Assembly (NCBI GenBank): GCA_944320405.1
Contig: CALUHI010000010.1
Coordinates: forward strand, 186,001 to 250,000
DNA from: an uncultured Eggerthellaceae bacterium
Lineage (GTDB): Bacteria > Actinomycetota > Coriobacteriia > Coriobacteriales > Eggerthellaceae
Length of the DNA: 64,000 nt
Direction of reading: 5' to 3'
Shown here one piece after another: positions 1-64,000 of this stretch (the first letter of the stretch is position 1; each line of letters begins with the position of its first letter). The notes under the pieces are model-generated. The model was not told the origin of the DNA, searched no databases, and saw nothing but the letters and a program-made list of their open reading frames with translations. A program made the position numbers and the translations under genes.

Positions 1-385
1 CGTCAGCAGCATCGGCCTTCAGGGCGTTCAGCGGGTTGACGTAGTCCAGCGCCGCCAGGTTGTAGAACCACAGGATGTTGCTGTGGAGGAACTGCGCGCC
101 CTCAATGAGGTTGCGGATGATGCGGGCGTTGTTCGGAATGGTGATGCCGTAGGCCTTCTCGGCGGCAATGGAGGAAGCATGGGCGTGAGAGACCGGGCAC
201 ACGCCGCAGATGCGCTGCACGATCTGCGCAGCGTCCTCGGGCGTGCGGTCCTGCACAACCAGCTCCATGCCGCGGAAGCAGCCGCCGGACACCCAAGCAT
301 CGCTAACGACGCCGTTCTGCACCTCCATCTCGACGCGCAGGTGACCCTCGATGCGGGTGATCGGGTCGATTACGGAACGAGTCAT
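1..385 (-). CDS. [NiFe]-hydrogenase large subunit, N-terminal part (runs off the window)
   Basis: The visible 128 residues are the start of the catalytic large subunit of a group 1 (uptake-type) [NiFe]-hydrogenase, which carries the NiFe(CN)2CO active site and oxidises H2. Near the N-terminus there is the family motif DPITRIEGHLRVE, followed by the L1 nickel-binding motif RICGVCPVSH, with Cys60 and Cys63 as two of the four Ni ligands and His67 after them. The second cysteine pair would lie in the missing C-terminus. The ATG lies 7 nt after the small-subunit stop, so the two genes are co-transcribed, small subunit first. Coriobacteria often carry group 1 enzymes coupled to anaerobic respiration; assignment to a subgroup is inference. 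Confidence 0.93.
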   Translation of the reverse strand, partial: MTRSVIDPITRIEGHLRVEMEVQNGVVSDAWVSGGCFRGMELVVQDRTPEDAAQIVQRICGVCPVSHAHASSIAAEKAYGITIPNNARIIRNLIEGAQFLHSNILWFYNLAALDYVNPLNALKADAAD

Positions 386-391
386 GCGGGC

Positions 392-1681
392 TTACCTCCC
401 TTCTTCAGTGTTGTCGTCGGATACGGCGGCCTTGGCGGAAGCAGCGCCGGAGTTCTCCTGCGCGAGCTTCTTGTTCTCCTCGGTCGTCAGATCGTACTTG
501 CCAATGGAAGCCTCAGGATGCTTCTCGTCCCAAGCGCGGACCTTCTCGAAGTCGGCGCCGCCGTCCATACGGCCGGACATCTTCATGCCGAAGCCGTGAA
601 CGACCAGGGCGGCAGCCACAAGGCCGGTCAGACCCAGAGCGATGGTGCCGGGCTGAACCATCCAACCGCCGATGCGCAGGTCGCGATGACGCTTGAAGAA
701 CGGAGTGTTGACCTCCACCCAGTTGTCGCCAGGATCGTTCGGGTTTGCCTCGCAGCAACCGATGCACGGCGCGCCAGCCTGGACGCACCAGCTGCGACGG
801 TTGTTCCACAGCGTCACGCCGCAGTTGGACTTCGTCTGCGGACCACGGCAGCCAACGGGATACAGGCAGTAGCCCTTGGCCTCTTCCTCGGAACCGAACT
901 CGTACACGAATTCGCCGTTCTCGAAGTGGCCGCGACGCTCGCAGTTGTCGTGGATGGTCTGGTCGAAGATGGCAGCCGGCTTGTTCATGGAGTTAAGCTC
1001 GGGCAGCTTGCCCATCATGACGACGTCCACCAGCACGGCCATCAGCCACTCGGGGTTGGCCGGGCAGCCCGGGACGTTGACGACCGGCACGTTGATGCCG
1101 ACCTTCTTCAGGTACTGTTCGACGCCCAGCGCGCCAGCGGAGTTCGGGTTCGCGCCCATCCAACCGCCGTTGACCGCGCAAGAACCCAGCGCCACAACAG
1201 CGTTGGCGTTGGCGGCAGCCTCAACCAGATGCTCGGTGCCGGGCATATCGGCAACGCGCAGTGCCTGGCCGTTCCAGCCCTCCAGCACAGCGCCCTCGTA
1301 AATGAGGATGTAGTTGCCAGCCTCGATCGTCTGCGCCTTGGCCTCTTCCATGGAATGGCCGGCGGCAGCGGACAGCGTTTCAGAGTAGTTCAGGGAGATC
1401 ATCTCCAGAACCACAGTCGCCGGATCAGGCGTCTCAACCTGAGCGAACGACTCCGTGCAGCCGGTGCAGGAAGCACCCTCGATCCAGATAACCGGATACA
1501 GGTTTCCCCTCGTAGCGCCGATCACGGATTCCTCGAGCGCCTGCGCCACACGCGGAGCAGCCAGCTCGCCCAGCCCGGCCGCGACGGCGATAGCGCCGCA
1601 GAGCTTCATGAAGCTACGACGCGTTACGCCACGCGCCTCCAGCATGCCCTGAAACTCAGTAGCCATGGCTTCAGTTCCCAT
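392..1681 (-). CDS. [NiFe]-hydrogenase small subunit with Tat signal and membrane anchor
   Basis: This 429-residue protein is the electron-transfer subunit holding three iron-sulfur clusters. It begins with a twin-arginine signal (TRRSFMK at about residue 21) and a hydrophobic stretch, so the folded heterodimer is exported by Tat. Cluster motifs are visible in order: GASCTGCTES (proximal), the SCAVNGG and PGCPANPEW cysteines, a CLYPVGCRGP block (distal), and CVQAGAPCIGC (medial). A C-terminal transmembrane helix (about residues 335-357) is followed by an unusually long, charged cytoplasmic tail of about 70 residues. The chosen ATG has AGGAGG 7 nt upstream; an in-frame GTG two codons earlier is less well placed. 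A tatA gene at 40.1 kb fits the export route. Confidence 0.95.
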   Translation of the reverse strand: MGTEAMATEFQGMLEARGVTRRSFMKLCGAIAVAAGLGELAAPRVAQALEESVIGATRGNLYPVIWIEGASCTGCTESFAQVETPDPATVVLEMISLNYSETLSAAAGHSMEEAKAQTIEAGNYILIYEGAVLEGWNGQALRVADMPGTEHLVEAAANANAVVALGSCAVNGGWMGANPNSAGALGVEQYLKKVGINVPVVNVPGCPANPEWLMAVLVDVVMMGKLPELNSMNKPAAIFDQTIHDNCERRGHFENGEFVYEFGSEEEAKGYCLYPVGCRGPQTKSNCGVTLWNNRRSWCVQAGAPCIGCCEANPNDPGDNWVEVNTPFFKRHRDLRIGGWMVQPGTIALGLTGLVAAALVVHGFGMKMSGRMDGGADFEKVRAWDEKHPEASIGKYDLTTEENKKLAQENSGAASAKAAVSDDNTEEGR

Positions 1682-2113
1682 GCGCACACCTCCTTTTTGG
1701 TGCTCTCTCGTCTAATACGCTGCAAATCATTATCCACATAAGTTGCACAAGATTGTCGTCGGAACGCCAAAAAAGTTGCTACATGTCCGCCAATGGCGCA
1801 AAAATGTTACGAGCTTGCAAACTTGTAACAAATTTTCGGAAGAATATGCCATCATCGCAATGCGGAAATGGGCTTTCACCTGTGTAAACAGCGAACCGCT
1901 GCTTCTGTTCGCAATTGTCAACCCTTCGTCAAGGACAGGCTTTCTTCCCTGCCGTTCGCCGAAAATCGTGCGTTTGGAAGGCGCGTCGACGGCAAGGCGC
2001 AACACCACACCGACGACAAGGCGTCACGTGGGAAATCCCGGAAACCGCATTGCAATATAATTAAGGTTTGTGCGCCCGAACACACAGGCGCCAGACATGA
2101 AAGGACGCAAACC
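1682..2113. other. intergenic region between divergent hydrogenase and pheA genes
   Basis: This 432-bp AT-richer stretch separates the hydrogenase operon (minus) from prephenate dehydratase (plus). No credible gene is present; the reading frames through it have no ribosome binding site or family match. It contains a long imperfect palindrome (listed separately) and a TATAAT hexamer at 2056-2061, about 53 nt before the pheA start, which could be a -10 element although no good -35 is visible. Confidence 0.6.
1805..1830. promoter_or_regulatory. 26-bp imperfect palindrome, candidate operator of the hydrogenase operon
   Basis: The half sites are TGTTACGAGC and ACTTGTAACA around a central TTGCAA that is itself self-complementary. 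Most positions are symmetric, including the outer TGTTAC/GTAACA. It lies about 124 bp upstream of the hydrogenase small-subunit start, the usual place for an activator or repressor site. A Crp/Fnr-type dimer is one possibility, but the half site does not match the classic TTGAT or TGTGA consensus, so the regulator is unknown. Confidence 0.4.
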
Positions 2114-2965
2114 ATGGCATCGAACGCAACCGCACTCGCCTTCTTGGGGCCGGTGGGAACCTATTCCGACGAAGCCGCGCGGGCGTTCGCTGCGCGTTTG
2201 GGGCTTGAGAACCCGGAATACGTTGAGTGCACGTCGTTCGACGAGGTGTTCGACTGCGTTGACCGCGGCAAGTGCGAATACGGCGTGGTGGCGAAAGAAA
2301 ACGCGCTTGAAGGACCGGTGACTGCCACGCTCGACAACTTCGCTTTCAAAAGCTCGGCTGTCATTCTGGGCGAAGAGGTTGTGGACATCCACCATTGCCT
2401 GGTGTGCCACCCCGATGCGCGCTTGGAAGACATCACCAGCGTGGCTTCCCATGCGCAGGGCCTTGCGCAGTGCCGGCGCTTTTTGGCCGAGAAGCTGCCG
2501 GGGCGCGCTACCATCGTCACGTCTTCCACCGCCGACAGCGCGCGCATGGCCGCCGCCGATATCCACGTGGCCGGCATCGCAAACGAGCTTGCGGCGCAAA
2601 CGCACGGCGCGGTGGTCCGCGAACGCGAGATCGAAGACCATTTCGGCAACCAGACCCTCTTCGCGCTCATTGGGCGCCAGGGGCACGAGCCGGTGTTCAC
2701 GGGCGACCGCTACAAGACTTCTGTCGCGCTGTTTTTGCGCGAGGACCGCGCTGGCACGCTGAACATGATCCTTTCGGAGTTCGCCTACGCGGGCATCAAC
2801 CTTTCGCTCATCCAGTCGCGCCCCACCAAACAATCGCTTGGCGACTACATGTTTTTCATCGAGTTCGAGCAGTCGGTCAACGACCTTGCAGTGCAGACCG
2901 CTTTGAACTGCCTGCGACTGAAACTGCGTGAAGTGAAAGTGCTCGGCAGCTACCCTGTGCTTTAG
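2114..2965 (+). CDS. pheA: prephenate dehydratase with C-terminal ACT domain
   Basis: This 283-residue enzyme converts prephenate to phenylpyruvate in phenylalanine synthesis. It opens with the family signature AFLGPVGTYSDEAA and has the two-lobed periplasmic-binding-protein-like fold to about residue 190. A C-terminal ACT domain (about 200-280) carries AGTLNMILSEFAYAGINL and SRPTK, the phenylalanine-sensing region (the usual ESRP reads QSRP). The start ATG is preceded by AAAGGA; longer in-frame extension upstream has no family similarity. The usually conserved Thr-Arg-Phe active-site motif reads Thr181-Leu-Phe (NQTLFALI), so the arginine is missing. A standalone monofunctional enzyme without a chorismate mutase domain is normal for Actinobacteria. 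Confidence 0.92.
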   Translation: MASNATALAFLGPVGTYSDEAARAFAARLGLENPEYVECTSFDEVFDCVDRGKCEYGVVAKENALEGPVTATLDNFAFKSSAVILGEEVVDIHHCLVCHPDARLEDITSVASHAQGLAQCRRFLAEKLPGRATIVTSSTADSARMAAADIHVAGIANELAAQTHGAVVREREIEDHFGNQTLFALIGRQGHEPVFTGDRYKTSVALFLREDRAGTLNMILSEFAYAGINLSLIQSRPTKQSLGDYMFFIEFEQSVNDLAVQTALNCLRLKLREVKVLGSYPVL

Positions 2966-2980
2966 CCGCAGCTGCCCGTC

Positions 2981-3051
2981 GGGCGTGACAGGGGACGGTC
3001 CTGCTGTCACATTATTCAAATGTGACAGCAGGACCGTCCCCTGTCACGCCC
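2981..3051. repeat. perfect 33-bp inverted repeat (REP-like palindrome, also possible bidirectional terminator)
   Basis: Arms 2981-3013 and 3019-3051 are perfect reverse complements around a 5-nt loop. Each arm is itself a smaller hairpin unit: GTGACAG, a core GGGACGGTCCTG, then CTGTCAC (2985-3010), repeated in inverse orientation. The element sits between the convergent pheA and mntP genes, 15 nt after one stop and 2 nt before the other, so it could fold in both transcripts. There is no T-tract. A single unit with the same GGGAC(G/A)GTC core but a different stem occurs at 17747-17783. Confidence 0.85.
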
Positions 3052-3053
3052 TG

Positions 3054-3626
3054 TCACGCGAGCAGTCCGAGGTGCTCTAGGAGGATCTTCAGGCCGATGG
3101 CGATGAGGACGATGCCGCCGATGATGGTGGCGGGTTTCTCGAAGCGCGATCCGAACACGTGGCCCACGGCAACGCCCACAAGCGAGAGCGCGAACGTAAT
3201 GATGCCGATGAGCGCTACGGCCGGCACGATGTCAACCTGCAGAAACGCGAAGCTGATGCCTACCGCTAGCGCGTCGATGCTGGTGGCGATGGCGAACATG
3301 ACCAGTTCTTTCAAATCCAAACGCGCATTCTCGGCTACGGCATCTTCTTCTTCGTCATGGAAGGCATCCCAAAGCATCTTCGCACCGATGAAAGCAAGCA
3401 GAGCGAAGGCGATCCAATGGTCGACCGGTTCGATGAACGACTGGAACCCTGACCCCAGAAACCAGCCCAGAAGGGGCATGAGGGCTTGAAACCCGCCGAA
3501 AAACAACGCGATAAGCAGCGCTTGGTCCATGCGCAGACGTTTCATTCCCAGGCCTTTGCAGATGGAAACCGCGAACGCGTCCATCGAAAGGCCCACGCCA
3601 ATGAGCGCGAGCTCGACGATGCCCAT
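3054..3626 (-). CDS. mntP: MntP-family manganese efflux pump
   Basis: A 190-residue integral membrane protein of the MntP (DUF204) family, which exports Mn2+ and protects against manganese excess. Six hydrophobic segments are visible in two three-helix repeats. Each repeat carries the signature acidic residue in a matching motif: GVGLSMDAFAVSI near the N-terminus and ATSIDALAVGISFAF in the second half. The loop between repeats is acidic (HDEEEDAVAE). The start ATG follows GAGAGGGG; a GTG two codons earlier is also possible. Only about 44 bp separate it from the next gene upstream, so I see no riboswitch in front of it, unlike the TerC gene at 30.5 kb. Confidence 0.9.
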   Translation of the reverse strand: MGIVELALIGVGLSMDAFAVSICKGLGMKRLRMDQALLIALFFGGFQALMPLLGWFLGSGFQSFIEPVDHWIAFALLAFIGAKMLWDAFHDEEEDAVAENARLDLKELVMFAIATSIDALAVGISFAFLQVDIVPAVALIGIITFALSLVGVAVGHVFGSRFEKPATIIGGIVLIAIGLKILLEHLGLLA

Positions 3627-3670
3627 GCACACCCCTCTCGTCTTCTCGAATCAGCCTGAGCACGTCCCGG

Positions 3671-4570
3671 CTATGGAACGAGCACGTCTCCAACCTGGCG
3701 GAAAAACCCCTCAGCTAGCAAGTCGTTGACAATCGAGGAAGCCTCTCCAGGGTCGACTGCTTCCCTGCCTCCCCCCTTTTCCACTTGGTCAAGCGCTCGC
3801 AGCGCCTGCTTCACCGAAACGCCCTCTGCGCCAGCTGCAAGCACGATGCGAACGAGCTCCGCACGCTTCTGACGGCGCGAGCCCTCGAATTCGCTCTGCC
3901 GCGCGTGATGGGCACTGCGTCGCGATGGATTCGGCATCGTTGCCTTCAAATGCGCACCGTAGTCGAGCAGCGCATAATACCACGCACGCACGTCCTTCTG
4001 CGGACAAGACAACTCCACCAACGGCGCTATCTCAGAATCCTTCACGCCCTCGCGCCCCGGAAACAGCTCATGGAGGAACACCGTGCGGACGTTCGTTTCC
4101 AGGTAGAGGGAGGGCTTGTCGAAAGCGAACGCCACAACGCCAGCCGCGGTTGCCGGCCCGATGCCGGGCAGCTTCACGAGCTCATCGGCGGTGCTGGGAA
4201 GAACGCCCGCATGTGTGGCGGCGCACTCGTCGGCGCAGCGCTTCAACAAAAGCGCGCGGCGGTTGTACCCCAAGCCCTGCCACAACTCGAGCACATCAGA
4301 AGTGCTCGCTGCAGCAAGCGCATCGATAGTGGGAAACGCCTTCAGGAAGCGCGGCCAATAGCCCAGCACACGCTTGACCTGCGTCTGCTGAAGCATAACC
4401 TCGGAAACCAGCACGGCATACGGGTCGTGGATGCCGCGCCACGGAAGATCGCGGTAATAAAGCGCACCTTCGCGCTTCACTCGTTGAGAGAACTCGGCTA
4501 AGGATTGCCCGCCATCAGGCCAAACGGATGCCTCGGGCCTTCCCTTCCCGCTGTGCTTCGATGTTTGCAC
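3671..4570 (-). CDS. MutY-like HhH-GPD DNA glycosylase lacking the iron-sulfur cluster
   Basis: A 299-residue base-excision repair glycosylase related to A/G-specific adenine glycosylase. The MutY catalytic helix SEVMLQQTQVKRV is present with the catalytic Glu at residue 57, and the helix-hairpin-helix LPGIGPATAAG at about 134-144. Two MutY hallmarks differ. The conserved Asp in the LDGNVxR motif is Glu158 (LETNVRTV). The C-terminal 4Fe-4S loop has no cysteines between about residues 203 and 235. There is no NUDIX-like 8-oxoG recognition domain; the C-terminus instead resembles a small winged-helix segment. Start is GTG, 15 nt after the Rrf2 gene. It could act on another lesion than A:8-oxoG. 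Confidence 0.8.
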   Translation of the reverse strand: MQTSKHSGKGRPEASVWPDGGQSLAEFSQRVKREGALYYRDLPWRGIHDPYAVLVSEVMLQQTQVKRVLGYWPRFLKAFPTIDALAAASTSDVLELWQGLGYNRRALLLKRCADECAATHAGVLPSTADELVKLPGIGPATAAGVVAFAFDKPSLYLETNVRTVFLHELFPGREGVKDSEIAPLVELSCPQKDVRAWYYALLDYGAHLKATMPNPSRRSAHHARQSEFEGSRRQKRAELVRIVLAAGAEGVSVKQALRALDQVEKGGGREAVDPGEASSIVNDLLAEGFFRQVGDVLVP

Positions 4571-4585
4571 GGTGAACAGCGAAAC

Positions 4586-5071
4586 CTATTCGCTTGCCGT
4601 CTGTGCGCAGCCAACCGGGTTGCCGGGAATGCGCTCGCAATCCATGGCTGCCGACACGGCAGGATGGTCCTTGCCCTGCGTGAACAAATCCTCAAGCGTG
4701 ATCGAAGAGAAATACGCGTTCAGCAGGCTGTCGGCGCCTTGCCACACCTTGTTGTAGCTGCAACGCGGCTGGCGTCCGCAGCAGGTGGGATCAACCACGC
4801 AGGCAGCAACGCTCACCGGGCCCTGGATTGCCTCCAAAAGGTCCAACATCGTTGTTTTCGTCGGGTCGCAGTCGAGCACCAAGCCGCCATGGGCGCCGCG
4901 GACTGTCTTGATAAGGCCGCTTTTCACCAGGTCGTGCTGGATGCTGCGGGCAAACGCGTACGGAATGCCCTCTTGATCGGCGATGTCAGACACCGACATG
5001 TACAATTCGCCGTTTTTGTAGGCGGCCTGCAGAATGCGGCAAGCGTAGTCGCAACGACGCGTCACATCCAT
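4586..5071 (-). CDS. Rrf2-family transcriptional regulator
   Basis: A 161-residue regulator of the Rrf2/IscR family. Residues 1-75 form the winged helix with typical sequence (DYACRILQAA, MSVSDIADQEGIPYAFARSIQHDLVKSGLIKTVRGAHGG). After the dimerisation helix comes a cysteine cluster, AACVVDPTCCGRQPRCSYNKVW, placed where IscR and NsrR bind an iron-sulfur cluster, so redox or iron-sulfur sensing is likely though not proven. It lies only 6 nt downstream of the AAA-like gene and upstream of the glycosylase, suggesting one minus-strand operon. Confidence 0.9.
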   Translation of the reverse strand: MDVTRRCDYACRILQAAYKNGELYMSVSDIADQEGIPYAFARSIQHDLVKSGLIKTVRGAHGGLVLDCDPTKTTMLDLLEAIQGPVSVAACVVDPTCCGRQPRCSYNKVWQGADSLLNAYFSSITLEDLFTQGKDHPAVSAAMDCERIPGNPVGCAQTASE

Positions 5072-5077
5072 ATGAGT

Positions 5078-6775
5078 CTACCCTTTCAGAATATCGTCGG
5101 TACCGCCCTCGAGGCTCTTGCCGAACTCGCGCACAACGGCGTCTTCGAGCGCCCGGTATTCCTTGGAATCCAGCGGCTGGTATGCGGCGAGCTTCTCGAA
5201 AAGGTTGGCGGCGGTGACGGGAACGTAAACGCGTTGCATGAGAGACAGCTTGTAAGCTTCCTCGATGGCTTCGCGCGCGGCCATGTAAATGTCGTAGCGC
5301 GGCATGCCGGCGGAAAGGTCAACCAGGTCAACCAGGTTGCCGCCTCGAAGCGACGGATGCTCGGCCATCAGGCGGATCCAAATGTCGCGGCGCTCGGACG
5401 CATCGGGGTCGTCGATGTCGATGACCGTAAGCGGCTCGAGCAGATCGAAGAAGAACCCGTCAACGTTGCTGATGTTGGAAGCGGACGCCAACACGTAGAC
5501 ATCAGGGTTCTCGACAGCAGAGCGAATGAGGTTCATGGCCTCGCGCGCGCCGCGGGAAAGGCTTGCGTAGAGGAACGCGCCGAACTCGTCATCGGAATCG
5601 ACCGTGGGAGCTTCCCAAAGGTCCAGGTCCTCAAGCATCAAAACGCCCGGCCCCTCGAAAGAGTTGCGCGCAGCGTTAAGGCGCGGATGGTTGTCGGCCT
5701 GCGCCATGACGCAAAGGACCGGCGTGCCCTGGAGGTTCTCTTCCATATGCATGCGAATGGCGGGGAGGCCCAATTCGCCCATGGTGGCCACCATGAAGCG
5801 ATGCGAGTCCTCGCGTGCCGGCGCGCGGAAAAGGAACGAATCGGCCGCAGGCATGCGTTCGAGGCCGTGGCGTTCGTTGAGCATGGTCACGAGCAGCTGG
5901 AACTGCGGGTCGTCCTGCATCCCGATTCCGAAATCGCGCATGGTCTGCACCGTGCGGTCGTAGCCGGGAAGATCATGATAGGTAAGGTTTTCGAGCGACG
6001 ACAAAACGGCGTGGGCGTCGGCGTCGGCGTCGGGATTGTCGTCTTCCGGCAGGAATGCGGAAACAGCTGAAAGCGGTTTCGGCTCAGGCGATGGTGCCGC
6101 TTCCCCTTCGACGGAAGGAGCCTCGTCGGTCGTCAGCGCGGGTGCTTCGGGCGTGGCCGCTTCGGCGGTGTCAGAAACTTCTTCAGAAGCGGACGCGTCG
6201 GCAGCCTGGGCATTAGACACAGCGGCCTCCCCTTCCCCATGCTCCGCTTCCTTCGTATCCTGATCAGGCTCTTCACGGCGCACGGGCAGCTTCACGGCTT
6301 CGTGGCGAATGGTCGCATTGCGACCGGAGGGCAGCGTCATATGCTCAACGCGCATTGAGCCAGGCAGCTTCAGGAAGTCCTGGGAGATCAGATCAGTCAT
6401 TTCCTCGAGGTCTTCGCGCGAAAGCCCGAACTCCTCCAGTTTCTCCAAAGCCAGGTTCTGCAGCTGGCTCGCGCACACGGCAAGCTCGTTGGGCTCGAGC
6501 ATCGGCTCCATCTTCTCGAAGATGTGCTCGGCAAGCGAGCGCTCCTTGTGCTTGATGGCAAGCATCCATGCCTTGCGCAGAGCGAAGGCAGCGTCAGGAT
6601 CCAAAGGCCCATCGACCGTGACAGCCTTTTCGTATGCCGCCAAATACAGGTGCAAACCCAGCTCTTCATCGCCCGCGGCGCAAGCCTGAACGGCGCGACG
6701 CAGAAGGCCACTACAAGTAGAATCAAATTCGTTGTTCTGGCTTGGTGAGCTGCTGGCATCTTTGTCTTCGTACAT
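5078..6775 (-). CDS. AAA+-like protein with degenerate P-loop
   Basis: A 565-residue protein of unknown role. Residues 1-170 are helical, with a TPR-like repeat region (GLHLYLAAYEKAV). A low-complexity linker rich in Ala, Glu and Pro follows (about 175-265). The C-terminal region resembles an AAA+ ATPase: a Walker B-like LMLEDLDLW at about 377-385, a sensor-1-like VYVLASASNIS, and an AAA lid with the usual arrangement of helices. Where Walker A should be, the sequence reads FLFRAPAREDSHRF (about 308), lacking GxxGxGK[ST], so ATP hydrolysis is doubtful. The ATG chosen has GGGAGG 8 nt upstream; an upstream in-frame ATG lacks a site. I do not recognise a named family. Confidence 0.65.
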   Translation of the reverse strand: MYEDKDASSSPSQNNEFDSTCSGLLRRAVQACAAGDEELGLHLYLAAYEKAVTVDGPLDPDAAFALRKAWMLAIKHKERSLAEHIFEKMEPMLEPNELAVCASQLQNLALEKLEEFGLSREDLEEMTDLISQDFLKLPGSMRVEHMTLPSGRNATIRHEAVKLPVRREEPDQDTKEAEHGEGEAAVSNAQAADASASEEVSDTAEAATPEAPALTTDEAPSVEGEAAPSPEPKPLSAVSAFLPEDDNPDADADAHAVLSSLENLTYHDLPGYDRTVQTMRDFGIGMQDDPQFQLLVTMLNERHGLERMPAADSFLFRAPAREDSHRFMVATMGELGLPAIRMHMEENLQGTPVLCVMAQADNHPRLNAARNSFEGPGVLMLEDLDLWEAPTVDSDDEFGAFLYASLSRGAREAMNLIRSAVENPDVYVLASASNISNVDGFFFDLLEPLTVIDIDDPDASERRDIWIRLMAEHPSLRGGNLVDLVDLSAGMPRYDIYMAAREAIEEAYKLSLMQRVYVPVTAANLFEKLAAYQPLDSKEYRALEDAVVREFGKSLEGGTDDILKG

Positions 6776-6923
6776 GAGCCCACCTCCCTTGCGATCATCA
6801 TGTACGTGCAAGGCGCCGACGTGCGGCGCCTTCCGTTAATTGTCTTGTTTCAGATAACATTTTATCGCACGCATGCGCATGCAGGCAGCCCGTGCGAGAA
6901 AAATGCACACTACGCAGTGCGAA

Positions 6924-7631
6924 TTACCAGTCCAAAATCTCCCAGCCAAGGCTGCGCGCCGTGCGCGTGAGCGGACGGTCGGGGTCGACCGCATGGGCCG
7001 TCTTCGCGGCCTTCAAAATGGTGCGGTCGGAATGGTGATCGCCGTAGGCGTGCGCAAGCTCCCATTTGCCCTCGCCAAAACGCGCGTTGGCAAAGCGCGT
7101 GACGGCGACCAGCTTCTCGTCGCCTTCGACGGGAAGGCCCTCCACCTCGCGCGTGTAGGTGCCATCTGCGGCAGCCTTCATGCGGGTAGACACCTGGTAC
7201 TGGAACGGATGATCCTGCATGGCGCGCAAAACGATGGGCTCGAACGTTGCCGACACGATCACAACCGCCATGCCCTCGTCGACGTGGCGCTGCATAGCAG
7301 CCGTAGCTTCATCGCGCCAGCGGGAGGCGACAACGTCTTCGTAGAATTTGGCCAGAAACGCATCCACCTTCTCGACCGGTTTGCCCTCGAAGGCGGAAAA
7401 CACCATGCCACGCACCCAGCTTTCGTTCTGCGGAAGGCGCAGCTTGTATCGCAGGCCCCACAGTCCGATGCGCAAGGTGACGCGCTTGCCCAGCATGCGC
7501 TTGAGCGCAAGGTGCTTTACGAGCATCACCGGCGAGTTGCCGTCGATGCAGGTGCCGTCGAAATCGAACACGGCCAGCTGCACCTTTTCGCCATCGGGCG
7601 CAGGTTGCGTAATGTCGCGTTCTTCGAGCAT
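6924..7631 (-). CDS. HAD-superfamily (SerB/PSP-like, subfamily IB) phosphatase
   Basis: A 235-residue cytosolic phosphohydrolase. Motif I is VFDFDGTCIDG (about residues 22-32, with the nucleophile Asp and acid/base Asp). A helical cap follows, then motif II VVIVSATFEP with the phosphate-binding Ser, and motif IV YGDHHSDRTIL with the Mg-binding Asp. The layout matches the HAD-IB group that includes phosphoserine phosphatase and acyl-phosphate or phospholipid phosphatases. Substrate cannot be read from the sequence. The gene is separated from its neighbours by over 40 bp on each side and shows AGGAGG 10 nt before the ATG. Confidence 0.85.
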   Translation of the reverse strand: MLEERDITQPAPDGEKVQLAVFDFDGTCIDGNSPVMLVKHLALKRMLGKRVTLRIGLWGLRYKLRLPQNESWVRGMVFSAFEGKPVEKVDAFLAKFYEDVVASRWRDEATAAMQRHVDEGMAVVIVSATFEPIVLRAMQDHPFQYQVSTRMKAAADGTYTREVEGLPVEGDEKLVAVTRFANARFGEGKWELAHAYGDHHSDRTILKAAKTAHAVDPDRPLTRTARSLGWEILDW

Positions 7632-7673
7632 GTAGAATGGGCCTCCTAGCCGGGCGGGATCAGAACGGACAGA

Positions 7674-9794
7674 TTATACCGTCATCGCCCGGTTGCCGCC
7701 AGAGCCGAAGGTCTCCCCCGCCTCTTCCACCGCATCGTCTTCCTCCACCTGCACGTCTTTGGCAAACTGGCTCGCGTACAGATCGGCGTAGAAGCCACCC
7801 GCATCCAGAAGCTCGTCATGAGTGCCCTGCTCAACGATGTCGCCATCGCGGATGACCAAGATGAGGTCGGCGTTGCGGATGGTGGACAGACGGTGCGCGA
7901 TGACAAACGACGTGCGGCCCGCCATCAGGTTGTCCATGGCAGCTTGGATGCGCTCCTCGGTGCGCGTGTCCACGCTTGAGGTTGCCTCGTCCAAGATGAG
8001 CATACGGCGGTCGGCCAAAATGGCACGCGCGATGGTGAGCAGCTGACGCTGACCCTGGCTGATGTTGCTGGCGTCCTCGTTGATCTCGGTGTCGTAGCCG
8101 TGCGGCAGCGTGCTGATGAAGTGATGCGCGAACGCCGCCTTCGCGGCTGCCTCGACCTCTTCGTCGGTGGCATCCAACTTGCCGTAGCGGATGTTCTCCC
8201 GAACGGTTCCCTTGAACAGCCACGTGTCTTGCAAGACCATGGCGAACATGCCGCGCAGGTCGTTGCGGTCGAAATCGCGGATGTCGTGTCCGCCGATGCG
8301 TATGGCGCCGCCGTCTACGTCGTAGAAGCGCATGAGCAGCTTGACCATGGTGGTCTTGCCCGCACCCGTGGGGCCCACGAGCGCGACCGTTTGGCCCTCG
8401 CGCACCTTGGCAGAGAAGTCGCCGATGATGGTTTTGCCCTCTTCATACCCGAACGACACATGGTCGAACTCGACGTAGCACGACACATCCGCAGCCTTGA
8501 CGACGGCTTCCGCAGCATCGATCTCAGGCGCATCCAAAAACTCGAACACGCGCTCGGCCGAAGCAGCCATCTGCTGCAGAATGTTTGACACCTGCGCAAG
8601 CTGCGTGATGGGCTGGGTGAAGTTCTTCACGTACTGGATGAACGCCTGGATGTCGCCAACCGTGATGATGCCCTGCACGGCGAAGAAACTGCCCAGGATG
8701 GCCACGGCAACGTAACCGGCGTTGCTCACGAAGTTCATCGTGGGCTGCATGAGGCCGGAAAGGAACTGCGACTTCCACGCGCTTTCGTACAGGCGCCCGT
8801 TGGTCTTGGCGAATTGGCCGACGATGCGCTTTTCCTGGCAGAACGCCTTGACCACCGAATGGCCCGAGAACGTTTCCTCAACCTGGCCGTTTATCAGGCC
8901 CAACGATTCCTGCTGCTGGCGGAAGTAGCGCTGCGAGCGCGAGACGATCACGCGTACCAAAACGGCGGCCACGGGAATGATGAACAGCGTGACCAGCGCC
9001 ATGACCCAATTGATGGAGACCATCATGATGAGCACGCCGACGATCATCGTGATGCTGGTGATGAGCTGCGTGACGCCCTGGTTGAAGCTTTGCCCCAGAG
9101 TGTCGATGTCGTTGGTGATGCGCGAGAGCGCGTCGCCCACCGAGGTGCGCTCGAAGTAGCCCATGGGCATGCGGTCGATCTTCTCGGCGATGTCGCGGCG
9201 CATCTGGTAGCAGGTGCGCTGGGACACCGACGACATCATCCAGCCTTGCACGAATGAGCACGCCGCGCTTACCAAATACAGCGCGAGCGTCGCAATCAAG
9301 ATGCCCGCCACCGCGTCGTAGTTGATACCACCCGTGCCTGCGATTTTGGCGGCGATGCCGTTGAACAGCTCGGTTGTAGCTTGCGAGAGCACCTTCGGGC
9401 CCACGATGTTGAACACGGTGGATCCGATGGCGAAAAGGAACACGATAACCAGTGCGACTTTGAACCGGCTCATGAAGCGGATCATCCGCTTCATCGTACC
9501 CTTGAAGTCCTTCGCTTTGGCTCCGGGCATCATGCGGCCGGGGCCATGTCCATGGCCGCCGCCCGGCCCGCGACGATGACGCGGCTGAGCGCCCTTTTCG
9601 GAAGCGGCGATCTGCTCCATGGCGAAAGCAGACGCCTCGCGGCGCGCGGCGCGCTCTTCAGGGGTGGTGCCGGCGGCTCCGAAGGGGGCGTAGTTGGCCG
9701 CAGCTGCGGTTTCAGGCGCAGAGGCCGTTGCCCGTTCGGCGCGGTTGCGCTGGGCGCGCTCGCCTGCCGCCCTCATCTTCTCCAGTCCGCTCAT
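7674..9794 (-). CDS. ABC exporter half-transporter, catalytically complete partner
   Basis: A 706-residue type IV ABC exporter subunit (membrane domain fused to ATPase). A polar, Ala- and Gly/His-rich N-terminal extension of about 100 residues (RHRRGPGGGHGHGPG) precedes six transmembrane helices. The nucleotide-binding domain has Walker A GPTGAGKTT (about 474-482), a signature reading NISQGQRQ (about 577), Walker B LILDEATSS with catalytic Glu, and the switch His in VIAHRLST. Its start overlaps the upstream ABC gene by 4 nt (ATGA), so the two are made together and most likely form a heterodimer. Drug, peptide or lipid substrates are all possible. Confidence 0.92.
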   Translation of the reverse strand: MSGLEKMRAAGERAQRNRAERATASAPETAAAANYAPFGAAGTTPEERAARREASAFAMEQIAASEKGAQPRHRRGPGGGHGHGPGRMMPGAKAKDFKGTMKRMIRFMSRFKVALVIVFLFAIGSTVFNIVGPKVLSQATTELFNGIAAKIAGTGGINYDAVAGILIATLALYLVSAACSFVQGWMMSSVSQRTCYQMRRDIAEKIDRMPMGYFERTSVGDALSRITNDIDTLGQSFNQGVTQLITSITMIVGVLIMMVSINWVMALVTLFIIPVAAVLVRVIVSRSQRYFRQQQESLGLINGQVEETFSGHSVVKAFCQEKRIVGQFAKTNGRLYESAWKSQFLSGLMQPTMNFVSNAGYVAVAILGSFFAVQGIITVGDIQAFIQYVKNFTQPITQLAQVSNILQQMAASAERVFEFLDAPEIDAAEAVVKAADVSCYVEFDHVSFGYEEGKTIIGDFSAKVREGQTVALVGPTGAGKTTMVKLLMRFYDVDGGAIRIGGHDIRDFDRNDLRGMFAMVLQDTWLFKGTVRENIRYGKLDATDEEVEAAAKAAFAHHFISTLPHGYDTEINEDASNISQGQRQLLTIARAILADRRMLILDEATSSVDTRTEERIQAAMDNLMAGRTSFVIAHRLSTIRNADLILVIRDGDIVEQGTHDELLDAGGFYADLYASQFAKDVQVEEDDAVEEAGETFGSGGNRAMTV

Positions 9795-11956
9795 GCGGCA
9801 TCACCCCCTTTCAGCTCCTCTTCCGAGAGCTGCGAATACGCGATCTCCCGGTATTCCTCGCAGGTCTCCATCAGCTGAGCATGGGTGCCAAGGCCCACCA
9901 TGCGGCCCTCTTCCAAAACGACAATCTGGTCGGCGTCCATGATGGTGGAGATGCGTTGCGCGACGATGACAAGCGTGCGGTCGCCCAGATTCTCGCGAAG
10001 CGCGCGACGCAAGTTCGAATCGGTCTTGTAGTCGAGAGCCGAGAAGCTGTCGTCGAACACAAGTGAACACGACGAGGCCGCGATGTCAAGTGCGATGCAC
10101 AGGCGCTGGCGCTGGCCGCCCGATACGTTCGTGCCGCCTTGCGAGACCCCGCTTTCAAACCCCTCGGGCTTCGCTTCGATGAACTCGGTGGATTGCGCGA
10201 TGGCGGCAGCATCCCTCACGCGTTCGTCAGGCATGCCCGCGTCTGCATACGCGATGTTCGAATCGAAGGAGCCGGAGAACAGAAACGCCTTCTGCGGCAC
10301 GTAGCCCACCGTGCTTCGCAGCTTCTCTTGCGAGAGCTCGCGCACGTCGACGCCGTCGATGAGCACCGCGCCCTCGGTGACGTCGTAGAAGCGCTCGATC
10401 AGCTTGACGACGGTTGATTTTCCCGACCCGGTGGAACCCACCACCGCAAGCACTGTGCCCGGCTCGGCGGTGAAGCTTACGTGCTGCAAAACCGGTTCGA
10501 GCGCGCCGTCACCGTCTTCGTCGGCATAGCCGAACGCGACGTCGCGGAACTCGATACGCGCGCCGCCCGTTTCGGGAAGCTCGGCGTCGCGCGGATGTTC
10601 CGGATCCTTGATGCTGAGCTGGGTAGAAAGGACCTCGTTCACGCGCTGCGCAGCAACGTCGGCGCGCGGCAGCATGATGGAAATCATCCCGATGATCAAG
10701 AACGATGCGATGATGGTCATCGAGTACGAGATGAACGCGATCATGTCGCCGGTTTGGATGACGCCCGTGTCGATATACGAGGCGCCCACCCAGATGATCA
10801 GCACACTCACGCCGTTCATGATGAGCATCATCGAAGGTTGCATGAACGTCATGACGCGATTGGTGAACAGTTGCGTGCGGTAAAGCATGCCGCTGGCGTC
10901 GTCAAAACGCTTCTGCTCGAACTCTTGGCGGTCGAATGCGCGGATGACCGGCAAGCCCGTGAGCATCTCGCGCGCCACCAGGTTCACCCGGTCGATGAGC
11001 TTCTGCATGATGCGGAACTTCGGCATGGCGAAGAACATCAGAAAGCCTACGACGGTGAACAGGCACACCACCGCAAGCACGATGATCCAGCTCATGGAAG
11101 CATTGGTGGTAGACACCATGAGGATGCCACCGATGGCTAGAATGGGCGCGTAGAGCACCATGCGCAGAAGCATGACCGTGACCATTTGGATCTGCTGGAT
11201 GTCGTTCGTCCCGCGTGTGATAAGGGATGCTGCAGAGAAGCTTTGCACTTCTCGGTCGGAGAATGCGACAACGCGCTCGAACAAACGCTGGCGCAACGAC
11301 CTACCGACGCCGGCGGCCGTGCGGGAAGCCATAAAGCCCACGCCGACTGCAGCCAGCATGCCAACCGCAGTAAGCCCCAGCATGAGCGCGCCTACGCGAA
11401 GCAAGTACCCCATCTGCATGGCAGCAGTGTCGTATCCAATGGACTGGTATTCGGCCTTCGCCGCTTCGATGGCCTGTTGGGAAAGAAGAGCTTCGCTCCC
11501 CTCGTCCATCTGCTGGCGGAACTGGTCAAGCTGGGTTTGGATCTGCTCTTTCGTGATCGAACCAGCGTCGTAAGCCGCAAGAAGCTGATGGATGTCGAAG
11601 CCCATCTGCTGCGCATAATGCACGGCCACGAGCGGAAATTCAACAATCGCGTCGAGCGCATCCATGTTGCTGCGCGCCGAATCGCTCAGGTAGTACAGAC
11701 CGTCTTCGCCCTTCGCATACGCTTCCCGCAGCGCCGCTTCGTCTTCGGTTGAAGACAGCGCGCAGAGGGCGTCGAACGTTTCAGTGCTCATTGCATCGGT
11801 CGCAGCATGTTCGATGCCCGATTGCTGGATGCCAATATCAACGATGTTGGATGTGAAATGCGGAAGCGAAAGGTCGGCAGCCGCCTGGACGACAAGCAGC
11901 ACAATGATAATGGCAACAGCACCCAAAGAGTGCCGCAAATACGAAATGATGCGCAC
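9791..11956 (-). CDS. ABC exporter half-transporter, degenerate ATP-site partner
   Basis: A 721-residue type IV ABC exporter subunit. Between the first two transmembrane helices there is an extracytoplasmic insert of roughly 130 residues, acidic and helical. Walker A is GSTGSGKST (about 506-514) and the signature NVSGGQRQR is canonical. After Walker B (LVFDDSFSAL, about 632) the catalytic Glu is Asp, and the switch His region reads IVAQRIST with Gln. Loss of both Glu and His marks the non-hydrolytic site of heterodimeric exporters such as TM287/288 or BmrCD. Start is GTG with GGGGGA upstream. It pairs with the overlapping downstream subunit. Confidence 0.92.
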   Translation of the reverse strand: MRIISYLRHSLGAVAIIIVLLVVQAAADLSLPHFTSNIVDIGIQQSGIEHAATDAMSTETFDALCALSSTEDEAALREAYAKGEDGLYYLSDSARSNMDALDAIVEFPLVAVHYAQQMGFDIHQLLAAYDAGSITKEQIQTQLDQFRQQMDEGSEALLSQQAIEAAKAEYQSIGYDTAAMQMGYLLRVGALMLGLTAVGMLAAVGVGFMASRTAAGVGRSLRQRLFERVVAFSDREVQSFSAASLITRGTNDIQQIQMVTVMLLRMVLYAPILAIGGILMVSTTNASMSWIIVLAVVCLFTVVGFLMFFAMPKFRIMQKLIDRVNLVAREMLTGLPVIRAFDRQEFEQKRFDDASGMLYRTQLFTNRVMTFMQPSMMLIMNGVSVLIIWVGASYIDTGVIQTGDMIAFISYSMTIIASFLIIGMISIMLPRADVAAQRVNEVLSTQLSIKDPEHPRDAELPETGGARIEFRDVAFGYADEDGDGALEPVLQHVSFTAEPGTVLAVVGSTGSGKSTVVKLIERFYDVTEGAVLIDGVDVRELSQEKLRSTVGYVPQKAFLFSGSFDSNIAYADAGMPDERVRDAAAIAQSTEFIEAKPEGFESGVSQGGTNVSGGQRQRLCIALDIAASSCSLVFDDSFSALDYKTDSNLRRALRENLGDRTLVIVAQRISTIMDADQIVVLEEGRMVGLGTHAQLMETCEEYREIAYSQLSEEELKGGDAA

Positions 11957-12141
11957 GTGGAATCCCCCTTTGATGTTTCATGCACAAGTATAGTCAAATC
12001 GGTTTCGTGGAAAGACGAGGTGGACGATCGTCAACTATTTGAAATGCAATCACTCCAAAAAAATTCGAAATTGGGGGTTGCGCGGGTTTTGGGGTTCCGG
12101 TAATATAACCGTCGCTGCTTGAGAGAGCAGCGAAACACCAC

Positions 12142-12218
<77 letters not shown>

Positions 12219-12228
12219 TCAAAATTCG

Positions 12229-12253
12229 AAGGAGCCAATCGGCTCCTTTTTTA
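12229..12253 (+). terminator. rho-independent terminator after tRNA-Asp
   Basis: The stem AAGGAGCC pairs with GGCTCCTT around an AATC loop and is followed by a run of T, directly downstream of the tRNA. Confidence 0.85.
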
Positions 12254-12312
12254 TTTCAATCGCTATCGAACAAGCTGTCCCGATTCGTTCGACATCTTCC
12301 CGCCTTCCCCAC

Positions 12313-12358
12313 TTGACACTTCATGCGCTCTTTCTATACTTATGAACGGTTGCTCATA
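12313..12358 (+). promoter_or_regulatory. promoter and SmtB/ArsR-type operator of the metal efflux cassette
   Basis: A consensus -35 TTGACA (12313-12318) and -10 TATACT (12335-12340) are separated by 16 bp. Immediately after the -10 lies an inverted repeat TATGAACGG/TTGCTCATA (12341-12358), resembling the ATGAAC-n-GTTCAT type of site bound by zinc-sensing SmtB/ZiaR/CzrA proteins. The operator covers the predicted transcription start, so apo-repressor binding would block initiation and metal would relieve it. Confidence 0.75.
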
Positions 12359-12376
12359 TGTTGAGAGGTTTGTTCG

Positions 12377-12745
12377 ATGAGCGAAACACATGAAACCAAA
12401 GAAGCCCGCGACTCTCGAAGCCTCGTCTCCTGCGATGCTGATGGCATTGCCCCTGAGGGCATGCCCGACGAGGAGCTGCTCTACGAGCTTGCCGACCTGT
12501 TTAAGGTGTTCGGCGACACGACACGCATCAAGATTCTCTACGCGCTGATGGAGCAAGACCTGTGTGTCGCCGACCTCGCTGAGATCATCGGTGCCTCGCA
12601 AAGCGCCGTCTCGCATCAGCTTCGTACGTTGAAGCAGGCACGCCTGGTGAAGTTCCAGCGCGACGGCAAGAACGTCATCTACTCGCTTTCCGACGACCAC
12701 GTGTACACCGTGCTCGCACAAGGCATGACGCACATTTGCGAATAA
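12377..12745 (+). CDS. ArsR/SmtB-family metal-sensing repressor
   Basis: A 122-residue winged-helix repressor. The recognition region is IGASQSAVSHQLRTLKQARLV. Two metal sites can be read. The last helix, DDHVYTVLAQGMTHICE, has Asp, His, His and Glu with exactly the spacing of the alpha-5 zinc site of SmtB (D104, H106, H117, E120). A Cys in DLCVADLAE matches the alpha-3 cysteine motif of CadC/ArsR-like sensors, but its second Cys is missing. The protein should therefore sense Zn2+ (or Cd2+/Co2+) and repress the operator overlapping its promoter, controlling the HMA protein and P-type ATPase downstream. Confidence 0.9.
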   Translation: MSETHETKEARDSRSLVSCDADGIAPEGMPDEELLYELADLFKVFGDTTRIKILYALMEQDLCVADLAEIIGASQSAVSHQLRTLKQARLVKFQRDGKNVIYSLSDDHVYTVLAQGMTHICE

Positions 12746-12816
12746 CCAAACGGAACCATGCTGGCGCCTCGAGCGTCAGGTTCACACTATCCGAACCTCT
12801 ATGAAAGGACTCAACC

Positions 12817-13035
12817 ATGCGCAAATCGTTCAAACTGCAAGATCTCGACTGTGCCAACTGCGCGGCGAAGATGGAAGACGCCATCGCCAAGATCGACGGC
12901 GTCGACAAAGCCACCGTCAGCTTCATGACCCAAAAGCTCACGCTTGTTGCCGACGATTCTCGCTTCAACGACATCGTCGACGAGGCGCAGCGCATCTGCG
13001 CGAAATACGAACCCGATTGCGTCATACTCCGCTAG
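12817..13035 (+). CDS. small heavy-metal-associated (HMA) domain protein
   Basis: A 72-residue ferredoxin-like fold protein with the metal-binding motif LDCANCAAKME near the N-terminus. In cadmium/zinc ATPases this domain usually forms the N-terminus of the pump; here it is a separate gene 18 nt upstream of the ATPase. It probably acts as a soluble metal chaperone or regulatory domain for the pump. The ribosome binding site GAAAGGA lies ahead of the ATG. The domain has the single CxxC pair typical of ZntA-type rather than multiple copper domains. Confidence 0.9.
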   Translation: MRKSFKLQDLDCANCAAKMEDAIAKIDGVDKATVSFMTQKLTLVADDSRFNDIVDEAQRICAKYEPDCVILR

Positions 13036-13053
13036 ACGACGGGAAATCCAACC

Positions 13054-14973
13054 ATGTCACCCAAGCAAAAGAAGTGGCTTGCGCGCATTGTCGTTGCGTT
13101 GGTCCTGTTTGTCGGCGTGATGATCTTCACGCACTTCGCTCCCCTTGAGGAATGGCTCGGCAGCCGCCAAGCAGCCGTGTGGGCAGAGTTCGCGCTGTTC
13201 CTTATCCCCTACCTCATCGCAGGTTATGACGTGCTGTGGGAAGCAGCCCGAAATATCGGGCGCGGGCAGGTGTTCGACGAGAACTTCCTCATGTCCATCG
13301 CCACCATCGGTGCGTTTGCGATGGTGCTGTTCCCCGACTCCGACCCGCACATGGCCGAAGGCGCTGCTGTCATGCTGTTCTACCAGGTGGGAGAGCTGTT
13401 CCAAAGCTATGCCGTCGGCAAGAGCCGCAAATCCATCTCTGACATGATGGACATTGCTCCTGAGTTCGCCACCATCGAACGCGACGGCGTGCTCGAGGAA
13501 GTCGACCCCGACGAGGTACCCGTCGGCAGCATCATCGTTGTGAAGCCCGGCGAGCGCATCCCTCTGGACGGCACGATCATTGAAGGCGCGTCGCAGCTTG
13601 ACACCGCCGCTCTCACGGGCGAAAGCATCCCGCGCGACGTCGAGCCAGGCTCTGATGTTATCTCAGGCTGCGTGAACCTCTCCGGCGTTATCCGCGTAAA
13701 AACCTCCAAACCCTATGGCGAATCGACGGTAGCGCGCATCTTGGAGCTTGTGGAGAACGCCGCTGAAAAGAAAGCCCGCACCGAGAACTTCATCACCCGC
13801 TTCGCGCGTTACTACACGCCCATCGTCACCGGCGCTGCGCTTCTCATTGCCGTGGTGCCGCCTCTTGCCGGCATGGGTACGTGGAGCGACTGGGTGCTGC
13901 GCGGCTTGACGTTCCTTGTCGTGTCGTGCCCGTGCGCCCTAGTCATCAGCGTGCCGCTGTCGTTCTTCGGGGGAATAGGCGGCGCTTCGAAGTTGGGAAT
14001 CTTGGTAAAGGGCTCGAACTACCTGGAGCTGCTCTCAAAGGTTGACACCGTCGTGTTCGACAAGACGGGAACGCTCACCAGCGGAACCTTCGATGTCGTG
14101 GCCATTCATCCGGAAACCGGCATCGATCCGCAGTGGCTGCTGTCCCACGCGGCGCACGCCGAGGCGTTTTCCAACCATCCCATCGCAGTTTCGCTGCGCG
14201 AGGCCTACAAGGGAGAGATCGACCCGAAACGCGTTCTTGATGCGCAGGAGCAATCCGGACATGGCGTGCGCGCTGTTGTGAACGAACGCGTCGTGCTGGT
14301 GGGCAACGACAAGCTTATGGCTCAGCATGGCGCAGCGTGGCAGGATTGCGACGTCACCGGCACGGTGCTGCATGTGTGCGTGGACGGCGAATACGCCGGC
14401 CACATCGTCATCGCCGACATCGTGAAGCCCGACGCCAAGCGCACGATTTCTCAGCTGCACGACGCCGGCGTGAAGCAATGCGTCATGCTGACGGGTGATC
14501 GACTCGATGTTGCGAAAGCGGTTGGCAAGGATCTCGGAATGGACGATGTTCGCGCCCAGCTGCTCCCCCAGGACAAGGTGTCTGCCGTCGAAGAACTGCT
14601 CGCAAAGCAGGCCGAAGACGGAAAGCTTGCCTTCGTGGGCGATGGCATCAACGACGCGCCAGTGCTCACGCGCGCCGATGTGGGCATCGCCATGGGAGCG
14701 ATGGGATCAGATGCCGCCATCGAAGCCGCCGACATCGTGCTGATGGACGACAAGCCGTCGAACATTTCGAAGGCGATACTCATCGCGCGGCACACCATGC
14801 GCATAGTTTGGCAGAACATCGTGTTCGCACTGGGAGTCAAGATTGCCATCCTGATCTTGGCGGCAGTGGGCATTGCCAACATGTGGCTGGCCGTGTTCGG
14901 CGATGTGGGCGTGGCGGTGCTCGCTATCCTCAACGCCATGCGCGCGATGAACGTGTCGAAGTATCGCGACTAG
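13054..14973 (+). CDS. P1B-type heavy-metal ATPase (ZntA/CadA-like Zn/Cd exporter)
   Basis: A 639-residue membrane pump that expels Zn2+, Cd2+ or similar divalent metals at the cost of ATP. It lacks the N-terminal HMA domain, which is encoded just upstream. Visible motifs in order: the actuator loop LTGESIP, the transmembrane metal site SCPCAL (about 290), the phosphorylation site DKTGTLT (about 335), the HP motif in FSNHPIAVS, and the hinge MLTGDRLDVAKAV and GDGINDAPVL. CPC with an Asp-containing last helix (FGDVG) is typical of subgroup P1B-2. It is the last gene of the repressor-HMA-pump cassette and is followed by a terminator. Confidence 0.94.
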   Translation: MSPKQKKWLARIVVALVLFVGVMIFTHFAPLEEWLGSRQAAVWAEFALFLIPYLIAGYDVLWEAARNIGRGQVFDENFLMSIATIGAFAMVLFPDSDPHMAEGAAVMLFYQVGELFQSYAVGKSRKSISDMMDIAPEFATIERDGVLEEVDPDEVPVGSIIVVKPGERIPLDGTIIEGASQLDTAALTGESIPRDVEPGSDVISGCVNLSGVIRVKTSKPYGESTVARILELVENAAEKKARTENFITRFARYYTPIVTGAALLIAVVPPLAGMGTWSDWVLRGLTFLVVSCPCALVISVPLSFFGGIGGASKLGILVKGSNYLELLSKVDTVVFDKTGTLTSGTFDVVAIHPETGIDPQWLLSHAAHAEAFSNHPIAVSLREAYKGEIDPKRVLDAQEQSGHGVRAVVNERVVLVGNDKLMAQHGAAWQDCDVTGTVLHVCVDGEYAGHIVIADIVKPDAKRTISQLHDAGVKQCVMLTGDRLDVAKAVGKDLGMDDVRAQLLPQDKVSAVEELLAKQAEDGKLAFVGDGINDAPVLTRADVGIAMGAMGSDAAIEAADIVLMDDKPSNISKAILIARHTMRIVWQNIVFALGVKIAILILAAVGIANMWLAVFGDVGVAVLAILNAMRAMNVSKYRD

Positions 14974-14991
14974 CAAACAGCTGCAAAACTT

Positions 14992-15028
14992 GAAGGGCGC
15001 GCTCCTTAGAGGGCGCTCCCTTCGTTTT
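14992..15028 (+). terminator. terminator of the metal efflux cassette
   Basis: The outer stem GAAGGG/CCCTTC and inner stem GCGC/GCGC are followed by a short GTTTT run, 18 nt after the ATPase stop codon. On the opposite strand the same hairpin lies just beyond the coaX stop. Confidence 0.7.
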
Positions 15029-15030
15029 CC

Positions 15031-15840
15031 CTACTTCCGGTTCATCACATGAAGCCGGGCAAGGCCCCGCAACGTCAACGTCTCGTCAGGCGTCGCGTCG
15101 TGCTGCAAAAGGGATGCTATCGCACGCGCGTCGGAACCCGTGACAACCACGGAGCAATCCTCGCCGGTTTCGCGCTCGATCATGTCGATGAGGCCATCGA
15201 TGCGGGCGATCTCGCCCAGCACAACGCCTGACTGAACCGCCTCACGCGTGCAGGTACCAATGACGGATTTGGGTGCCGCAACCTCGATGACGGGCAGCTT
15301 CGCCGCCTCGCGCGCAAGCGATCGCGCCCCTAGCGCCATACCCGGCGCGATGATGCCGCCAAGGAACACCCCTTCCCCGTCGATCACTTCGAAATTGGTG
15401 GTCGTTCCCAAATCGACGATGATCAAAGGCGGTTCGTATTTCGCCAGCGCTGCGGCAAGGTCGGCCATGCGGTCGGCGCCCACCTCGGCAGGATCGCGGT
15501 AGCGCATGCGAATGCCCGTCTTCACGCCTGGACCCACGGTAAGGGGCCTTCTGCCCGTAAGCGCACGCAGGGCGGCTTCCCATGCGGCAGTCAGGTGCGG
15601 CACGACGGAAGACAGCACGGCGTCGCCGATGGCGAAAGACGCGGTTTCAGCAGCAGCCTTCCCCTCCATGTAGTCAAGGGCGTTGGAGAGTGCGGCAAAC
15701 GCCTCATCGGCGGTCATGGAGCCCGCCGTGGTGATGGTCCACGTAGCAACCAGCGCGCCTTCAGAAAACACGCCCAGCGACGTTTCGGTGTTCCCCACAT
15801 CCACCGCGACGATCATCTGCGATCCATTTCGTTCCTTCAT
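15031..15840 (-). CDS. coaX: type III pantothenate kinase
   Basis: A 269-residue ASKHA-fold kinase that phosphorylates pantothenate in the first step of coenzyme A synthesis. Family motifs are present: the N-terminal phosphate loop AVDVGNTETSLGVF, the central GADRMADLAAALAKY, the second phosphate loop IVDLGTTTNFEVID with GGIIAPGM, and the C-terminal VVTGSDA. The class is insensitive to CoA feedback and dominates in Actinobacteria. The ATG at 15840 has GAGGGA upstream; a second ATG eight codons later is possible. It lies 34 nt downstream of the OPT transporter gene, on the same strand. Confidence 0.93.
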   Translation of the reverse strand: MKERNGSQMIVAVDVGNTETSLGVFSEGALVATWTITTAGSMTADEAFAALSNALDYMEGKAAAETASFAIGDAVLSSVVPHLTAAWEAALRALTGRRPLTVGPGVKTGIRMRYRDPAEVGADRMADLAAALAKYEPPLIIVDLGTTTNFEVIDGEGVFLGGIIAPGMALGARSLAREAAKLPVIEVAAPKSVIGTCTREAVQSGVVLGEIARIDGLIDMIERETGEDCSVVVTGSDARAIASLLQHDATPDETLTLRGLARLHVMNRK

Positions 15841-15874
15841 GGCTTCCCTCGACCTTCTAACGTTTAGAGCGGCT

Positions 15875-17599
15875 CTAGCCAACGAACATGCCTGACGTGA
15901 TTGCGAACAGCGCGATGAGCACGCCCAGAACCGATTCTCCGCCGATCAAGCCGCTGGCGACCACCAAACTGGTCTGCTCGTGGCGCAAGCGCATCTTCTC
16001 ACGTTCAGCCTCCGGTGCGCCAGCACGGCGCCTCTCGCAGATTTTATCGTAGGCAAGCTTCAACATCGCGCCAAAGAAGGCCGCTGCCGACATGTAGAAC
16101 GGCAGATAGATGCCCAGACCGAGCATCATGGCAGGAGCTTTCACGAAGTAAAGGAGCGCGCCGATCGCAAGACCAACAAGGAACGCCGGAAGCGATGGGA
16201 TGCCCGACACCATCGTCGCCACTACCGACGCTTGAGCGGCAACGAAGCTTCCCTGAGGGCCGAACGCATCGGCTCCGTAGGCAGACAGCAGCACCATCAT
16301 GACGGCGACCGAGACAACCGCGCCCAAAACGCTTCCGATGGCTTGGCCGAACCACTGGCAGCGCCAGTCGGTTCCCAGAATGTGACCCGCCTTGAAGTCG
16401 TACATCACATCGCCCGCAAGGCCGCACGCTACAGCGATGACACCGGCAACGTAGAAGAGCTGGACCTGCGTGGAATCCGAAAACGCTGCCACGAGCAGCA
16501 AAACGATCAAGCCGAATATCTCCATGGGGTCGATACCCGTCTGACCGCAGCTTTGCGCCGCCATTGCGCACGTGACGAACGACAGCGCGACAACGACGAT
16601 GCTCACCAGCGGTGAAAGCTGGAGCACGACGCACAGGACAAGGGCAACGGCAGCAGCGCCAAGAGCGATGAGCCCCGCTGTAAGTCGTGCGCGCCGCTTG
16701 CGTGAAGGAGAAGCCGCATCAGAGTCCTCCACAGCACGCGACGAAGCGGGAGCAACGCCCTTGGCGTTGCTCCTGTTCGCACGCACAGCATAAAGAACCT
16801 TGCCCGCGATCATTTTCACGACGACAGCCAGGCCACAGCCCATCATGGCACCCATGCCCAAGCTGGAGGTTATCCCTTGGCCCGTGGCGGTGTCCCACAA
16901 GCCAAGCGCGGTACCACCCACGATGATGCCGAAGCTGCCCAGCAGCGCGCCAAGGAACCAGACAACCACCGACGAGGTTCCCACCAGAAAGCCCATCGAC
17001 ATCATCAGCGGCGAGTTGTACAGGCCAAACGAAACGCCAGGAATGCTCACACCCTGGAAGAACACTGCAGGCAGCGCGCCGATGCCGTCCCTCAGCCAGG
17101 TGTAGACGCCTGCAAGCCCAAGCGCGCCGAAAAGCTTACGCCCCGTGGATCCACCCGCTTCGCCGGCGACAAGAGTCTGCGCTGCCGCTTGGCCGATGGG
17201 AAACTCCAACGGCTCGTCTTCGATGAAACGACGGCGCAAAAGCACCGTGCAGATTGAGCCGAGGATGGTGCCGCCCAGCGCGACCGCAAACAGCTGCGGC
17301 CAAGAAGTTTGATCAGCGTATCCGAGCATCCAGGCGCCCGGAATAGTGAACGCAAGGCCGCCGGCAACCATTGAGCCCGCCGACATGACGGTATGGGTTA
17401 CGTTGGCCTCGTTGAGATCGGCATGCCCTTTGTTCAGGGCTTTCAGAAAGAAGAGGGCGATGATCGCCGCAAAAACGATGGGCCACGGCAGCGCGCCCAT
17501 CTTCAGCGCCGTGTAGGCTGACGCAGCCGTGATGATGACGCAGCCAATGCACCCGATGGCGATGCCACGAGTCGTCAGCTGCCCCTTGGGCAGGTTCAT
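15875..17599 (-). CDS. OPT-family oligopeptide transporter
   Basis: A 574-residue membrane protein of the OPT family, proton-coupled importers of small peptides (and, in some branches, metal-siderophore complexes). About 14-16 hydrophobic segments are visible. The N-terminus has the family features TTRGIAIGCIGC and TAASAYTALKMG, then the characteristic LNEANVTHTVMSAG block. The middle contains a cytoplasmic basic loop around SRKRRARL. The C-terminus closes with SGLIGGESVLGVLIAL. The ATG is preceded by AAGGAG with 5 nt spacing. Length is slightly short for prokaryotic OPT proteins (600-680), mostly in loops. Confidence 0.9.
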   Translation of the reverse strand: MNLPKGQLTTRGIAIGCIGCVIITAASAYTALKMGALPWPIVFAAIIALFFLKALNKGHADLNEANVTHTVMSAGSMVAGGLAFTIPGAWMLGYADQTSWPQLFAVALGGTILGSICTVLLRRRFIEDEPLEFPIGQAAAQTLVAGEAGGSTGRKLFGALGLAGVYTWLRDGIGALPAVFFQGVSIPGVSFGLYNSPLMMSMGFLVGTSSVVVWFLGALLGSFGIIVGGTALGLWDTATGQGITSSLGMGAMMGCGLAVVVKMIAGKVLYAVRANRSNAKGVAPASSRAVEDSDAASPSRKRRARLTAGLIALGAAAVALVLCVVLQLSPLVSIVVVALSFVTCAMAAQSCGQTGIDPMEIFGLIVLLLVAAFSDSTQVQLFYVAGVIAVACGLAGDVMYDFKAGHILGTDWRCQWFGQAIGSVLGAVVSVAVMMVLLSAYGADAFGPQGSFVAAQASVVATMVSGIPSLPAFLVGLAIGALLYFVKAPAMMLGLGIYLPFYMSAAAFFGAMLKLAYDKICERRRAGAPEAEREKMRLRHEQTSLVVASGLIGGESVLGVLIALFAITSGMFVG

Positions 17600-17693
17600 A
17601 TGAGCTCCTTCGCGTATATCCGCTCCCCCTTCAAATCGGGAAGTCGGGTTACCGAACAGACGCGAAGCAGTATACCCCAACCCGCGAAAAAGC

Positions 17694-17723
17694 AAAGGCG
17701 CGTTTCCTCTGAAACGCGCCTTT
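17694..17723 (-). terminator. rho-independent terminator downstream of the glycosyltransferase gene
   Basis: A perfect 13-bp stem (AAAGGCGCGTTTC / GAAACGCGCCTTT) with a 4-nt loop. On the minus strand it is followed by GCTTTTTTCG, so it terminates transcription coming from the glycosyltransferase gene. Confidence 0.85.
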
Positions 17724-17746
17724 AGTCAGCAATTACTTAACTTCTA

Positions 17747-17783
17747 GGGATGAGAAAAAGTGACTGTCCCTTTTTCTCATCCC
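17747..17783. repeat. single REP-like palindrome with GGGACAGTC core
   Basis: Arms of 14 bp (GGGATGAGAAAAAG / CTTTTTCTCATCCC) flank a 9-nt centre. Read on the minus strand the unit is stem, GGGACAGTCA, stem. The core matches the GGGACGGTC core of the element at 2981-3051, although the stems share no sequence. It lies 6 nt beyond the glycosyltransferase stop, before that gene's terminator. Confidence 0.7.
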
Positions 17784-17789
17784 GCACGG

Positions 17790-18821
17790 TTAGTTGAATT
17801 TGAAAATCTTTTGCGCCACGTGGTAGCCGGTGATGCCGATGCGGCGGCCGACCTCGGTGGGGATGTTGGTCGCCAGGTTCAGCACGCTGTTCTTCACGCG
17901 ACTGTAGACACCGGGGTTGTGCTCTTTGAGGTACGCCCAGATGGCGTCGCGCTTCTCTTCGGCTTCCGGGGTGTTGATCATGCGCAGGAAAATCGAGCAG
18001 ATGCACATCATCATGGAAAGATAGTTTTCCATGTAGCGCTCGAGCCGCTTTTCTTCGACGGAGTCCGGCAGCTCAACAGCGTCGATCATGATGCGCGTGA
18101 CCTTGAGCTGCTGGTCGATGCGGCCCATCATGACGCTTTCGTTGACGCTTTGGTCCTCGCGGCCAATGAAGTAGCGGTACATATCGACGTCCAGATAGTA
18201 GATGGACTTCACATGCGGCAGCGGCACGTACACGAAAATGTTGTCCACATAGAAGGTATGTTGCGGAAGCTCCAGCCCCATGTCGCGCAGAAGCTCGGTG
18301 CGGTAGATGACCGAGTGCATCAACAAGTACTGGCTGGGATTGAAGCGGCCTACATCTTCCCAGGTGAATTCCTCTTCAACAGGAAAGACGTTCTTGTAGC
18401 GGATGACCGTGCGCGTGCCTTCGTGAACCTTCTCGTACACGTAGTTGGCGATGACGAGGTCGGTCGCATCGCGCAGTTCGCACTGGCGGCGCAGATAGCG
18501 CATCACGTCGCGCATGGCGTCGGGATCCAACCAGTCGTCGGAGTCGACCACCTTGAAGTAGCGGCCCTCGGCGTTCTTGAGGCCGGTGTTGACCGCCTGG
18601 CCGTGCCCGCCGTTGGGCTGGTGCACCGCCAGGATGGTCTCGGGATACTCCGCCTGCCACGCATCCGCCTTGGCAGGCGTATCGTCTTTGGTTGAGCCGT
18701 CATCCACAATGACGATCTGGATGTCGTTGCGGCCATCGTCGCAGGCAAGCAGCGACTCGATGCATTTGTCCATGTACTCCGCGGAGTTGTAGCACGGTAC
18801 CGCGAACGTGATGGTCTTCAT
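17790..18821 (-). CDS. family 2 glycosyltransferase
   Basis: A 343-residue GT-A fold transferase. The N-terminal domain has FAVPCYNSAEYMDKCI, the nucleotide-binding IVIVDDGSTKDDT, and the DxD-like metal site VVDSDDWLDPDAM; GGHGQAVNTGL is also typical of GT2. The C-terminal 150 residues are helical with no clear membrane anchor, and the acceptor is unknown. Only 36 nt separate it from the UDP-galactopyranose mutase gene upstream, so the two probably act in the same cell-surface glycan pathway, for example as a galactofuranosyl-type transferase; that link is inference. Confidence 0.88.
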   Translation of the reverse strand: MKTITFAVPCYNSAEYMDKCIESLLACDDGRNDIQIVIVDDGSTKDDTPAKADAWQAEYPETILAVHQPNGGHGQAVNTGLKNAEGRYFKVVDSDDWLDPDAMRDVMRYLRRQCELRDATDLVIANYVYEKVHEGTRTVIRYKNVFPVEEEFTWEDVGRFNPSQYLLMHSVIYRTELLRDMGLELPQHTFYVDNIFVYVPLPHVKSIYYLDVDMYRYFIGREDQSVNESVMMGRIDQQLKVTRIMIDAVELPDSVEEKRLERYMENYLSMMMCICSIFLRMINTPEAEEKRDAIWAYLKEHNPGVYSRVKNSVLNLATNIPTEVGRRIGITGYHVAQKIFKFN

Positions 18822-18857
18822 GGCTGACGATCCTTTCCGGCTAAAGCACGAAGAGCG

Positions 18858-20081
18858 TTACTGGGCTTCGCCCACCAGCTTGTCGGAGAGCTCCAGGGCG
18901 CGGCCGATGATGACGTCCATGTTGTAGTAACGATATTCCGCCAAACGGCCCAGCGGGTAGAAGTTAGGCAGCTGCTCGGTCAGCGCGAGGTAGCGGTTGT
19001 AATGCGCCGTGTTCTCCGCCGAAATGATCGCGTAGTACGGGATCTGCGTAGAGGGGTCATCGTAGGAGTGGCTGTACTCCTTCATGATGGTGGTCTTGTC
19101 AGACTCCTGGCCCGTGAGGTAGGTGAACTCCGTGATGCGCGTGTAGTCCTCGGTGACCGTGAAGTTGACGGTGCCGCAGGGCAGAACATGCTTGGCGTCA
19201 TGCGTCTCGTACTTGAAGTCGAGAGAGCGGTACGGAAGGCGTCCGAAGCGCGAAAGGAAAAGCTCGTCAAGCGGACCGGTGTAGACGATAGGACCGTCGA
19301 AACGCTGGTCCTTGATGGAGATGCCGGTCAGAGGGGAATCCTCGCTGCCGTTGGCGAACTCAAGGTCAAACACACTTTCAGCCTCGGTCTCCAAGCAAAC
19401 GACGATATTCTCGTGGGAGAGCATGTTCTCGAACAGCGGCGTGTAGCCGTGGAGCGGCATGCCCTGGTAGGCGTCCTGGAAATAACGGTTGTCGCGCGAA
19501 ATGAACACGGGCACGCGCGCGGTGACCGACGGGTCAACTTCCTCGGGCGTGAGGCCCCACTGCTTCTGGGTGTAGTAGAGGAAGACGTTCTTGTAGACGA
19601 AATCAGCGATCTCGGCGAGCTCGGGGTCGTCCTGCTCGCGCAGCTCGATGATGGGCACTTTGCGCTCGTCGCCAAACGTCTGAATAAGCTTGTCGATCAG
19701 ATGCGCGGCCTTTTCCTCGCCGAACGCGATTTCCATCGAGTTCTTATTGAACGGCACGGGCATGTAGGTGCCGTACCAATCGGCCAGCACCTCGTGCTGG
19801 TAGTCGCGCCACTCGGTGAAGCGGCGGACGTAGTCGAATGCGCGCTTGTCGTTGGTGTGGAAGATGTGCGGACCATAACGATGCACCAGGATGCCGGCAT
19901 CGTCCAGCTCGTCGTACATGTTGCCGCCGATCTGGCTGCGCTTCTCGATGACGAGAACCTTCTTGCCCCCGCGCTCGGCGAGCTCGCGCGCGGTAACGGC
20001 ACCCGCAAAACCGGCGCCAACGACCACGGCGTCAAACTCGGCGATGTCGATGTCTTTGAATGCGGAATACTGAACGCCCAT
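18858..20081 (-). CDS. glf: UDP-galactopyranose mutase
   Basis: A 407-residue flavoenzyme that interconverts UDP-galactopyranose and UDP-galactofuranose. The FAD-binding Rossmann motif VVGAGFAGAVTARELAERGGKKVLVIEKR is near the N-terminus. The family blocks RYGPHIFHTNDKRAFDYVRRF, VPFNKNS, YYTQKQWGL, RDNRYFQD and the C-terminal LGRLAEYRYYNMD are all present, including the active-site Arg, Trp and Tyr residues. The ATG has AAGGAG 5 nt upstream; in-frame sequence further upstream shows no homology. Galactofuranose occurs in Gram-positive surface glycans, and the adjacent GT2 gene is the likely partner. Confidence 0.95.
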   Translation of the reverse strand: MGVQYSAFKDIDIAEFDAVVVGAGFAGAVTARELAERGGKKVLVIEKRSQIGGNMYDELDDAGILVHRYGPHIFHTNDKRAFDYVRRFTEWRDYQHEVLADWYGTYMPVPFNKNSMEIAFGEEKAAHLIDKLIQTFGDERKVPIIELREQDDPELAEIADFVYKNVFLYYTQKQWGLTPEEVDPSVTARVPVFISRDNRYFQDAYQGMPLHGYTPLFENMLSHENIVVCLETEAESVFDLEFANGSEDSPLTGISIKDQRFDGPIVYTGPLDELFLSRFGRLPYRSLDFKYETHDAKHVLPCGTVNFTVTEDYTRITEFTYLTGQESDKTTIMKEYSHSYDDPSTQIPYYAIISAENTAHYNRYLALTEQLPNFYPLGRLAEYRYYNMDVIIGRALELSDKLVGEAQ

Positions 20082-20255
20082 GGGGCTCCTTTCGCTGTAG
20101 AGGCGCAGCATGATGCCGCGCCCGATGCGCTTGATTTTTGCACTGTCAGCTATTTTACCGGTTGGGGGCATGACCCGGGCGATTATCATAAAAGGCGGAT
20201 ATTTCGAATGGCGAGCGCGCACTGCGCGTTTTGCCCCTGATCACGGGGAGGTTGC

Positions 20256-21245
20256 ATGAGCACGTTTCTGGATTCCATGATCGCCCGCGCAAAGGCGGAC
20301 GTAAAGACCATCGTACTTCCCGAAGGCGACGACCCCCGCACGCTTGAAGCTGCCGAGAAAATCCTGGGTGAGGGCGTTGCGAAACTCATCATTTTGGGTG
20401 ACGCCGCCGCAATCGCCGAAAGCGGCCGTGCGCTTGATGGAGCGCAGATCGTGGACGTGCGCACTTCCGAGCTTCGCCAAGAGCTTGCCGACCAGCTGTT
20501 CCAGATCCGCCAGCACAAGGGCATGACGCCTGAGCAGGCGCTGGAGAAGATGGATGACGTGCTGTACTTCGGCGTGATGCTGGTGAAGACCGGCCGCGCC
20601 GAAGGCATGGTCGCTGGCGCTTGCCACGCGACCGGCGACGTGTTGCGCCCGTGCCTGCAGATCCTCAAGACCGCACCTGGCGTGAAACTCGTAAGCTCGT
20701 TTTTCGTTATGGTTGTCCCGAACTGCGAGTTCGGCCAGGACGGAACGTTCATTTTCTCGGACTGCGGCCTGGAAGTGCAGCCCGATGCCGAAAGGCTCGC
20801 GCACATCGCCGTCAATTCTGCGCAGTCGTGGAAGACGCTCATGGGCACCGAGCCCACGGTGGCGCTGCTTTCGCATTCCACGTACGGTTCTGCGAAAAAC
20901 GATGACGCCGCGAAGGTGGTTGAAGCCGCCCGCATCGCCAAGGAGCTCGCACCTGACCTCGCGCTTGACGGTGAACTGCAGGCCGATGCCGCCATGGTTC
21001 CCAGCGTTGGCGCATCTAAGGCTCCCGACTCCCCCGTCGCCGGCAAGGCGAACGTGCTGGTGTTCCCCGACCTCGATGCGGGCAACATTGGCTACAAGCT
21101 GGTGCAGCGCCTGGCTAAGGCGGAGGCATACGGCCCGGTGACGCAGGGCATCGCCGCACCCGTCAACGACCTTTCCCGCGGCTGCAGCGCCGCCGACATC
21201 GTGGGCGTCATCGCCATCACCTGCGTTCAGGCGCAGGCGCGCTAA
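20256..21245 (+). CDS. pta: phosphate acetyltransferase
   Basis: A 329-residue enzyme that converts acetyl-CoA and phosphate to acetyl phosphate and CoA. It has the full short-form Pta sequence: IVLPEGDDPRTLEAA at the N-terminus, GRAEGMVAGACHATGDVLRP, SSFFVMV, LLSHSTYGSAKND, DGELQADAAMVP, and the C-terminal VFPDLDAGNIGYKL with PVNDLSRGCS. There is no N-terminal DRTGG regulatory domain. It faces the acetate kinase gene ackA convergently; together they form acetate from acetyl-CoA and yield ATP. The start has GGGGAGG 5 nt upstream. Confidence 0.96.
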   Translation: MSTFLDSMIARAKADVKTIVLPEGDDPRTLEAAEKILGEGVAKLIILGDAAAIAESGRALDGAQIVDVRTSELRQELADQLFQIRQHKGMTPEQALEKMDDVLYFGVMLVKTGRAEGMVAGACHATGDVLRPCLQILKTAPGVKLVSSFFVMVVPNCEFGQDGTFIFSDCGLEVQPDAERLAHIAVNSAQSWKTLMGTEPTVALLSHSTYGSAKNDDAAKVVEAARIAKELAPDLALDGELQADAAMVPSVGASKAPDSPVAGKANVLVFPDLDAGNIGYKLVQRLAKAEAYGPVTQGIAAPVNDLSRGCSAADIVGVIAITCVQAQAR

Positions 21246-21268
21246 GCGCTTGCCTTTTCCGCAAACGC

Positions 21269-21299
21269 AAAGAGGCCACTCGATTCGAGTGGCCTCTTT
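21269..21299. terminator. bidirectional terminator between pta and ackA
   Basis: A perfect inverted repeat (AAAGAGGCCACTCGA / TCGAGTGGCCTCTTT) between the convergent genes. The plus strand is followed by ATTTTC and the minus strand by GCGTTTGC, so it can serve both, most clearly pta. Confidence 0.85.
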
Positions 21300-21321
21300 A
21301 TTTTCGTGGTGTGAGCTGCAC

Positions 21322-22515
21322 TTACTTGTGAACCAGCTCGTAGGTGTCGCGGGCGATCATGTACTCCTCGTTGGTGGGTATGATGGCAATGATCACCGGG
21401 GACTCATCGGTGGAGATGATGCGCTCGCCACCGCGCTGGCGGTTGCGTTCTTCATCCAACACGATGCCAAGCGGTTGCAGACCGGCAAAGATGAGTCGAC
21501 GCATCTTGTCGCAATTTTCGCCAACACCCGCCGTGAGCACGATCACATCGACGCCACCCATGACGGCGATGTACTGGCCGATGTACTTCTTAACGGAATT
21601 TGAGTACATCTCGTATGCCAGTTGAGCGCGCTCGTCGCCTTCCTCAGATGCGGTGCGCACGCTGCGAAGGTCGTTGCTGATGCCCGAGATGCCCAGAAGG
21701 CCCGACTTCTTGTTCATGAGGTCGTTGACCTGCTTGGCGTCCAGGTTCTCATGCTCCATCAGGAACGGAACAATGGCAGGGTCGATAGCGCCGCAACGCG
21801 TGCCCATCATCAGACCGTCAAGCGGCGTGAGACCCATGGACGTATCCACCGCCACACCGTGGTCGATAGCGGTCATCGAGCAGCCATTGCCAAGATGGCA
21901 AGTGATGATCTTCAGGTCTTCCAGCGGCTCGTCGAGAAACGCCGCTGCACGCTCAGCGATGTAGCGGTGGCTGGTGCCATGAGCGCCGTACTTGCGGATG
22001 CCGTACTTCTCGTAGAGCTCGTAAGGCAACGGGTACATGTATGCCTTCGGCGGAAGCGACTGGAAAAACGCCGAGTCGAACACAGCCACCATGGGAACGC
22101 CCGGCATGTGCTTCTGACAAGCGTGGATGCCCATGAGCGCGGCCTTGTTGTGCAGCGGAGCAAGTTCGGCAAGTTCGTCAATCTTGGCGATGACCTCATC
22201 GTCGATGATGACGGAGCGGTCGAAGTACTTGCCACCTTGCACGATGCGGTGGCCGATGGCATCGATTTCGCTCAGCGAATCGATAGCCTTGTCGGGGCCG
22301 CTGGTAAGTGCTTCGAGCACCAGGGCCATCGCTTCGTCGTGGTCCGCCATCTTGACGTCGATGACAACTTCGTTGTCGTCGATGCCATGTTTGTGGAACG
22401 CATCGTCGGAGCCGACGCGCTCGCAGATGCCCTTGGCGAGGAGCGCATGCGTCTCCACGTTAAGGAGCTGGTATTTCAAGGAAGATGATCCTGCGTTGAT
22501 GACTAGGACGTTCAC
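21322..22515 (-). CDS. ackA: acetate kinase
   Basis: A 397-residue ASKHA kinase that transfers phosphate between acetyl phosphate and ADP. Hallmarks are VLVINAGSSSLKYQL at the N-terminus, GHRIVQGG, the catalytic region PLHNKAAL, FDSAFFQSLP, GAHGTSHRY, ITCHLGNGCSMTAI, DTSMGLTPLDGLMMGTR and the C-terminal FTAGVGEN-like LTAGVGENCDKMR. Start is GTG with AAAGGAGG 7 nt upstream. The convergent partner is pta. Substrate-level phosphorylation to acetate suits an anaerobic heterotroph. Confidence 0.96.
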   Translation of the reverse strand: MNVLVINAGSSSLKYQLLNVETHALLAKGICERVGSDDAFHKHGIDDNEVVIDVKMADHDEAMALVLEALTSGPDKAIDSLSEIDAIGHRIVQGGKYFDRSVIIDDEVIAKIDELAELAPLHNKAALMGIHACQKHMPGVPMVAVFDSAFFQSLPPKAYMYPLPYELYEKYGIRKYGAHGTSHRYIAERAAAFLDEPLEDLKIITCHLGNGCSMTAIDHGVAVDTSMGLTPLDGLMMGTRCGAIDPAIVPFLMEHENLDAKQVNDLMNKKSGLLGISGISNDLRSVRTASEEGDERAQLAYEMYSNSVKKYIGQYIAVMGGVDVIVLTAGVGENCDKMRRLIFAGLQPLGIVLDEERNRQRGGERIISTDESPVIIAIIPTNEEYMIARDTYELVHK

Positions 22516-22638
22516 CGATCCGCCTCCTTTACGTTTTCCTAACTAATCCATTCTAGAGTCGTCCAGAAAACGCAGCCCCGTGGCAGAACCCCCTTTCGGC
22601 AAGCGGTTAATCGAACCGCAGGTAGAGCATAAACAGCC

Positions 22639-22743
22639 GAGAGGGCCTGCGGCGCCCCGAATTCGTGGGATCGCGAAGGCGAAGCGTACTTTGGTACGCG
22701 AGTCTTCGGGATCCCACGAAGGCGGGGTGCCTCAGGCCCTCTC
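22639..22743. repeat. 105-bp imperfect palindrome in the intergenic space upstream of ackA
   Basis: Arms of 51 nt (22639-22689) and 50 nt (22694-22743) pair along nearly their whole length around a TTTG loop. The outer 11 bp (GAGAGGGCCTG against CAGGCCCTCTC) and a central TTCGTGGGATC block are the best preserved; mismatches are scattered through the rest. It occupies most of the gap between the HIT gene (ending at 22788 on the minus strand) and the ackA start (22515). No open frame in it looks coding. It could end HIT-gene transcription, but there is no T-run, so a repeat element is more likely. Confidence 0.7.
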
Positions 22744-22787
22744 AGCGGACGAGGAGTTCCGACAGCCGGCAGGCCGTCGGAACAATC

Positions 22788-23138
22788 CTACTTCGCCGGA
22801 CTGCCGTCGTTCATTTCGGCGCCGCCGAGGACGTGGACGTGGATGTGGTGGACGGACTGCTGGGCGTCATCGCCGGTGTTGACGATCACGCGGTAGCCGG
22901 ATTCGTCGATGCCCTTGATTTCGGCGATCTTCTTTACGGTGTTGAACAAGTAGCCCATCTCGTCATCGGGAATGTTGTCACCGATGTTGTCGTAGTGGTT
23001 CTTGGGCACGATGAGCGTATGGCAGGGCATCTGGGGGTTCAGATCCTCGAATGCCAGAACGCGCTCGTCTTCGTACACCTTGTTCGAAGGGATCTCACCC
23101 GCTACGATCTTGCAGAAGATGCAATCGTCTTTACGCAT
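22788..23138 (-). CDS. HIT-family (HinT-like) nucleotide-binding protein
   Basis: A 116-residue member of the histidine-triad superfamily. The N-terminal CIFCKIVAGEIPSNKVYED and the C-terminal triad HHIHVHVLGG are diagnostic of the HinT/PKCI branch, which hydrolyses AMP-lysine and other adenosine phosphoramidates. The first Cys pair (CIFC) can bind zinc in some members. The ATG has AGGAGTG upstream. It stands downstream of the xse genes on the same strand, separated by 75 bp. Confidence 0.92.
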   Translation of the reverse strand: MRKDDCIFCKIVAGEIPSNKVYEDERVLAFEDLNPQMPCHTLIVPKNHYDNIGDNIPDDEMGYLFNTVKKIAEIKGIDESGYRVIVNTGDDAQQSVHHIHVHVLGGAEMNDGSPAK

Positions 23139-23213
23139 GCTTTCACTCCTATCCTCGATGCCGTGTGCGCGCCTCACCGAGACGCGCCATATGCAGTGTA
23201 AGCTGTTTGAGCG

Positions 23214-23483
23214 CTATGACAACGTGGCGTCGCGCGTCTGGTCGTCGGGAGCGGCGTCAAGCTCGCCCATCAGCACATCAACCTTCTGCTGTGCGTCGGC
23301 AAGGCGCTTCTGCAGCGAGCTGAGCAGGGCAACGCCGCGCTCGTAGCCCACCAGGCTGTCCTCAAGCTCCATCGTGTTGCTCTCGAGCTTCGCAACGATA
23401 CCGTCGAGCTCGGCCAGTGCCTCGCGGAACGTGAGCTCTTCTATGGGCTTTGCCTGGGTCATGCTGCCATTCTCTTCATTCAT
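23214..23483 (-). CDS. xseB: exodeoxyribonuclease VII small subunit
   Basis: An 89-residue helical protein with the XseB core LTFREALAELDGIVAKLESNTMELEDSLVGYERGVALL, which binds the C-terminal arms of the large subunit. It follows xseA at a distance of 32 nt. The chosen ATG has AAGGAG 8 nt upstream. Exonuclease VII degrades single-stranded DNA from both ends. Confidence 0.93.
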   Translation of the reverse strand: MNEENGSMTQAKPIEELTFREALAELDGIVAKLESNTMELEDSLVGYERGVALLSSLQKRLADAQQKVDVLMGELDAAPDDQTRDATLS

Positions 23484-23515
23484 GGGAACGCTCCTTTCAG
23501 AACGGTTCGTACACA

Positions 23516-24916
23516 TCAATCATCCAGCGCGACGGTTTCGGTCGACACGAGGCGCGAGCCTCCCACCTTCGCATCGATGAAGCCATCAGATACTTGAACT
23601 TGGAGCCTATCGCCCGAGGAAACAGACGAAACGCTTTTCACGACGTCGCCGCTTTCCGATCGGGCAATGGCGTAGCCTCTGCCCAAAACAGCCAAAGGCG
23701 AAAGGTCGTTCAAGCGGGCAGCACGGAGACCCATGTCGCGACGGAAGCGGTCGGTTGCACCCGAAAGCCCCACCGTCAAACGAGCACGGTGGCGGTCAAC
23801 GAGCGATCGCTCGCGCTGGAAACCTATCGCCGCCACGCGCGCCATGCGACCCCTCAACTGGGCCACCGTATCGCGGCGCTTCTCGAGCCCTGCCGGCAAA
23901 GCACGTTCCAAGCGTCCCGCAAGATGATCCACGCCCATAGCTTCCTGCGCAAAAAGCTGCGTAGCATCACGCAGAACAGGACGATCGGAAAGGCGTTTGA
24001 CCTCGGATGACTTTCGCTCCAACGCGCGCAACATGCGGCCGTGCAAAGCCTTTCCGCGCGTAGCGAGCGCTTCAGCGACCTCGGCCTGGTCGGGCACGAC
24101 ACCGGCAGCCGCCATCGTCGGAGTGGAGAGTCTGACGTCCGCTACGATGTCGGCTATGAAATTGTCCGGCTCGTGCCCGATGCCGGTAACCACAGGTATG
24201 GGGCACGCGGCAATGGCGCGCGCAAGCCCTTCGTCGTTGAAGGGCATCATGCTCTCGTAAGATCCGCCTCCGCGCCCCAGAAGGACAAACTCAGCGTCGC
24301 TTTCCGCCACGCAACGCAAACCCTCGATCATGGCTGCAGGGGCGCCGGCACCTTCCACCGGAACGCCAGCAAGCACCACGCGGGCAAGCGGCCAACGACG
24401 GCGCAACGTACGCAAAATGTCGTGTACGGCATCGCTGTGAGGTGAAGTGACCAAGCCGATGACGGAAGGGTACTCGGGAAGCGGACGCTTGCGTGCGGGG
24501 TCGGTAAGACCTTCGGCCTCAAGCTTTCGGGCAAGACGGGCAACCTCCATGCGCAGCCTGCCCTCACCTGCAAACGAAAGCCTGCGAACGTCGAAGTTCA
24601 TGGTTCCACGTGCGGCGTACAAGCTGAAGAAGCCGGACACCTCGACCTTCTGACCGATCTCAAGCTCCATGCCGCTGGCACGGTACAGATCGTTCCACAT
24701 CAGGCACTTGAGCGAGGAGTCGCGGTCCTTGATGGTGAAGTAAACCGCCTTGTAGCTGCGCTTGGCAGACACCTCGGACACCTCGCCCACGATGGTAAGG
24801 CGAATGCCCTTCAGTGCGCCCTTGACGATGTCGAGGGCCTGCGAAACGGTGAGGAGCTTTGCCTCCTGGGGAACCGGAGCACCTCCCTCGGCAGTTCCTT
24901 GCGCATATCCCGCCAT
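23516..24916 (-). CDS. xseA: exodeoxyribonuclease VII large subunit
   Basis: A 466-residue nuclease subunit. The N-terminal OB fold (LTVSQALDIVKGALKGI to about 110) binds single-stranded DNA. The catalytic domain follows, with GLVTSPHSDAVHDIL, the GRGGGSYESMMPFNDEGLARAI block and TGIGHEPDNFIADIVADVRLSTPT. A long helical arm (about 290-400) carries the XseB-binding segments, and a C-terminal LAVLGRGYAIA closes the fold. It directly precedes xseB. The upstream YugP-type protease ends 9 nt before this gene, so all three probably share a transcript. Confidence 0.95.
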   Translation of the reverse strand: MAGYAQGTAEGGAPVPQEAKLLTVSQALDIVKGALKGIRLTIVGEVSEVSAKRSYKAVYFTIKDRDSSLKCLMWNDLYRASGMELEIGQKVEVSGFFSLYAARGTMNFDVRRLSFAGEGRLRMEVARLARKLEAEGLTDPARKRPLPEYPSVIGLVTSPHSDAVHDILRTLRRRWPLARVVLAGVPVEGAGAPAAMIEGLRCVAESDAEFVLLGRGGGSYESMMPFNDEGLARAIAACPIPVVTGIGHEPDNFIADIVADVRLSTPTMAAAGVVPDQAEVAEALATRGKALHGRMLRALERKSSEVKRLSDRPVLRDATQLFAQEAMGVDHLAGRLERALPAGLEKRRDTVAQLRGRMARVAAIGFQRERSLVDRHRARLTVGLSGATDRFRRDMGLRAARLNDLSPLAVLGRGYAIARSESGDVVKSVSSVSSGDRLQVQVSDGFIDAKVGGSRLVSTETVALDD

Positions 24917-24925
24917 GAGGGTCGC

Positions 24926-25588
24926 CTATTCCTGACGCTGGCCCAGCAGCCACAGAAGCTGCAGGATGGAAGTGAGCGCCGCTGCAACGTAGGTGAGCGC
25001 ACATGCGCGCAAAACGCTGCCAGCACCGGAGCGCTCGTCAGCAGGAATACCGATTGTGGACATATAAGTCATCGCGCGCGCCGAAGCATTGAACTCAACC
25101 GGCAGCGTAACCAGCTGGAACAACACCACCGCCGCGTACATGATGATAGCGAGGGTAACGAATCCCATGATGTTCATGAAGATGCCAATGAGCAGCAGGA
25201 ACACCCATGCGTTGGATGCGAGGTTCACCACCGGAACCAGCGAACCGCGCACCTTCATGGGCGCGTAGCCCTCGGCGTACTGGCAGGCATGCCCCACCTC
25301 GTGGCAGGCAGTGGCCGTGGCCGTGATGGAGCGTCCATCGAAGGCTTCAGGCGAGAGAGTCACAGAGTTGGTGCGCGGATCAAAAAAGTCCTGACCATGT
25401 CCGCCGCGCTGCACGGGCACGTTGTGGATGCCGTAGTACGCAAGCATCTGACGCGCGGCTTCAGCACCGGTAAGGCCGTTGCTAATGGGCACACGCTGGA
25501 ATTTGTGGAGCTGGCGGTTCACCCAACCGGTCGCGGCGCAGCCGATGATGAGCGTGACGACGATCAGCCCCAGATATCCCATGTCCAT
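24926..25588 (-). CDS. YugP-type membrane zinc metallopeptidase
   Basis: A 220-residue integral membrane protease of the neutral zinc metallopeptidase family (PF04298). An N-terminal membrane helix is followed by a domain with FDPRTNSVTLSPEAFDGRSI and the zinc motif ACHEVGHACQ (HExxH). Two further membrane helices (about 120-165) precede LPVEFNASARA, which supplies the third ligand Glu. Its substrates are unknown in this group. It sits immediately upstream of xseA with a 9-nt gap. Confidence 0.9.
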   Translation of the reverse strand: MDMGYLGLIVVTLIIGCAATGWVNRQLHKFQRVPISNGLTGAEAARQMLAYYGIHNVPVQRGGHGQDFFDPRTNSVTLSPEAFDGRSITATATACHEVGHACQYAEGYAPMKVRGSLVPVVNLASNAWVFLLLIGIFMNIMGFVTLAIIMYAAVVLFQLVTLPVEFNASARAMTYMSTIGIPADERSGAGSVLRACALTYVAAALTSILQLLWLLGQRQE

Positions 25589-25708
25589 GAGAGGTTTCCC
25601 CTTCTGTACGGTGAAGTTCTTTCAATGGCGAATTATACCGGTATCGTCCAGCGAACGACGTCGGATCAAGAAAAATCGAACAGATATTCGTAATTTGTTA
25701 CCGCGCCG

Positions 25709-26866
25709 TCATTTGACGGAAGCATCGAGATTCTCAACGACAAGGGCGCCGTCATCAAGCGAGAGCCTGATGCGTCCCTCCAGTAGCTCGACAAGCTCGT
25801 CGCCGACGATGGCTTTGCGCCAGCCGCGCAGAAGCTCGACGTTTTCCCGGTATCCGCGAGCAAGCTTCACCATGTCGTCATGAGCGGCAAGCGTGGGTAT
25901 GGCGATGCCGCTTTCCTTGGAGCGCAGGCGTACGAGCGCCATCATCAGATCCAACTGGAAGTCGACATTGCGCTCGCTCTTAGAGGGCTTGTCTGGCTCT
26001 GGCCATGCATCCGGCGGAGAATCGAGTGCCGAAACCATAAGCGAAAGCACCGCCCGCGCATCCTTCACCGGAAGCTTCTCGCGCACACCGCGCACCATGT
26101 ACAGATCGTTGAGCGAACGCGGTTCGCGTTTGCATGCTTCAACGATCTGCTCGTCGGTAAGAACCCATTTGCGCGGAAGGTTGCGCTTTTGCGCCGTGAG
26201 CTCGCGCCACGAAGCCACTTCGCGCGCTGCCGCCAGCTGTCGGCGTGAAAGCGACGTCACGCGCTTCAGACGCTTGTAACGTTCGCGTTCGTCAACCGCG
26301 TAATGGGCGGGGTCGGAAAGCTCTTCAAAATCGTTAGCCAGCCACTCCAAGCGGCCTTTCTCCTTGAGCTTGGCGACCATCTTGTCGTAAAGCTGTGGCA
26401 GGTAAATGACGTCCTCGGCAGCGTACTGCAACTGGGAATCGGACAGCGGGCGCTGCGACCAATCGGTGAACGAATCGATCTTCTTCAGCTGAACGCCCAG
26501 TTCGGCATGGATGAGCGACGCCAAGCCGATCTGCTGGGTGTGTCCCAGAAGAGCCGCCGCGATCTGCGTGTCGAAGATGGGCTTGGGAAGGATGCCCATC
26601 TCGTGGTAGATGATCTCAAGGTCCTGCCCGCCGGCATGGAACAGCTTGACCGTAGCTTCGTCCTCAAACAGCGGCTTCAACGGATCGAAGGTGACGATGG
26701 AGAACGGATCCACGACCGCGACCTTGTCGTCCGCCGAAAGCTGGAGCAAGCAGAGCTTGGGATAATAGGTTTTCTCACGAAGGAACTCGGTGTCGATGGC
26801 CAGCACGCGGCACCCACGAGCTTCCTTCGCGAACAGCTCGAGGGAATCTTGGTCGGTTATGTACAT
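25709..26866 (-). CDS. rnd: ribonuclease D
   Basis: A 385-residue 3'-5' exoribonuclease of the DEDDy group, which trims tRNA and other structured RNAs. Exo motifs are visible: CRVLAIDTEFLREKTYYPKLCLLQ (Exo I, DxE), LFHAGGQDLEIIYH (Exo II), and QLQYAAEDVIYLPQLY (Exo III, D with Tyr). One HRDC domain follows at about 210-290 and a second helical domain ends the protein. The ATG has AAGGAAC upstream; the open frame continues far upstream without homology and overlaps the divergent kinase gene, so that part is not coding. Confidence 0.93.
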   Translation of the reverse strand: MYITDQDSLELFAKEARGCRVLAIDTEFLREKTYYPKLCLLQLSADDKVAVVDPFSIVTFDPLKPLFEDEATVKLFHAGGQDLEIIYHEMGILPKPIFDTQIAAALLGHTQQIGLASLIHAELGVQLKKIDSFTDWSQRPLSDSQLQYAAEDVIYLPQLYDKMVAKLKEKGRLEWLANDFEELSDPAHYAVDERERYKRLKRVTSLSRRQLAAAREVASWRELTAQKRNLPRKWVLTDEQIVEACKREPRSLNDLYMVRGVREKLPVKDARAVLSLMVSALDSPPDAWPEPDKPSKSERNVDFQLDLMMALVRLRSKESGIAIPTLAAHDDMVKLARGYRENVELLRGWRKAIVGDELVELLEGRIRLSLDDGALVVENLDASVK

Positions 26867-26941
26867 GCAGGAAGTTCCTTGCCTAGCAGATCGTCTGTCA
26901 TCTTGTAGTACCATGCAATGATAGCAACAGAAGGGAGTTCT

Positions 26942-27856
26942 GTGAAACTGCTCGTCATCAACAACCTCAAGTCTGGATACGGCGAAGGCGCCGTCTACGA
27001 TTTCATCAGATCGTTCGTAGGCGACGGCGATGAGGTGTGCATGCGCGCAACCGATGGCAGCACTGAAGTTGCAACCATGCTCGACGACGCAACATCCTTC
27101 GATGCCGTCATCGCAAGTGGGGGCGACGGTACGGTTGCCGCCGTAAGCTACGTGCTCGCAGGCACGGGCATTCCGGTGCTCCCCTTCCCCGCCGGCACGG
27201 CCAATCTGCTGGCGCTCAATCTGCATTCCCCCAACGAGCCTCATGCCTTGGCGAAGATGGTCAAAAGCGGCCTGACGCTCGACTTCGACCTGGGCGAGAT
27301 GGAAGTGGGCGGCACGAAGCTCGGGTTCGTCATCATGGCAGGCGCAGGCTACGACGCCGCCATCATGCGCGACGCGAAACCGCATAAGCGCGTGTGGGGC
27401 CCCATGGCGTATTTCTCCGCTGCGCTTGCAAACGTGACGCCTCAGAAATCCAAGTTCCACCTGGTTATTGATGGCAAACAGGTTGAAAGCGAAGGGCTCG
27501 GCATCCTTCTGGTGAACTTCGCCAAGCTCCAGTTCGACCTTTCCGTGACCCACGAAAACGAGCCGCGTGACGGCGAACTTGGCGTGGTGGTGCTGAAGGG
27601 CCAAAGCGCGTTCGACCTGATCCCCGCGCTTATCGGCATGGTGTTGGACCGCGATGGCGCACATCCCGACCGTACTGATTCCCTTGAGATCTACACCTGC
27701 AAGGAAATGTCGGTAGAAGCTGACCCGCCCATGGAAGTGCAGTTCGACGGCGAGACCACCGGCTTCACCACCCCGTTCTCAGCCCGCATCCTCCCCGGCG
27801 CCGCCCGCTACTACGTCTCCGAAGAGGGATACGAGCAATTCTCCGGCAACGAATAA
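26942..27856 (+). CDS. diacylglycerol kinase catalytic-domain lipid kinase
   Basis: A 304-residue DAGK/YegS/LCB5-type kinase. The ATP-binding motif VIASGGDGTVAAVSYVL is at about residues 60-76, followed by PFPAGTANLLALNL and the GDGTDYxx-like MAGAGYDAAIM. The C-terminal beta-sandwich ends with VQFDGETTGFTTPF, typical of the family. Substrates are diacylglycerol or related membrane lipids, acting in phospholipid turnover. A GTG with AAGGGAG 5 nt upstream is preferred over an ATG eight codons earlier that lacks a binding site. The gene is divergent from rnd. Confidence 0.9.
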   Translation: MKLLVINNLKSGYGEGAVYDFIRSFVGDGDEVCMRATDGSTEVATMLDDATSFDAVIASGGDGTVAAVSYVLAGTGIPVLPFPAGTANLLALNLHSPNEPHALAKMVKSGLTLDFDLGEMEVGGTKLGFVIMAGAGYDAAIMRDAKPHKRVWGPMAYFSAALANVTPQKSKFHLVIDGKQVESEGLGILLVNFAKLQFDLSVTHENEPRDGELGVVVLKGQSAFDLIPALIGMVLDRDGAHPDRTDSLEIYTCKEMSVEADPPMEVQFDGETTGFTTPFSARILPGAARYYVSEEGYEQFSGNE

Positions 27857-27925
27857 CAACGAGCGCTCGGCGTTCGACTCCGGACGCGAAGGTTCAAGCA
27901 TTCATCTGTCAGACCGGAAATACAA

Positions 27926-27953
27926 AAAGGCCGAGGACTCTTCCTCGGCCTTT
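27926..27953. terminator. bidirectional terminator between the lipid kinase gene and tRNA-Val
   Basis: Perfect 12-bp stem AAAGGCCGAGGA / TCCTCGGCCTTT with a CTCT loop, A-rich on the left and TTTAAAA on the right. It ends the tRNA transcript on the minus strand (TTTTTGTA follows) and can serve the plus-strand kinase gene. Confidence 0.85.
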
Positions 27954-27961
27954 AAAATTCA

Positions 27962-28036
27962 TGGTGGTCGCTACAGGATTTGAACCTGTGACCCCCGCCG
28001 TGTGAAGGCGATGCTCTCCCGCTGAGCCAAGCGACC
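27962..28036 (-). tRNA. tRNA-Val (anticodon CAC), CCA encoded
   Basis: On the minus strand the acceptor stem GGTCGCT pairs with AGCGACC. The D arm is GGCTCAGCGGGAGAGC, the anticodon loop TTCACAC gives CAC, and the T arm holds GTTCAAATC. CCA is encoded. No integrase or attachment-site duplication is visible nearby. Confidence 0.95.
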
Positions 28037-28144
28037 ATAGCGCGTTGCGTTCAACGCGGGAAACTATGATAGACGCTCTTTCCTTCGGTTGCAAGATCCT
28101 ATTTTCAGAATGTGAAGGAATGAAGGTCAATCCTGAAGGAGGGA

Positions 28145-28415
28145 CTAAAGAATCTCCCCTGCTTCGCCGAATAGCTGCTCGTCAGTCATACGAGGCGCGG
28201 AATGGTATTCCCTAAAGAACGCCGCACGCGTATGGTTGGCGATCTGCGCAAGGCGCATGGGGCTCAGTCGTTCGGCTTTGGGAACACGAATGGCGTCCCA
28301 CGCCGGATTTGGCAACAATCTGCTTGACGGAAATGACCTCGAACGGCTCGCGTTCCATAAGCGCGATGAGCGCATGCTTGATGGATTCTTTGGTCTTGTC
28401 CGATCTGTCGGTCAT
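28145..28415 (-). pseudogene. decayed TetR-family regulator
   Basis: From an ATG at 28415 the first 45 residues are a TetR DNA-binding domain (MTDRSDKTKESIKHALIALM, then EVISVKQIVAKSGVGRH). Where the recognition helix should continue with TFYRxF, the frame shifts and the reading soon stops. A second frame continues to 28145 with a plausible regulator C-terminus (AERLSPMRLAQIANHT to GEAGEIL). About 100 residues of the ligand-binding domain are missing, so the gene has suffered an internal deletion and a frameshift. It lies beside the CocE-type hydrolase, which it may once have controlled. Confidence 0.65.
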
Positions 28416-28447
28416 CTGGGCACCTTACCACAAGCCCATGATAAACG

Positions 28448-28484
28448 AAGGCCGTCCTGCATGCACTCATTGCAGGACGGCCTT
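28448..28484 (-). terminator. terminator of the CocE-type hydrolase gene
   Basis: A 14-bp stem AAGGCCGTCCTGCA / TGCAGGACGGCCTT with a 9-nt loop, 22 nt beyond the hydrolase stop codon on the minus strand. The following minus-strand bases are TCGTTTAT. Confidence 0.75.
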
Positions 28485-28506
28485 AAACCCCTTGTCAATG
28501 CCTGCG

Positions 28507-30315
28507 CTAGAAGATCGGGTGGGTGGGATGCTCCTCGGGGTTGATGACGAACTCCTTGGTACGGTCGTGCTTGGGGCCGATCACCGGAATCTGCAGGTAG
28601 GAGTCGTGCTCGCCGCCAGTGTGGACCACATGCTGACCCTTGTTGTCGGTCTCCCAGATCAGCGGCTCAATCCAGTACGGCTCGCGGATGTAGCGTCCGC
28701 AAATCTGCACGCGCAGTTTCTCGCCCGCATACCACTTGCGGCTGGTGGGGTTGATCTCCGCATCGATGGGAACGATCTCGCCCTCGGACAGCTTCAGCTC
28801 GCGCTCGTGAGACTGGATGGGCTGGAAGTCGGTGGACTGCTCGGGGTCGAGCTCTCGATGGCTCACGCGCAGCTTGCCCCACGCACCCGGATGCGGTGCC
28901 GTGTCGCCGAACACGCAGACGGGCAGCTCCACACCATCGGCACTGATCTTCTTGATGGTGATGAACAGGTCCATGTCGTCGTGGCCCTTGGCCTCAACCC
29001 AGGCATGCAGCTTCATGTAGCCGGTGATCTCGGTGTCTTCGGTGAAGGTGTAGTCGAACTCGGCCTGTCCTTCGTTGGCGTCGTAGGAAACGCTCGCCTC
29101 GGCCGCGACGGGCTCGTCAGAGGCCGTCATCGTGGCAGCGTCCAGATGCAGCTTGCGGTACTGCGTGCGGGCCAGCGGGAATTCCTTTTCCGGACGGCGC
29201 TCTTCGGCCAGCTCGTCGTAGGCGTCCTGCACGTCGATGCGCACGCGCGGGGTCATTTCCCAGCCGTTGTTGATGCCCTTGCAGTAGCGGTCGAAGAAGC
29301 GCTTGAGCTCCTCGATGTTTTCGGGCATGTAGAAATCCGGCCACTCGAACTCGCGGTGGGCGCGCAGCCATTTGTCTTTCGATCCGGCCAAACGCCAGCC
29401 CATGATGGTGCCGCGCAGATGGAAGTGGTTCCAGCCAGCGCACGCGTACATGGGAACCTCGATCTTCGAGAAATCGGGAATCTTGTTGCGCCAGTACACG
29501 TTCATCAGCGGGTACTTCAGACCCATCGCGGCCTGGTCGTCGATGCCGTTGAGGCCGGCAGCGCCAAGCGTTGCAAAGCGCGTGAACTCGATGGAGGGGA
29601 TGCCGCCTTCGTAGATGGATTCGCGGTACATATCGCTCATGCCCTCCCACGGAGCGATGCAGGCCAAGTGAGGCGGCTGCTGCGCGGCGATGTGCCACTG
29701 GCTGATGGCGAGCGCCGAAGAGCCGGCCATGGCAACCTTGCCGTTGCACCACGGCTGCTGGGCAGTCCACTCAATGAAGTCGTAGCCGTCCTGACCGTCC
29801 TGGATGCCGAACTGGTCGTGGTAGCCCTCAGAGAAACCGACGCCGCGGATGTCGACGTTGATGACGGCGTAGCCGTTGTTGCACCAGTACGTGGGGTCAA
29901 CGGTCTCGAACTTGGCCATCGGCGAGATCGTGCCCTCAGGCACGCCCGGCGTGAAGCCGATGTCCTTGCCCGTACGGTACTCGTTGGGACGCTTGCCGTA
30001 GTTGGACCATGCGAGGATGGCGGGGATCTTCTCGTCCTCGCCGCTGGTGGCCGGACGGTAGATGTCGCAGTACAGCTTGATGCCGTCGCGCATCTCTACT
30101 GCAACATCCTGCTCGCAGATGATGCCGGGAGAGGCCTCGTAGGTGTGCGGGTTGAACGGATAGGGCTTGGCGAGGGCTTTCTCGTCCTCGGGAAGCTTCT
30201 CCCACTCGTCCATGGGAACGGGCTTGAGCATCTGAGTGTAGATCTGCTCGTACGTTTCCCCGTTGATGGTCTTCTCGACCACCGTCTGCTTGCGATCGGC
30301 GAATCCTGCGGCCAT
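28507..30315 (-). CDS. CocE/NonD-family alpha/beta hydrolase (X-Pro dipeptidyl-peptidase S15-like)
   Basis: A 602-residue serine hydrolase. After an N-terminal region specific to this protein, the fold begins with VAVEMRDGIKLYCDIYRP. The nucleophile elbow is AMAGSSALAISQ, preceded by DIRGVGFSEG and the domain GYDFIEWTAQQPWCNGKV. The C-terminal third is a jelly-roll (PepX_C) domain with TGYMKLHAWVEAKGHDDMDLFI and SHRELDP. Members cleave esters or amides such as cocaine or beta-lactam precursors; in anaerobes most are uncharacterised. No signal peptide is visible, so it is probably cytosolic. The ATG is chosen over a GTG three codons earlier because AAGGTG is better spaced. Confidence 0.85.
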   Translation of the reverse strand: MAAGFADRKQTVVEKTINGETYEQIYTQMLKPVPMDEWEKLPEDEKALAKPYPFNPHTYEASPGIICEQDVAVEMRDGIKLYCDIYRPATSGEDEKIPAILAWSNYGKRPNEYRTGKDIGFTPGVPEGTISPMAKFETVDPTYWCNNGYAVINVDIRGVGFSEGYHDQFGIQDGQDGYDFIEWTAQQPWCNGKVAMAGSSALAISQWHIAAQQPPHLACIAPWEGMSDMYRESIYEGGIPSIEFTRFATLGAAGLNGIDDQAAMGLKYPLMNVYWRNKIPDFSKIEVPMYACAGWNHFHLRGTIMGWRLAGSKDKWLRAHREFEWPDFYMPENIEELKRFFDRYCKGINNGWEMTPRVRIDVQDAYDELAEERRPEKEFPLARTQYRKLHLDAATMTASDEPVAAEASVSYDANEGQAEFDYTFTEDTEITGYMKLHAWVEAKGHDDMDLFITIKKISADGVELPVCVFGDTAPHPGAWGKLRVSHRELDPEQSTDFQPIQSHERELKLSEGEIVPIDAEINPTSRKWYAGEKLRVQICGRYIREPYWIEPLIWETDNKGQHVVHTGGEHDSYLQIPVIGPKHDRTKEFVINPEEHPTHPIF

Positions 30316-30380
30316 GCGCGTCACCTTCCTTGATCGTCTTTCGAAGGCCCTTTCCTTCGCTTACACGACCATAATGGCAA

Positions 30381-30412
30381 GCGCCCGGCGTTCAAACCAG
30401 AACACCGGGCGC
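30381..30412. terminator. hairpin between the hydrolase and TerC genes
   Basis: The stem GCGCCCGG-GTTC pairs with GAAC-CCGGGCGC, with one mismatch. It lies about 48 nt past the TerC stop on the minus strand and 66 nt before the hydrolase start. No strong T-run follows, so terminator function is plausible but not certain. Confidence 0.45.
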
Positions 30413-30459
30413 CAATTTGTCCCGATCGCAGCAAGCGACCGAATTATGTGCAGCAGACG

Positions 30460-31575
30460 CTACTTGGATTCAGGTGTCTCGTACGTGGGCTCGCCATCGT
30501 GCGCATCCGCAGCCTCAACAAGCTCGGCGGGAATCTCGAGCGGCTCCCCCACTCGTTCACGAGCCGACGGGTTTTCATCCATGAGCTGCTTAAACGATGC
30601 AGCATCTTCGCCGGAAAGCGGCATCATCACGTAGACGTTCTGCCCGATGATGATGGGATGCATCTTCGCGGGAGCTTCCGCCTGCACAACCGGCGTCGTG
30701 TGGACAGCTTCGTTCTTAGCCTTCTCCAAGCGCTGCTCCATCTCGGCCTTCACGCGGTCGAGCTGGGCGTCGCTGTCCTCGCGCCAGCGCTGGGCCATCC
30801 ACGCCTTCAACGCGTAGTTGTAGCGCATCTGTATGAGTTCGAGCACGATGCAGAACACCATGGCGAAGTAGACCATCAGTTTCTCAAGCGGCATGTGCAG
30901 CATCTCGATGCCGGTGTGGAAGCCAGCCGCGTCGATGACCAGCAAGCAGCCGATGGCAACGATGAACGTGAGCGCGAGCATCTTCATTTCGGGATGACCG
31001 TTGATGAAGTTCGAGATGGGATCGATGAAGATCATCATCATGAACACGGCGAGCATAACCGCGATGATCATGATGATCAGGTGATCCGCCATGCCCACAG
31101 CCGTGATGACCGAGTCGATGGAGAACACGATGTCCATGACCATAATGGTGCCCACTGCCTGCGGCAAACCGATCATGTGCAGCGCCTTGTGCTCATCGGA
31201 ATGGTTCGCCTTGACCTCCGTCAACTTGAGCATGTCGATAACTTCAGCAATGCCCTTGTAGATAAGGTAGGCACCGCCCAGCAGAAGCACGATGTCGCGC
31301 ATCGAGAATCCGTGGCTATAGGGACCAAGATCAACCGTGAACAGCGCATCGGTCATATGCACGAGATACGATGCGAAGCACAGGAACAAAACGCGCATGA
31401 CCAAAGCGCCCGCAAGACCTAACTTACGACCAATGTGCTGCTGGTGCTCGGGCAAACGGTTGGTGGTAATGGAGATAAACACCAGGTTGTCGATGCCCAG
31501 CACGATCTCAAGGAAGATCAGGGTGACCAGGCTGATCCACGCCTCGGGCGTAGTGAAGATTGACAGATCGAACAA
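30460..31575 (-). CDS. TerC-family membrane protein under riboswitch control
   Basis: A 371-residue integral membrane protein of the TerC family. TerC proteins (Alx, MeeF/MeeY types) are linked to Mn2+ export and metallation of secreted enzymes. Signature elements are EIVLGIDNLVFI and DIVFSIDSVITAVGM, each with the intramembrane Asp, and PEHQQHIGRKLGLAGALVMR. A hydrophilic C-terminal tail of about 110 residues is predicted cytoplasmic. The start is taken as TTG at 31575 because AAGGAG lies 6 nt upstream. An upstream in-frame ATG falls inside the terminator hairpin of the leader. The leader carries a probable yybP-ykoY manganese riboswitch, which fits this family. Confidence 0.88.
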   Translation of the reverse strand: MFDLSIFTTPEAWISLVTLIFLEIVLGIDNLVFISITTNRLPEHQQHIGRKLGLAGALVMRVLFLCFASYLVHMTDALFTVDLGPYSHGFSMRDIVLLLGGAYLIYKGIAEVIDMLKLTEVKANHSDEHKALHMIGLPQAVGTIMVMDIVFSIDSVITAVGMADHLIIMIIAVMLAVFMMMIFIDPISNFINGHPEMKMLALTFIVAIGCLLVIDAAGFHTGIEMLHMPLEKLMVYFAMVFCIVLELIQMRYNYALKAWMAQRWREDSDAQLDRVKAEMEQRLEKAKNEAVHTTPVVQAEAPAKMHPIIIGQNVYVMMPLSGEDAASFKQLMDENPSARERVGEPLEIPAELVEAADAHDGEPTYETPESK

Positions 31576-31636
31576 CGAACGCTCCTTTTCCTCGACTCTC
31601 CTCAACGAGTGCGCGCCAGGGGCCAGCCAAACAAAA

Positions 31637-31770
31637 AGACCCATGACGCAAGACGCCTTTGCAAGACGTCCGCGCCATGGGTCTGGTTATTTCAGACACG
31701 CCAGACGCCGTTTAGCCAGCGTCAGGATGTTGACGTGCCCCATATGGGAATATGCCAACTACTCCCCCAT
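31637..31770 (-). promoter_or_regulatory. yybP-ykoY-type manganese riboswitch with overlapping terminator
   Basis: On the minus strand, upstream of TerC, the leader contains ATGGGGGAGTAG (from 31770), the conserved first loop of the yybP-ykoY (Mn2+) aptamer. A long arm follows with CACG-TCAACATCC-GACGC on one side and GCGTC-TGG-CGTG on the other, then CCAGACCCAT, whose CCCAT can pair with the initial ATGGG to close helix P1 (aptamer about 31677-31770). The same AGACCCATG (31676-31684) can instead pair with CATGGGTCT (31637-31645), forming a terminator followed by TTTTTGT. P1 and terminator are thus mutually exclusive, so metal binding should turn TerC on. Covariance-model confirmation was not possible here. 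Confidence 0.75.
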
Positions 31771-31850
31771 GAGCAAAAGCATCCTACCATGAGCCTGCTG
31801 CAGCGGCAATGCTATAATCGGCGAAGCACACAAACCCGTCAGGAGCCTTC

Positions 31851-32672
31851 ATGGACAAACCCTCATTCAATCTGTTCGACAAATTCGACTCGATTCTTTC
31901 GAAAGACGACATCACGCGCTACAGCCAGGGCGACGGCCCGGTCCGCTACATGGACGGCAGCTCGCTGAACCGCCCGATCACCATGCCAAAGAAAAAGCTT
32001 CCTATCGCTTTGGCGTTTGCGGCAGTAGCGGCTGTCATCGGTGTCATGCTTGCAATGAACCTGCTTGGATCGACGCTGCACGCCGCCCAACGTTCCGCTG
32101 CGAGCGTCGAGGAAAACCTTGCGCGCGAAGTTTCCCTGGACATACCTCTGATTTCCTCGTATGCCGGGATGGATGCTGCCACCATCAAGTCGTCTACGGA
32201 TTCTCTCGGCTTAAACGTCTACACAGTGTCAAGCGATGAAGACATCGCGGCCGGAAAGCTCGACATGGTGAAAATGCCCTCTGACGTGAGCGTTGAAGAA
32301 GGCGCGATGTACTACGCCCAGGGCATCAGCAACCTGGATGCACCCGATGCCGCACTCCTGCTCAACGGAATGTGGCGCCTCCAATTCGACTCGACGAAAA
32401 GCTTCAACCTGTCGATCCGTTACGCCGACTTCGATTCCGGCAATGTCGACACAGCAGTGGAAAACGCCATTGCGGCGCAAGGCTTCGATGCCTCAACTGC
32501 CACCGAGCTCGATGTCGACGACGCCGGAAACACGTTCCGTTCGGGGACTCTTGAAGCGGGCGGAGCCACGTACAACTGGCGCGTTTCCGCCATCGGGCTG
32601 GATGCCGTCTACGATATATCGGGGCTTCCCGACACTGCCATCTATGTTGGCGTGAGGATGACGGCTGCCTAG
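31851..32672 (+). CDS. single-pass membrane protein of unknown function
   Basis: A 273-residue protein I do not recognise. Residues 1-47 are polar and cytoplasmic. A single transmembrane helix (LPIALAFAAVAAVIGVML, about 49-66) follows KKK, and the remaining 200 residues should lie outside the cell. The outer part contains alternating strand and turn patterns, no cysteines and no catalytic motif. AGGAG lies 6 nt before the ATG, and a TATAAT hexamer occurs at 31813-31818. It is convergent with rsmB, with only 4 bp between stops. Residues 130-200 have a repeated Asp-Ala pattern, perhaps a lipid- or peptidoglycan-associated domain. Confidence 0.7.
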   Translation: MDKPSFNLFDKFDSILSKDDITRYSQGDGPVRYMDGSSLNRPITMPKKKLPIALAFAAVAAVIGVMLAMNLLGSTLHAAQRSAASVEENLAREVSLDIPLISSYAGMDAATIKSSTDSLGLNVYTVSSDEDIAAGKLDMVKMPSDVSVEEGAMYYAQGISNLDAPDAALLLNGMWRLQFDSTKSFNLSIRYADFDSGNVDTAVENAIAAQGFDASTATELDVDDAGNTFRSGTLEAGGATYNWRVSAIGLDAVYDISGLPDTAIYVGVRMTAA

Positions 32673-32676
32673 ACCG

Positions 32677-34095
32677 TTATTCGGAAACCCTTCGGAACGT
32701 CACGGCGAAATGGGCGTCAGGCGAGCCCGGCTCCAGCAGCGGCGCAAAGCATGACTTGCCCCCGATAGGTGCCAAGCGAAACGCACGACCTTCAGGGCTT
32801 TCCAAGAACGCCTTCACCACTTGAATGTTTTCTTGACGCGTAACCGTGCACGTGGCGTATGCAAGCGTGCCATCAGGAGAAACGCATTGCGCTGCAGAGC
32901 GCAGAAGCGCAAGCTGCGTGCGTGCAAGCTCCTTCACATGGTCGAGCGTGAGGCGCCAACGGATCTCGGGATGGCGACGCAGCGTGCCCAGGCCGGAGCA
33001 TGGCGCATCGATGAAAACGAAATCGAACGTGCGCTCCCCCAGCGTCGCCTGAAGGTCGGTCGCATCTGCAACGACACCCTCGATGTCGTCAATCCCGTAT
33101 TCAGCTGCTCGACGCTGAAGCAGCTCGATTTTGAAGGGATGGTTGTCGACCGCTGCATGCGATGCAAGGGGATGCCCCCAACGGCGAACAGCGGCACCTT
33201 CCAAAAGAATCGTTTTCGTGCCCCGCCCTGCACCGATCTCCAACGTGGAAGAGGGTTCGGTTTCAGGAAGAACAAGATTCGCAACACGCTGCGACGAAGC
33301 ATCGGACACAAGCATTTTGCCGTCACCGATCAGCCTCCTGATGCGGCCGTCGGAGAGCACGCGCGCCGGAGTCACATGCCAGCAGCCTGAAACGCGATCC
33401 TCCCCCGTACCCACCGCAACGCAGTGGGCCTTCGCACGCTCAAGCTCGGCGAGAACTTCGCCTTCCTTCGCACGAAGAGGGTTTTCAGCAACGAACAAGG
33501 GCGCAGGTTCATTGGAAGCGCGCATGAACGCACGCGCAGCGTCCGGCCCCATCTCGTCGGAAAGAAGTTCGGCTATCCAAAGCGGGAACCCTTCCAACCG
33601 GGCGAAGGCCGCCAGATCGGTTTCCGGATCATCGAAGGGAAACGCCGGCATCAAGCGCGCAAGGGATCGAAGAGCTGCGTTTCCCACGCCCGCAGCGCGG
33701 GGCGCAACGGCTCGCACGAGTTCGACGCCTTGGTCGACAACGGCGTAGGTCTCTTTATGAAGAAAAGCCATTTCGTACGCCGAGATGCGCAGCGCATCGC
33801 GCACATCGGCCTTGATGTCTTTGGGAGACCTCAGGCTGCGGTCGATGAGCTCGTCAAGCGTGCCCCAGGTTGAAGAGACGCCCAGAACGAGCAACGTAGC
33901 AAATGCGCGGTCTTCGGCAGAAAGCGCCGAACGATCGATGGTGGCAGCAATGACTTCCTGTGCGTATGCGTCGCGCTCACGCACGATCATGCATGCCTCG
34001 AGAGCAGCAAGGCGCGCAGGGCTCGCTAACGACTTTCGATTGCATGCGTCGTGCTTTCCAGACCGAGGCGCCTGCCCAGAAGCGCGTTTAGGCAT
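32677..34095 (-). CDS. rsmB: 16S rRNA m5C967 methyltransferase
   Basis: A 472-residue RNA cytosine-C5 methyltransferase. An N-terminal NusB-like helical domain (about 30-160) precedes the SAM-binding domain with LEIGAGRGTKTILL, a VDNHPFKIELL acidic ribose contact, and VVADATDL. The catalytic cysteines are in IDAPCSGLGTLRRHPEIRW and TLAYATCTV, the two-cysteine arrangement of RsmB/Nol1 enzymes. Its ATG overlaps the fmt stop codon by 8 nt, with GGGAGGG upstream, so it is translated together with fmt and def, the standard fmt-rsmB pairing. Confidence 0.93.
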   Translation of the reverse strand: MPKRASGQAPRSGKHDACNRKSLASPARLAALEACMIVRERDAYAQEVIAATIDRSALSAEDRAFATLLVLGVSSTWGTLDELIDRSLRSPKDIKADVRDALRISAYEMAFLHKETYAVVDQGVELVRAVAPRAAGVGNAALRSLARLMPAFPFDDPETDLAAFARLEGFPLWIAELLSDEMGPDAARAFMRASNEPAPLFVAENPLRAKEGEVLAELERAKAHCVAVGTGEDRVSGCWHVTPARVLSDGRIRRLIGDGKMLVSDASSQRVANLVLPETEPSSTLEIGAGRGTKTILLEGAAVRRWGHPLASHAAVDNHPFKIELLQRRAAEYGIDDIEGVVADATDLQATLGERTFDFVFIDAPCSGLGTLRRHPEIRWRLTLDHVKELARTQLALLRSAAQCVSPDGTLAYATCTVTRQENIQVVKAFLESPEGRAFRLAPIGGKSCFAPLLEPGSPDAHFAVTFRRVSE

Positions 34096-35044
34096 CGAGG
34101 CCCTCCCATGTGAATCCGCCCGCCTTGATGCCCTGGATGCCAGCGGCAAACGCACGGCCCTCCATGGGCTTCTTGCCATCCGGCTTCACCGACACAAGCT
34201 CGATGGCACCATCAGCCATGCCGATGAACAGGCGCTTGGAGGCGAAGCTGACCTCGCCGGAAGCGATGCCTTCGCACAGCGCACATCCGCGTTCATCCTC
34301 GACAGGAGCTGCAACCAGAACGGTAACCGAACGGTTGGCCACCACGGCGCGGCAGGGATGCGCGTCGCTGGATGCAAGGACTTTGCGCAACGCAACGGAA
34401 GCCTCATCGGCTGGATGCAAGAACAGCTCGTCTTTCGAGAGCTTTTCGGCGTATGTGGCCTTCGCATCGTCTTGTTCGATCCATTCGGCACCGCCCTGTT
34501 CGACCACTGACAAACCCGTCAGCAGCGCACGCGCGCCCAAATTGGCGAGCTCGTCGGTGAGCTCCGCGGCAGTTTTACCCGGAACCTCAGTGGCTCGGCG
34601 CACGCAGTATGGGCCCGTGTCAAGGCCTTCTTCCATGCGCATGATGCACACACCGGTCTGCGCGTCGCCGGCAAGAATGGAGCGCTCAATAGGAGCCGCG
34701 CCACGCCAACGCGGCAAAAGCGAGGCGTGCACGTTCAAACAGCCGAATTGCGGAATGGAGAGCACCTCAACCGGCAGAATGCAGCCATATGCAGCAACGC
34801 AAATGGCGTCAGGTGCCAATTCTTCCAGTGCTTGCTGCTCCTGCGGATCGCGGAGCGTCTTCGGCGTCCGCACGGGAATCTCCAAGCGCTCGGCAACGGC
34901 CTTCACCGGGGACGGCTCAAGCTTCGCGCCACGGCCACGGACCGCATCCGGACGTGTGTAGACGCACACCACTTCGTGCTGCTGTGCCAGCTCAACCAGA
35001 ATATCAGCTGCCAGCTGGGGCGTTCCCATGAAGACGACGCGCAT
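34088..35044 (-). CDS. fmt: methionyl-tRNA formyltransferase
   Basis: A 318-residue enzyme that formylates Met-tRNAi using 10-formyl-THF. It has VVFMGTPQLAADIL at the N-terminus, the catalytic region NVHASLLPRWRGAAPI (family SLLPxxRGxAPIxxAI) and GVCIMRMEEGLDTGP with the catalytic Asp. The C-terminal OB-like domain (about 205-318) binds tRNA. It follows def by 5 nt and overlaps rsmB by 8 nt, an operon that processes initiator Met and matures 16S rRNA. Confidence 0.96.
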   Translation of the reverse strand: MRVVFMGTPQLAADILVELAQQHEVVCVYTRPDAVRGRGAKLEPSPVKAVAERLEIPVRTPKTLRDPQEQQALEELAPDAICVAAYGCILPVEVLSIPQFGCLNVHASLLPRWRGAAPIERSILAGDAQTGVCIMRMEEGLDTGPYCVRRATEVPGKTAAELTDELANLGARALLTGLSVVEQGGAEWIEQDDAKATYAEKLSKDELFLHPADEASVALRKVLASSDAHPCRAVVANRSVTVLVAAPVEDERGCALCEGIASGEVSFASKRLFIGMADGAIELVSVKPDGKKPMEGRAFAAGIQGIKAGGFTWEGLDA

Positions 35045-35049
35045 GATGG

Positions 35050-35586
35050 CTACCTTACCTTAGGCTCGACAGAAGTCTGACCAGGCTTGGCACCGGCGGC
35101 GACGGCGATCTCGTAATCGTGGAGCGCCTTGATGCGCGCGATGGGATCGCAGCGCTCGAACATGGTTACGCCGTTCAGGTGATCGATTTCATGCTGCAAA
35201 CAGCGGCCCAAAAGGCCGTCGCCCTCGATGGTCCACTCCTCGCCGTCCAGATCGAAGTACTTGACCTTCGCCCACGGCTGACGCGAAATGGGAACCGCAA
35301 CGCCCGGACAGGAAAGACATCCTTCGTCTTCGGTGACCGGCTCGCCCTTGACCTCGAGGATCTCGGGATTAACCAGAATAATGGGATCGCCCTGCTCTTC
35401 CTCGCAGTCGATGACCACCAGGCGCTTGAGAACGCCCAACTGGGGCGCAGCAAGGCCGCATCCATCGTTTTTGTACATCGTCTTGACCATCTGCTTGGCC
35501 AGCTTCTTCAGGCTTTTGTCGCCCAGGTCGCACGGCTCGCACACCGTGTTGAGCAAGGGGTTGGGGGAAGTCACAATCGTAACCAC
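35050..35586 (-). CDS. def: peptide deformylase
   Basis: A 178-residue metallohydrolase that removes the N-terminal formyl group from nascent proteins. All three motifs are present: motif 1 GCGLAAPQLG, motif 2 EGCLSCPGV with the metal-binding Cys, and motif 3 LQHEIDHLNGV with the two metal-binding His and the catalytic Glu. A GTG start at 35586 with AAGGACG upstream is preferred; the frame extends upstream to an ATG without homology. It heads the def-fmt-rsmB operon. Confidence 0.95.
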   Translation of the reverse strand: MVTIVTSPNPLLNTVCEPCDLGDKSLKKLAKQMVKTMYKNDGCGLAAPQLGVLKRLVVIDCEEEQGDPIILVNPEILEVKGEPVTEDEGCLSCPGVAVPISRQPWAKVKYFDLDGEEWTIEGDGLLGRCLQHEIDHLNGVTMFERCDPIARIKALHDYEIAVAAGAKPGQTSVEPKVR

Positions 35587-35726
35587 GTATGCACGTCCTT
35601 CGCTACTCGAACGCCGCGATGCGGCGCCTGCCATATTCATCGGTGGATATTATGGTCGCAATCACGGCGTTTGCACAGGAGACCTCGGCAAACTTCCACA
35701 ACAGAGGCGTGTAAGGAGCACGCAGG

Positions 35727-37598
35727 CTATTCGCGAATGAGCGGCTTGTGGGCAAGCTTGCGCTGGGAGAGATCCTTCTGCATTCCCACAACGCTTTGGA
35801 AGATGAAGTCATGCTCTTCCTGGGAAAGGCCGCGCGGATCGGCAAGGCGGGCGCGCAGGCCGGCGATGGCCTCTTCGGCATCGCCTATGGCGAGCTCTTC
35901 GGTCAGGAACGTTGCGAGTTCTTCAGGCGAGGTGCTTTTGCCCATCTGACCAGAGGTCAAAATACCCGCAGCACGCGGAACCGCACGCGAAACCGCGCTC
36001 ACAAGGTCGGCAGGCGCAGGAACCGACTCTGCCGCAAGGGCATCCAATATGTGCTGAGCCACGGCTTCGTGAACCGAATCATGCCACTGGGTGCTGGCGA
36101 GTGCATCGGCGTGAGCCAAACCCAACTGCGGATAACGGGCAACAAGGCTGAGGAGCTCACGTTCGAAGCGAAGACGGCTGACCTCAGACGACGAGAGCGC
36201 CCTGCGCCGAGGCTGGGCAGCTTGCTCCTGCTGCCCATCAGGCTGCGTGGGAGAATCTCCTTCTGAGGCGTCTTGATAGCGGCGCAGCGGCGCCAACTTG
36301 GCCAATGCGTCCAGCGCATCCTGCTCACGCGCGCGAACACGACCGGCAATCTGCACCGCATAGTCTTTCGCAAGCAGCGAGTCTTTGATGGGCGCCAGCA
36401 CCGAAAGCGCATCGGCCATTGCCGCCGAGCGTCCTTCCGGGCGCGATAGATCGTGGCGCTCGATGCGTCGATCGATGCCGTACTGCAAAAGCGGCTGAGC
36501 CGAGTCGATGAGTGCGCGAAGCTCATCGGCCCCGCGTTTCGCAACGAAGTCGGCAGGATCGAGGTCGTCTGGCAAGGTGACGGCTGCAAGCTCCACCTTG
36601 GTGCGCCCCGCTTCGGGCGTCATGCTGTCGTCGATGAACTGCAATGCGCGATCGGCGGCACGCTGACCTGCAGCATCTCCATCGAACAGATACACGATTC
36701 GGTGCTGGGCATGACGCGAAAGGATGCGGATGTGCCGCTGCGTGAGGGCGGTGCCCAGCGTGGCAACAACGTTGCGAAGCCCTGCTTCATGCAGCATGAT
36801 CACATCGGTGTAACCTTCCACCACTACCGCGCATCCCGTAGCAGCCATGGCGGCTTTGGCATGGTCCAAACCGTAAAGCGTCTGCGATTTGTGGAAGATG
36901 GGCGTTTCCTGAGAGTTCAGGTACTTCGGTTCCTTCTTCTCCATGACCCTGCCGCCAAAGGCAATGCATTCGCCCGCCACATCGCAGATGGGAAACATCA
37001 CGCGGTCGTAGAAACGGTCGTTGAGCTTGCCGTTGCGCGAAACCGCAACGTTGGCCTCGATCATCTCATCGGGAGCGAACCCCTTCGACGAAAGATGGCG
37101 CACAAGCGCCCCACGGCCCGGCGCAAACCCCAGCTGCCAATCGTTAGGGACGTTTCCGCCCATGCCTCTTCCGGCAAGGTAGGTGCGAGCAGCTTCGGGG
37201 CCGGGCCCCTTCCCGCGCATCAGTTGAAGGTGATAGAACTCAGCGGTTTCCTTGCAGACAGCCTTCAAGCGCTCACGCCGACTGCGCGGCGCGCCGCCCT
37301 GGCGCGCATCTTCGGAAAGCTCGATGTGCGCGCGGTCTGCCAGTTTGCGCACGGCTTCGGGAAACGTTAGGTCGTCCAACTGCATGACGAAGCCGAACGC
37401 ATCGCCGCCCGCGCCGCAGCCGAAGCAATGCCACAGCTGAGTGGAAGGATCCATCTTCAGCGAGGGCGTTTTCTCGTTGTGAAGGGGGCAGCAACACCAG
37501 AAGTCGCGGCCACGTTGCCGTACCGGAGCGCGCTCGCCGATAAGCGCGACGATGTCGGTGGCTTCGCGGACTTTTTGAATGTCGTCATCGCTGATCAT
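35727..37598 (-). CDS. dnaG: DNA primase
   Basis: A 623-residue primase that makes RNA primers at the replication fork. The N-terminal zinc domain shows CCPLHNEKTPS and WHCFGCGAGGDAFGF (CHC2 ligands, about 35-65). The catalytic core has the family blocks RFYDRVMFPICD, GFGGR-like ECIAFGGRVMEKKEPKYLNS and the TOPRIM motif AVVVEGYTDVIMLHEAG, then YLFDGDAAGQRAA (DxD). The C-terminal helicase-binding region is long, with a Gln/Arg-rich linker near residue 440. The ATG at 37598 with AGGCGG upstream is preferred over a GTG three codons earlier. It is divergent from dgt. Confidence 0.95.
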   Translation of the reverse strand: MISDDDIQKVREATDIVALIGERAPVRQRGRDFWCCCPLHNEKTPSLKMDPSTQLWHCFGCGAGGDAFGFVMQLDDLTFPEAVRKLADRAHIELSEDARQGGAPRSRRERLKAVCKETAEFYHLQLMRGKGPGPEAARTYLAGRGMGGNVPNDWQLGFAPGRGALVRHLSSKGFAPDEMIEANVAVSRNGKLNDRFYDRVMFPICDVAGECIAFGGRVMEKKEPKYLNSQETPIFHKSQTLYGLDHAKAAMAATGCAVVVEGYTDVIMLHEAGLRNVVATLGTALTQRHIRILSRHAQHRIVYLFDGDAAGQRAADRALQFIDDSMTPEAGRTKVELAAVTLPDDLDPADFVAKRGADELRALIDSAQPLLQYGIDRRIERHDLSRPEGRSAAMADALSVLAPIKDSLLAKDYAVQIAGRVRAREQDALDALAKLAPLRRYQDASEGDSPTQPDGQQEQAAQPRRRALSSSEVSRLRFERELLSLVARYPQLGLAHADALASTQWHDSVHEAVAQHILDALAAESVPAPADLVSAVSRAVPRAAGILTSGQMGKSTSPEELATFLTEELAIGDAEEAIAGLRARLADPRGLSQEEHDFIFQSVVGMQKDLSQRKLAHKPLIRE

Positions 37599-37727
37599 GT
37601 GTGCCACCGCCTTTCATCCAAACCGTCGCGCATCTGTTAACAGGGGAAGTATAGCGCATGCTGCTACAATTGACGGCGAACGCCACGGGCGCCGAAAGCG
37701 CCCCACCCTCTGCGAAAGGCCGAAACG

Positions 37728-38948
37728 ATGAGCCGCAACATTCCGTATCTGACGCTGGATCCCGCAATCGAAAAAGCTATTCGAGCTGATCGAGCCGCCG
37801 GTCGCGCATCGGCGTATCGAACCCCTGACGAAGCGGCCATTCGCCGCGAGCCGAACCCGCACGACGAAGCCACGCTTGCTCGACCCGCATTCGCCCGCGA
37901 CATCGAGAAGATCCTCAACGTGCCTGCATACAACCGTTATGCCGGCAAGACGCAGGTGTTCAGCTTTGTGGAAGACGATGACATCTGCCGCCGCGGTTTG
38001 CATGTGCAACTGGTTGGCCGCGTCGCGCGCGGCATCGGCGAACTGTTGGGGCTCAACGGCAACCTTATCGAAGCCATTGCGCTGGGGCACGACGTTGGCC
38101 ACACGCCGTTCGGCCACGCGGGTGAGCGCTACCTGAGCAAGGCGCTTCATTCCCGCACGGGACGCTACTTCAACCACAACGTCCACTCCGTTCGCGTGCT
38201 CGACAAGCTCTACCGTCGCAACATCAGCTTGCAAACGCTCGACGGCGTGTTATGCCACAACGGCGAGTTCGCCTGCCAAACGCTGAACCTGGGTTCGATC
38301 TCTGATTTCGACGCCCTTGATTCCGCGGTAGAAGCATGCTGCCAGGACGAGTCGAACATCGCATCGCTTCGTCCTTCCACTTTGGAAGGTTGCGTCGTGC
38401 GCGTGAGCGACATGATCGCCTATCTGGGCAAGGACCGTCAGGATGCGCTCGACCGGGGAGTCATAGATTCGCTCGACATTTTCGAAAGCGACTACATCGG
38501 CGTTGCAAACGCGCAGATCATCAACAACCTCACGGTCGACATCGTGAACCACAGCTACGGAACCGACCGCATCAGCATGTCGGCAGAAGCGTTCGCAGAC
38601 ATAAAACGCGCGAAGCGGCAGAACTACGAGCTTATCTACGACAGGGAGGGCATGACCGAAGATGCCGGCAACCGCCTTGAGGAGATGTTCGATCGCCTTT
38701 ACGAGCGCCTCTTTGCCGATCTGCAAAGCGGAGACGAATCCTCGCCGCTGTTCCGCCATCACCTTGCCAAGCTCTGCGCGATGTCACGTAGCATCACGGC
38801 AGAAACGTATCTTGCCGAAGATCCGCACCAAGTGGTGGTGGACTACATCTCCTCGATGACCGACAACTACTTCATGGCGCTTTACGAGCACCTCTTCCCT
38901 GGCGAGGCGGCCGACATCACCTCGCATAGCTATTGCGCTGACCTATAA
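37728..38948 (+). CDS. dgt: dGTPase-like HD-domain triphosphohydrolase
   Basis: A 406-residue HD-superfamily dNTP triphosphohydrolase that splits dGTP or other dNTPs to nucleoside and triphosphate. It has the family start YAGKTQVFSF, then LHVQLVGRVARGIGELL with the metal-binding His and Arg, the HD signature IEAIALGHDVGHTPFGHAGE, and a later VSDMIAYLGKDRQDAL with the final Asp. A 25-residue N-terminal segment is specific to this branch. In Actinobacteria dgt lies next to dnaG, as here, though in this genome they are divergent. Its stop codon overlaps that of the convergent cysteine-peptidase gene (6 bp shared). Confidence 0.9.
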   Translation: MSRNIPYLTLDPAIEKAIRADRAAGRASAYRTPDEAAIRREPNPHDEATLARPAFARDIEKILNVPAYNRYAGKTQVFSFVEDDDICRRGLHVQLVGRVARGIGELLGLNGNLIEAIALGHDVGHTPFGHAGERYLSKALHSRTGRYFNHNVHSVRVLDKLYRRNISLQTLDGVLCHNGEFACQTLNLGSISDFDALDSAVEACCQDESNIASLRPSTLEGCVVRVSDMIAYLGKDRQDALDRGVIDSLDIFESDYIGVANAQIINNLTVDIVNHSYGTDRISMSAEAFADIKRAKRQNYELIYDREGMTEDAGNRLEEMFDRLYERLFADLQSGDESSPLFRHHLAKLCAMSRSITAETYLAEDPHQVVVDYISSMTDNYFMALYEHLFPGEAADITSHSYCADL

Positions 38949-39686
38949 GGCGTCGCTTACGTGCTCGCAGTGGTCGCCGTAAAGACGGTAGCGATCGCTT
39001 GCAACGAACTCCGCGCCGTCCCACGGATCAAGCGCAACGAAATTCGCCAGCGTGAGGTTGTTCGGATCCACGACATCCTTGTATCCGAACAGGCATATCC
39101 AATGCTGCCCCGACCCAGACGTCACATGCACGACGGTGGGCTTGCCGGCCTGAATGCTGTCGTACGCCTCGCGAAGCAGCGCCTGGTCAGATCCAAGAGA
39201 GCGAAACGACGATCCGCCACCGCCCCAACCCGGCCAACGGCACATGCCGCAACCGTAGGATTGATGGGAATTGGCAACGCCGTAGATAATGGCATCCCCG
39301 TAAGCGCACGAGAAGCAAGGACAGCAGCTTCCGTGGCCAGTTGACTCCTGGGTTCCGATTTTCTCGATAAGGCTTCGTTCATAGGAAAGAATATGCTCTT
39401 TTCTGAATGCGGCTTCGTTCGCTGCCGTTTCAGCGGTATCGCCGATGGCATCGAGGCTGCTTGCCAATGCATTGAGCGTGATGGAGCCCATGGAAGTAGC
39501 CTTGACCGGCGATTCGTGATCGTCAGGCATGCTGGAAGCAGGAACCGAAGAGGCTTCATCCGCCCACGCTGAAGCACCAGCCGCAAAAGGCGAAACAAGG
39601 GATAGGGCGATTGCAATAGTCAGAGAAACAAAGAAGATGGCGAAAGCGACGAAGAGACGCTTCGCCAAAGCGGAGACGCTTGGCAT
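38943..39686 (-). CDS. secreted C39-like (papain-fold) cysteine peptidase
   Basis: A 247-residue protein with an N-terminal signal peptide (basic SALAKRL, hydrophobic core FVAFAIFFVSLTIAIALSL, cleavage near ASAWA-DE). The mature part has features of peptidase family C39-like domains: a Cys-rich start SCCPCFSCAYGDAII with a plausible nucleophile, the His block GSGQHWICLFGYKD, and FVALDPWDG with the third residue, in the proper order. A glycine-rich loop WPGWGGGGSS lies between. Extra cysteines may form disulfides. Function is unknown; cell-wall or bacteriocin-type peptide cleavage is possible. The ATG at 39686 has AAGGAC upstream. Confidence 0.6.
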   Translation of the reverse strand: MPSVSALAKRLFVAFAIFFVSLTIAIALSLVSPFAAGASAWADEASSVPASSMPDDHESPVKATSMGSITLNALASSLDAIGDTAETAANEAAFRKEHILSYERSLIEKIGTQESTGHGSCCPCFSCAYGDAIIYGVANSHQSYGCGMCRWPGWGGGGSSFRSLGSDQALLREAYDSIQAGKPTVVHVTSGSGQHWICLFGYKDVVDPNNLTLANFVALDPWDGAEFVASDRYRLYGDHCEHVSDAL

Positions 39687-40058
39687 GTTCCATATGTCCT
39701 TTCGACCGCTCGGGTTCATTGATGGTTGCGTTTTATCGCGGTCAGTGAATCAGGCTACCAAACGACGCAGGAACCCTTGCCTGCCTTGCGTTTTGAACAG
39801 GCTTTCGACACAGCGAAGTCATTGCGAATACGGAATCACTCCGCTGGATTTCCACAATTTGGAAATGAAGAGAGCAGCAATGGCTGAACCTTATTCATTT
39901 GCGAAATAACGCTGATCTGGGCTTTTGCACAATACTCAATATGCATTACAGGTTCATAGCTCGCAATATCACGCTTTACCCACTTTTCAGGATGGATGCA
40001 AAAGGGGGAAACCCTCAAGATTGGGGCATCCGATACACAACGCAACAAGGAGGCGTGC
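39687..40058. other. intergenic region before tatA
   Basis: A 372-bp gap with no coding potential I can support. It contains an inverted repeat ATTTCCA-CAATT-TGGAAAT at 39848-39866, which could be an operator for tatA or for the divergent peptidase gene. TTGCAC at about 39925 could be part of a tatA promoter, but no matching -10 is convincing. Confidence 0.45.
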
Positions 40059-40331
40059 ATGAAAATCCTCGGCATGGGAGTTCCCGAGCTCCTCATCATC
40101 CTGGCGGTCATCCTGCTGATCTTCGGCCCGAAGAACCTTCCCAAGCTGGGCAGCGCGCTGGGCAAGACGGTGAAGAATCTGCGCGAAGGCGTGGGCGGCG
40201 GCAAGGAAGAAGCCGTTGAAGAGGTTGTCGAGGACGAGGCTGAGTCCAAGCCCGTTGCCGCCATCGAAGAGGCAGCCGAAGAGCCTGCGCCCGTGAAGAA
40301 GAAGGTTCGCCGCGTCAGCGCTGACGCATAG
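40059..40331 (+). CDS. tatA: Sec-independent (Tat) translocase subunit TatA/TatE-type
   Basis: A 90-residue membrane protein with a short N-terminal membrane helix (GVPELLIILAVILLIFGPKNLP) followed by the amphipathic helix LPKLGSALGKTVKNLREG, the FGP-KLP signature of TatA. The C-terminal half is an acidic tail (EEAVEEVVEDEAE) ending in a basic KKKVRRVS. AGGAGG lies 5 nt before the ATG. TatA oligomers form the protein-conducting part of the twin-arginine pathway, which would export the hydrogenase at the left end. tatC is not in the window. Confidence 0.9.
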   Translation: MKILGMGVPELLIILAVILLIFGPKNLPKLGSALGKTVKNLREGVGGGKEEAVEEVVEDEAESKPVAAIEEAAEEPAPVKKKVRRVSADA

Positions 40332-40383
40332 CATTTCGTTCTGCGCAGCGAATCCATCTAAGCAAAGATTCCCTCCTCGGAAC

Positions 40384-40416
40384 CGATGCCCGCACATGCG
40401 GGCATCGTCTGTTTTG
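40384..40416 (+). terminator. terminator after tatA
   Basis: An 11-to-12-bp stem (CGATGCCCGCA / TGCGGGCATCG) with a CA centre, followed by TCTGTTTT. Confidence 0.75.
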
Positions 40417-40501
40417 GGGGCGTTTCATGGCGGATGCGGACGGATGCTTTTCAGTGGGATATCATGGAACGACTGCAAACATCACGCACCGAGGGAGGAA
40501 G

Positions 40502-42001
40502 ATGAAGCCGTTCAAGGGAATATCCGCGCGCGCTGTCGCCGGTTTCGCCTGCCAGCAAGGCTTTATCTATTCCCTGTTCTACATCGGCGACAACCACGCG
40601 GTTGCCATTGGCGGGATGTCGCTGGAGCGCTTCGACCTGCTGTCCACATTCGCCTTCATGGCAGTCTCTTTCATCATCGCGCTGATCGCCTCTGATCGTG
40701 CGCGCCGAGCGCTTCTTGCCCCCACCCTGGTGGGTTGGTATGCGGTCCTTTTGGTGTTGGGATCACTTCTCGTAACGCTTCCGATGGACGCAGGTATCAC
40801 CGAGATCGTCTCGGAAGGCGCGCTGGTGGGCCTCTCAACCGGTTTCTTGCTGTGCGCTTGGGGGCGCGCGCTTGTGGGCGCACCGCGTTTCGCCGGCGCA
40901 CGCGAGATTCTTTTGGCAACCGCATTGGGAGCCGCTGCAAGCTTCGCTGCGTCTGCGCTTCCTATCCCTGGTGCTGTTGAGGTGCTCAAACTCTTGCCTA
41001 TTGGAAGCGCCTGGGCACTCCGTTCGCTGTTAAGCAAACAGAACAACGACAGCCTGCCTTCTTCGAACACTGCCGAAATAACCGGAACAGAATCGGAGGC
41101 TGATGCCATCACGCTTTCCAGCTTGCTGGCATCGCCTCAGGAACGCTCGGCTACCAAGCGCCTCTCTATAAAGATCGTCGCCGGCACCGCGCTATTCGGC
41201 CTGGCAGGCGGCCTGATGGAGGTGTTTTCTTCAGAACCTGGCATGCTCTCGACGCCGGCACTTCCCGCTACGCTGATGATTGTGGTTCTGTTCTGCGTCG
41301 CCGCTGCTCAGGTGCTCGCAGCCGAAGCGGATGGAGAGTCAGGCTCAAGTCGCGCGGAAAACTCCTTCTCGGGCGTGTACCGTACGTCGGTGCTTCTCAT
41401 CATGGCGGGGTATCTGTTCGTTCCCGTGCTCGGCGGTTTCGGAATCACCGGACAGGCCATCGTTCTTGCCGGCTACATGGGTTTGACGTGCGTGTTGATG
41501 ATGTTGTTCGCAACCATCGCCCGCGCAAGCGGCCAGGATGCTGCCTGCGTGTTCGCACGTGGGCTGTTTGCACTGTTCATTGGCGAGATCGCAGGCATAC
41601 TGCTGGGCAATGTGCTTGAGGTTGCGCAACCAAGCGCGACGCAGCCCTACGTCGTCGCCGCGTGCGCAGGCTTGGCATCGCTGTTCGCATACCTGTTCCT
41701 GTTCACCGAGCGCGACTACGAAGAGCTCACCAGCATCGCAGGAGGCATCGACCTGTTCGGCCGCGCTTGCGAAACAATCACCCAGAAATACGGGCTTTCG
41801 AAACGCGAAGCCGAAGTGCTTCCCTTGGCGTTGCGCGGCAGAACGTCAGAGCGCATCGCCAGCGAGCTCTACATTGCGAAAAGCACCGCCGACACGCACC
41901 TGCGCCGCATCTACTCGAAAGCAGGCGTGCATGGGCGCCAGGAGCTCATCGACCTGGGCGAACGTCTGCAACATGACCTTTCGCACGGAGATCGCGGCTA
42001 A
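40502..42001 (+). CDS. membrane-bound LuxR-family transcriptional regulator
   Basis: A 499-residue protein whose first 400 residues hold about 12 transmembrane helices and whose C-terminus is a LuxR-type helix-turn-helix (YGLSKREAEVLPLALRGRTSERIASELYIAKSTADTHLRRIYSKAGVHGRQEL). This membrane sensor plus LuxR design is greatly expanded in Eggerthellaceae, where members often flank respiratory or catabolic genes. The membrane part may sense a small molecule directly, as there is no separate kinase. GGGAGGAAG precedes the ATG. The stop overlaps that of the convergent phosphodiesterase gene. Targets cannot be read from the window. Confidence 0.9.
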   Translation: MKPFKGISARAVAGFACQQGFIYSLFYIGDNHAVAIGGMSLERFDLLSTFAFMAVSFIIALIASDRARRALLAPTLVGWYAVLLVLGSLLVTLPMDAGITEIVSEGALVGLSTGFLLCAWGRALVGAPRFAGAREILLATALGAAASFAASALPIPGAVEVLKLLPIGSAWALRSLLSKQNNDSLPSSNTAEITGTESEADAITLSSLLASPQERSATKRLSIKIVAGTALFGLAGGLMEVFSSEPGMLSTPALPATLMIVVLFCVAAAQVLAAEADGESGSSRAENSFSGVYRTSVLLIMAGYLFVPVLGGFGITGQAIVLAGYMGLTCVLMMLFATIARASGQDAACVFARGLFALFIGEIAGILLGNVLEVAQPSATQPYVVAACAGLASLFAYLFLFTERDYEELTSIAGGIDLFGRACETITQKYGLSKREAEVLPLALRGRTSERIASELYIAKSTADTHLRRIYSKAGVHGRQELIDLGERLQHDLSHGDRG

Positions 42002-42555
42002 GAAACCGCATTCCACCCCATGCTTGCGAGCACCGCCCCGTTCAGGGTTTTCAAGTAAAACACTCCGTTTTCGTAAAGGGCGTAACTGGGTACGTCGTCT
42101 TTGGGAAGCGACGGACTGCCCGGGTTGACCAGCAGAACCCCGCCTGAACGCTCAAGCTTCTTAACATGCGTGTGTCCGCTGACAAACGCAGACCCCTCGG
42201 GCAATGGAGGCAGGTCGTTCGGCGCGTTGCCCGGAAGGTGCCCATGCGAAAGATGCAACAGGTGACCGTCGGCTTCGATAAGCGCGTAGTCGGAACGGCA
42301 GGGAAACTCCAACACCATCTGGTCAACCTCTGAATCGCAGTTGCCGCGCACTGCGACGATGCGGTCCTTCCATCCATTGAGAATAGCCGCCACACGCATG
42401 GGGTCGTATCCCGTGGGAAGCGGGTTGCGGGGACCGTGGTAGAGCAAGTCGCCCAGAAGCACGATGCGGTCTGGCTCTTCCGCCTTCACGCGGTCGGCGA
42501 TGGCGAGCGCTGCATCAGCGGAGCCATGGATGTCGGATGCAATCAGAAGCTTCAT
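41998..42555 (-). CDS. YfcE/MJ0936-family metallophosphodiesterase
   Basis: A 185-residue calcineurin-like phosphoesterase. The metal motifs are in order: LIASDIHGS (DxH), RIVLLGDLLYHGPRN (GDxx), VAVRGNCDSE (GNxD), HLSHGHLP and VSGHTHV (GHTH), ending with VNPGSPSLPK typical of YfcE. Substrate is not known (small phosphodiesters). It lies 13 nt downstream of ribF, on the same strand, as the last gene of the rimP-to-ribF run. Confidence 0.92.
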   Translation of the reverse strand: MKLLIASDIHGSADAALAIADRVKAEEPDRIVLLGDLLYHGPRNPLPTGYDPMRVAAILNGWKDRIVAVRGNCDSEVDQMVLEFPCRSDYALIEADGHLLHLSHGHLPGNAPNDLPPLPEGSAFVSGHTHVKKLERSGGVLLVNPGSPSLPKDDVPSYALYENGVFYLKTLNGAVLASMGWNAVS

Positions 42556-42568
42556 GGGTCCCTCCCGC

Positions 42569-43489
42569 TTACAGGTGGCGCCTCACCCAGTCGATATTGC
42601 TCATGACCGTGGCAACAAGTTCGTCGATGTCGTCGAACTTGCGCATGGAGCGCAACCAGTCAGTAAACTCAAGGCTGATCTCCGTGCCGTACAAATCGCC
42701 CTGGAAGTCCAGCAGATGCGCCTCGACGGTTGCGGTGGCGGAATCGGCGAACGTCGCAGCCACTCCCACGTTGACGGCAGCTTTATAGCACGCTCCCCCA
42801 ACATGCGCATACGCTGCGTAGACGCCTTCGCCCAAAACGCGCTGCATGTCAGGCACGACGATGTTGGCCGTACGGAACCCCATATCGGCTCCCGCGCCCC
42901 TTCCGTGCTGCACCGTGCCTTCCAAAGCATAGCGGTGACCTAGCAGTTCGTTGGCCTCGTGGATGATGCCCGACTCAAGCAGCAGGCGGATGCGCGTGGC
43001 GGTAATGGGCTCGCCTTCAACGAGCAGCAACTCGTGGGAAACCGCCTGCATGCCGTGGCTCTGCCCCCAGCGGGCCATGTCGGCCACCGTACCGGCAGCG
43101 CGCGAACCGAAGCGCAGATCCACCCCCACGTGAATGGCCGCAGGCGTTGCCTCAAGGAACGTGGCATCAAGGAACGCCTCCGGCTCAAGCGAGCCGAACT
43201 CAGGCGTGAACGGAAGCACGCACACCGTATCGGCGATTTCAGACAAAGCAGCAATGCGCGCCTCGTTAGACATGAGTTTTTGCAGACGGTCGGGATGGAA
43301 ACGCTCGTCAGGGTCGATGTCGAAGGTAAGCGCAATGAAAGGGCGGCCTTCCGCTGCAGCCTGTTCGCGCGCTTTTTCAAGCAGGAACATATGCCCGCGA
43401 TGCACGCCGTCAAACACGCCGAAAGCGCAGACTGCGCCCGCAAGCAGCCCCTGTGGGGCGTCGATGCCGAACTTATACACAGGACCCAC
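42569..43489 (-). CDS. ribF: bifunctional riboflavin kinase / FAD synthetase
   Basis: A 306-residue enzyme that makes FMN and FAD. The N-terminal FAD synthetase domain has the nucleotidyltransferase motif CAFGVFDGVHRGH and LTFDIDPDERFHP. SHELLLVEGEPITATRIRLLLESG links to the C-terminal riboflavin kinase domain, which shows RGAGADMGFRTANI (family GRxxGxPTAN; the Pro and Thr differ) and VGVAATF. A GTG start at 43489 with AAGGGG upstream overlaps the truB stop by 17 nt. The altered kinase motif is worth noting, but many Coriobacteria may share it. Confidence 0.93.
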   Translation of the reverse strand: MGPVYKFGIDAPQGLLAGAVCAFGVFDGVHRGHMFLLEKAREQAAAEGRPFIALTFDIDPDERFHPDRLQKLMSNEARIAALSEIADTVCVLPFTPEFGSLEPEAFLDATFLEATPAAIHVGVDLRFGSRAAGTVADMARWGQSHGMQAVSHELLLVEGEPITATRIRLLLESGIIHEANELLGHRYALEGTVQHGRGAGADMGFRTANIVVPDMQRVLGEGVYAAYAHVGGACYKAAVNVGVAATFADSATATVEAHLLDFQGDLYGTEISLEFTDWLRSMRKFDDIDELVATVMSNIDWVRRHL

Positions 43490-44558
43490 GCGAGACCCCT
43501 TTCTGAAACACGCATGACACGCGCCATTTCTTTTGTGCGCCGTCGAATTGGTAGATGGCAGCCAACTTGTTCTGAACGATAACGGAAGCGAACTCGCCGT
43601 CAACCGGAGGCTCGGCGCTTTCGCAAACGCCCGCCGTGCAGGCGCACATCTCGATGTCGGCGCGCGTCTTGCGTCGTACGAACAGCGGCAGCTCGTCCGT
43701 GCGCAAAACAGCGCCATTGGAAACGCGCTTGGCAAGAGGACCATCAGCGAACGCGAAACGATACCCCAGAAGGCGAACCGGATCCACCGCCGCCGCCTCG
43801 CGCTCGGTTTCCAGCGCTTCAAGGGTCACGCACTCGTCGAGACGCAGCTCGCCCGATGCGGTGCGCTTCAGTGCGGCAACATGCGCGGGACAATCCAAAG
43901 CGATGCCGGCATCGCGTGCGAGCGAGCGGATGTAGGTGCCCTTCGACACCTTGAATTCCACATCCCACCAGGGAAGATCGCACCATTCGGAGCCTGACGC
44001 CCCTTCGACATCGGATGCTTCGCCTTCCTGCGCATGGGAACCCGCACCGGGCAGCGCATAGCCCTTGCCCACTTCAACCAAGCGAGCTTCGTAAACCTCG
44101 ATCTCGCGCGGGGTCATATCGATGATGTTGCCTTTGCGCGCCTGCTCGTACGCCTTCTTCCCGTCCACTTTGATGGCGGAATACACCGGTGGAAGCTGCT
44201 TTTGAGGGCCAACCATGCCTGCCAAGAACAGCCCAGCGAAGACAGGATCTTCAAGCTGGGCCGGAACCGCGCCGCGGCGCAAAACCTCGCCTTCCGCATC
44301 GTCAGTGTCGGTTGACATACCGAAGGCGATGCGCACGACATAGGTTTTGTCATGACCGGTAAGGTACGGATCGAGTCGTGTTGCAGGCCCCACGCAGACG
44401 GGCAGAACGCCCTCGGCAAGAGGATCGAGTGTGCCCGTATGACCCACACGGCGCTCGCCGAACACGCGGCGCACGCGATTCACGACATCATGCGAGCTCA
44501 TCCCGCGCGGCTTTTTGATGCCGACAACCAAGCAATGATCGCTGGAACCGCGCTTCAT
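43473..44558 (-). CDS. truB: tRNA pseudouridine-55 synthase
   Basis: A 361-residue pseudouridine synthase that makes the T-loop pseudouridine in tRNAs. Hallmarks are KPRGMSSHDVVNRVRR, the catalytic motif VGHTGTLDPLAEGVLPV with Asp, and GSKTYV-like GHDKTYVVRIAFGMSTDTDD. An insertion of about 25 acidic residues (SHAQEGEASDVEGASGS) interrupts the catalytic domain near 180. The second half ends in a region with CACTAGVC, longer than the usual C-terminal domain. It shares one base with the nrnA stop codon (TAATG). Confidence 0.94.
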   Translation of the reverse strand: MKRGSSDHCLVVGIKKPRGMSSHDVVNRVRRVFGERRVGHTGTLDPLAEGVLPVCVGPATRLDPYLTGHDKTYVVRIAFGMSTDTDDAEGEVLRRGAVPAQLEDPVFAGLFLAGMVGPQKQLPPVYSAIKVDGKKAYEQARKGNIIDMTPREIEVYEARLVEVGKGYALPGAGSHAQEGEASDVEGASGSEWCDLPWWDVEFKVSKGTYIRSLARDAGIALDCPAHVAALKRTASGELRLDECVTLEALETEREAAAVDPVRLLGYRFAFADGPLAKRVSNGAVLRTDELPLFVRRKTRADIEMCACTAGVCESAEPPVDGEFASVIVQNKLAAIYQFDGAQKKWRVSCVFQKGVSRGSCV

Positions 44559-45568
44559 TAGGCCACGCTTTCAGGATCGCCGGAAACGAGCTTTTCCATG
44601 GCGGCAGCAACGGTTTCAACGGCCTGCTCAAGCGGAAGTTCCAAGGTGAACCCAGCAGCAGCCTTGTGGCCGCCTCCGCCGAACGCGCGCGCCGTTACGC
44701 TGACGTCCGTGTCGTCTTTGGCGCGGAAGCTGCCACGCACGGCGTCGTCCTGTTCACGCAGCATGCACGCTACGCGGACGCCGCGAACGGAACGCAAGAT
44801 GTTGATGATCGGCTCGGCGTCGGCCTTGGTGGCACCAAGCTCTTCGAAGTCCGAGCGAGAAAGCCAGCTGAGCGCTGCCTGTCCGTCCGCGAACAGCATC
44901 ATCCGATCGATGGCGCGCCCCTCCAGCTGAACAGACGCCAGCCGGCGGTTCTGGAACACCTCACGTGCCACAAAGGCAGGGTCAGCACCTGCAGCCACCA
45001 TGCCCGCCGCTTCCTGAAGGCAGGCAGCATCGGTGTTCTGGTACTGGAAACGCCCCGTGTCGGACGCAAGGCCGGTGTACGCGCATTGCGCGACTGCAGC
45101 AGACGGTTCGCCCATCAGGTGCTTCGCAACTTCCCAAACCAAAAGCGCCGCCGCGGCAGCGTCAGGATCGACGTACACAAGGTCTGCCATGGTGGTGTCG
45201 ACCGCATGATGGTCGATGGTGATGCGAAACTCAGCGCGCGCATGAAGCGACGCGCCTTCCCCGATCCGTTCGACCGTAGGAACATCAACGCCTACAAACA
45301 CGCCAACCGGGCCGTCATAGGCCGCAGCAGGCAACAGTTCGTCAAACCCCGGAAGAAACGAAAACGCCTCGTCGACCGAATACTCGGCATCGGCAAGAAC
45401 GCATGCGACGCGCTTGCCCTTGGCACGAAGCGCATTCATCAACGCAAGCTGGGACCCGAGGCAATCGCCGTCAGGGCTCACATGACCGCAAATGACGATG
45501 TCATCGCGCTCCATCAAAGCACGCGCGATGTCGGCAAGGGTGGTGTTGGTTTGAGGGGTAACGGCCAT
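44558..45568 (-). CDS. nrnA: NrnA-type DHH phosphoesterase (nanoRNase / PAP phosphatase)
   Basis: A 336-residue DHH/DHHA1 phosphoesterase that degrades very short RNAs and 3'-phosphoadenosine-5'-phosphate. Motif I is VICGHVSPDGDCLGS, motif III ITIDHHAVD, with GLASDTGRFQYQNT between, and the substrate-binding DHHA1 domain ends with FGGGGHKAAAGF. It sits between rbfA and truB, the normal actinobacterial order, separated from rbfA by 3 nt. Confidence 0.94.
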   Translation of the reverse strand: MAVTPQTNTTLADIARALMERDDIVICGHVSPDGDCLGSQLALMNALRAKGKRVACVLADAEYSVDEAFSFLPGFDELLPAAAYDGPVGVFVGVDVPTVERIGEGASLHARAEFRITIDHHAVDTTMADLVYVDPDAAAAALLVWEVAKHLMGEPSAAVAQCAYTGLASDTGRFQYQNTDAACLQEAAGMVAAGADPAFVAREVFQNRRLASVQLEGRAIDRMMLFADGQAALSWLSRSDFEELGATKADAEPIINILRSVRGVRVACMLREQDDAVRGSFRAKDDTDVSVTARAFGGGGHKAAAGFTLELPLEQAVETVAAAMEKLVSGDPESVA

Positions 45569-45571
45569 GTG

Positions 45572-45967
45572 CTATTCGTCGCCTTCCATCAGCGCGTCCC
45601 CGTCGGCGATGCGCGCCGACTCTTCGTTGCGCGGAGCATCTGCAGCAAGCGCCGCCGCAATGCGCTCCGCCTCGTCGACGCTGGTATCCAAATGGAAACG
45701 CAGCTCAGGTGCCACGCGCCAGGAAAGCTGCTTAGCCATAAGCGAGCGAATGCGCCCCGAAGCCGCCTTGAACGCCGCCGCCACATCGTCATACGAGTCC
45801 GGATCGGCCGTGTAGTAAACATTGCAAGCGCTTCGGTCATAACTGACCTCGCACCCGGTGATAGTAACAAGCGAAAGCCGCGGATCAGAGATCTCAAACA
45901 GCAGAATAGAAGAAATAACCTCCTGAGCCTGCCCATTAACACGACGATTAGAAGACCCTTGCTTCAT
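45572..45967 (-). CDS. rbfA: ribosome-binding factor A
   Basis: A 131-residue KH-domain protein that helps mature the 30S subunit. Family sequence includes the N-terminal RRVNGQAQEVISSILLFEISDPRL and the central VSYDRSACNVYYTA with FHLDTSVDEAERI. AAGGAG lies 7 nt before the ATG. It follows infB but with an unusually wide gap of 268 bp holding a long palindrome (46093-46200). Confidence 0.93.
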   Translation of the reverse strand: MKQGSSNRRVNGQAQEVISSILLFEISDPRLSLVTITGCEVSYDRSACNVYYTADPDSYDDVAAAFKAASGRIRSLMAKQLSWRVAPELRFHLDTSVDEAERIAAALAADAPRNEESARIADGDALMEGDE

Positions 45968-46092
45968 GATGCGCTCCTTTCGAAGTTGCATCCAATTCTC
46001 TCTATGGGGATTATCGCACGGAAGACCCCAATGCGGGCAAAGCCCGCACACCCCCATCTACCCCATGGACACAAGGTCCGTTACAACAAGAA

Positions 46093-46200
46093 GGGCGGCG
46101 GGGGGACGTGCCGCGCGCAGTTCCGCACGAGCCGAAACGCCCAGTGGGCGTTTCGTGCGAGCTCAGGACTGTTTGAGCACGGCATGTCTCCCCGCCGCCC
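46093..46200. repeat. 108-bp imperfect palindrome in the infB-rbfA gap
   Basis: The outer arms (GGGCGGCGGGG and CCCCGCCGCCC) and an inner perfect stem (GAAACGCCC / GGGCGTTTC with a 3-nt loop) are well preserved, with mismatches and a small bulge between them. The element fills much of the infB-rbfA gap. On the minus strand its 3' end runs into CTTCTTGTTGT. It may reduce or end read-through into rbfA, or protect the upstream mRNA. A smaller hairpin TGCGGGC-AAA-GCCCGCA follows at 46031-46047. Confidence 0.7.
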
Positions 46201-46235
46201 CCACCGGGGGACCGAGATCCCCCAGCAAAGACAAC

Positions 46236-49016
46236 TTATTCGGTGCGTTCGACCTCTTTGATCTTGTAGCCTTCGATCGTGTCGCCGACCTTGATATCTT
46301 GGAACTTCTCGACGCCAATGCCGCATTCGTACCCCTGCTTCACCGACTTCACGTCGTCCTTGAAGCGGCGCAGCGACGCGAGCACGCCGTCGAAGATGAC
46401 CGTGCCGTCGCGGACGATGCGCACCTTGTCGTCGCGGCTGATCTCGCCTTCCACGATGTAGCAGCCAGCAACCGTGCCAACCTTGGGCACCTTGAAGGTC
46501 TCGCGAACCTCGGCGATGCCAGTGTCCTCTTCCACGATGTCGGGCGACAGCAGGCCCACACGCGCGGCGTTGATGTCCTCGATGGCCTGGTAGATGACCC
46601 TGTACAGGCGGATGTCCACCTTCTCCTTCTCGGCCAGCTGGCGGGACTTGCCCGTCGGGCGCACGTTGAAGCCGATGATGATGGCGTCGGAGGCGGTTGC
46701 CAGCGTGACGTCGGTCTCGGTGATGCCGCCCACTGCAGAGTGGACGATGTTGATCTTGACCTCGGACTGGTCCATCTTGCTGAACGCGTCGCGCAGCGCC
46801 TCGATGGAGCCCTGAACGTCGGCCTTCACGATGAGGTTCAGGTCGGTCTGCTTGCCTTCCTCGATGCGGCTGAACAGGTCGTCCAGGCTCATGTGGCTCT
46901 TGGATTCCTGCTCGGCCAGGCGGGCGCGCAGCGCACGCTCTTCAGCCAGCTTGCGGGCGTCGCGCTCGTCCTCGAACACGCGGAACTCGTCGCCAGCGGT
47001 GGGAACGCTGGACAGGCCCAAAATCTCCACCGGGTCGGACGGACGGGCTTCGTCCACATGGTTGCCCTTCGGATCGATCAGAGCGCGCACACGGCCATGC
47101 GAGGTGCCGGCCACGACGGCGTCGCCCGGATGCAGGGTGCCGCGCTGGACAAGCACGGTGGCAACAGGGCCGCGGCCCTTGTCCAGGTTGGCCTCGATGA
47201 CGAAGCCGGACGCCAGCGCATCGGGGTTGGCCTTGAGCTCGAGCACGTCGGCCTGCAGCAGGATGGTTTCCAGCAGGTCGTCGATGTGCAGCTTCTGCTT
47301 CGCAGAAACCTCGACGAACATGTTGGTGCCGCCCCACTCCTCGGGGATGACGCCGTACTCGGTAAGCTCCTGGCGCACGCGGGTCGGGTCGGCGCCGGGC
47401 TTGTCGATCTTGTTCACGGCCACAACGATGGGCACTTCTGCCGCCTTCGCGTGGTTGATTGCCTCAATGGTCTGCGGCATGACGCCGTCGTCGGCCGCGA
47501 CGACCAAGACGATGACGTCGGTCACCTGGGCACCACGGGCGCGCATTGCGGTGAACGCCTCATGGCCCGGGGTGTCAATGAAGGTGATCTGCCTGTCGTC
47601 GATGCTGACGACCGACGCGCCGATGTGTTGGGTGATGCCGCCGGCTTCGCTCTCGACGACGCCGGTATGGCGGATGGCGTCGAGCAGCGAGGTCTTGCCA
47701 TGGTCGACGTGGCCCATGACGGTGACTACAGGCGGGCGCGGCTTGAGGTCTTCCTCGGAGTCGTGGTAAACCACGGCGAATTCTTCCTCGGGCGACACGA
47801 CGCGCACCTTGCGGCCCATGTCATCGGCGATGAGCTCGATGAGCTCGTCGCTCATGGACTGGGTCAGCGTGAGCACCTGGCCCAGCATGAACAGACGCTT
47901 GATAACGTCGTTGGGCTGGACACCCAAAAGCTCGGCGAACTTGGCAACGGTAGCGCCCTGCGGGATCTCCACCACGGAGTCGTCGAGCAAGAGCGTGGGG
48001 TCAAGGCCCTTCTCCAAGGCCTCCATCTCGGCGCGCTCGCGGGCCTCTGCCTCGCGCTTCTGCTTGCGCTTCTTACGGCGGCCCTCGCCTTCATGCGTGC
48101 TGGCGGCAGCAACAGCGGCACGGGCCTCGGCCAGCACCTTGTCGCGCTGCAGCTTCTCGGCCTGAACGGCCATCTGGGCGTAGCGGTCCTCGGGCTCGGC
48201 CATCTGAGCCTCGAGCTCGGGAACGACCTGCTCGAAGTGAACGCCCTTCTTGCCGTGGCCCTTCTTGCCCTTGCGGCCCGCACCAGCACCGGCACCGGCG
48301 GCCTGGCCCTTGCGGCCCGCACCAGATGCGGCGGCCTGCTTCTTCTGCTCTTCGATGCGCTTGGCCTCAGACTCGATCTGCGAAAGCAGAGAGTCGAAAC
48401 CACCGGCGCGCTTGGCGGTGGGGGCAGGGGCCGGCTTGTGCTGTTCGGGCGCAGACGCCTTGGATCCAGACTTGCGGTGCTGGCGCTGCTTGAGCGCCTC
48501 TTCCACGGCCTGCTTCTTGGCGACTTCGCGCGCGGCAGCCTCGGCACGGGCGCGCGCGCGAGCCTCGGCGGCCTCGCGCGCTACGCGCTCTTTCTCACTT
48601 TCGATCTGGCTTTCCAACTTCTCGAAGGGAGAATGGGAAACAGGGGCAGCAGCCTCTTTGCGCTCCGGCTCTTCAACGGCAGGGGCAGCCTTGCCGGCGT
48701 TGGCGCGGCGGGCGCGCTCCTGCTCGCGGCGGGCGCGCTCCTGCTCGACGGCTTCGCGACGGGCGCGCTCTTCCTCGGCCTTTTTCTCCTCGGCTTCCTT
48801 CTTGCTGGCAGCGGCTTCTGCCGTCAGCTCGTCGGAACCAGGCGCAGCAACGCCCAGCTCGGCTTCGAGCTTTTTGCGGACCTTCGTCACGTAGGCGTCC
48901 GCAAGCATGCTCGCATGGCTTTTCGCGGGGATCTTCATCTCGCGAAGCTTGTCGAGCATCTCCTTGCTGGAAAGGTTGAACTCCTTTGCCAGCTCATGTA
49001 CGCGCATGCTGGGCAT
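46236..49016 (-). CDS. infB: translation initiation factor IF-2
   Basis: A 926-residue GTPase that delivers fMet-tRNA to the ribosome. The N-terminal 330 residues hold an IF2_N domain ([24 protein letters not shown]) and a long helical, Ala/Glu/Arg-rich region with two nearly identical Gly-rich AGRKG segments. The second IF2_N and the G domain follow: [16 protein letters not shown] (G1), GITQHIGA (G2), [10 protein letters not shown] (G3) and [10 protein letters not shown] (G4). Domains II-IV complete the protein. It lies in the rimP-nusA-ylxR-infB order typical of bacteria. Confidence 0.97.
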
Positions 49017-49022
49017 ATACCA

Positions 49023-49319
49023 CTACTCCTCTACTATCCCCTGCGACTCGCGCAGAGCCGAAGTCACGTCGGCTTCGATCTTGTCTGCTGTCGTTTGATC
49101 GAGCTTCGTCCTCAGCGCCCGCTCGAGTTTTTTGGCTTTCAGGGCCTTGGAAAGGCATTCCGCAGAGCAAAGGTACGCTCCCCTGCCCGCGGCGCGGCCC
49201 GTCGCGTCGAAGCGGACGGAGCCGTCAGACATGCGAACAACACGCAGAAGCTCATGCTTGCCCGCCTGCGTGCCGCAGACGATGCACAGACGCTGCTTTT
49301 TGGGCTTCTGCTCGGTCAT
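49023..49319 (-). CDS. ylxR: YlxR-family RNA-binding protein
   Basis: A 98-residue protein of the YlxR (DUF448) family, with RLCIVCGTQAGKHELLRVVR and the diagnostic GRGAYLCSAECLSKALK. YlxR binds RNA and, in Bacillus, has been tied to RNase P activity. It fills its conserved position between nusA and infB (6 nt before infB). Confidence 0.93.
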   Translation of the reverse strand: MTEQKPKKQRLCIVCGTQAGKHELLRVVRMSDGSVRFDATGRAAGRGAYLCSAECLSKALKAKKLERALRTKLDQTTADKIEADVTSALRESQGIVEE

Positions 49320-49343
49320 TCGCGCAACCTTCGCTTTCTGCGG

Positions 49344-50555
49344 CTATTCGCCGTCCATGAACGCGTGGATGCCGCAGTAACGGCTGTCGGGACGCGCATG
49401 GTTGCGGCAATGGACGCCGTCGTCGCTGATGTAGGCGCACAGCTCCTCTTCGGCGGCCTCTTCCTCGTCGATGAGCATGTTCTCTTCGGCCTCAGGCACC
49501 ACGCCCGCGAACGAAGCGCTCTTGATGTCGATGTGCCAGCCGGTCAGGCGTGCAGCCAGACGCGCGTTCTGGCCTTCCTTGCCGATGGCCAGGGAAAGCT
49601 GGTCGTCAGGCACGATGACGGTGGCGAAGTGCTTCTCCTCGTCGGCGATGACGCGGGTCACCTTCGCCGGGGAAAGCGCGTTGGCCACGTAGACGGCGGG
49701 GTCGTCGTTCCACTGGATGACGTCGACGCGCTCGTTGTGCAGCTCCTCGACAACCATGCGCACACGGCTGCCCTTGGGGCCGACGCAGGCGCCCACCGGA
49801 TCCAGGTTGCTCTCGCGGGATGCCACTGCCACCTTGGAACGGGCGCCGGGCTCGCGGGCGATGGACTTGATCTCAACCAGGCCGTCATAGATCTCGGGAA
49901 CCTCGATCTCGAACAGACGGCGGATGAGGCCGGGATGCGTGCGGGAGACCACGATGGACGGACGGGCCTGGTCGCCGCGCATGCGGGGAGGCTCGTTCTG
50001 CGGGTCGCGCACCTCGATGATGAGCACCTTCAGGCGCTGGTTGTGGCGGTAACGCTCGCCTTCGGGGCGCTCGTTGCGCTCGTTGGGGTTGCGCTTGAGG
50101 TCGTAGTGCGGAAGCTCGGCCTCAACGCCGTCGCGGATCTTGATGATGGTGAAGTCAGGCGTGCCCTGCAGCACGGTGCCAGTTACGAGATCGCCCACGC
50201 GGCCGGAGAACTCCTCGTAGATGGACTGGCGGCCGGCCTCGCGCACGATGGAGCTGATGACGCTCTTGGCGTTCTGGGCGGCGATGCGGCTGACGTCGTC
50301 GGGGGTGACGTCACGCTCTTCGTACTCGTCGTACTCGCCGGTCTCGGGGTCGGGCTCGCCTACCGGAACAAGCTCGTAGACGTAGATCTTGCCCGTCTGG
50401 CGGTCGATGGTGACGCGGGCGTCCCACTCAAGGTTGAGGATGTGCTGGTAGCTCTTGGCCAGCGACGCCTCCAGGCGATCGATCAGGTACAGCTCGTCGA
50501 TTTTGCGCTCGTGGGCAAGCGCCTGCAGAGCCTCGATCAGTTCAGAAGTTGCCAC
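49344..50555 (-). CDS. nusA: transcription termination/antitermination factor NusA with Cys/His tail
   Basis: A 403-residue RNA polymerase-associated factor. The N-terminal polymerase-binding domain runs to about 130, followed by an S1 domain ([20 protein letters not shown]), KH1 ([28 protein letters not shown]) and KH2 ([17 protein letters not shown] and [16 protein letters not shown]). The last 40 residues form an acidic linker and a cysteine/histidine module with spacing C-x9-C-x2-H-x7-C-x2-H, which looks like a small zinc-binding motif and is not part of classical NusA. GTG start at 50555 with AAAGGA upstream. Confidence 0.95.
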
Positions 50556-50585
50556 GACTGAATTCCTTTCCCTCATTCCGGCCGT

Positions 50586-51056
50586 CTACGAGCCGAAATC
50601 CACAGTGCCCTTCAAGTGGGCACGCTTGATGACGTCCATGGGCACGCTGACAGGCGCACCGTCGATGTCGAGCACCACGGCTTCCCCGTCGGCCGAAACG
50701 ATCGCCCCCGTGAAGGAGTTGCGACCATCGATGGGGCCTTTCGTCTTCACCACGGCCGTCTGGCCGGCGAAGCGCTGGAAGTGCTCGGGCGTGCGCAGCG
50801 GGCGGTCGATGCCGGGCGAGGAAACCTCCAGCATGTACGCGCCCGGAAACGGATCGATCTCGTCCATGATGTCGTTGATCCAGGCCTGGGCGGCACTCAG
50901 CTCGTCAAAGGTGACCCCGTGGTCGGTGTCGATGTACACGCGGATGGTGGGCGACTTCTTCGATCCGACGATCTCGATCGTCACGATCTCGACGCCCTCT
51001 TCGGCGGCGCGGGGCTCCAGCGCGCCGAGCAGCTGCTTTTCCTTGTTGCTGAGCAC
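50586..51056 (-). CDS. rimP: ribosome maturation factor RimP
   Basis: A 156-residue 30S assembly factor. The N-terminal domain carries EGVEIVTIEIVGSKKSPTIRVYID and the diagnostic YMLEVSSPGIDRPLRTPEHFQRF; the C-terminal SH3-like domain closes with VPMDVIKRAHL. Start is GTG with AAAGGAG 8 nt upstream. It is the first gene of the operon running to ribF and yfcE, with a promoter at 51193-51222. Confidence 0.93.
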   Translation of the reverse strand: MLSNKEKQLLGALEPRAAEEGVEIVTIEIVGSKKSPTIRVYIDTDHGVTFDELSAAQAWINDIMDEIDPFPGAYMLEVSSPGIDRPLRTPEHFQRFAGQTAVVKTKGPIDGRNSFTGAIVSADGEAVVLDIDGAPVSVPMDVIKRAHLKGTVDFGS

Positions 51057-51109
51057 GCTTCGTCTCCTTTCCGTCTTGCCGCACCCCCTATTTCGGCCCT
51101 TACAACAAA

Positions 51110-51132
51110 GAAAGCGGGACAAGCCCACTTTC
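51110..51132 (-). terminator. possible attenuator hairpin in the rimP-nusA leader
   Basis: On the minus strand GAAAGTGGG pairs with CCCGCTTTC (one G-T pair) around CTTGT, followed by TTTGTTGT. It lies between the predicted promoter and the rimP start. A weak terminator here could set how much polymerase enters the operon, and NusA itself could modulate it. Confidence 0.4.
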
Positions 51133-51192
51133 CAAAACGTCCGAAAGTATGGTGCGACCCCGCCATCCGGCGGCCTTGCGCATGCTTGAAGC

Positions 51193-51222
51193 ACTATAGC
51201 ATATTCCCAGAAAACCTGCCAA
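51193..51222 (-). promoter_or_regulatory. promoter of the rimP-nusA-infB operon
   Basis: On the minus strand a -35 TTGGCA (51217-51222) and a -10 TATAGT (51193-51198) are 18 bp apart, giving a transcription start near 51186 and a leader of about 130 nt before the rimP GTG. Confidence 0.6.
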
Positions 51223-51324
51223 CCACGCCCCCGGGCATATCGCAAGTTCTGCACATGAGCGTCACGCGGCTTTCCACGTCGACAAAGCAGGAGGGGCGCA
51301 ATCGCGCCCCTCCCCTTCGGCAAT

Positions 51325-52995
51325 CTATTTGGAAGCTCCCACAAGCTCGGCTGCCATCTCGCGCAGCTTGAACTTCTGCACCTTCATCGAAGGCGTCATC
51401 GGGAAGTCGTCCACAAAGAAAACGCGCTTGGGAACCTTATAGCGTGCAATGCGCGGGATGGCCCACTCGCGGATGCTCTGCTCGGTCATCTCGCCATCGT
51501 ATTCAGGACGCTTGCGAATAAACGCAACCACGATTTCGCCGAGGCGGGCGTCCGGCGCGCCAACCACCTGGGCGTCCAAGACGCCGGGGTGCGTCAGCAG
51601 GAAGTTCTCGATCTCGAGCGGGTAGATGTTCTCGCCGCCGCGGATGATCATGTCCTTCACGCGGCCGGTCACGCGGTAGTAGCCGTCCTCGTCCACCATG
51701 CCCAGGTCGCCGGAATGCAGGTAGCCTTCCTCGTCGATGACCTTGGCGGTTTCTTCGGGCATCTTGTAGTAGCCCTTCATGACGTTGTAGCCCTTGCAGC
51801 AGAACTCTCCGATGACGCCGTCCGGGCAGGGCTCGTTGGTCTCCGGGTCGAGGATGACCGTGTCCACTCCCTGAAGCCTCTTACCGACGGACGAGCACTT
51901 CTTCTCGATGGAGGGCTCGTCGTAGGTGGTCTGGGTCATACCGGGGGATGCCTCCGTGAGGCCGTAGACGATGGTAATCTCCTTCATGTTCATCTTGTCG
52001 ACGACCTCCTCCATGGTCTTGATCGGGCAGGGCGATCCCGCCATGATGCCGGTCCTCAGGGAGGAGAAGTCGAACTTGTCGAACAGCTTGTTGTTCAGGA
52101 TGCTGATGAACATTGTGGGGACTCCGTAGACGGCCGTGCACCTCTCGGTCTCTATGGTCGTCATGACCTTGATGGGGTCGAACACCTCCACGAAGCACAT
52201 CGTGACGCCGTGGTTGATGCATGCCATCACGCCGAGGACGCATCCGAAGCAGTGGAACAGCGGGACGTTGAGGCAAAGGCGGTCCGTGGGGCCGTAGTTC
52301 ATGTTGGCTCCCAGCCAGTACCCGTCGTTGGCTATGTTGAAGTGGGTGAGCATGACGCCCTTGGGGAACCCGGTCGTCCCGGAGGTGTACTGCATCATGG
52401 TGACGTCGTGTACGTCCACGGAGTCCTTCCTCTCCTGGTACTCCTCGTCGGATGTCTGGCACGCCAGCGACTTGACCTCGTTCATCGAGTACATCCCGCG
52501 GTGCTTCTCGGGACCGAGGTGCACAACCCTCCTGAGGTGGGGGTACTTCTCGCTGTGGAAGCTGTCCCTGGGCTGCGTCTTCAGCTCCGGGACCAGGTCG
52601 TACACCGTCTGGACGTAGTCCACGTCCCTGACGCCGTCGATGAGGAACAGGTTCTCCATGTCGGACTGCCTGAGGACGTAGTCGAGCTCGGCGCTCCTGT
52701 AGTTGGTGTTGATCGTGAGCATGATCGCACCGATCTTCGCGGTCGCGAACATGAGCGTGATCCAGTCTGGGACGTTGGTGGCCCACACGGCGACCTTCTC
52801 GCCCTTCTGGATTCCCATTGCCATCATGCCCTTGGCGACGCGGTCGACCTCGATCCCCCACTCCCTCCAGGACAGGCGGATGTCCCTGTCCACGTAGACG
52901 ATGGCGTCGTTGTCGGGGTGGTTCCTGATGCATTTGTCCAGCAGGTCGCCGAGCCTCTCGTCGCTGGTGATGTTCTTCCTGGGTATGCACACCAT
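51325..52995 (-). CDS. AMP-forming acyl-CoA synthetase, hybrid archaeal 5' / bacterial 3' gene
   Basis: A 556-residue adenylate-forming ligase (ANL superfamily, medium/long-chain acyl-CoA synthetase branch) that activates a carboxylic acid with ATP and joins it to CoA. Core motifs: A3 YTSGTTGFPKGVML, A5 YGLTEASPGM, A7 YLHSGDLG, A8 GRVKDMIIRGGENIYPLEIE and A10 with Lys in MKVQKFKLRE. The frame is open throughout, but codon use changes inside it. From the start to near 51876 arginine codons are mostly AGG and Gly is mixed. From about 51690 to the stop arginine is CGC/CGT and Gly almost only GGC. The 5' part belongs to the archaeal operon, the 3' part to the bacterium. Confidence 0.85.
   Translation of the reverse strand: MVCIPRKNITSDERLGDLLDKCIRNHPDNDAIVYVDRDIRLSWREWGIEVDRVAKGMMAMGIQKGEKVAVWATNVPDWITLMFATAKIGAIMLTINTNYRSAELDYVLRQSDMENLFLIDGVRDVDYVQTVYDLVPELKTQPRDSFHSEKYPHLRRVVHLGPEKHRGMYSMNEVKSLACQTSDEEYQERKDSVDVHDVTMMQYTSGTTGFPKGVMLTHFNIANDGYWLGANMNYGPTDRLCLNVPLFHCFGCVLGVMACINHGVTMCFVEVFDPIKVMTTIETERCTAVYGVPTMFISILNNKLFDKFDFSSLRTGIMAGSPCPIKTMEEVVDKMNMKEITIVYGLTEASPGMTQTTYDEPSIEKKCSSVGKRLQGVDTVILDPETNEPCPDGVIGEFCCKGYNVMKGYYKMPEETAKVIDEEGYLHSGDLGMVDEDGYYRVTGRVKDMIIRGGENIYPLEIENFLLTHPGVLDAQVVGAPDARLGEIVVAFIRKRPEYDGEMTEQSIREWAIPRIARYKVPKRVFFVDDFPMTPSMKVQKFKLREMAAELVGASK
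51745..51880. other. junction zone between bacterial and archaeal sequence
   Basis: The last archaeal-style codon is an AGG Arg at about 51876, and the first clearly bacterial codons (GAA-GAA in PEETAKV, then CGC Arg at about 51690) follow. Between these the encoded protein is highly conserved in the family (GYNVMKGYYKMPEE), the kind of segment where two homologous genes could be joined by an assembler or by recombination. No repeat, insertion sequence or stop codon marks the point. Confidence 0.75.
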
Positions 52996-53004
52996 GGAAT
53001 CGCC

Positions 53005-53559
53005 TCAGAACGGGGTGTAGAGGACCGCGTAGATCTCGGCGGGCCCGTCGATGGCGCCGATGTAGTGGGGGACGACGGAGTTGTAGTAGACGGTGTCGCC
53101 CTCCTCGATGATCGTCTCCTCCTTGCCGTACTTGACCAGAATCTTGCCGGAGACGACGATGATGAACTCCTCTCCCTCGTGGGACGAGGTCTTGTGGACG
53201 ACGTCGGGCTCGATCCTGATGAACATGGGCTCCATGTGCCTGTCGGTCTTCCCCTTCCCAAGGGGGAAGTAGTGGTACTGGCCGTCGGCGGCCCTGGAGG
53301 AGGTCTCCTCGATCCTGTCCTTCCTCTTCACGACTATGGGGTCGGGCTGGAACTGGTCGTCCATGAACGTGCCCACCCTCTGTCCGAGGGCGCGGGACAG
53401 TTTGATGATGGTTCCGATAGGGGGGTAGATGCGGCCCTCCTCGACGTCCTTCAGGTATCCGACGTCGAGTCCGGTGTTGGTCGCCAGCTGCTCCTGGGTG
53501 AGGCCGAGCCCCTCTCTGTATTTCATGACCCTCTTGCCGAGTTTGTTCATGTCTGTCAT
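53005..53559 (-). CDS. XRE-family regulator with cupin domain (archaeal)
   Basis: A 184-residue regulator. The N-terminal helix-turn-helix (MKYREGLGLTQEQLATNTGLDVGYLKDVEEGR) is followed by a C-terminal cupin barrel (SHEGEEFIIVVSGKILVKYGKEE with EEGDTVYYNSVVPHYI), which could bind a small ligand such as the acid handled by the neighbouring synthetase. It is 9 nt upstream of the acyl-CoA synthetase start and 47 nt downstream of the alpha/beta hydrolase, so the three genes form one minus-strand unit. An extra TATA-like TAAATAT complement at 53592-53598 may give it a promoter of its own. Confidence 0.88.
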   Translation of the reverse strand: MTDMNKLGKRVMKYREGLGLTQEQLATNTGLDVGYLKDVEEGRIYPPIGTIIKLSRALGQRVGTFMDDQFQPDPIVVKRKDRIEETSSRAADGQYHYFPLGKGKTDRHMEPMFIRIEPDVVHKTSSHEGEEFIIVVSGKILVKYGKEETIIEEGDTVYYNSVVPHYIGAIDGPAEIYAVLYTPF

Positions 53560-53606
53560 TGTCTTTCCTCCTCTCTTTGTCGTGTGAATCCTAAATATGA
53601 CGTCCC

Positions 53607-54389
53607 TCAGCAGTCGTTGGCCCTGATGTGCTCCATGAACTCCCTCGAGTAGAGGTCGGTCCTTATGATGTGGCCGACGTCGGGGATCCTCATGACCTTG
53701 CACCCGGGTATCCTGTCCGAGATGTAGTCGCCGAGCTTGGGCTCCACCATGATGTCGCTGAGCCCGTGGATGGACAGCGTGGGGACGCTGATGTTGCACA
53801 CGGTCTCGCGGGTGTCGAACTCGTCAAGAGCGCCCATCTGATCCTTCAGGCCGTGGGGGTCCAGGTTCTTCAGGGACCTCACGGGCCTTCCCTTCGCCTC
53901 GTGATCGGCGAAGAAGTTCTCGGTGAAGCAGAACGCGTTGGTCATCATGCTTATGTACTCGGGGTCCGCACCCTTCAGGGCGCAGTCCACGATCCCGTTC
54001 ATAAAGTAGCTGGACCTAGCAGGTCTGTACGGGTAGGCGGACACCAGTGTCAGCGATTTGAGCCTCTCCGGGTGCTGGAGAGCGAACTCCTGCGCGATGT
54101 GGGCGCCCATCGACCATCCGAGCATGTGCGCCTTGAACACATGGAGGTGGTCCATCAGCGCCAGGACGTCATCCACGAAATCCTGCTTCCTGATCCCGTT
54201 CCCGGGGTACCTCGTCAGTCCGGCTCCCCTGTTGTCGAAGGTAATCACCCTGTACTTCGAGGACAGCTCGGGTATCATCTGTTTGAAGAAGGAGGTGTCT
54301 CCGGAGAATCCGTTGATGAGTACGACGGGGTTCCCCTCCCCCTCCTCGTGGTAATGCATCTCGATTCCGTTGATGTTTGCGAATGGCAT
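53607..54389 (-). CDS. alpha/beta-fold hydrolase (archaeal)
   Basis: A 260-residue serine hydrolase. The oxyanion region is VVLINGFSGDTSFF, the nucleophile elbow GWSMGAHIAQEFAL has Ser, the acid residue is probably the Asp in HGLSDIMVEP, and the base is the His in PDVGHIIRTDL. It resembles esterases or thioesterases of the 3-oxoadipate enol-lactonase group. It starts the operon with the XRE-cupin regulator and the acyl-CoA synthetase, so it may release the carboxylic acid that the synthetase activates; this is inference. A TATA box (54414-54421) is centred about 28 nt before the ATG. Confidence 0.85.
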   Translation of the reverse strand: MPFANINGIEMHYHEEGEGNPVVLINGFSGDTSFFKQMIPELSSKYRVITFDNRGAGLTRYPGNGIRKQDFVDDVLALMDHLHVFKAHMLGWSMGAHIAQEFALQHPERLKSLTLVSAYPYRPARSSYFMNGIVDCALKGADPEYISMMTNAFCFTENFFADHEAKGRPVRSLKNLDPHGLKDQMGALDEFDTRETVCNISVPTLSIHGLSDIMVEPKLGDYISDRIPGCKVMRIPDVGHIIRTDLYSREFMEHIRANDC

Positions 54390-54421
54390 TTGTTTGTCGC
54401 TAACCTGCCGGGATAGATAAA

Positions 54422-54763
54422 CGTTGGCTTCGACCGGGATGTGCCAGCCAAAACGACCGCGGGCGGAGCCAGACGTCGAGCATCCGGGCTTATGGGCGCC
54501 AAGGCCCGACTGATGTTACCCGATGGGATAACGCCAGTGCGGGATCCCGCTCTCCTGCGACGATGCCGTATTCCGTTCGGAATGCTCCTCTATCAGGAAT
54601 ATTCGCGGATTCCGTCCTTCCAGGTGGACCGTCGTTCAGTCCTGGACGACAGGGATAGACGGATGTACGTCCGAGAGGCTCCGGACGGGACCGATGGACA
54701 TGCATCCGACTCCTACGCAATCAAACCAACATCCTGCGGAATTCGTCCTTAGATGTTGAAATC
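54422..54763. other. archaeal intergenic region without supported genes
   Basis: About 340 bp between divergent transcripts. Open frames on both strands lack homology and do not share the codon bias of the neighbours. I see no tRNA, repeat or CRISPR. A non-coding RNA cannot be excluded. Confidence 0.4.
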
Positions 54764-54771
54764 TTTAAATA
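54764..54771 (+). promoter_or_regulatory. archaeal TATA box, leaderless promoter
   Basis: TTTAAATA is preceded by GAAATC, a plausible BRE. It is centred 27 nt before the ATG at 54795, so the transcript should start at or next to the start codon. Confidence 0.7.
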
Positions 54772-54794
54772 GGGTACCTATTTTTCCCGTTTTC

Positions 54795-55073
54795 ATGCCT
54801 AAGGTCGTGTACAGAGTCACTATGGACGGCGGCGAACCTGAAGACATCGTGCTTTTTCGCCCCGACCCCCAGAAGGTCATAACGTCATGGGCGCTGGCCC
54901 ACGGTTACAAGCCGGGCGACTGCAAGACATCCGCGTTCATCCACCGTTCGGAGTTCGAATGGGACTACGCTCCGCGCAAGGGCGGCTTCTTCTCGGAACG
55001 CGAGCATCACATCTGCAAGGCAGTAAGGATAGACGGCGGGACCAACATAAGCGAGTTCAGCGGGAGGAGCTGA
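54795..55073 (+). CDS. small archaeal protein of unknown function
   Basis: A 92-residue protein I do not recognise. It has a mixed strand/helix sequence with YRVTMDGGEPEDIV at the N-terminus and a C-terminal ERE-HHICKAVRIDGG stretch with two adjacent His and a Cys; another Cys lies at about residue 50. A strong TATA box sits at the right distance upstream. Codon use matches the archaeal genes. The stop codon lies inside a palindrome (55062-55082), before the convergent tgtA gene. Confidence 0.75.
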   Translation: MPKVVYRVTMDGGEPEDIVLFRPDPQKVITSWALAHGYKPGDCKTSAFIHRSEFEWDYAPRKGGFFSEREHHICKAVRIDGGTNISEFSGRS

Positions 55074-55082
55074 GCTCCTCCC
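55062..55082. terminator. palindrome spanning the stop codon, between convergent genes
   Basis: GGGAGGAGCT and AGCTCCTCCC flank a single G; the TGA stop of the plus-strand gene lies within the hairpin. There is no T-run, so termination is uncertain. Confidence 0.35.
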
Positions 55083-55086
55083 TCAA

Positions 55087-57018
55087 TCACTCGTCGTCCG
55101 ATCCGGACCTGACCTTCACGGCCATACCCTTCCTCATCTGCCTCATCTCGGACTCCACGAGGAAAGCACGGCCGGTCGCGATGGGCTTGTCGTCCTTGTC
55201 TGTGACGATGACCTCCTCCATGGGCCTGATCTCCGGATCGCAGGATAGGACGAACTGGCAGAACACGTTCTTCCCCTCGGAGACGAACGGGACCGCGTCG
55301 TCCGAGACGGCCACCCTCATGTGTGGAGCGGGGACTGCCGAGACGATCCTCTTGGCGCCCTCCATCCTGAGGGTGTACATCCCGTCGCCTGCGCGCATGG
55401 ACAGAACGTGCTCCCCGTCCGAGATCACGTTCCTGATCTTCCCGGTCTTCCTGCTGGTGACGAGCTCCACGGGCTCCCTGAACAGGGCGTCCGCGGCCTC
55501 GATACCGAACTGGTACCTGGCGACGGCCTTTGCCCTGATCTTGTCGGCGTCGAACTCCTCCGTGCCGTCGTCCGGGACCTTGTCCCCCTCGACGACGGTC
55601 TCGAATCCGACCTTCTGGAGGAACAGGAACGTCAGTCTTTCGGACTCGGTCTCCGTCTCCGCGTCGGGGATCGACGGGAAGAGCGACTGTGCAAGGGGGT
55701 ACATCTCGTCGAGCTCCGCCGGGACCGGGCCCCAGGGGGAGACCACGATCGGCGTGTAGCCGGCGCGTCTGGCCTTGGCGAACTGCTCCGCGTAGGGGCG
55801 GCTGTAGGGCTTGCCCTGCGTGTCCTCGAAGAGCGCGGCCCTGCGTGTGGGCGGGACGTACCTGGTGCCGATCCTGTCAAGGTACCTCTTGTAGACAGGC
55901 CTGTTCCTGCTCTCGGGGCCCGTATAGAAGACGGCCCCCTCTCTGCTGATGGGGTCGTAGAGTTCCATCTGGCCCTGGTACTCCCTGAGTCTCCTGAGAC
56001 CGTCCAGCAGAGCGGGGTGTGACCTGCACCTGATCTCGGCGAGTTCCCAGAGCCTGCCCTCCCTGAGGTACCTCCTGACCGTCGCCAGCTCCTCCGTTAT
56101 CTGATAGAGGTTGTGCTCGGCGATGAGCTTGCTGCGCTTGCTCTTGTCCATCCTCCTGAGCTCCTCGATCGTGATCCCGCGGCAGGCGGGGCAGTTGCAG
56201 TCGAGGGACTGCATGTCCTGGAGGCGGTGGGTGCCGGTGACGTCCATGAGACGGTCGTCGCGGGCGTAGAGGGCGTAGGATGCCGAGTCGAAGAGGTCGC
56301 ATCCCATCAGGGTGGCGAGTGCCAGCAGCATCGGGTGCCCGCATCCGAAGAGGTGGACGGGACGGCTGGGGTTGAGCCCCTTCTTGGACGCCATGACGAC
56401 GTCCACGAGCTCGGCGTAGCGGTACTGCTCCATGAGGGGGACGACTCCGCCGATGGGGTGGACGTCCACGTCCATGGGGGCCATCGCCGAGGCGCTGTAC
56501 TCCCTGAGGTCGGTGTAGACCGAGCCCTGTACGACGCCGTTGATCATCATGTCCCCTTTCATCCCGCAGGCCTGCTCGGTGCGCTCGAGGGTGGTCTCAA
56601 GGGACCTCTTGGTCTTCTCGTGGGACCAGTCGGGCTCGGTGAATATGTCCAGGACGGTCCCGATGTCCGTTCCGATGGACTTCTGGAACTCGACTATCTC
56701 CTCGTTGGTGACCTCCACCTCGCCGTACATGTGGCTCTGGAAGGTGCCGGAGTCTGTCATGATGACGCCAGGGAAGTCGAGGAGCTCGTGCAGGCCCTTC
56801 TCCTGGGCCTCCTCCTTGAGCTTGGGGGTGTTGCGTATGATGTACGAGTTCGTGATGAGGGCGCGGAACCCGAACCTGTCGTAGAGCTCCCTGGGCTCCA
56901 CGGTGCGGATCTTGGGGTTGACGACAGGCAGGAGCGCAGGCGTCTCCATGGTCCTGCCGGATTTAGTGGTGAATTTTCCTATCCTCGCGAGTCCGTCCCT
57001 TCTGATGATCTCGAACAT
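55087..57018 (-). CDS. tgtA: archaeosine tRNA-guanine transglycosylase
   Basis: A 643-residue enzyme that swaps G15 of archaeal tRNAs for preQ0 on the way to archaeosine. The TIM-barrel domain has ALLPVVNPKIRTVEP, MTDSGTFQSHMYGEVEV with the active-site Asp, the nucleophile region GGVVPLMEQYRYAELV, HLFGCGHP, FDSASYALYARD, and the zinc site LDCNCPACRGIT. Long C-terminal domains end in a PUA domain (about 560-640, RMEGAKRIV and ATGRAF). This gene is found only in Archaea, supporting the assignment of this part of the window. TTTTTATAT at 57041-57050 is centred about 27 nt upstream of the start. Confidence 0.95.
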   Translation of the reverse strand: MFEIIRRDGLARIGKFTTKSGRTMETPALLPVVNPKIRTVEPRELYDRFGFRALITNSYIIRNTPKLKEEAQEKGLHELLDFPGVIMTDSGTFQSHMYGEVEVTNEEIVEFQKSIGTDIGTVLDIFTEPDWSHEKTKRSLETTLERTEQACGMKGDMMINGVVQGSVYTDLREYSASAMAPMDVDVHPIGGVVPLMEQYRYAELVDVVMASKKGLNPSRPVHLFGCGHPMLLALATLMGCDLFDSASYALYARDDRLMDVTGTHRLQDMQSLDCNCPACRGITIEELRRMDKSKRSKLIAEHNLYQITEELATVRRYLREGRLWELAEIRCRSHPALLDGLRRLREYQGQMELYDPISREGAVFYTGPESRNRPVYKRYLDRIGTRYVPPTRRAALFEDTQGKPYSRPYAEQFAKARRAGYTPIVVSPWGPVPAELDEMYPLAQSLFPSIPDAETETESERLTFLFLQKVGFETVVEGDKVPDDGTEEFDADKIRAKAVARYQFGIEAADALFREPVELVTSRKTGKIRNVISDGEHVLSMRAGDGMYTLRMEGAKRIVSAVPAPHMRVAVSDDAVPFVSEGKNVFCQFVLSCDPEIRPMEEVIVTDKDDKPIATGRAFLVESEMRQMRKGMAVKVRSGSDDE

Positions 57019-57040
57019 TGGAGGTGGGATACGTAGGGGT

Positions 57041-57050
57041 GATATAAAAA
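57041..57050 (-). promoter_or_regulatory. archaeal TATA box of tgtA
   Basis: On the minus strand CTTTTTATATC lies about 27 nt before the tgtA ATG, giving a leaderless or nearly leaderless transcript. Confidence 0.6.
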
Positions 57051-57079
57051 GAAGGGATGGGGCCGCCGCCCCGTTTGCA

Positions 57080-57487
57080 TCACTCGATTAGGTCGATCTT
57101 GTTCTTGTTGCAGTCGGCGTACACCTTGGCGATGGCGTTCTTCATGATGGTGTCGGGGACGTCCTCGACGTACTCCCTCTTCCAGTCGAGGGTGGGCCTT
57201 CCGAACTTGACCATGCCGGGTTTGCCGAGGTCGCAGGACTCCTCTGCATCGAGCATCTTGATCTCGAGTCCCTCGATGATCTCGGGGATGGTCCTGCCGT
57301 TGATGTACACCTCGCTCTTCCCCTCATCGACGAGGGTGTCGGTGAATTTGCACGAGATGTCGGCCATCTGCATCTCGAAGATCAGGTCCTTGATGTACGA
57401 GGCCATCACGGCGTTGGTCCTCCTGCGGATGGTCGGGTCGTCCGGGTCCTGGGAGGTGTGCCTGTACTCGATGTCGATCATAGCCAT
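57080..57487 (-). CDS. small archaeal protein, DUF2703-like
   Basis: A 135-residue protein. The pattern IDIEYRHT, then a helix, then ISCKFTDTLVDEGKSEVYINGRTIPEIIEGLEIKMLDAEESC resembles the thioredoxin-like DUF2703 family, in which a short CxxC motif normally follows the first strand. Here that position reads DPTIRRR, with no cysteines, although two other Cys remain near residues 50 and 90. Function is unknown. A TATA box (57511-57518) is centred about 27 nt before the ATG. A second ATG two codons later is also possible. Confidence 0.6.
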   Translation of the reverse strand: MAMIDIEYRHTSQDPDDPTIRRRTNAVMASYIKDLIFEMQMADISCKFTDTLVDEGKSEVYINGRTIPEIIEGLEIKMLDAEESCDLGKPGMVKFGRPTLDWKREYVEDVPDTIMKNAIAKVYADCNKNKIDLIE

Positions 57488-57510
57488 GGTGAAGGGGAAT
57501 GTAACGACGT

Positions 57511-57518
57511 TAAATATA
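57511..57518 (-). promoter_or_regulatory. archaeal TATA box
   Basis: TATATTTA on the minus strand, centred about 27 nt upstream of the ATG at 57487. Confidence 0.6.
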
Positions 57519-57574
57519 CTTGACGCAAGCATCCGCACATCTTGTTTATCAAACATCATCGGATACGCCGTGCC

Positions 57575-59497
57575 ATGAGGCCCTTCCACGCCGCGATCGT
57601 CGTCATAGCAGCGATACTCCTTGTCGCAGCCGGTGCGACGTATCTTCTCACGCAGGACGACGGGTGGTCCATAACATATGAGACTGACGGAGGGACGCTT
57701 CCCGACGGGGCGCCCGTATCGTATCACGAGGGGGATTCGTTCGCGCTCCCTGTGCCGACGAGGGACGGGTACGTGTTCATGGGCTGGAGCACCTCTCAGG
57801 GCTCTTCGGACACGGTGGAGGCCGTGGAGGGGCTGTCCGGGGACATCGTCCTGTACGCCTCTTGGATCGAGGCCGTCGAGCACAGCATAGAGTACGTCCT
57901 CGACGGGGGGACGCTGCCGGAGGGGAGCGTCCGCACGTTCATAGGCGGGGTCGGGGCGGTGCTCCCCATACCCGAGAGGGAGGGCATGGTCTTCGCAGGA
58001 TGGTTCGAGGATCCGGATTTCACGACCCCCGTCGTCGTCCTGGGGAGGGATGTCCTGGAGGACGTCACGGTCTACGCCTGCTGGGACGAGGAGGTCCCGA
58101 CAGGGACGGGATACGTCTGGGAGGTCTCCGGCGAGTACTACAACGGGGACATCCGTCACACCGTGGAGGGCACGGTCCGGGAGGAGGTCCTGGCCGAGAG
58201 GGACGGGGCATACTACATCCAGACGACGTCCGACCTGACATACACATGGCCGACCGGATCGACTACGGACGACAGCGTCAGGGGACGCTGGAGCGACGGT
58301 ACCGGCGAGACCCTGACGTACGTCGGCATCGGGGAGGCCGGAGGATACACCTGCACCGTCTGGGAGTCCGAGGACGGCACCCGCTACTGGCTGTACCACC
58401 TCACGCTGCAGGTCCGCGCCGAGGTCGACGACGGCACGACGCACATTGTCCACCAGCTGGCGGAGGTGTATACCTTCGAGCCCGAGACGTCATTCGTCCC
58501 GGACGTCTCCGCCGAGTATCCGCTGCAGGTCCGCGGCGCCGGGACGGTGTCGATAGGGGACAGGCTGGAGTTGACCGCGGTCGGCGAAGGGTTCACCGGG
58601 TGGTACTCCGGCGGCGAGCTGGTCACGACCGAGAGGACCCTCGTCGTGGACAGGGTCGATCCCACATGCAGCTACGAGGCCAGGTCCTCCGACGGCTACA
58701 CCGTCCTGGACCAGGTCGAGGTGGGACTCGGGGACCTGGGATTCGCCGATGGGTCAGTCATCACCGACTGGGACGGGAACGTCGTGACGGGATACGGGTC
58801 GCTGGAGCCGGGATACTACGTCGTCACCGACGCCACGGGAGATGTCACCAGGTACCTGGAGTTCTTCATCGAGGATGCCAGGGTGTTCGATCACACATGG
58901 ACGTTCGGAGGCGTCACGTACACCATACGGCTGGACATGCTGTACAGCGACGTCTTCTGGTACACATATTCCGACCCCTACGGCAACATCCGCCTGTCGC
59001 TGACCGATCCGGCCTATGTGTCGAACTACCACACCGTCGACGACGGGACCCTTCTCGAACTGATGGGGATGCTCTCCGCCTACGGCTCCGGCATGGACCG
59101 CACGGAGTTCGCCGGGTTCGTCCTGTCCTTCGTGCAGACGTTACCGTACGTGACGGACGAGGACTCCGTCGGGGAGAGGGAGTACTGGAAGTACCCCCTG
59201 GAGACGCTCTGGGACGGTGGAGGCGACTGCGAGGACTCTACCATCCTCTACGACACGCTGATGCTCATGGCCGGATACGATGTCGCCTTCGTGCTCTTCC
59301 AGGACCATGCGATGTCCGCCGTGTCTGTGGATGTCGACGGCCACTCCCTGACCAGGGACGGTATAGTCTACGTGTTCTGCGAGACGACGACCGTGTCCGA
59401 GATCGGGCTGACCTCGAAGGGCCACACGGAGGACGACGTCTACTACTGGTGCCCGGTGGTCGTGGGCTCCGGGACGGACACCGATAAAAATCCGTGA
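57575..59497 (+). CDS. large surface protein with InlB-type repeats and a transglutaminase-like domain (archaeal)
   Basis: A 640-residue secreted, probably membrane-anchored protein. An N-terminal hydrophobic helix (AAIVVIAAILLVAAGATYLL) serves as signal anchor. Two Listeria-Bacteroides (InlB B) repeats follow, each with a GGTLP strand and a closing GWS or GWF (YVFMGWS at about 70; MVFAGWFEDPDF at about 145); a third partial repeat lies near 345 (GFTGWYSGGE). The C-terminal part is transglutaminase-like, with Cys552 in GDCEDSTILYDTLML and His578 in FQDHAMSAV. Such adhesin-like proteins are abundant in gut methanogens. TTTATCAAA at 57545-57553 is centred 26 nt before the ATG. Confidence 0.75.
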   Translation: MRPFHAAIVVIAAILLVAAGATYLLTQDDGWSITYETDGGTLPDGAPVSYHEGDSFALPVPTRDGYVFMGWSTSQGSSDTVEAVEGLSGDIVLYASWIEAVEHSIEYVLDGGTLPEGSVRTFIGGVGAVLPIPEREGMVFAGWFEDPDFTTPVVVLGRDVLEDVTVYACWDEEVPTGTGYVWEVSGEYYNGDIRHTVEGTVREEVLAERDGAYYIQTTSDLTYTWPTGSTTDDSVRGRWSDGTGETLTYVGIGEAGGYTCTVWESEDGTRYWLYHLTLQVRAEVDDGTTHIVHQLAEVYTFEPETSFVPDVSAEYPLQVRGAGTVSIGDRLELTAVGEGFTGWYSGGELVTTERTLVVDRVDPTCSYEARSSDGYTVLDQVEVGLGDLGFADGSVITDWDGNVVTGYGSLEPGYYVVTDATGDVTRYLEFFIEDARVFDHTWTFGGVTYTIRLDMLYSDVFWYTYSDPYGNIRLSLTDPAYVSNYHTVDDGTLLELMGMLSAYGSGMDRTEFAGFVLSFVQTLPYVTDEDSVGEREYWKYPLETLWDGGGDCEDSTILYDTLMLMAGYDVAFVLFQDHAMSAVSVDVDGHSLTRDGIVYVFCETTTVSEIGLTSKGHTEDDVYYWCPVVVGSGTDTDKNP

Positions 59498-59512
59498 TGA
59501 CTTCACCGGTGC

Positions 59513-60301
59513 ATGGGTATCAGGCCATCGGTTTTCATGGGGCGCGTCCGCGCGGCACGCCCCCTGGTCCATCACATAACCAACTACGTCACGGTGAACG
59601 ACTGCGCCAACGTCTGCATCTGCGCGGGCGGGTCGCCGGTCATGACAGACGGGGAGGACGTCGCGGACATGGTCGCCATCTCCTCTGCCACTGTCGTCAA
59701 CATAGGGACCCTGAACGCGAGGACGGTCGCGTCCATGGAGGTAGCATTCGGGACCGCATCGGGGAAGGGGATCCCCATGCTCCTCGACCCGGTCGGGGCG
59801 GGCGCCACCACGTACCGCACAGAGGTCGCCGAGAGGCTCATGGGCATGCATCCGACGGTCATCAAGGGGAACGCCGGGGAGATCGGGGTGCTCTCCGGGC
59901 TCGGGGGCGACGTGAAGGGCGTTGACTCCCACGGCTCCTCGGACGTCGCCTCCGCCGTGGAGACCCTGGCGCGTGCCACGGGGTCCATCGTGGTCGCCAC
60001 CGGCGAGACGGACTACGTCTCCGACGGAAGCGTCACGTACAGGCTGGAGAACGGGACGGACATGCTGGGCAACGTGTCCGGGACCGGGTGCATGGTGTCC
60101 TCAGTGGTCGGATGCTACATAGGTGCCTGCGGCAGGAGCATAGAAGCGGTGGCGTCGGCCGTCACAGCGTTCAACATCGCGGCGGAGGTCGCCGTCACGA
60201 GATGCGGGGGACCCGGGACGTTCAGGCCCGCCCTCTTGGACGCGATGTTCAATCTCGACGGGGAGACCCTCGACGACAGGGCGAGGTGCGAGAGGGCATG
60301 A
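59513..60301 (+). CDS. thiM: hydroxyethylthiazole kinase
   Basis: A 262-residue ribokinase-like enzyme that phosphorylates 4-methyl-5-(2-hydroxyethyl)thiazole in thiamine salvage. Motifs: PLVHHITNYVTVNDCANVCI, LDPVGAGATTYRT, TVIKGNAGEI and the catalytic GNVSGTGCMVSSVVGCYIGA with the active-site Cys. A TATA-like GATAAAAA (59483-59490) inside the preceding gene's end is centred 26 nt before the ATG, so it can be transcribed on its own. Its stop overlaps the carbonic anhydrase start by 4 nt (ATGA). I see no thiamine riboswitch, as expected for a methanogen. Confidence 0.93.
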   Translation: MGIRPSVFMGRVRAARPLVHHITNYVTVNDCANVCICAGGSPVMTDGEDVADMVAISSATVVNIGTLNARTVASMEVAFGTASGKGIPMLLDPVGAGATTYRTEVAERLMGMHPTVIKGNAGEIGVLSGLGGDVKGVDSHGSSDVASAVETLARATGSIVVATGETDYVSDGSVTYRLENGTDMLGNVSGTGCMVSSVVGCYIGACGRSIEAVASAVTAFNIAAEVAVTRCGGPGTFRPALLDAMFNLDGETLDDRARCERA

Positions 60302-60840
60302 TCGACGACATCCTGGAGTTCAACAGGCGCTTCGTGGAGGACAGGGGATATGAGCGGTACGTCACCACCAAGTACCCCGACAAGAAGCTCGCCATAGTGA
60401 CCTGCATGGACACCCGGCTCACCGAGCTGCTCCTGGCCGCCCTGGGGCTCAGGAACGGGGACGCCAAGATCATAAAGAACGCAGGCGGGAAGGTCACTGG
60501 GCCGTTCTCCGCGGAGGTCAGGAGCCTGCTGGTCGGGATCTACGAGCTGGGCGTCGAGGACGTCATGGTCGTGGGCCACACGGACTGCGGGGCCCAGCAC
60601 ATCAACGGTCCGGACATGATCGAGGCGATGAGGTCCCGCGGGATTTCCGACAGGGCCATCGAGACGTGCAGGTACTTCGACGTGGACTTCGACGAGTGGC
60701 TCTGCGGCTTCGACTCCGTGGAGGAGTCCGTGAGGTCGTCCGTCAGGATCCTGGAGGACCATCCCCTGATACCGGATGACGTCCGCATATGGGGATTCGT
60801 GATCGATTCCGTGACAGGTGAGCTGAGAAGGGTCTGCTGA
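60298..60840 (+). CDS. beta-class carbonic anhydrase
   Basis: A 180-residue beta-carbonic anhydrase (archaeal Cab-like). Zinc ligands and the catalytic dyad are visible: VTCMDTRLTELL (Cys, Asp, Arg) and MVVGHTDCGAQ (His and Cys). KNAGGKVTGPF and the C-terminal RIWGFVIDSVTGELRRV are family features. It interconverts CO2 and bicarbonate, useful to a methanogen for carboxylation and CO2 capture. It overlaps thiM by 4 nt and ends exactly where the convergent pth2 gene ends. Confidence 0.92.
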   Translation: MIDDILEFNRRFVEDRGYERYVTTKYPDKKLAIVTCMDTRLTELLLAALGLRNGDAKIIKNAGGKVTGPFSAEVRSLLVGIYELGVEDVMVVGHTDCGAQHINGPDMIEAMRSRGISDRAIETCRYFDVDFDEWLCGFDSVEESVRSSVRILEDHPLIPDDVRIWGFVIDSVTGELRRVC

Positions 60841-61227
60841 TCAGAGCATCTTGAGGCTGCCGGTGACCTGGTCTATGTCGCTGCAGGGGGCCGGCCCGAT
60901 GCCGACGCACGTCTGGCTGCCGGGCTCGACCTGCGTCCTCCCGGCGTCGGTGATGATGCACGTGTAGAGGCCGTTGCTGCGGGCCTCGTTCATGTACCTG
61001 ATCATCTCGTCCCTGTTGGCGACTTTGAGGACGACCTTCTTCTGCCCTCCGGACATCCATGCGTCGAACGACTTCCTGTCCATCTTCTGCGCCCTGAGCG
61101 CGAGCTCGACGGATGCGTGTCCGACCTGGGCGGCCATCTTCCCCTTCCCCATGTCGAGGTCCATCCTGACGAGGACGACGATCTTGTACTCATCGTCCGC
61201 TCTGACGCTCTTGAATCCGAAGCCCAT
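60841..61227 (-). CDS. pth2: peptidyl-tRNA hydrolase type II
   Basis: A 128-residue archaeal/eukaryotic Pth2, which frees tRNA from peptidyl-tRNA. It has YKIVVLVRMDLDMGKGKMAAQVGHASVELAL, KKVVLKVANRDEM, ITDAGRTQVEPGSQTCVGIGPAP and IDQVTGSLKML, an almost complete family signature. Bacteria normally use the unrelated Pth, so this is a strong archaeal marker. A possible Shine-Dalgarno GGAGGTT lies 12 nt before the ATG, unlike the leaderless neighbours. Confidence 0.95.
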   Translation of the reverse strand: MGFGFKSVRADDEYKIVVLVRMDLDMGKGKMAAQVGHASVELALRAQKMDRKSFDAWMSGGQKKVVLKVANRDEMIRYMNEARSNGLYTCIITDAGRTQVEPGSQTCVGIGPAPCSDIDQVTGSLKML

Positions 61228-61259
61228 GCCGGCACCAACCTCCAGGTTGTAGTTAACGT

Positions 61260-62510
61260 TTAGGGGAGTGCGATCCCGCTTCCCTCGCCCGCTGCCTGCC
61301 CGTAGTAAGTGAAGCGTCCTCCCGAGTACCCGTACGACTCGTCGACGCAGCCGAGGGGGACGTCCCCCTCGTCCACCTCCGTGATGTAGTAGGATGTCCC
61401 GTTCTGGCTTACCCTCAGCTGATGGTAGCCTTCCGGGACGGACGAGGGTCCGGTGTAGCCGTCAAGGGACATTGCGACGAACCCGTGGCCGTTCACAACC
61501 GCGATCCCGGCGTCGTATCCGGATGCGATGAGGATCGATGCCGCGAGGACGGCAAGGTCGCCGGAGTCCCCGACCGAGGTGTGGAGGGTCTCGGCGGGGA
61601 AGGCCCAGTATGTGGATGCGGAGTGGTAGTACGTGTCGGAGCCGACGGTGAAGCAGCTCTGGACGAAGTCAAGGATGTAGTCCGCGTACTCCTGGCCGGA
61701 TGTCGATGCGCCGGGGTTGCGGGAGAGGTAGGCGTTCCTGAGCCTCTCGGAGAGGAGTTCCACCGATCCGTCGGTGTCGATGAACGAGGCTCCGCTCTCC
61801 GCGGTCGGGCTGTGCCTCCTGTCGTCGGGGACCCCGTCGGCGTTGATGCACCCCAGGAACTCGTCCAGGGAGACGTCGACGTAGACCGAGTACGACTCTC
61901 CGTTGTGGACGAAGCTGTACTGTACATGGCTGTTGCCTAGGTAGTCCATCATACCCACGTACACGGCCTCCGAGCCGTCATCCGCGATGCAGTGTACCGT
62001 CACTGTGTACCTGCCGAGGTCCGGGCTGACCCAGGTGAGGTCCGCGGTGTCCTTCGTGATCGCCTGCGAGGTGTTGGAGTATTCGTCGCGAAGGATCCAT
62101 GTGAACGTGGAGAACCCTTCGGAGGCGCCGTCGGAGAGCCATATCGACAGCTGACCCGACGAGTCCAGGCGGGCGGACATGTCGCCGTCATCGAAGGCCC
62201 TGCTGAGCTCGATGAACGAGGTGTCCGATACGATTATGGCGCCGTCGGAGGGCTCCCCGTAGCCAGGGGTGTCGACGGGGCCCTGATCGTCCGCGGGGGT
62301 GCCGAGGGCCAGGAGGACGGAGATCACCGCCACGATGACGACGGTGATGACCGCCGCCGAGGCGAGGTGCCTGAAGCGCATGTCGTCCTGTACATCCATG
62401 AGGATGAACCTGAGCTTGCGCTTGTGCCTCCTGCCCTCCAGGTTGTGTCCGCAGTGTGGGCAGAACGGGACGTCGTCGGTGACGTCCTCGCCGCAGTTCG
62501 GACATTTCAT
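61260..62510 (-). CDS. zinc-ribbon membrane protein with transglutaminase-like ectodomain lacking the Cys (archaeal)
   Basis: A 416-residue protein. It starts with a zinc ribbon MKCPNCGEDVTDDVPFCPHCG, then a basic stretch and one transmembrane helix (AAVITVVIVAVISVLLAL, about 52-69). The extracytoplasmic part includes an Ig-like stretch (about 100-200) and a transglutaminase-like region: GDSGDLAVLAASIL with Ser316 where the family has Cys, and His342 in VNGHGFVAMSL. The Ser/His spacing (26) equals that of Cys552/His578 in the protein at 57575, so the two are probably related and this one is likely inactive or altered. It is 8 nt downstream of the next gene. Confidence 0.7.
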   Translation of the reverse strand: MKCPNCGEDVTDDVPFCPHCGHNLEGRRHKRKLRFILMDVQDDMRFRHLASAAVITVVIVAVISVLLALGTPADDQGPVDTPGYGEPSDGAIIVSDTSFIELSRAFDDGDMSARLDSSGQLSIWLSDGASEGFSTFTWILRDEYSNTSQAITKDTADLTWVSPDLGRYTVTVHCIADDGSEAVYVGMMDYLGNSHVQYSFVHNGESYSVYVDVSLDEFLGCINADGVPDDRRHSPTAESGASFIDTDGSVELLSERLRNAYLSRNPGASTSGQEYADYILDFVQSCFTVGSDTYYHSASTYWAFPAETLHTSVGDSGDLAVLAASILIASGYDAGIAVVNGHGFVAMSLDGYTGPSSVPEGYHQLRVSQNGTSYYITEVDEGDVPLGCVDESYGYSGGRFTYYGQAAGEGSGIALP

Positions 62511-62518
62511 GGTATCCG

Positions 62519-63997
62519 TCAGTAGATCCCGACGTGCCTGTAGCTGATGACCACGTCCTCGTCGCCGATGTCGAACGTGACCGAACGGTCCATGGGCTGG
62601 AGCACGAGGCTCGTCTCCTGTCCGCCGAGTGTGACCATGCTGATGCTGACGGGTCCGTTGGTGCTGACGAACCTGAGGGACACGGTGCTGTCCTCCGCGA
62701 CTCTCAGGACACCTGTGGCGAACCAGCCGTCCGCCTCGAAGCCTCCCTCCAGGTGGACGTTCACGTAGTCGCGCGGCAGGTCCGCGGAGCTGAGGCCGGT
62801 GACCTCGTCGACGCCGCAGACGATCCTGTCGAAGAGGAACTCCTGCGATCCCGTGTCGATATACATGCCGTCGGACGCGGTCACGGACACGACGGTCCCG
62901 GCCGTGACCCAGAGCCCGCCGACAACCTCGGCGTACTGGTCCGCGGGGATGTAGCCGTTGAAGGAGTACGCGTAGGAGTCGGAGACGGAGGATCCGAAGG
63001 TGTACAGGGAGTAGCTGAGGTTCTCGTCGTCGGGCAGGTCCAGCAGGGTGATCGGCTGGAAGGTGATGTTCTCGTCGATCGTCATGGTGAAGGTGCCGTC
63101 CTCCTCGGAGAGGTACATGTCCAACGGATAGGCTATGCCGTTGTCGACTACGCCTATGTCGAACGGTTCCCCGGTGAACGTCATCGTGAACTCGACGGTC
63201 TGCTGACGGTCCACGACCAGAGGCATCTGGATCTCGTCGCCGGTCTCGTCGTAGAAGAGCACGCCGTCGCATCCCTCCGCGAGGTTGACGGTCAGCTGGT
63301 CGGCGTAGGTGTCCTGGTTGTCCCCTCCGGAGAATCCGAAGACCAGGATCGCGGCGAAGAATGCGACCATCACTAATCCCGTGATGTACCTGACGGTCCT
63401 GGTGGGCCTGTTGCCCTCCTTCACGCTGCGGTTGAGCAGCGCGGTCTTGACGGAGGACGTCCTCTTCTTCTTGGACTTGGATGCCGATGCGTCGGGCAGT
63501 CCCTCGACTGCGACCCCCTCCATGGGGGTCATGCTGAGCGCGGGGTAGATCTCCTTGAACGAGACCTTCCTGTCCGCGGGAGTGTCCTCGGACACCCTGA
63601 CGAAGATTCCGTTGCTGGCCATCTCCAGTCCCTGGTGGGCCATGCCCTTGACGAAGGTCATGGCCGGGGACATCTCCGACTCGGGGTCGTCGCTGGTGAT
63701 TCCGATGGTCAGCGGGTAGATGGACACGACGTTGAGCGAGAGGCCGATCGCCTTGGCGATGTCGGACATCTTGCCGAAGAACACGTCGAAGTTGCGCGGG
63801 CCGTCGTTGCCCGCCACCCTCATGTACTTGGCCCCAAGGACGACCATCATGTAGTCGGTGTCGAAGCCCAGTCCCTTGAGGGACGAGAGCAGGTACAGGA
63901 GGTACCCCTCCATGAACGCGTTCTCCTTGGACCTGACCCCGGACATTATGTCGTGGATCTCGGAGGAGTCCCTGTTTATCGGGCGGGACTTCTTCAT
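62519..63997 (-). CDS. single-pass membrane protein of unknown function (archaeal)
   Basis: A 492-residue protein. The first 150 residues are soluble, with a helical segment around LLYLLSSLKGLGF and MMVVLGAKYM, and may include a FIST- or roadblock-like domain; I cannot assign it. A basic, Ser/Lys-rich linker (KSKKKRTSSVK) precedes a transmembrane helix (VRYITGLVMVAFFAAILVFG, about 205-224), and the outside part is rich in beta strands without cysteines except one. It ends 8 nt before the zinc-ribbon gene, so both are co-transcribed and may form a complex. The ATG at 63997 is 3 nt from the window edge, so an earlier start cannot be excluded. Confidence 0.6.
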   Translation of the reverse strand: MKKSRPINRDSSEIHDIMSGVRSKENAFMEGYLLYLLSSLKGLGFDTDYMMVVLGAKYMRVAGNDGPRNFDVFFGKMSDIAKAIGLSLNVVSIYPLTIGITSDDPESEMSPAMTFVKGMAHQGLEMASNGIFVRVSEDTPADRKVSFKEIYPALSMTPMEGVAVEGLPDASASKSKKKRTSSVKTALLNRSVKEGNRPTRTVRYITGLVMVAFFAAILVFGFSGGDNQDTYADQLTVNLAEGCDGVLFYDETGDEIQMPLVVDRQQTVEFTMTFTGEPFDIGVVDNGIAYPLDMYLSEEDGTFTMTIDENITFQPITLLDLPDDENLSYSLYTFGSSVSDSYAYSFNGYIPADQYAEVVGGLWVTAGTVVSVTASDGMYIDTGSQEFLFDRIVCGVDEVTGLSSADLPRDYVNVHLEGGFEADGWFATGVLRVAEDSTVSLRFVSTNGPVSISMVTLGGQETSLVLQPMDRSVTFDIGDEDVVISYRHVGIY

Positions 63998-64000
63998 GAG

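Follow-up and report, generated by a model that had tools for sequence, protein, structure and literature searches.

The closest described relatives of the element reported here belong to the yybP-ykoY class of riboswitches. In Lactococcus lactis, it was shown experimentally that Mn2+ stabilises helix P1.1, the 3' segment of which otherwise joins a terminator, and that read-through results (PMC11087558); an adenosine of loop L3 is the Mn2+ contact in the crystal structure (PMC6754395). The member from Streptococcus pneumoniae mgtA is described in a review as a three-way junction (PMC9495176). As for the TerC family, the proteins of Bacillus subtilis are reported to serve mainly the metalation of secreted enzymes, with a minor role in Mn efflux (PMC10550928), and in Vibrio parahaemolyticus a Mn-induced terC is reported behind the same kind of riboswitch, with coverage data not pointing to termination (PMC13274385).

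Here we describe a leader in the window, i.e. the entire 64,000-nucleotide stretch of DNA analysed, from an uncultured Eggerthellaceae bacterium. It is very probably a Mn2+-sensing yybP-ykoY riboswitch that turns the transcription of terC ON.

Layout of the terC leader

On the minus strand, an extended -10 is followed by the aptamer, a terminator hairpin, a U5 tract, a Shine-Dalgarno sequence and terC. The features are listed below, with evidence from the 24 related leaders described in the next section.

31804-31809 (-), -35-like hexamer TTGCCG, 17 nt ahead of the -10 (consensus match 4/6)
31781-31786 (-), putative extended -10 (TGG-TAGGAT), same spacing in 23/24 leaders
31675-31772 (-), whole candidate Mn2+ (yybP-ykoY) aptamer with P1.1, P1.2, P2 and P3.1/P3.2, without P4 (RF00080, custom model R1, covariation)
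31766-31772 (-), P1.1 5' strand TCATGGG, 96.4% of cells paired across the 24 leaders, two-sided changes present
31759-31767 (-), L1 consensus GGGGAGTAG, invariant in 24/24 leaders, which were gathered with that pattern
31675-31681 (-), P1.1 3' strand CCCATGG, doubling as the terminator 5' arm (covariation and terminator-overlap analysis)
31638-31683 (-), predicted intrinsic terminator hairpin, ~21 bp, -34 kcal/mol (folding)
31633-31637 (-), U-tract (T5), from sequence
31587-31582 (-), Shine-Dalgarno AAGGAG, from the sequence ahead of TTG 31575
30460-31575 (-), terC, 371 aa from TTG (Pfam TerC, NCBIfam, N-terminus alignment)

On this strand CGTCAACA comes after GGGGAGTAG, AGACCCATG is located at 31684-31676 (-), and CATGGGTC at 31645-31638 (-) is followed by T5 at 31637-31633. 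An earlier sequence-only reading had placed the element at 31637-31770; the element is present, but the right end at 31770 drops the first two bases of P1.1, and the downstream string given there as CATGGGTCT, found together with T5, already counts the first T.

A -10-like hexamer recurs at -19 to -21 from GGGGAGTAG in 23 of the 24 leaders, with a TG extension in 22; judging from this conserved spacing, the RNA probably begins at P1.1, near 31774 and within a few bases of the helix. ATTGC of the -35 region is conserved among the closest terC leaders, and the -35-like hexamer of the window is below the scan threshold. Promoter and terminator scans of the window with default consensus sequences found nothing, because the -35/-10 elements match at 8/12 positions and the hairpin is unlike the form used by the scan; these elements were assigned by hand. 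GCTCATGG recurs upstream (31793-31786), where it overlaps the -10 region and is not expected in the transcript. Near the riboswitch promoter is TGCTATAAT, the putative extended -10 of a divergent gene (31851-32672, +), whose 273-aa product has no Pfam or NCBIfam match and, by eye, one likely membrane segment.

The target gene is established as terC, as had been read from the letters alone: its product has a Pfam TerC domain (152 bits, scored on the longer ORF), and R_switched_YkoY, although below the model cut-off, is the best NCBIfam match. To call it an exporter was too firm, and we avoid that word because the TerC proteins of B. subtilis are reported mainly for enzyme metalation (PMC10550928). 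In relatives, terC begins at an aligned codon, (M)FDLSIF or MDLSIF, that is preceded by a Shine-Dalgarno sequence, and from this aligned N-terminus we take TTG 31575 as the most likely start. The ATG at 31644 (394 aa, from the ORF list) was rejected, because it falls within the terminator and would add non-conserved residues.

Class, structure and distribution of the aptamer

The RF00080 search proposed in the sequence-only reading returned a match at 31779-31611 (-) when the window was searched with permissive Rfam settings (E 5e-9), though at 37.8 bits it falls short of the RF00080 gathering score of 45 bits, which is a curation threshold and not a biological feature. The match is therefore absent from the default Rfam scan of the window, which found two tRNAs only. 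The gap says little, given that the Escherichia coli mntP leader, with 41.6 bits in the same Rfam library, is likewise under the cut-off. Rfam helix 87-93/170-176, the P4 site in E. coli, has no paired bases in the window alignment, and by this alignment would account for part of the shortfall. In the whole genome (a draft of 92.8% completeness) the leader was the sole RF00080 match at E <= 10 (E 8e-9); no riboswitch target other than terC was found there. The Eggerthellaceae custom model R1, in which the window leader is itself included, gave 87.8 bits. Together with covarying helices and intact core loops, the RF00080 match upholds the assignment to the yybP-ykoY Mn2+ class.

Leaders were collected from 138 Eggerthellaceae genomes with the pattern GGGGAGTAG-N18..48-CGTCAACA, which was present in 23 of them and, when reversed as a control, in 0. 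The gene downstream in the window, terC, counts as a Mn-homeostasis gene, and in relatives it is mntP or terC (13 and 11, respectively, of the 24 distinct leaders). Copies occur in Raoultibacter timonensis, Slackia isoflavoniconvertens, Slackia exigua and Candidatus Aphodovivens avistercoris, the last being identical with the leader of G206, which belongs to the same genus as the window. L1 GGGGAGUAG is present in the window (31767-31759), also inside the Rfam alignment, as is L3 CGUCAACAU, in which the Mn2+-discriminating adenosine was assigned with UCA41 of L. lactis as the reference. Both L1 GGGGAGUAG and the L3 discriminator UCA are found in 24/24 leaders, and the motif UCAACA with this adenosine is invariant; as the collecting pattern fixes L1 and part of L3, it accounts in part for the invariance there, but it places no constraint on the helices.

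The leader folds at -80.6 kcal/mol (z = -6.3), with 0/200 shuffles as good, and P1.1 comprises 7 bp (31772-31766 with 31681-31675), all 7/7 intact in the window. When P1.1, P1.2, P2, P3.1 and P3.2 were scored in the alignment of the 24 leaders (A1), 94.4% of cells were paired and 16/26 pairs had two-sided changes; cells with such changes numbered 96 vs 31 in shuffles, 0-1/500 shuffles were as good on any measure, and slid-partner controls were 31-49% paired. A wider set of 59 sequences, in an alignment fitted to the model, was 94.6% paired with 23 two-sided pairs. The predicted helices P1.1, P1.2, P2 and P3 are thus supported by strong covariation in 24 relatives, and we regard the aptamer structure as established.

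P4 and the four-way junction of the solved structures are absent from the window aptamer. Almost all Coriobacteriia have a 5-nt joiner between P3 and P1.2, and from L3 to the end of P1.2 the aptamers of the order span 18-19 nt (18 in the window comparison) vs 33 nt in E. coli mntP; these aptamers are therefore three-way junctions. P4 is not obligatory for yybP-ykoY, and a new class was ruled out, because a three-way-junction member is already described (PMC9495176). It is unlikely, in our opinion, that the P4-less Coriobacteriia aptamers are a large subgroup with metal selectivity or affinity unlike that of the four-way type, so that their terC and mntP leaders sense different levels of Mn2+ or else a divalent ion other than Mn2+.

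RF00080 was detected in 8/197 genomes of the order, 0 over the cut-off, with the stricter filters of a many-genome search, and R1 matched 120/396 Coriobacteriia genomes at E <= 1e-4; the R1 E-values are rough owing to short calibration, and the two surveys cover different samples. The Rfam model seems to miss many aptamers of this lineage. Coriobacteriia loci L001-L091 are Mn aptamers without P4 (5-nt joiner) and lie under the RF00080 cut-off across the order. E. coli alx matched neither R1 nor RF00080 and was dropped as a comparator. Titles and abstracts yielded no relevant literature on a manganese riboswitch in Eggerthella.

The window's own mntP (3054-3626, -) sits ~45 nt after an HhH-GPD/MutY-like gene (pair 3054-4570) and has no riboswitch before it. 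In the syntenic sister genome G131, a Mn riboswitch (L014/L097) lies between the same two genes; G206, like the window, has a short gap with no riboswitch. It seems that two of the three species have lost the mntP riboswitch or never gained it, loss within the genus being likely. Eggerthellaceae mntP leaders have a hairpin competing with P1.1 and then a separate terminator, and those in other families of the order have a direct P1.1-terminator overlap. The competing hairpin (GCGGTG...CACCGC in L004, L005, L014, L022 and other mntP leaders) has no good U-tract, and a relay between it and the terminator is possible in L005, L022 and L028.

Terminator overlap and the proposed switch

The P1.1 3' strand CCCATGG (31681-31675) is the foot of the terminator (31683-31638), and the two pairings are mutually exclusive. 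The competition between P1 and terminator noticed in the sequence-only reading is thereby borne out in the window, and the shared strand is conserved in most Eggerthellaceae terC leaders examined. With a strict rule (>= 6/7 positions paired with the P1.1 3' strand, immediately ahead of a T-run) the overlap is found in 12/18 terC leaders, and L025, with a one-base offset, raises this to at least 13/18. Base changes are matched in the terminator: at alignment column 131, C goes with G in the window, L002 and L013, and U with A in L010, L012 and L024; at column 134, U goes with A in most leaders and C with G in L012. Enforcing P1.1 in folding abolished the terminator in 7/7 terC leaders tested with such a layout. 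When the P1.1 3' heptamer was permuted, a complete partner next to a T-run turned up in 357/20000 cases (1.8%), a background against which the real window stem extends over ~21 bp and recurs in relatives. We regard both the exclusive pairing and the conserved overlap as established. A similarity to TEG147 at the terminator (E 0.51) was judged a chance match to the CCCAUG/CAUGGG hairpin.

The same AGACCTTTGG/CCAAAGGTCT overlap of P1.1 and terminator, with a T-run, was seen in L092 and L094 from other Actinomycetota, where the product of the next gene has an N-terminus resembling, by eye, UPF0016/GDT1 proteins. The terC leaders L017, L029, L030 and L031 are without a P1.1-linked terminator and U-tract; a possible pairing over the start codon or Shine-Dalgarno sequence in L017 and L029 suggests translational control, swapped within the same gene family.

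In the mechanism we propose, RNA polymerase would start at ~31774 and make the aptamer first. At high Mn2+, the ion would bind between L1 and L3 and stabilise P1.1, strand 31681-31675 would be held, and with the terminator unable to form from its base terC would be transcribed; at low Mn2+, this strand would zip into the downstream hairpin and transcription would stop at U5. Thermodynamics alone prefers the terminator by ~14 kcal/mol, and the full-leader MFE includes it; on these folding energies the switch would have to be decided co-transcriptionally, as would be expected for the class. We infer Mn2+ as the ligand, the switch direction and the start site; with its parts in the same relation as in L. 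lactis, the window leader is best read as an ON switch.

A yybP-ykoY relative that still turns terC ON, but in response mainly to a metal other than Mn2+ (Ca2+ or another divalent ion), is quite unlikely: although altered-specificity variants are suspected in the family (PMC7266159), the S. pneumoniae mgtA three-way-junction member is reported to bind Ca2+ tighter than Mn2+ (PMC9495176), and the Coriobacteriia aptamers likewise have no P4, the L3 adenosine giving Mn2+ its soft contact is kept, and the same aptamer precedes mntP, a Mn efflux gene, in Eggerthellaceae. It is hardly credible that sensing was lost altogether and that a plain attenuator or constitutive terminator stands behind a decayed aptamer, since the helices covary across genera, P1.1 has all 7/7 pairs and the core loops are intact, even if a terminator so stable (-34 kcal/mol) and part of the full-leader MFE would fit such a view. 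Translational regulation, instead of or alongside transcriptional, could be argued from the four terC leaders without a P1.1-linked terminator (L017, L029, L030, L031), of which L017 and L029 can hide the start region; in the window leader, however, the terminator is complete, its U5 lies ~58 nt ahead of the start codon, and no pairing to AAGGAG was noticed, so that we hold this for very unlikely. The transcriptional, Mn2+-sensing ON switch is the reading we prefer.

Comparison with known systems

The window element is essentially an ordinary member of the Mn2+-riboswitch class, for which the mechanism is already established. Through it the Mn2+-riboswitch regulon gains terC and mntP from Eggerthellaceae and further Coriobacteriia, a gut lineage, in which nearly all such elements are missed when annotation relies on the Rfam cut-off (0/197 genomes in the order vs 120/396 in the class with the lineage model).

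The E. coli mntP leader is found by R1 at 27 bits and is likewise below the Rfam cut-off, but has a P4 hairpin and 33 nt in the interval where the window has 18. With S. pneumoniae mgtA, likened by description, the window element shares a three-way-junction yybP-ykoY aptamer, whereas the gene is another one and Ca2+ binding is reported (PMC9495176). The B. subtilis meeY (ykoY) leader is also a Mn-responsive riboswitch ahead of a TerC-family gene (PMC10550928), and R_switched_YkoY is the best NCBIfam match of the window protein; the host lineage is distant, however, the match is below the model cut-off, and the leaders are likened by description. L. lactis yoaB differs in its four-way junction with P4 and in its P-type ATPase gene, where the window has no P4 and terC, but has in common with the window element a UCA-type L3, a P1.1 switch helix with its 3' strand in the terminator stem, and a transcriptional ON mode of action (PMC11087558, PMC6754395), which in the window is the most probable one.
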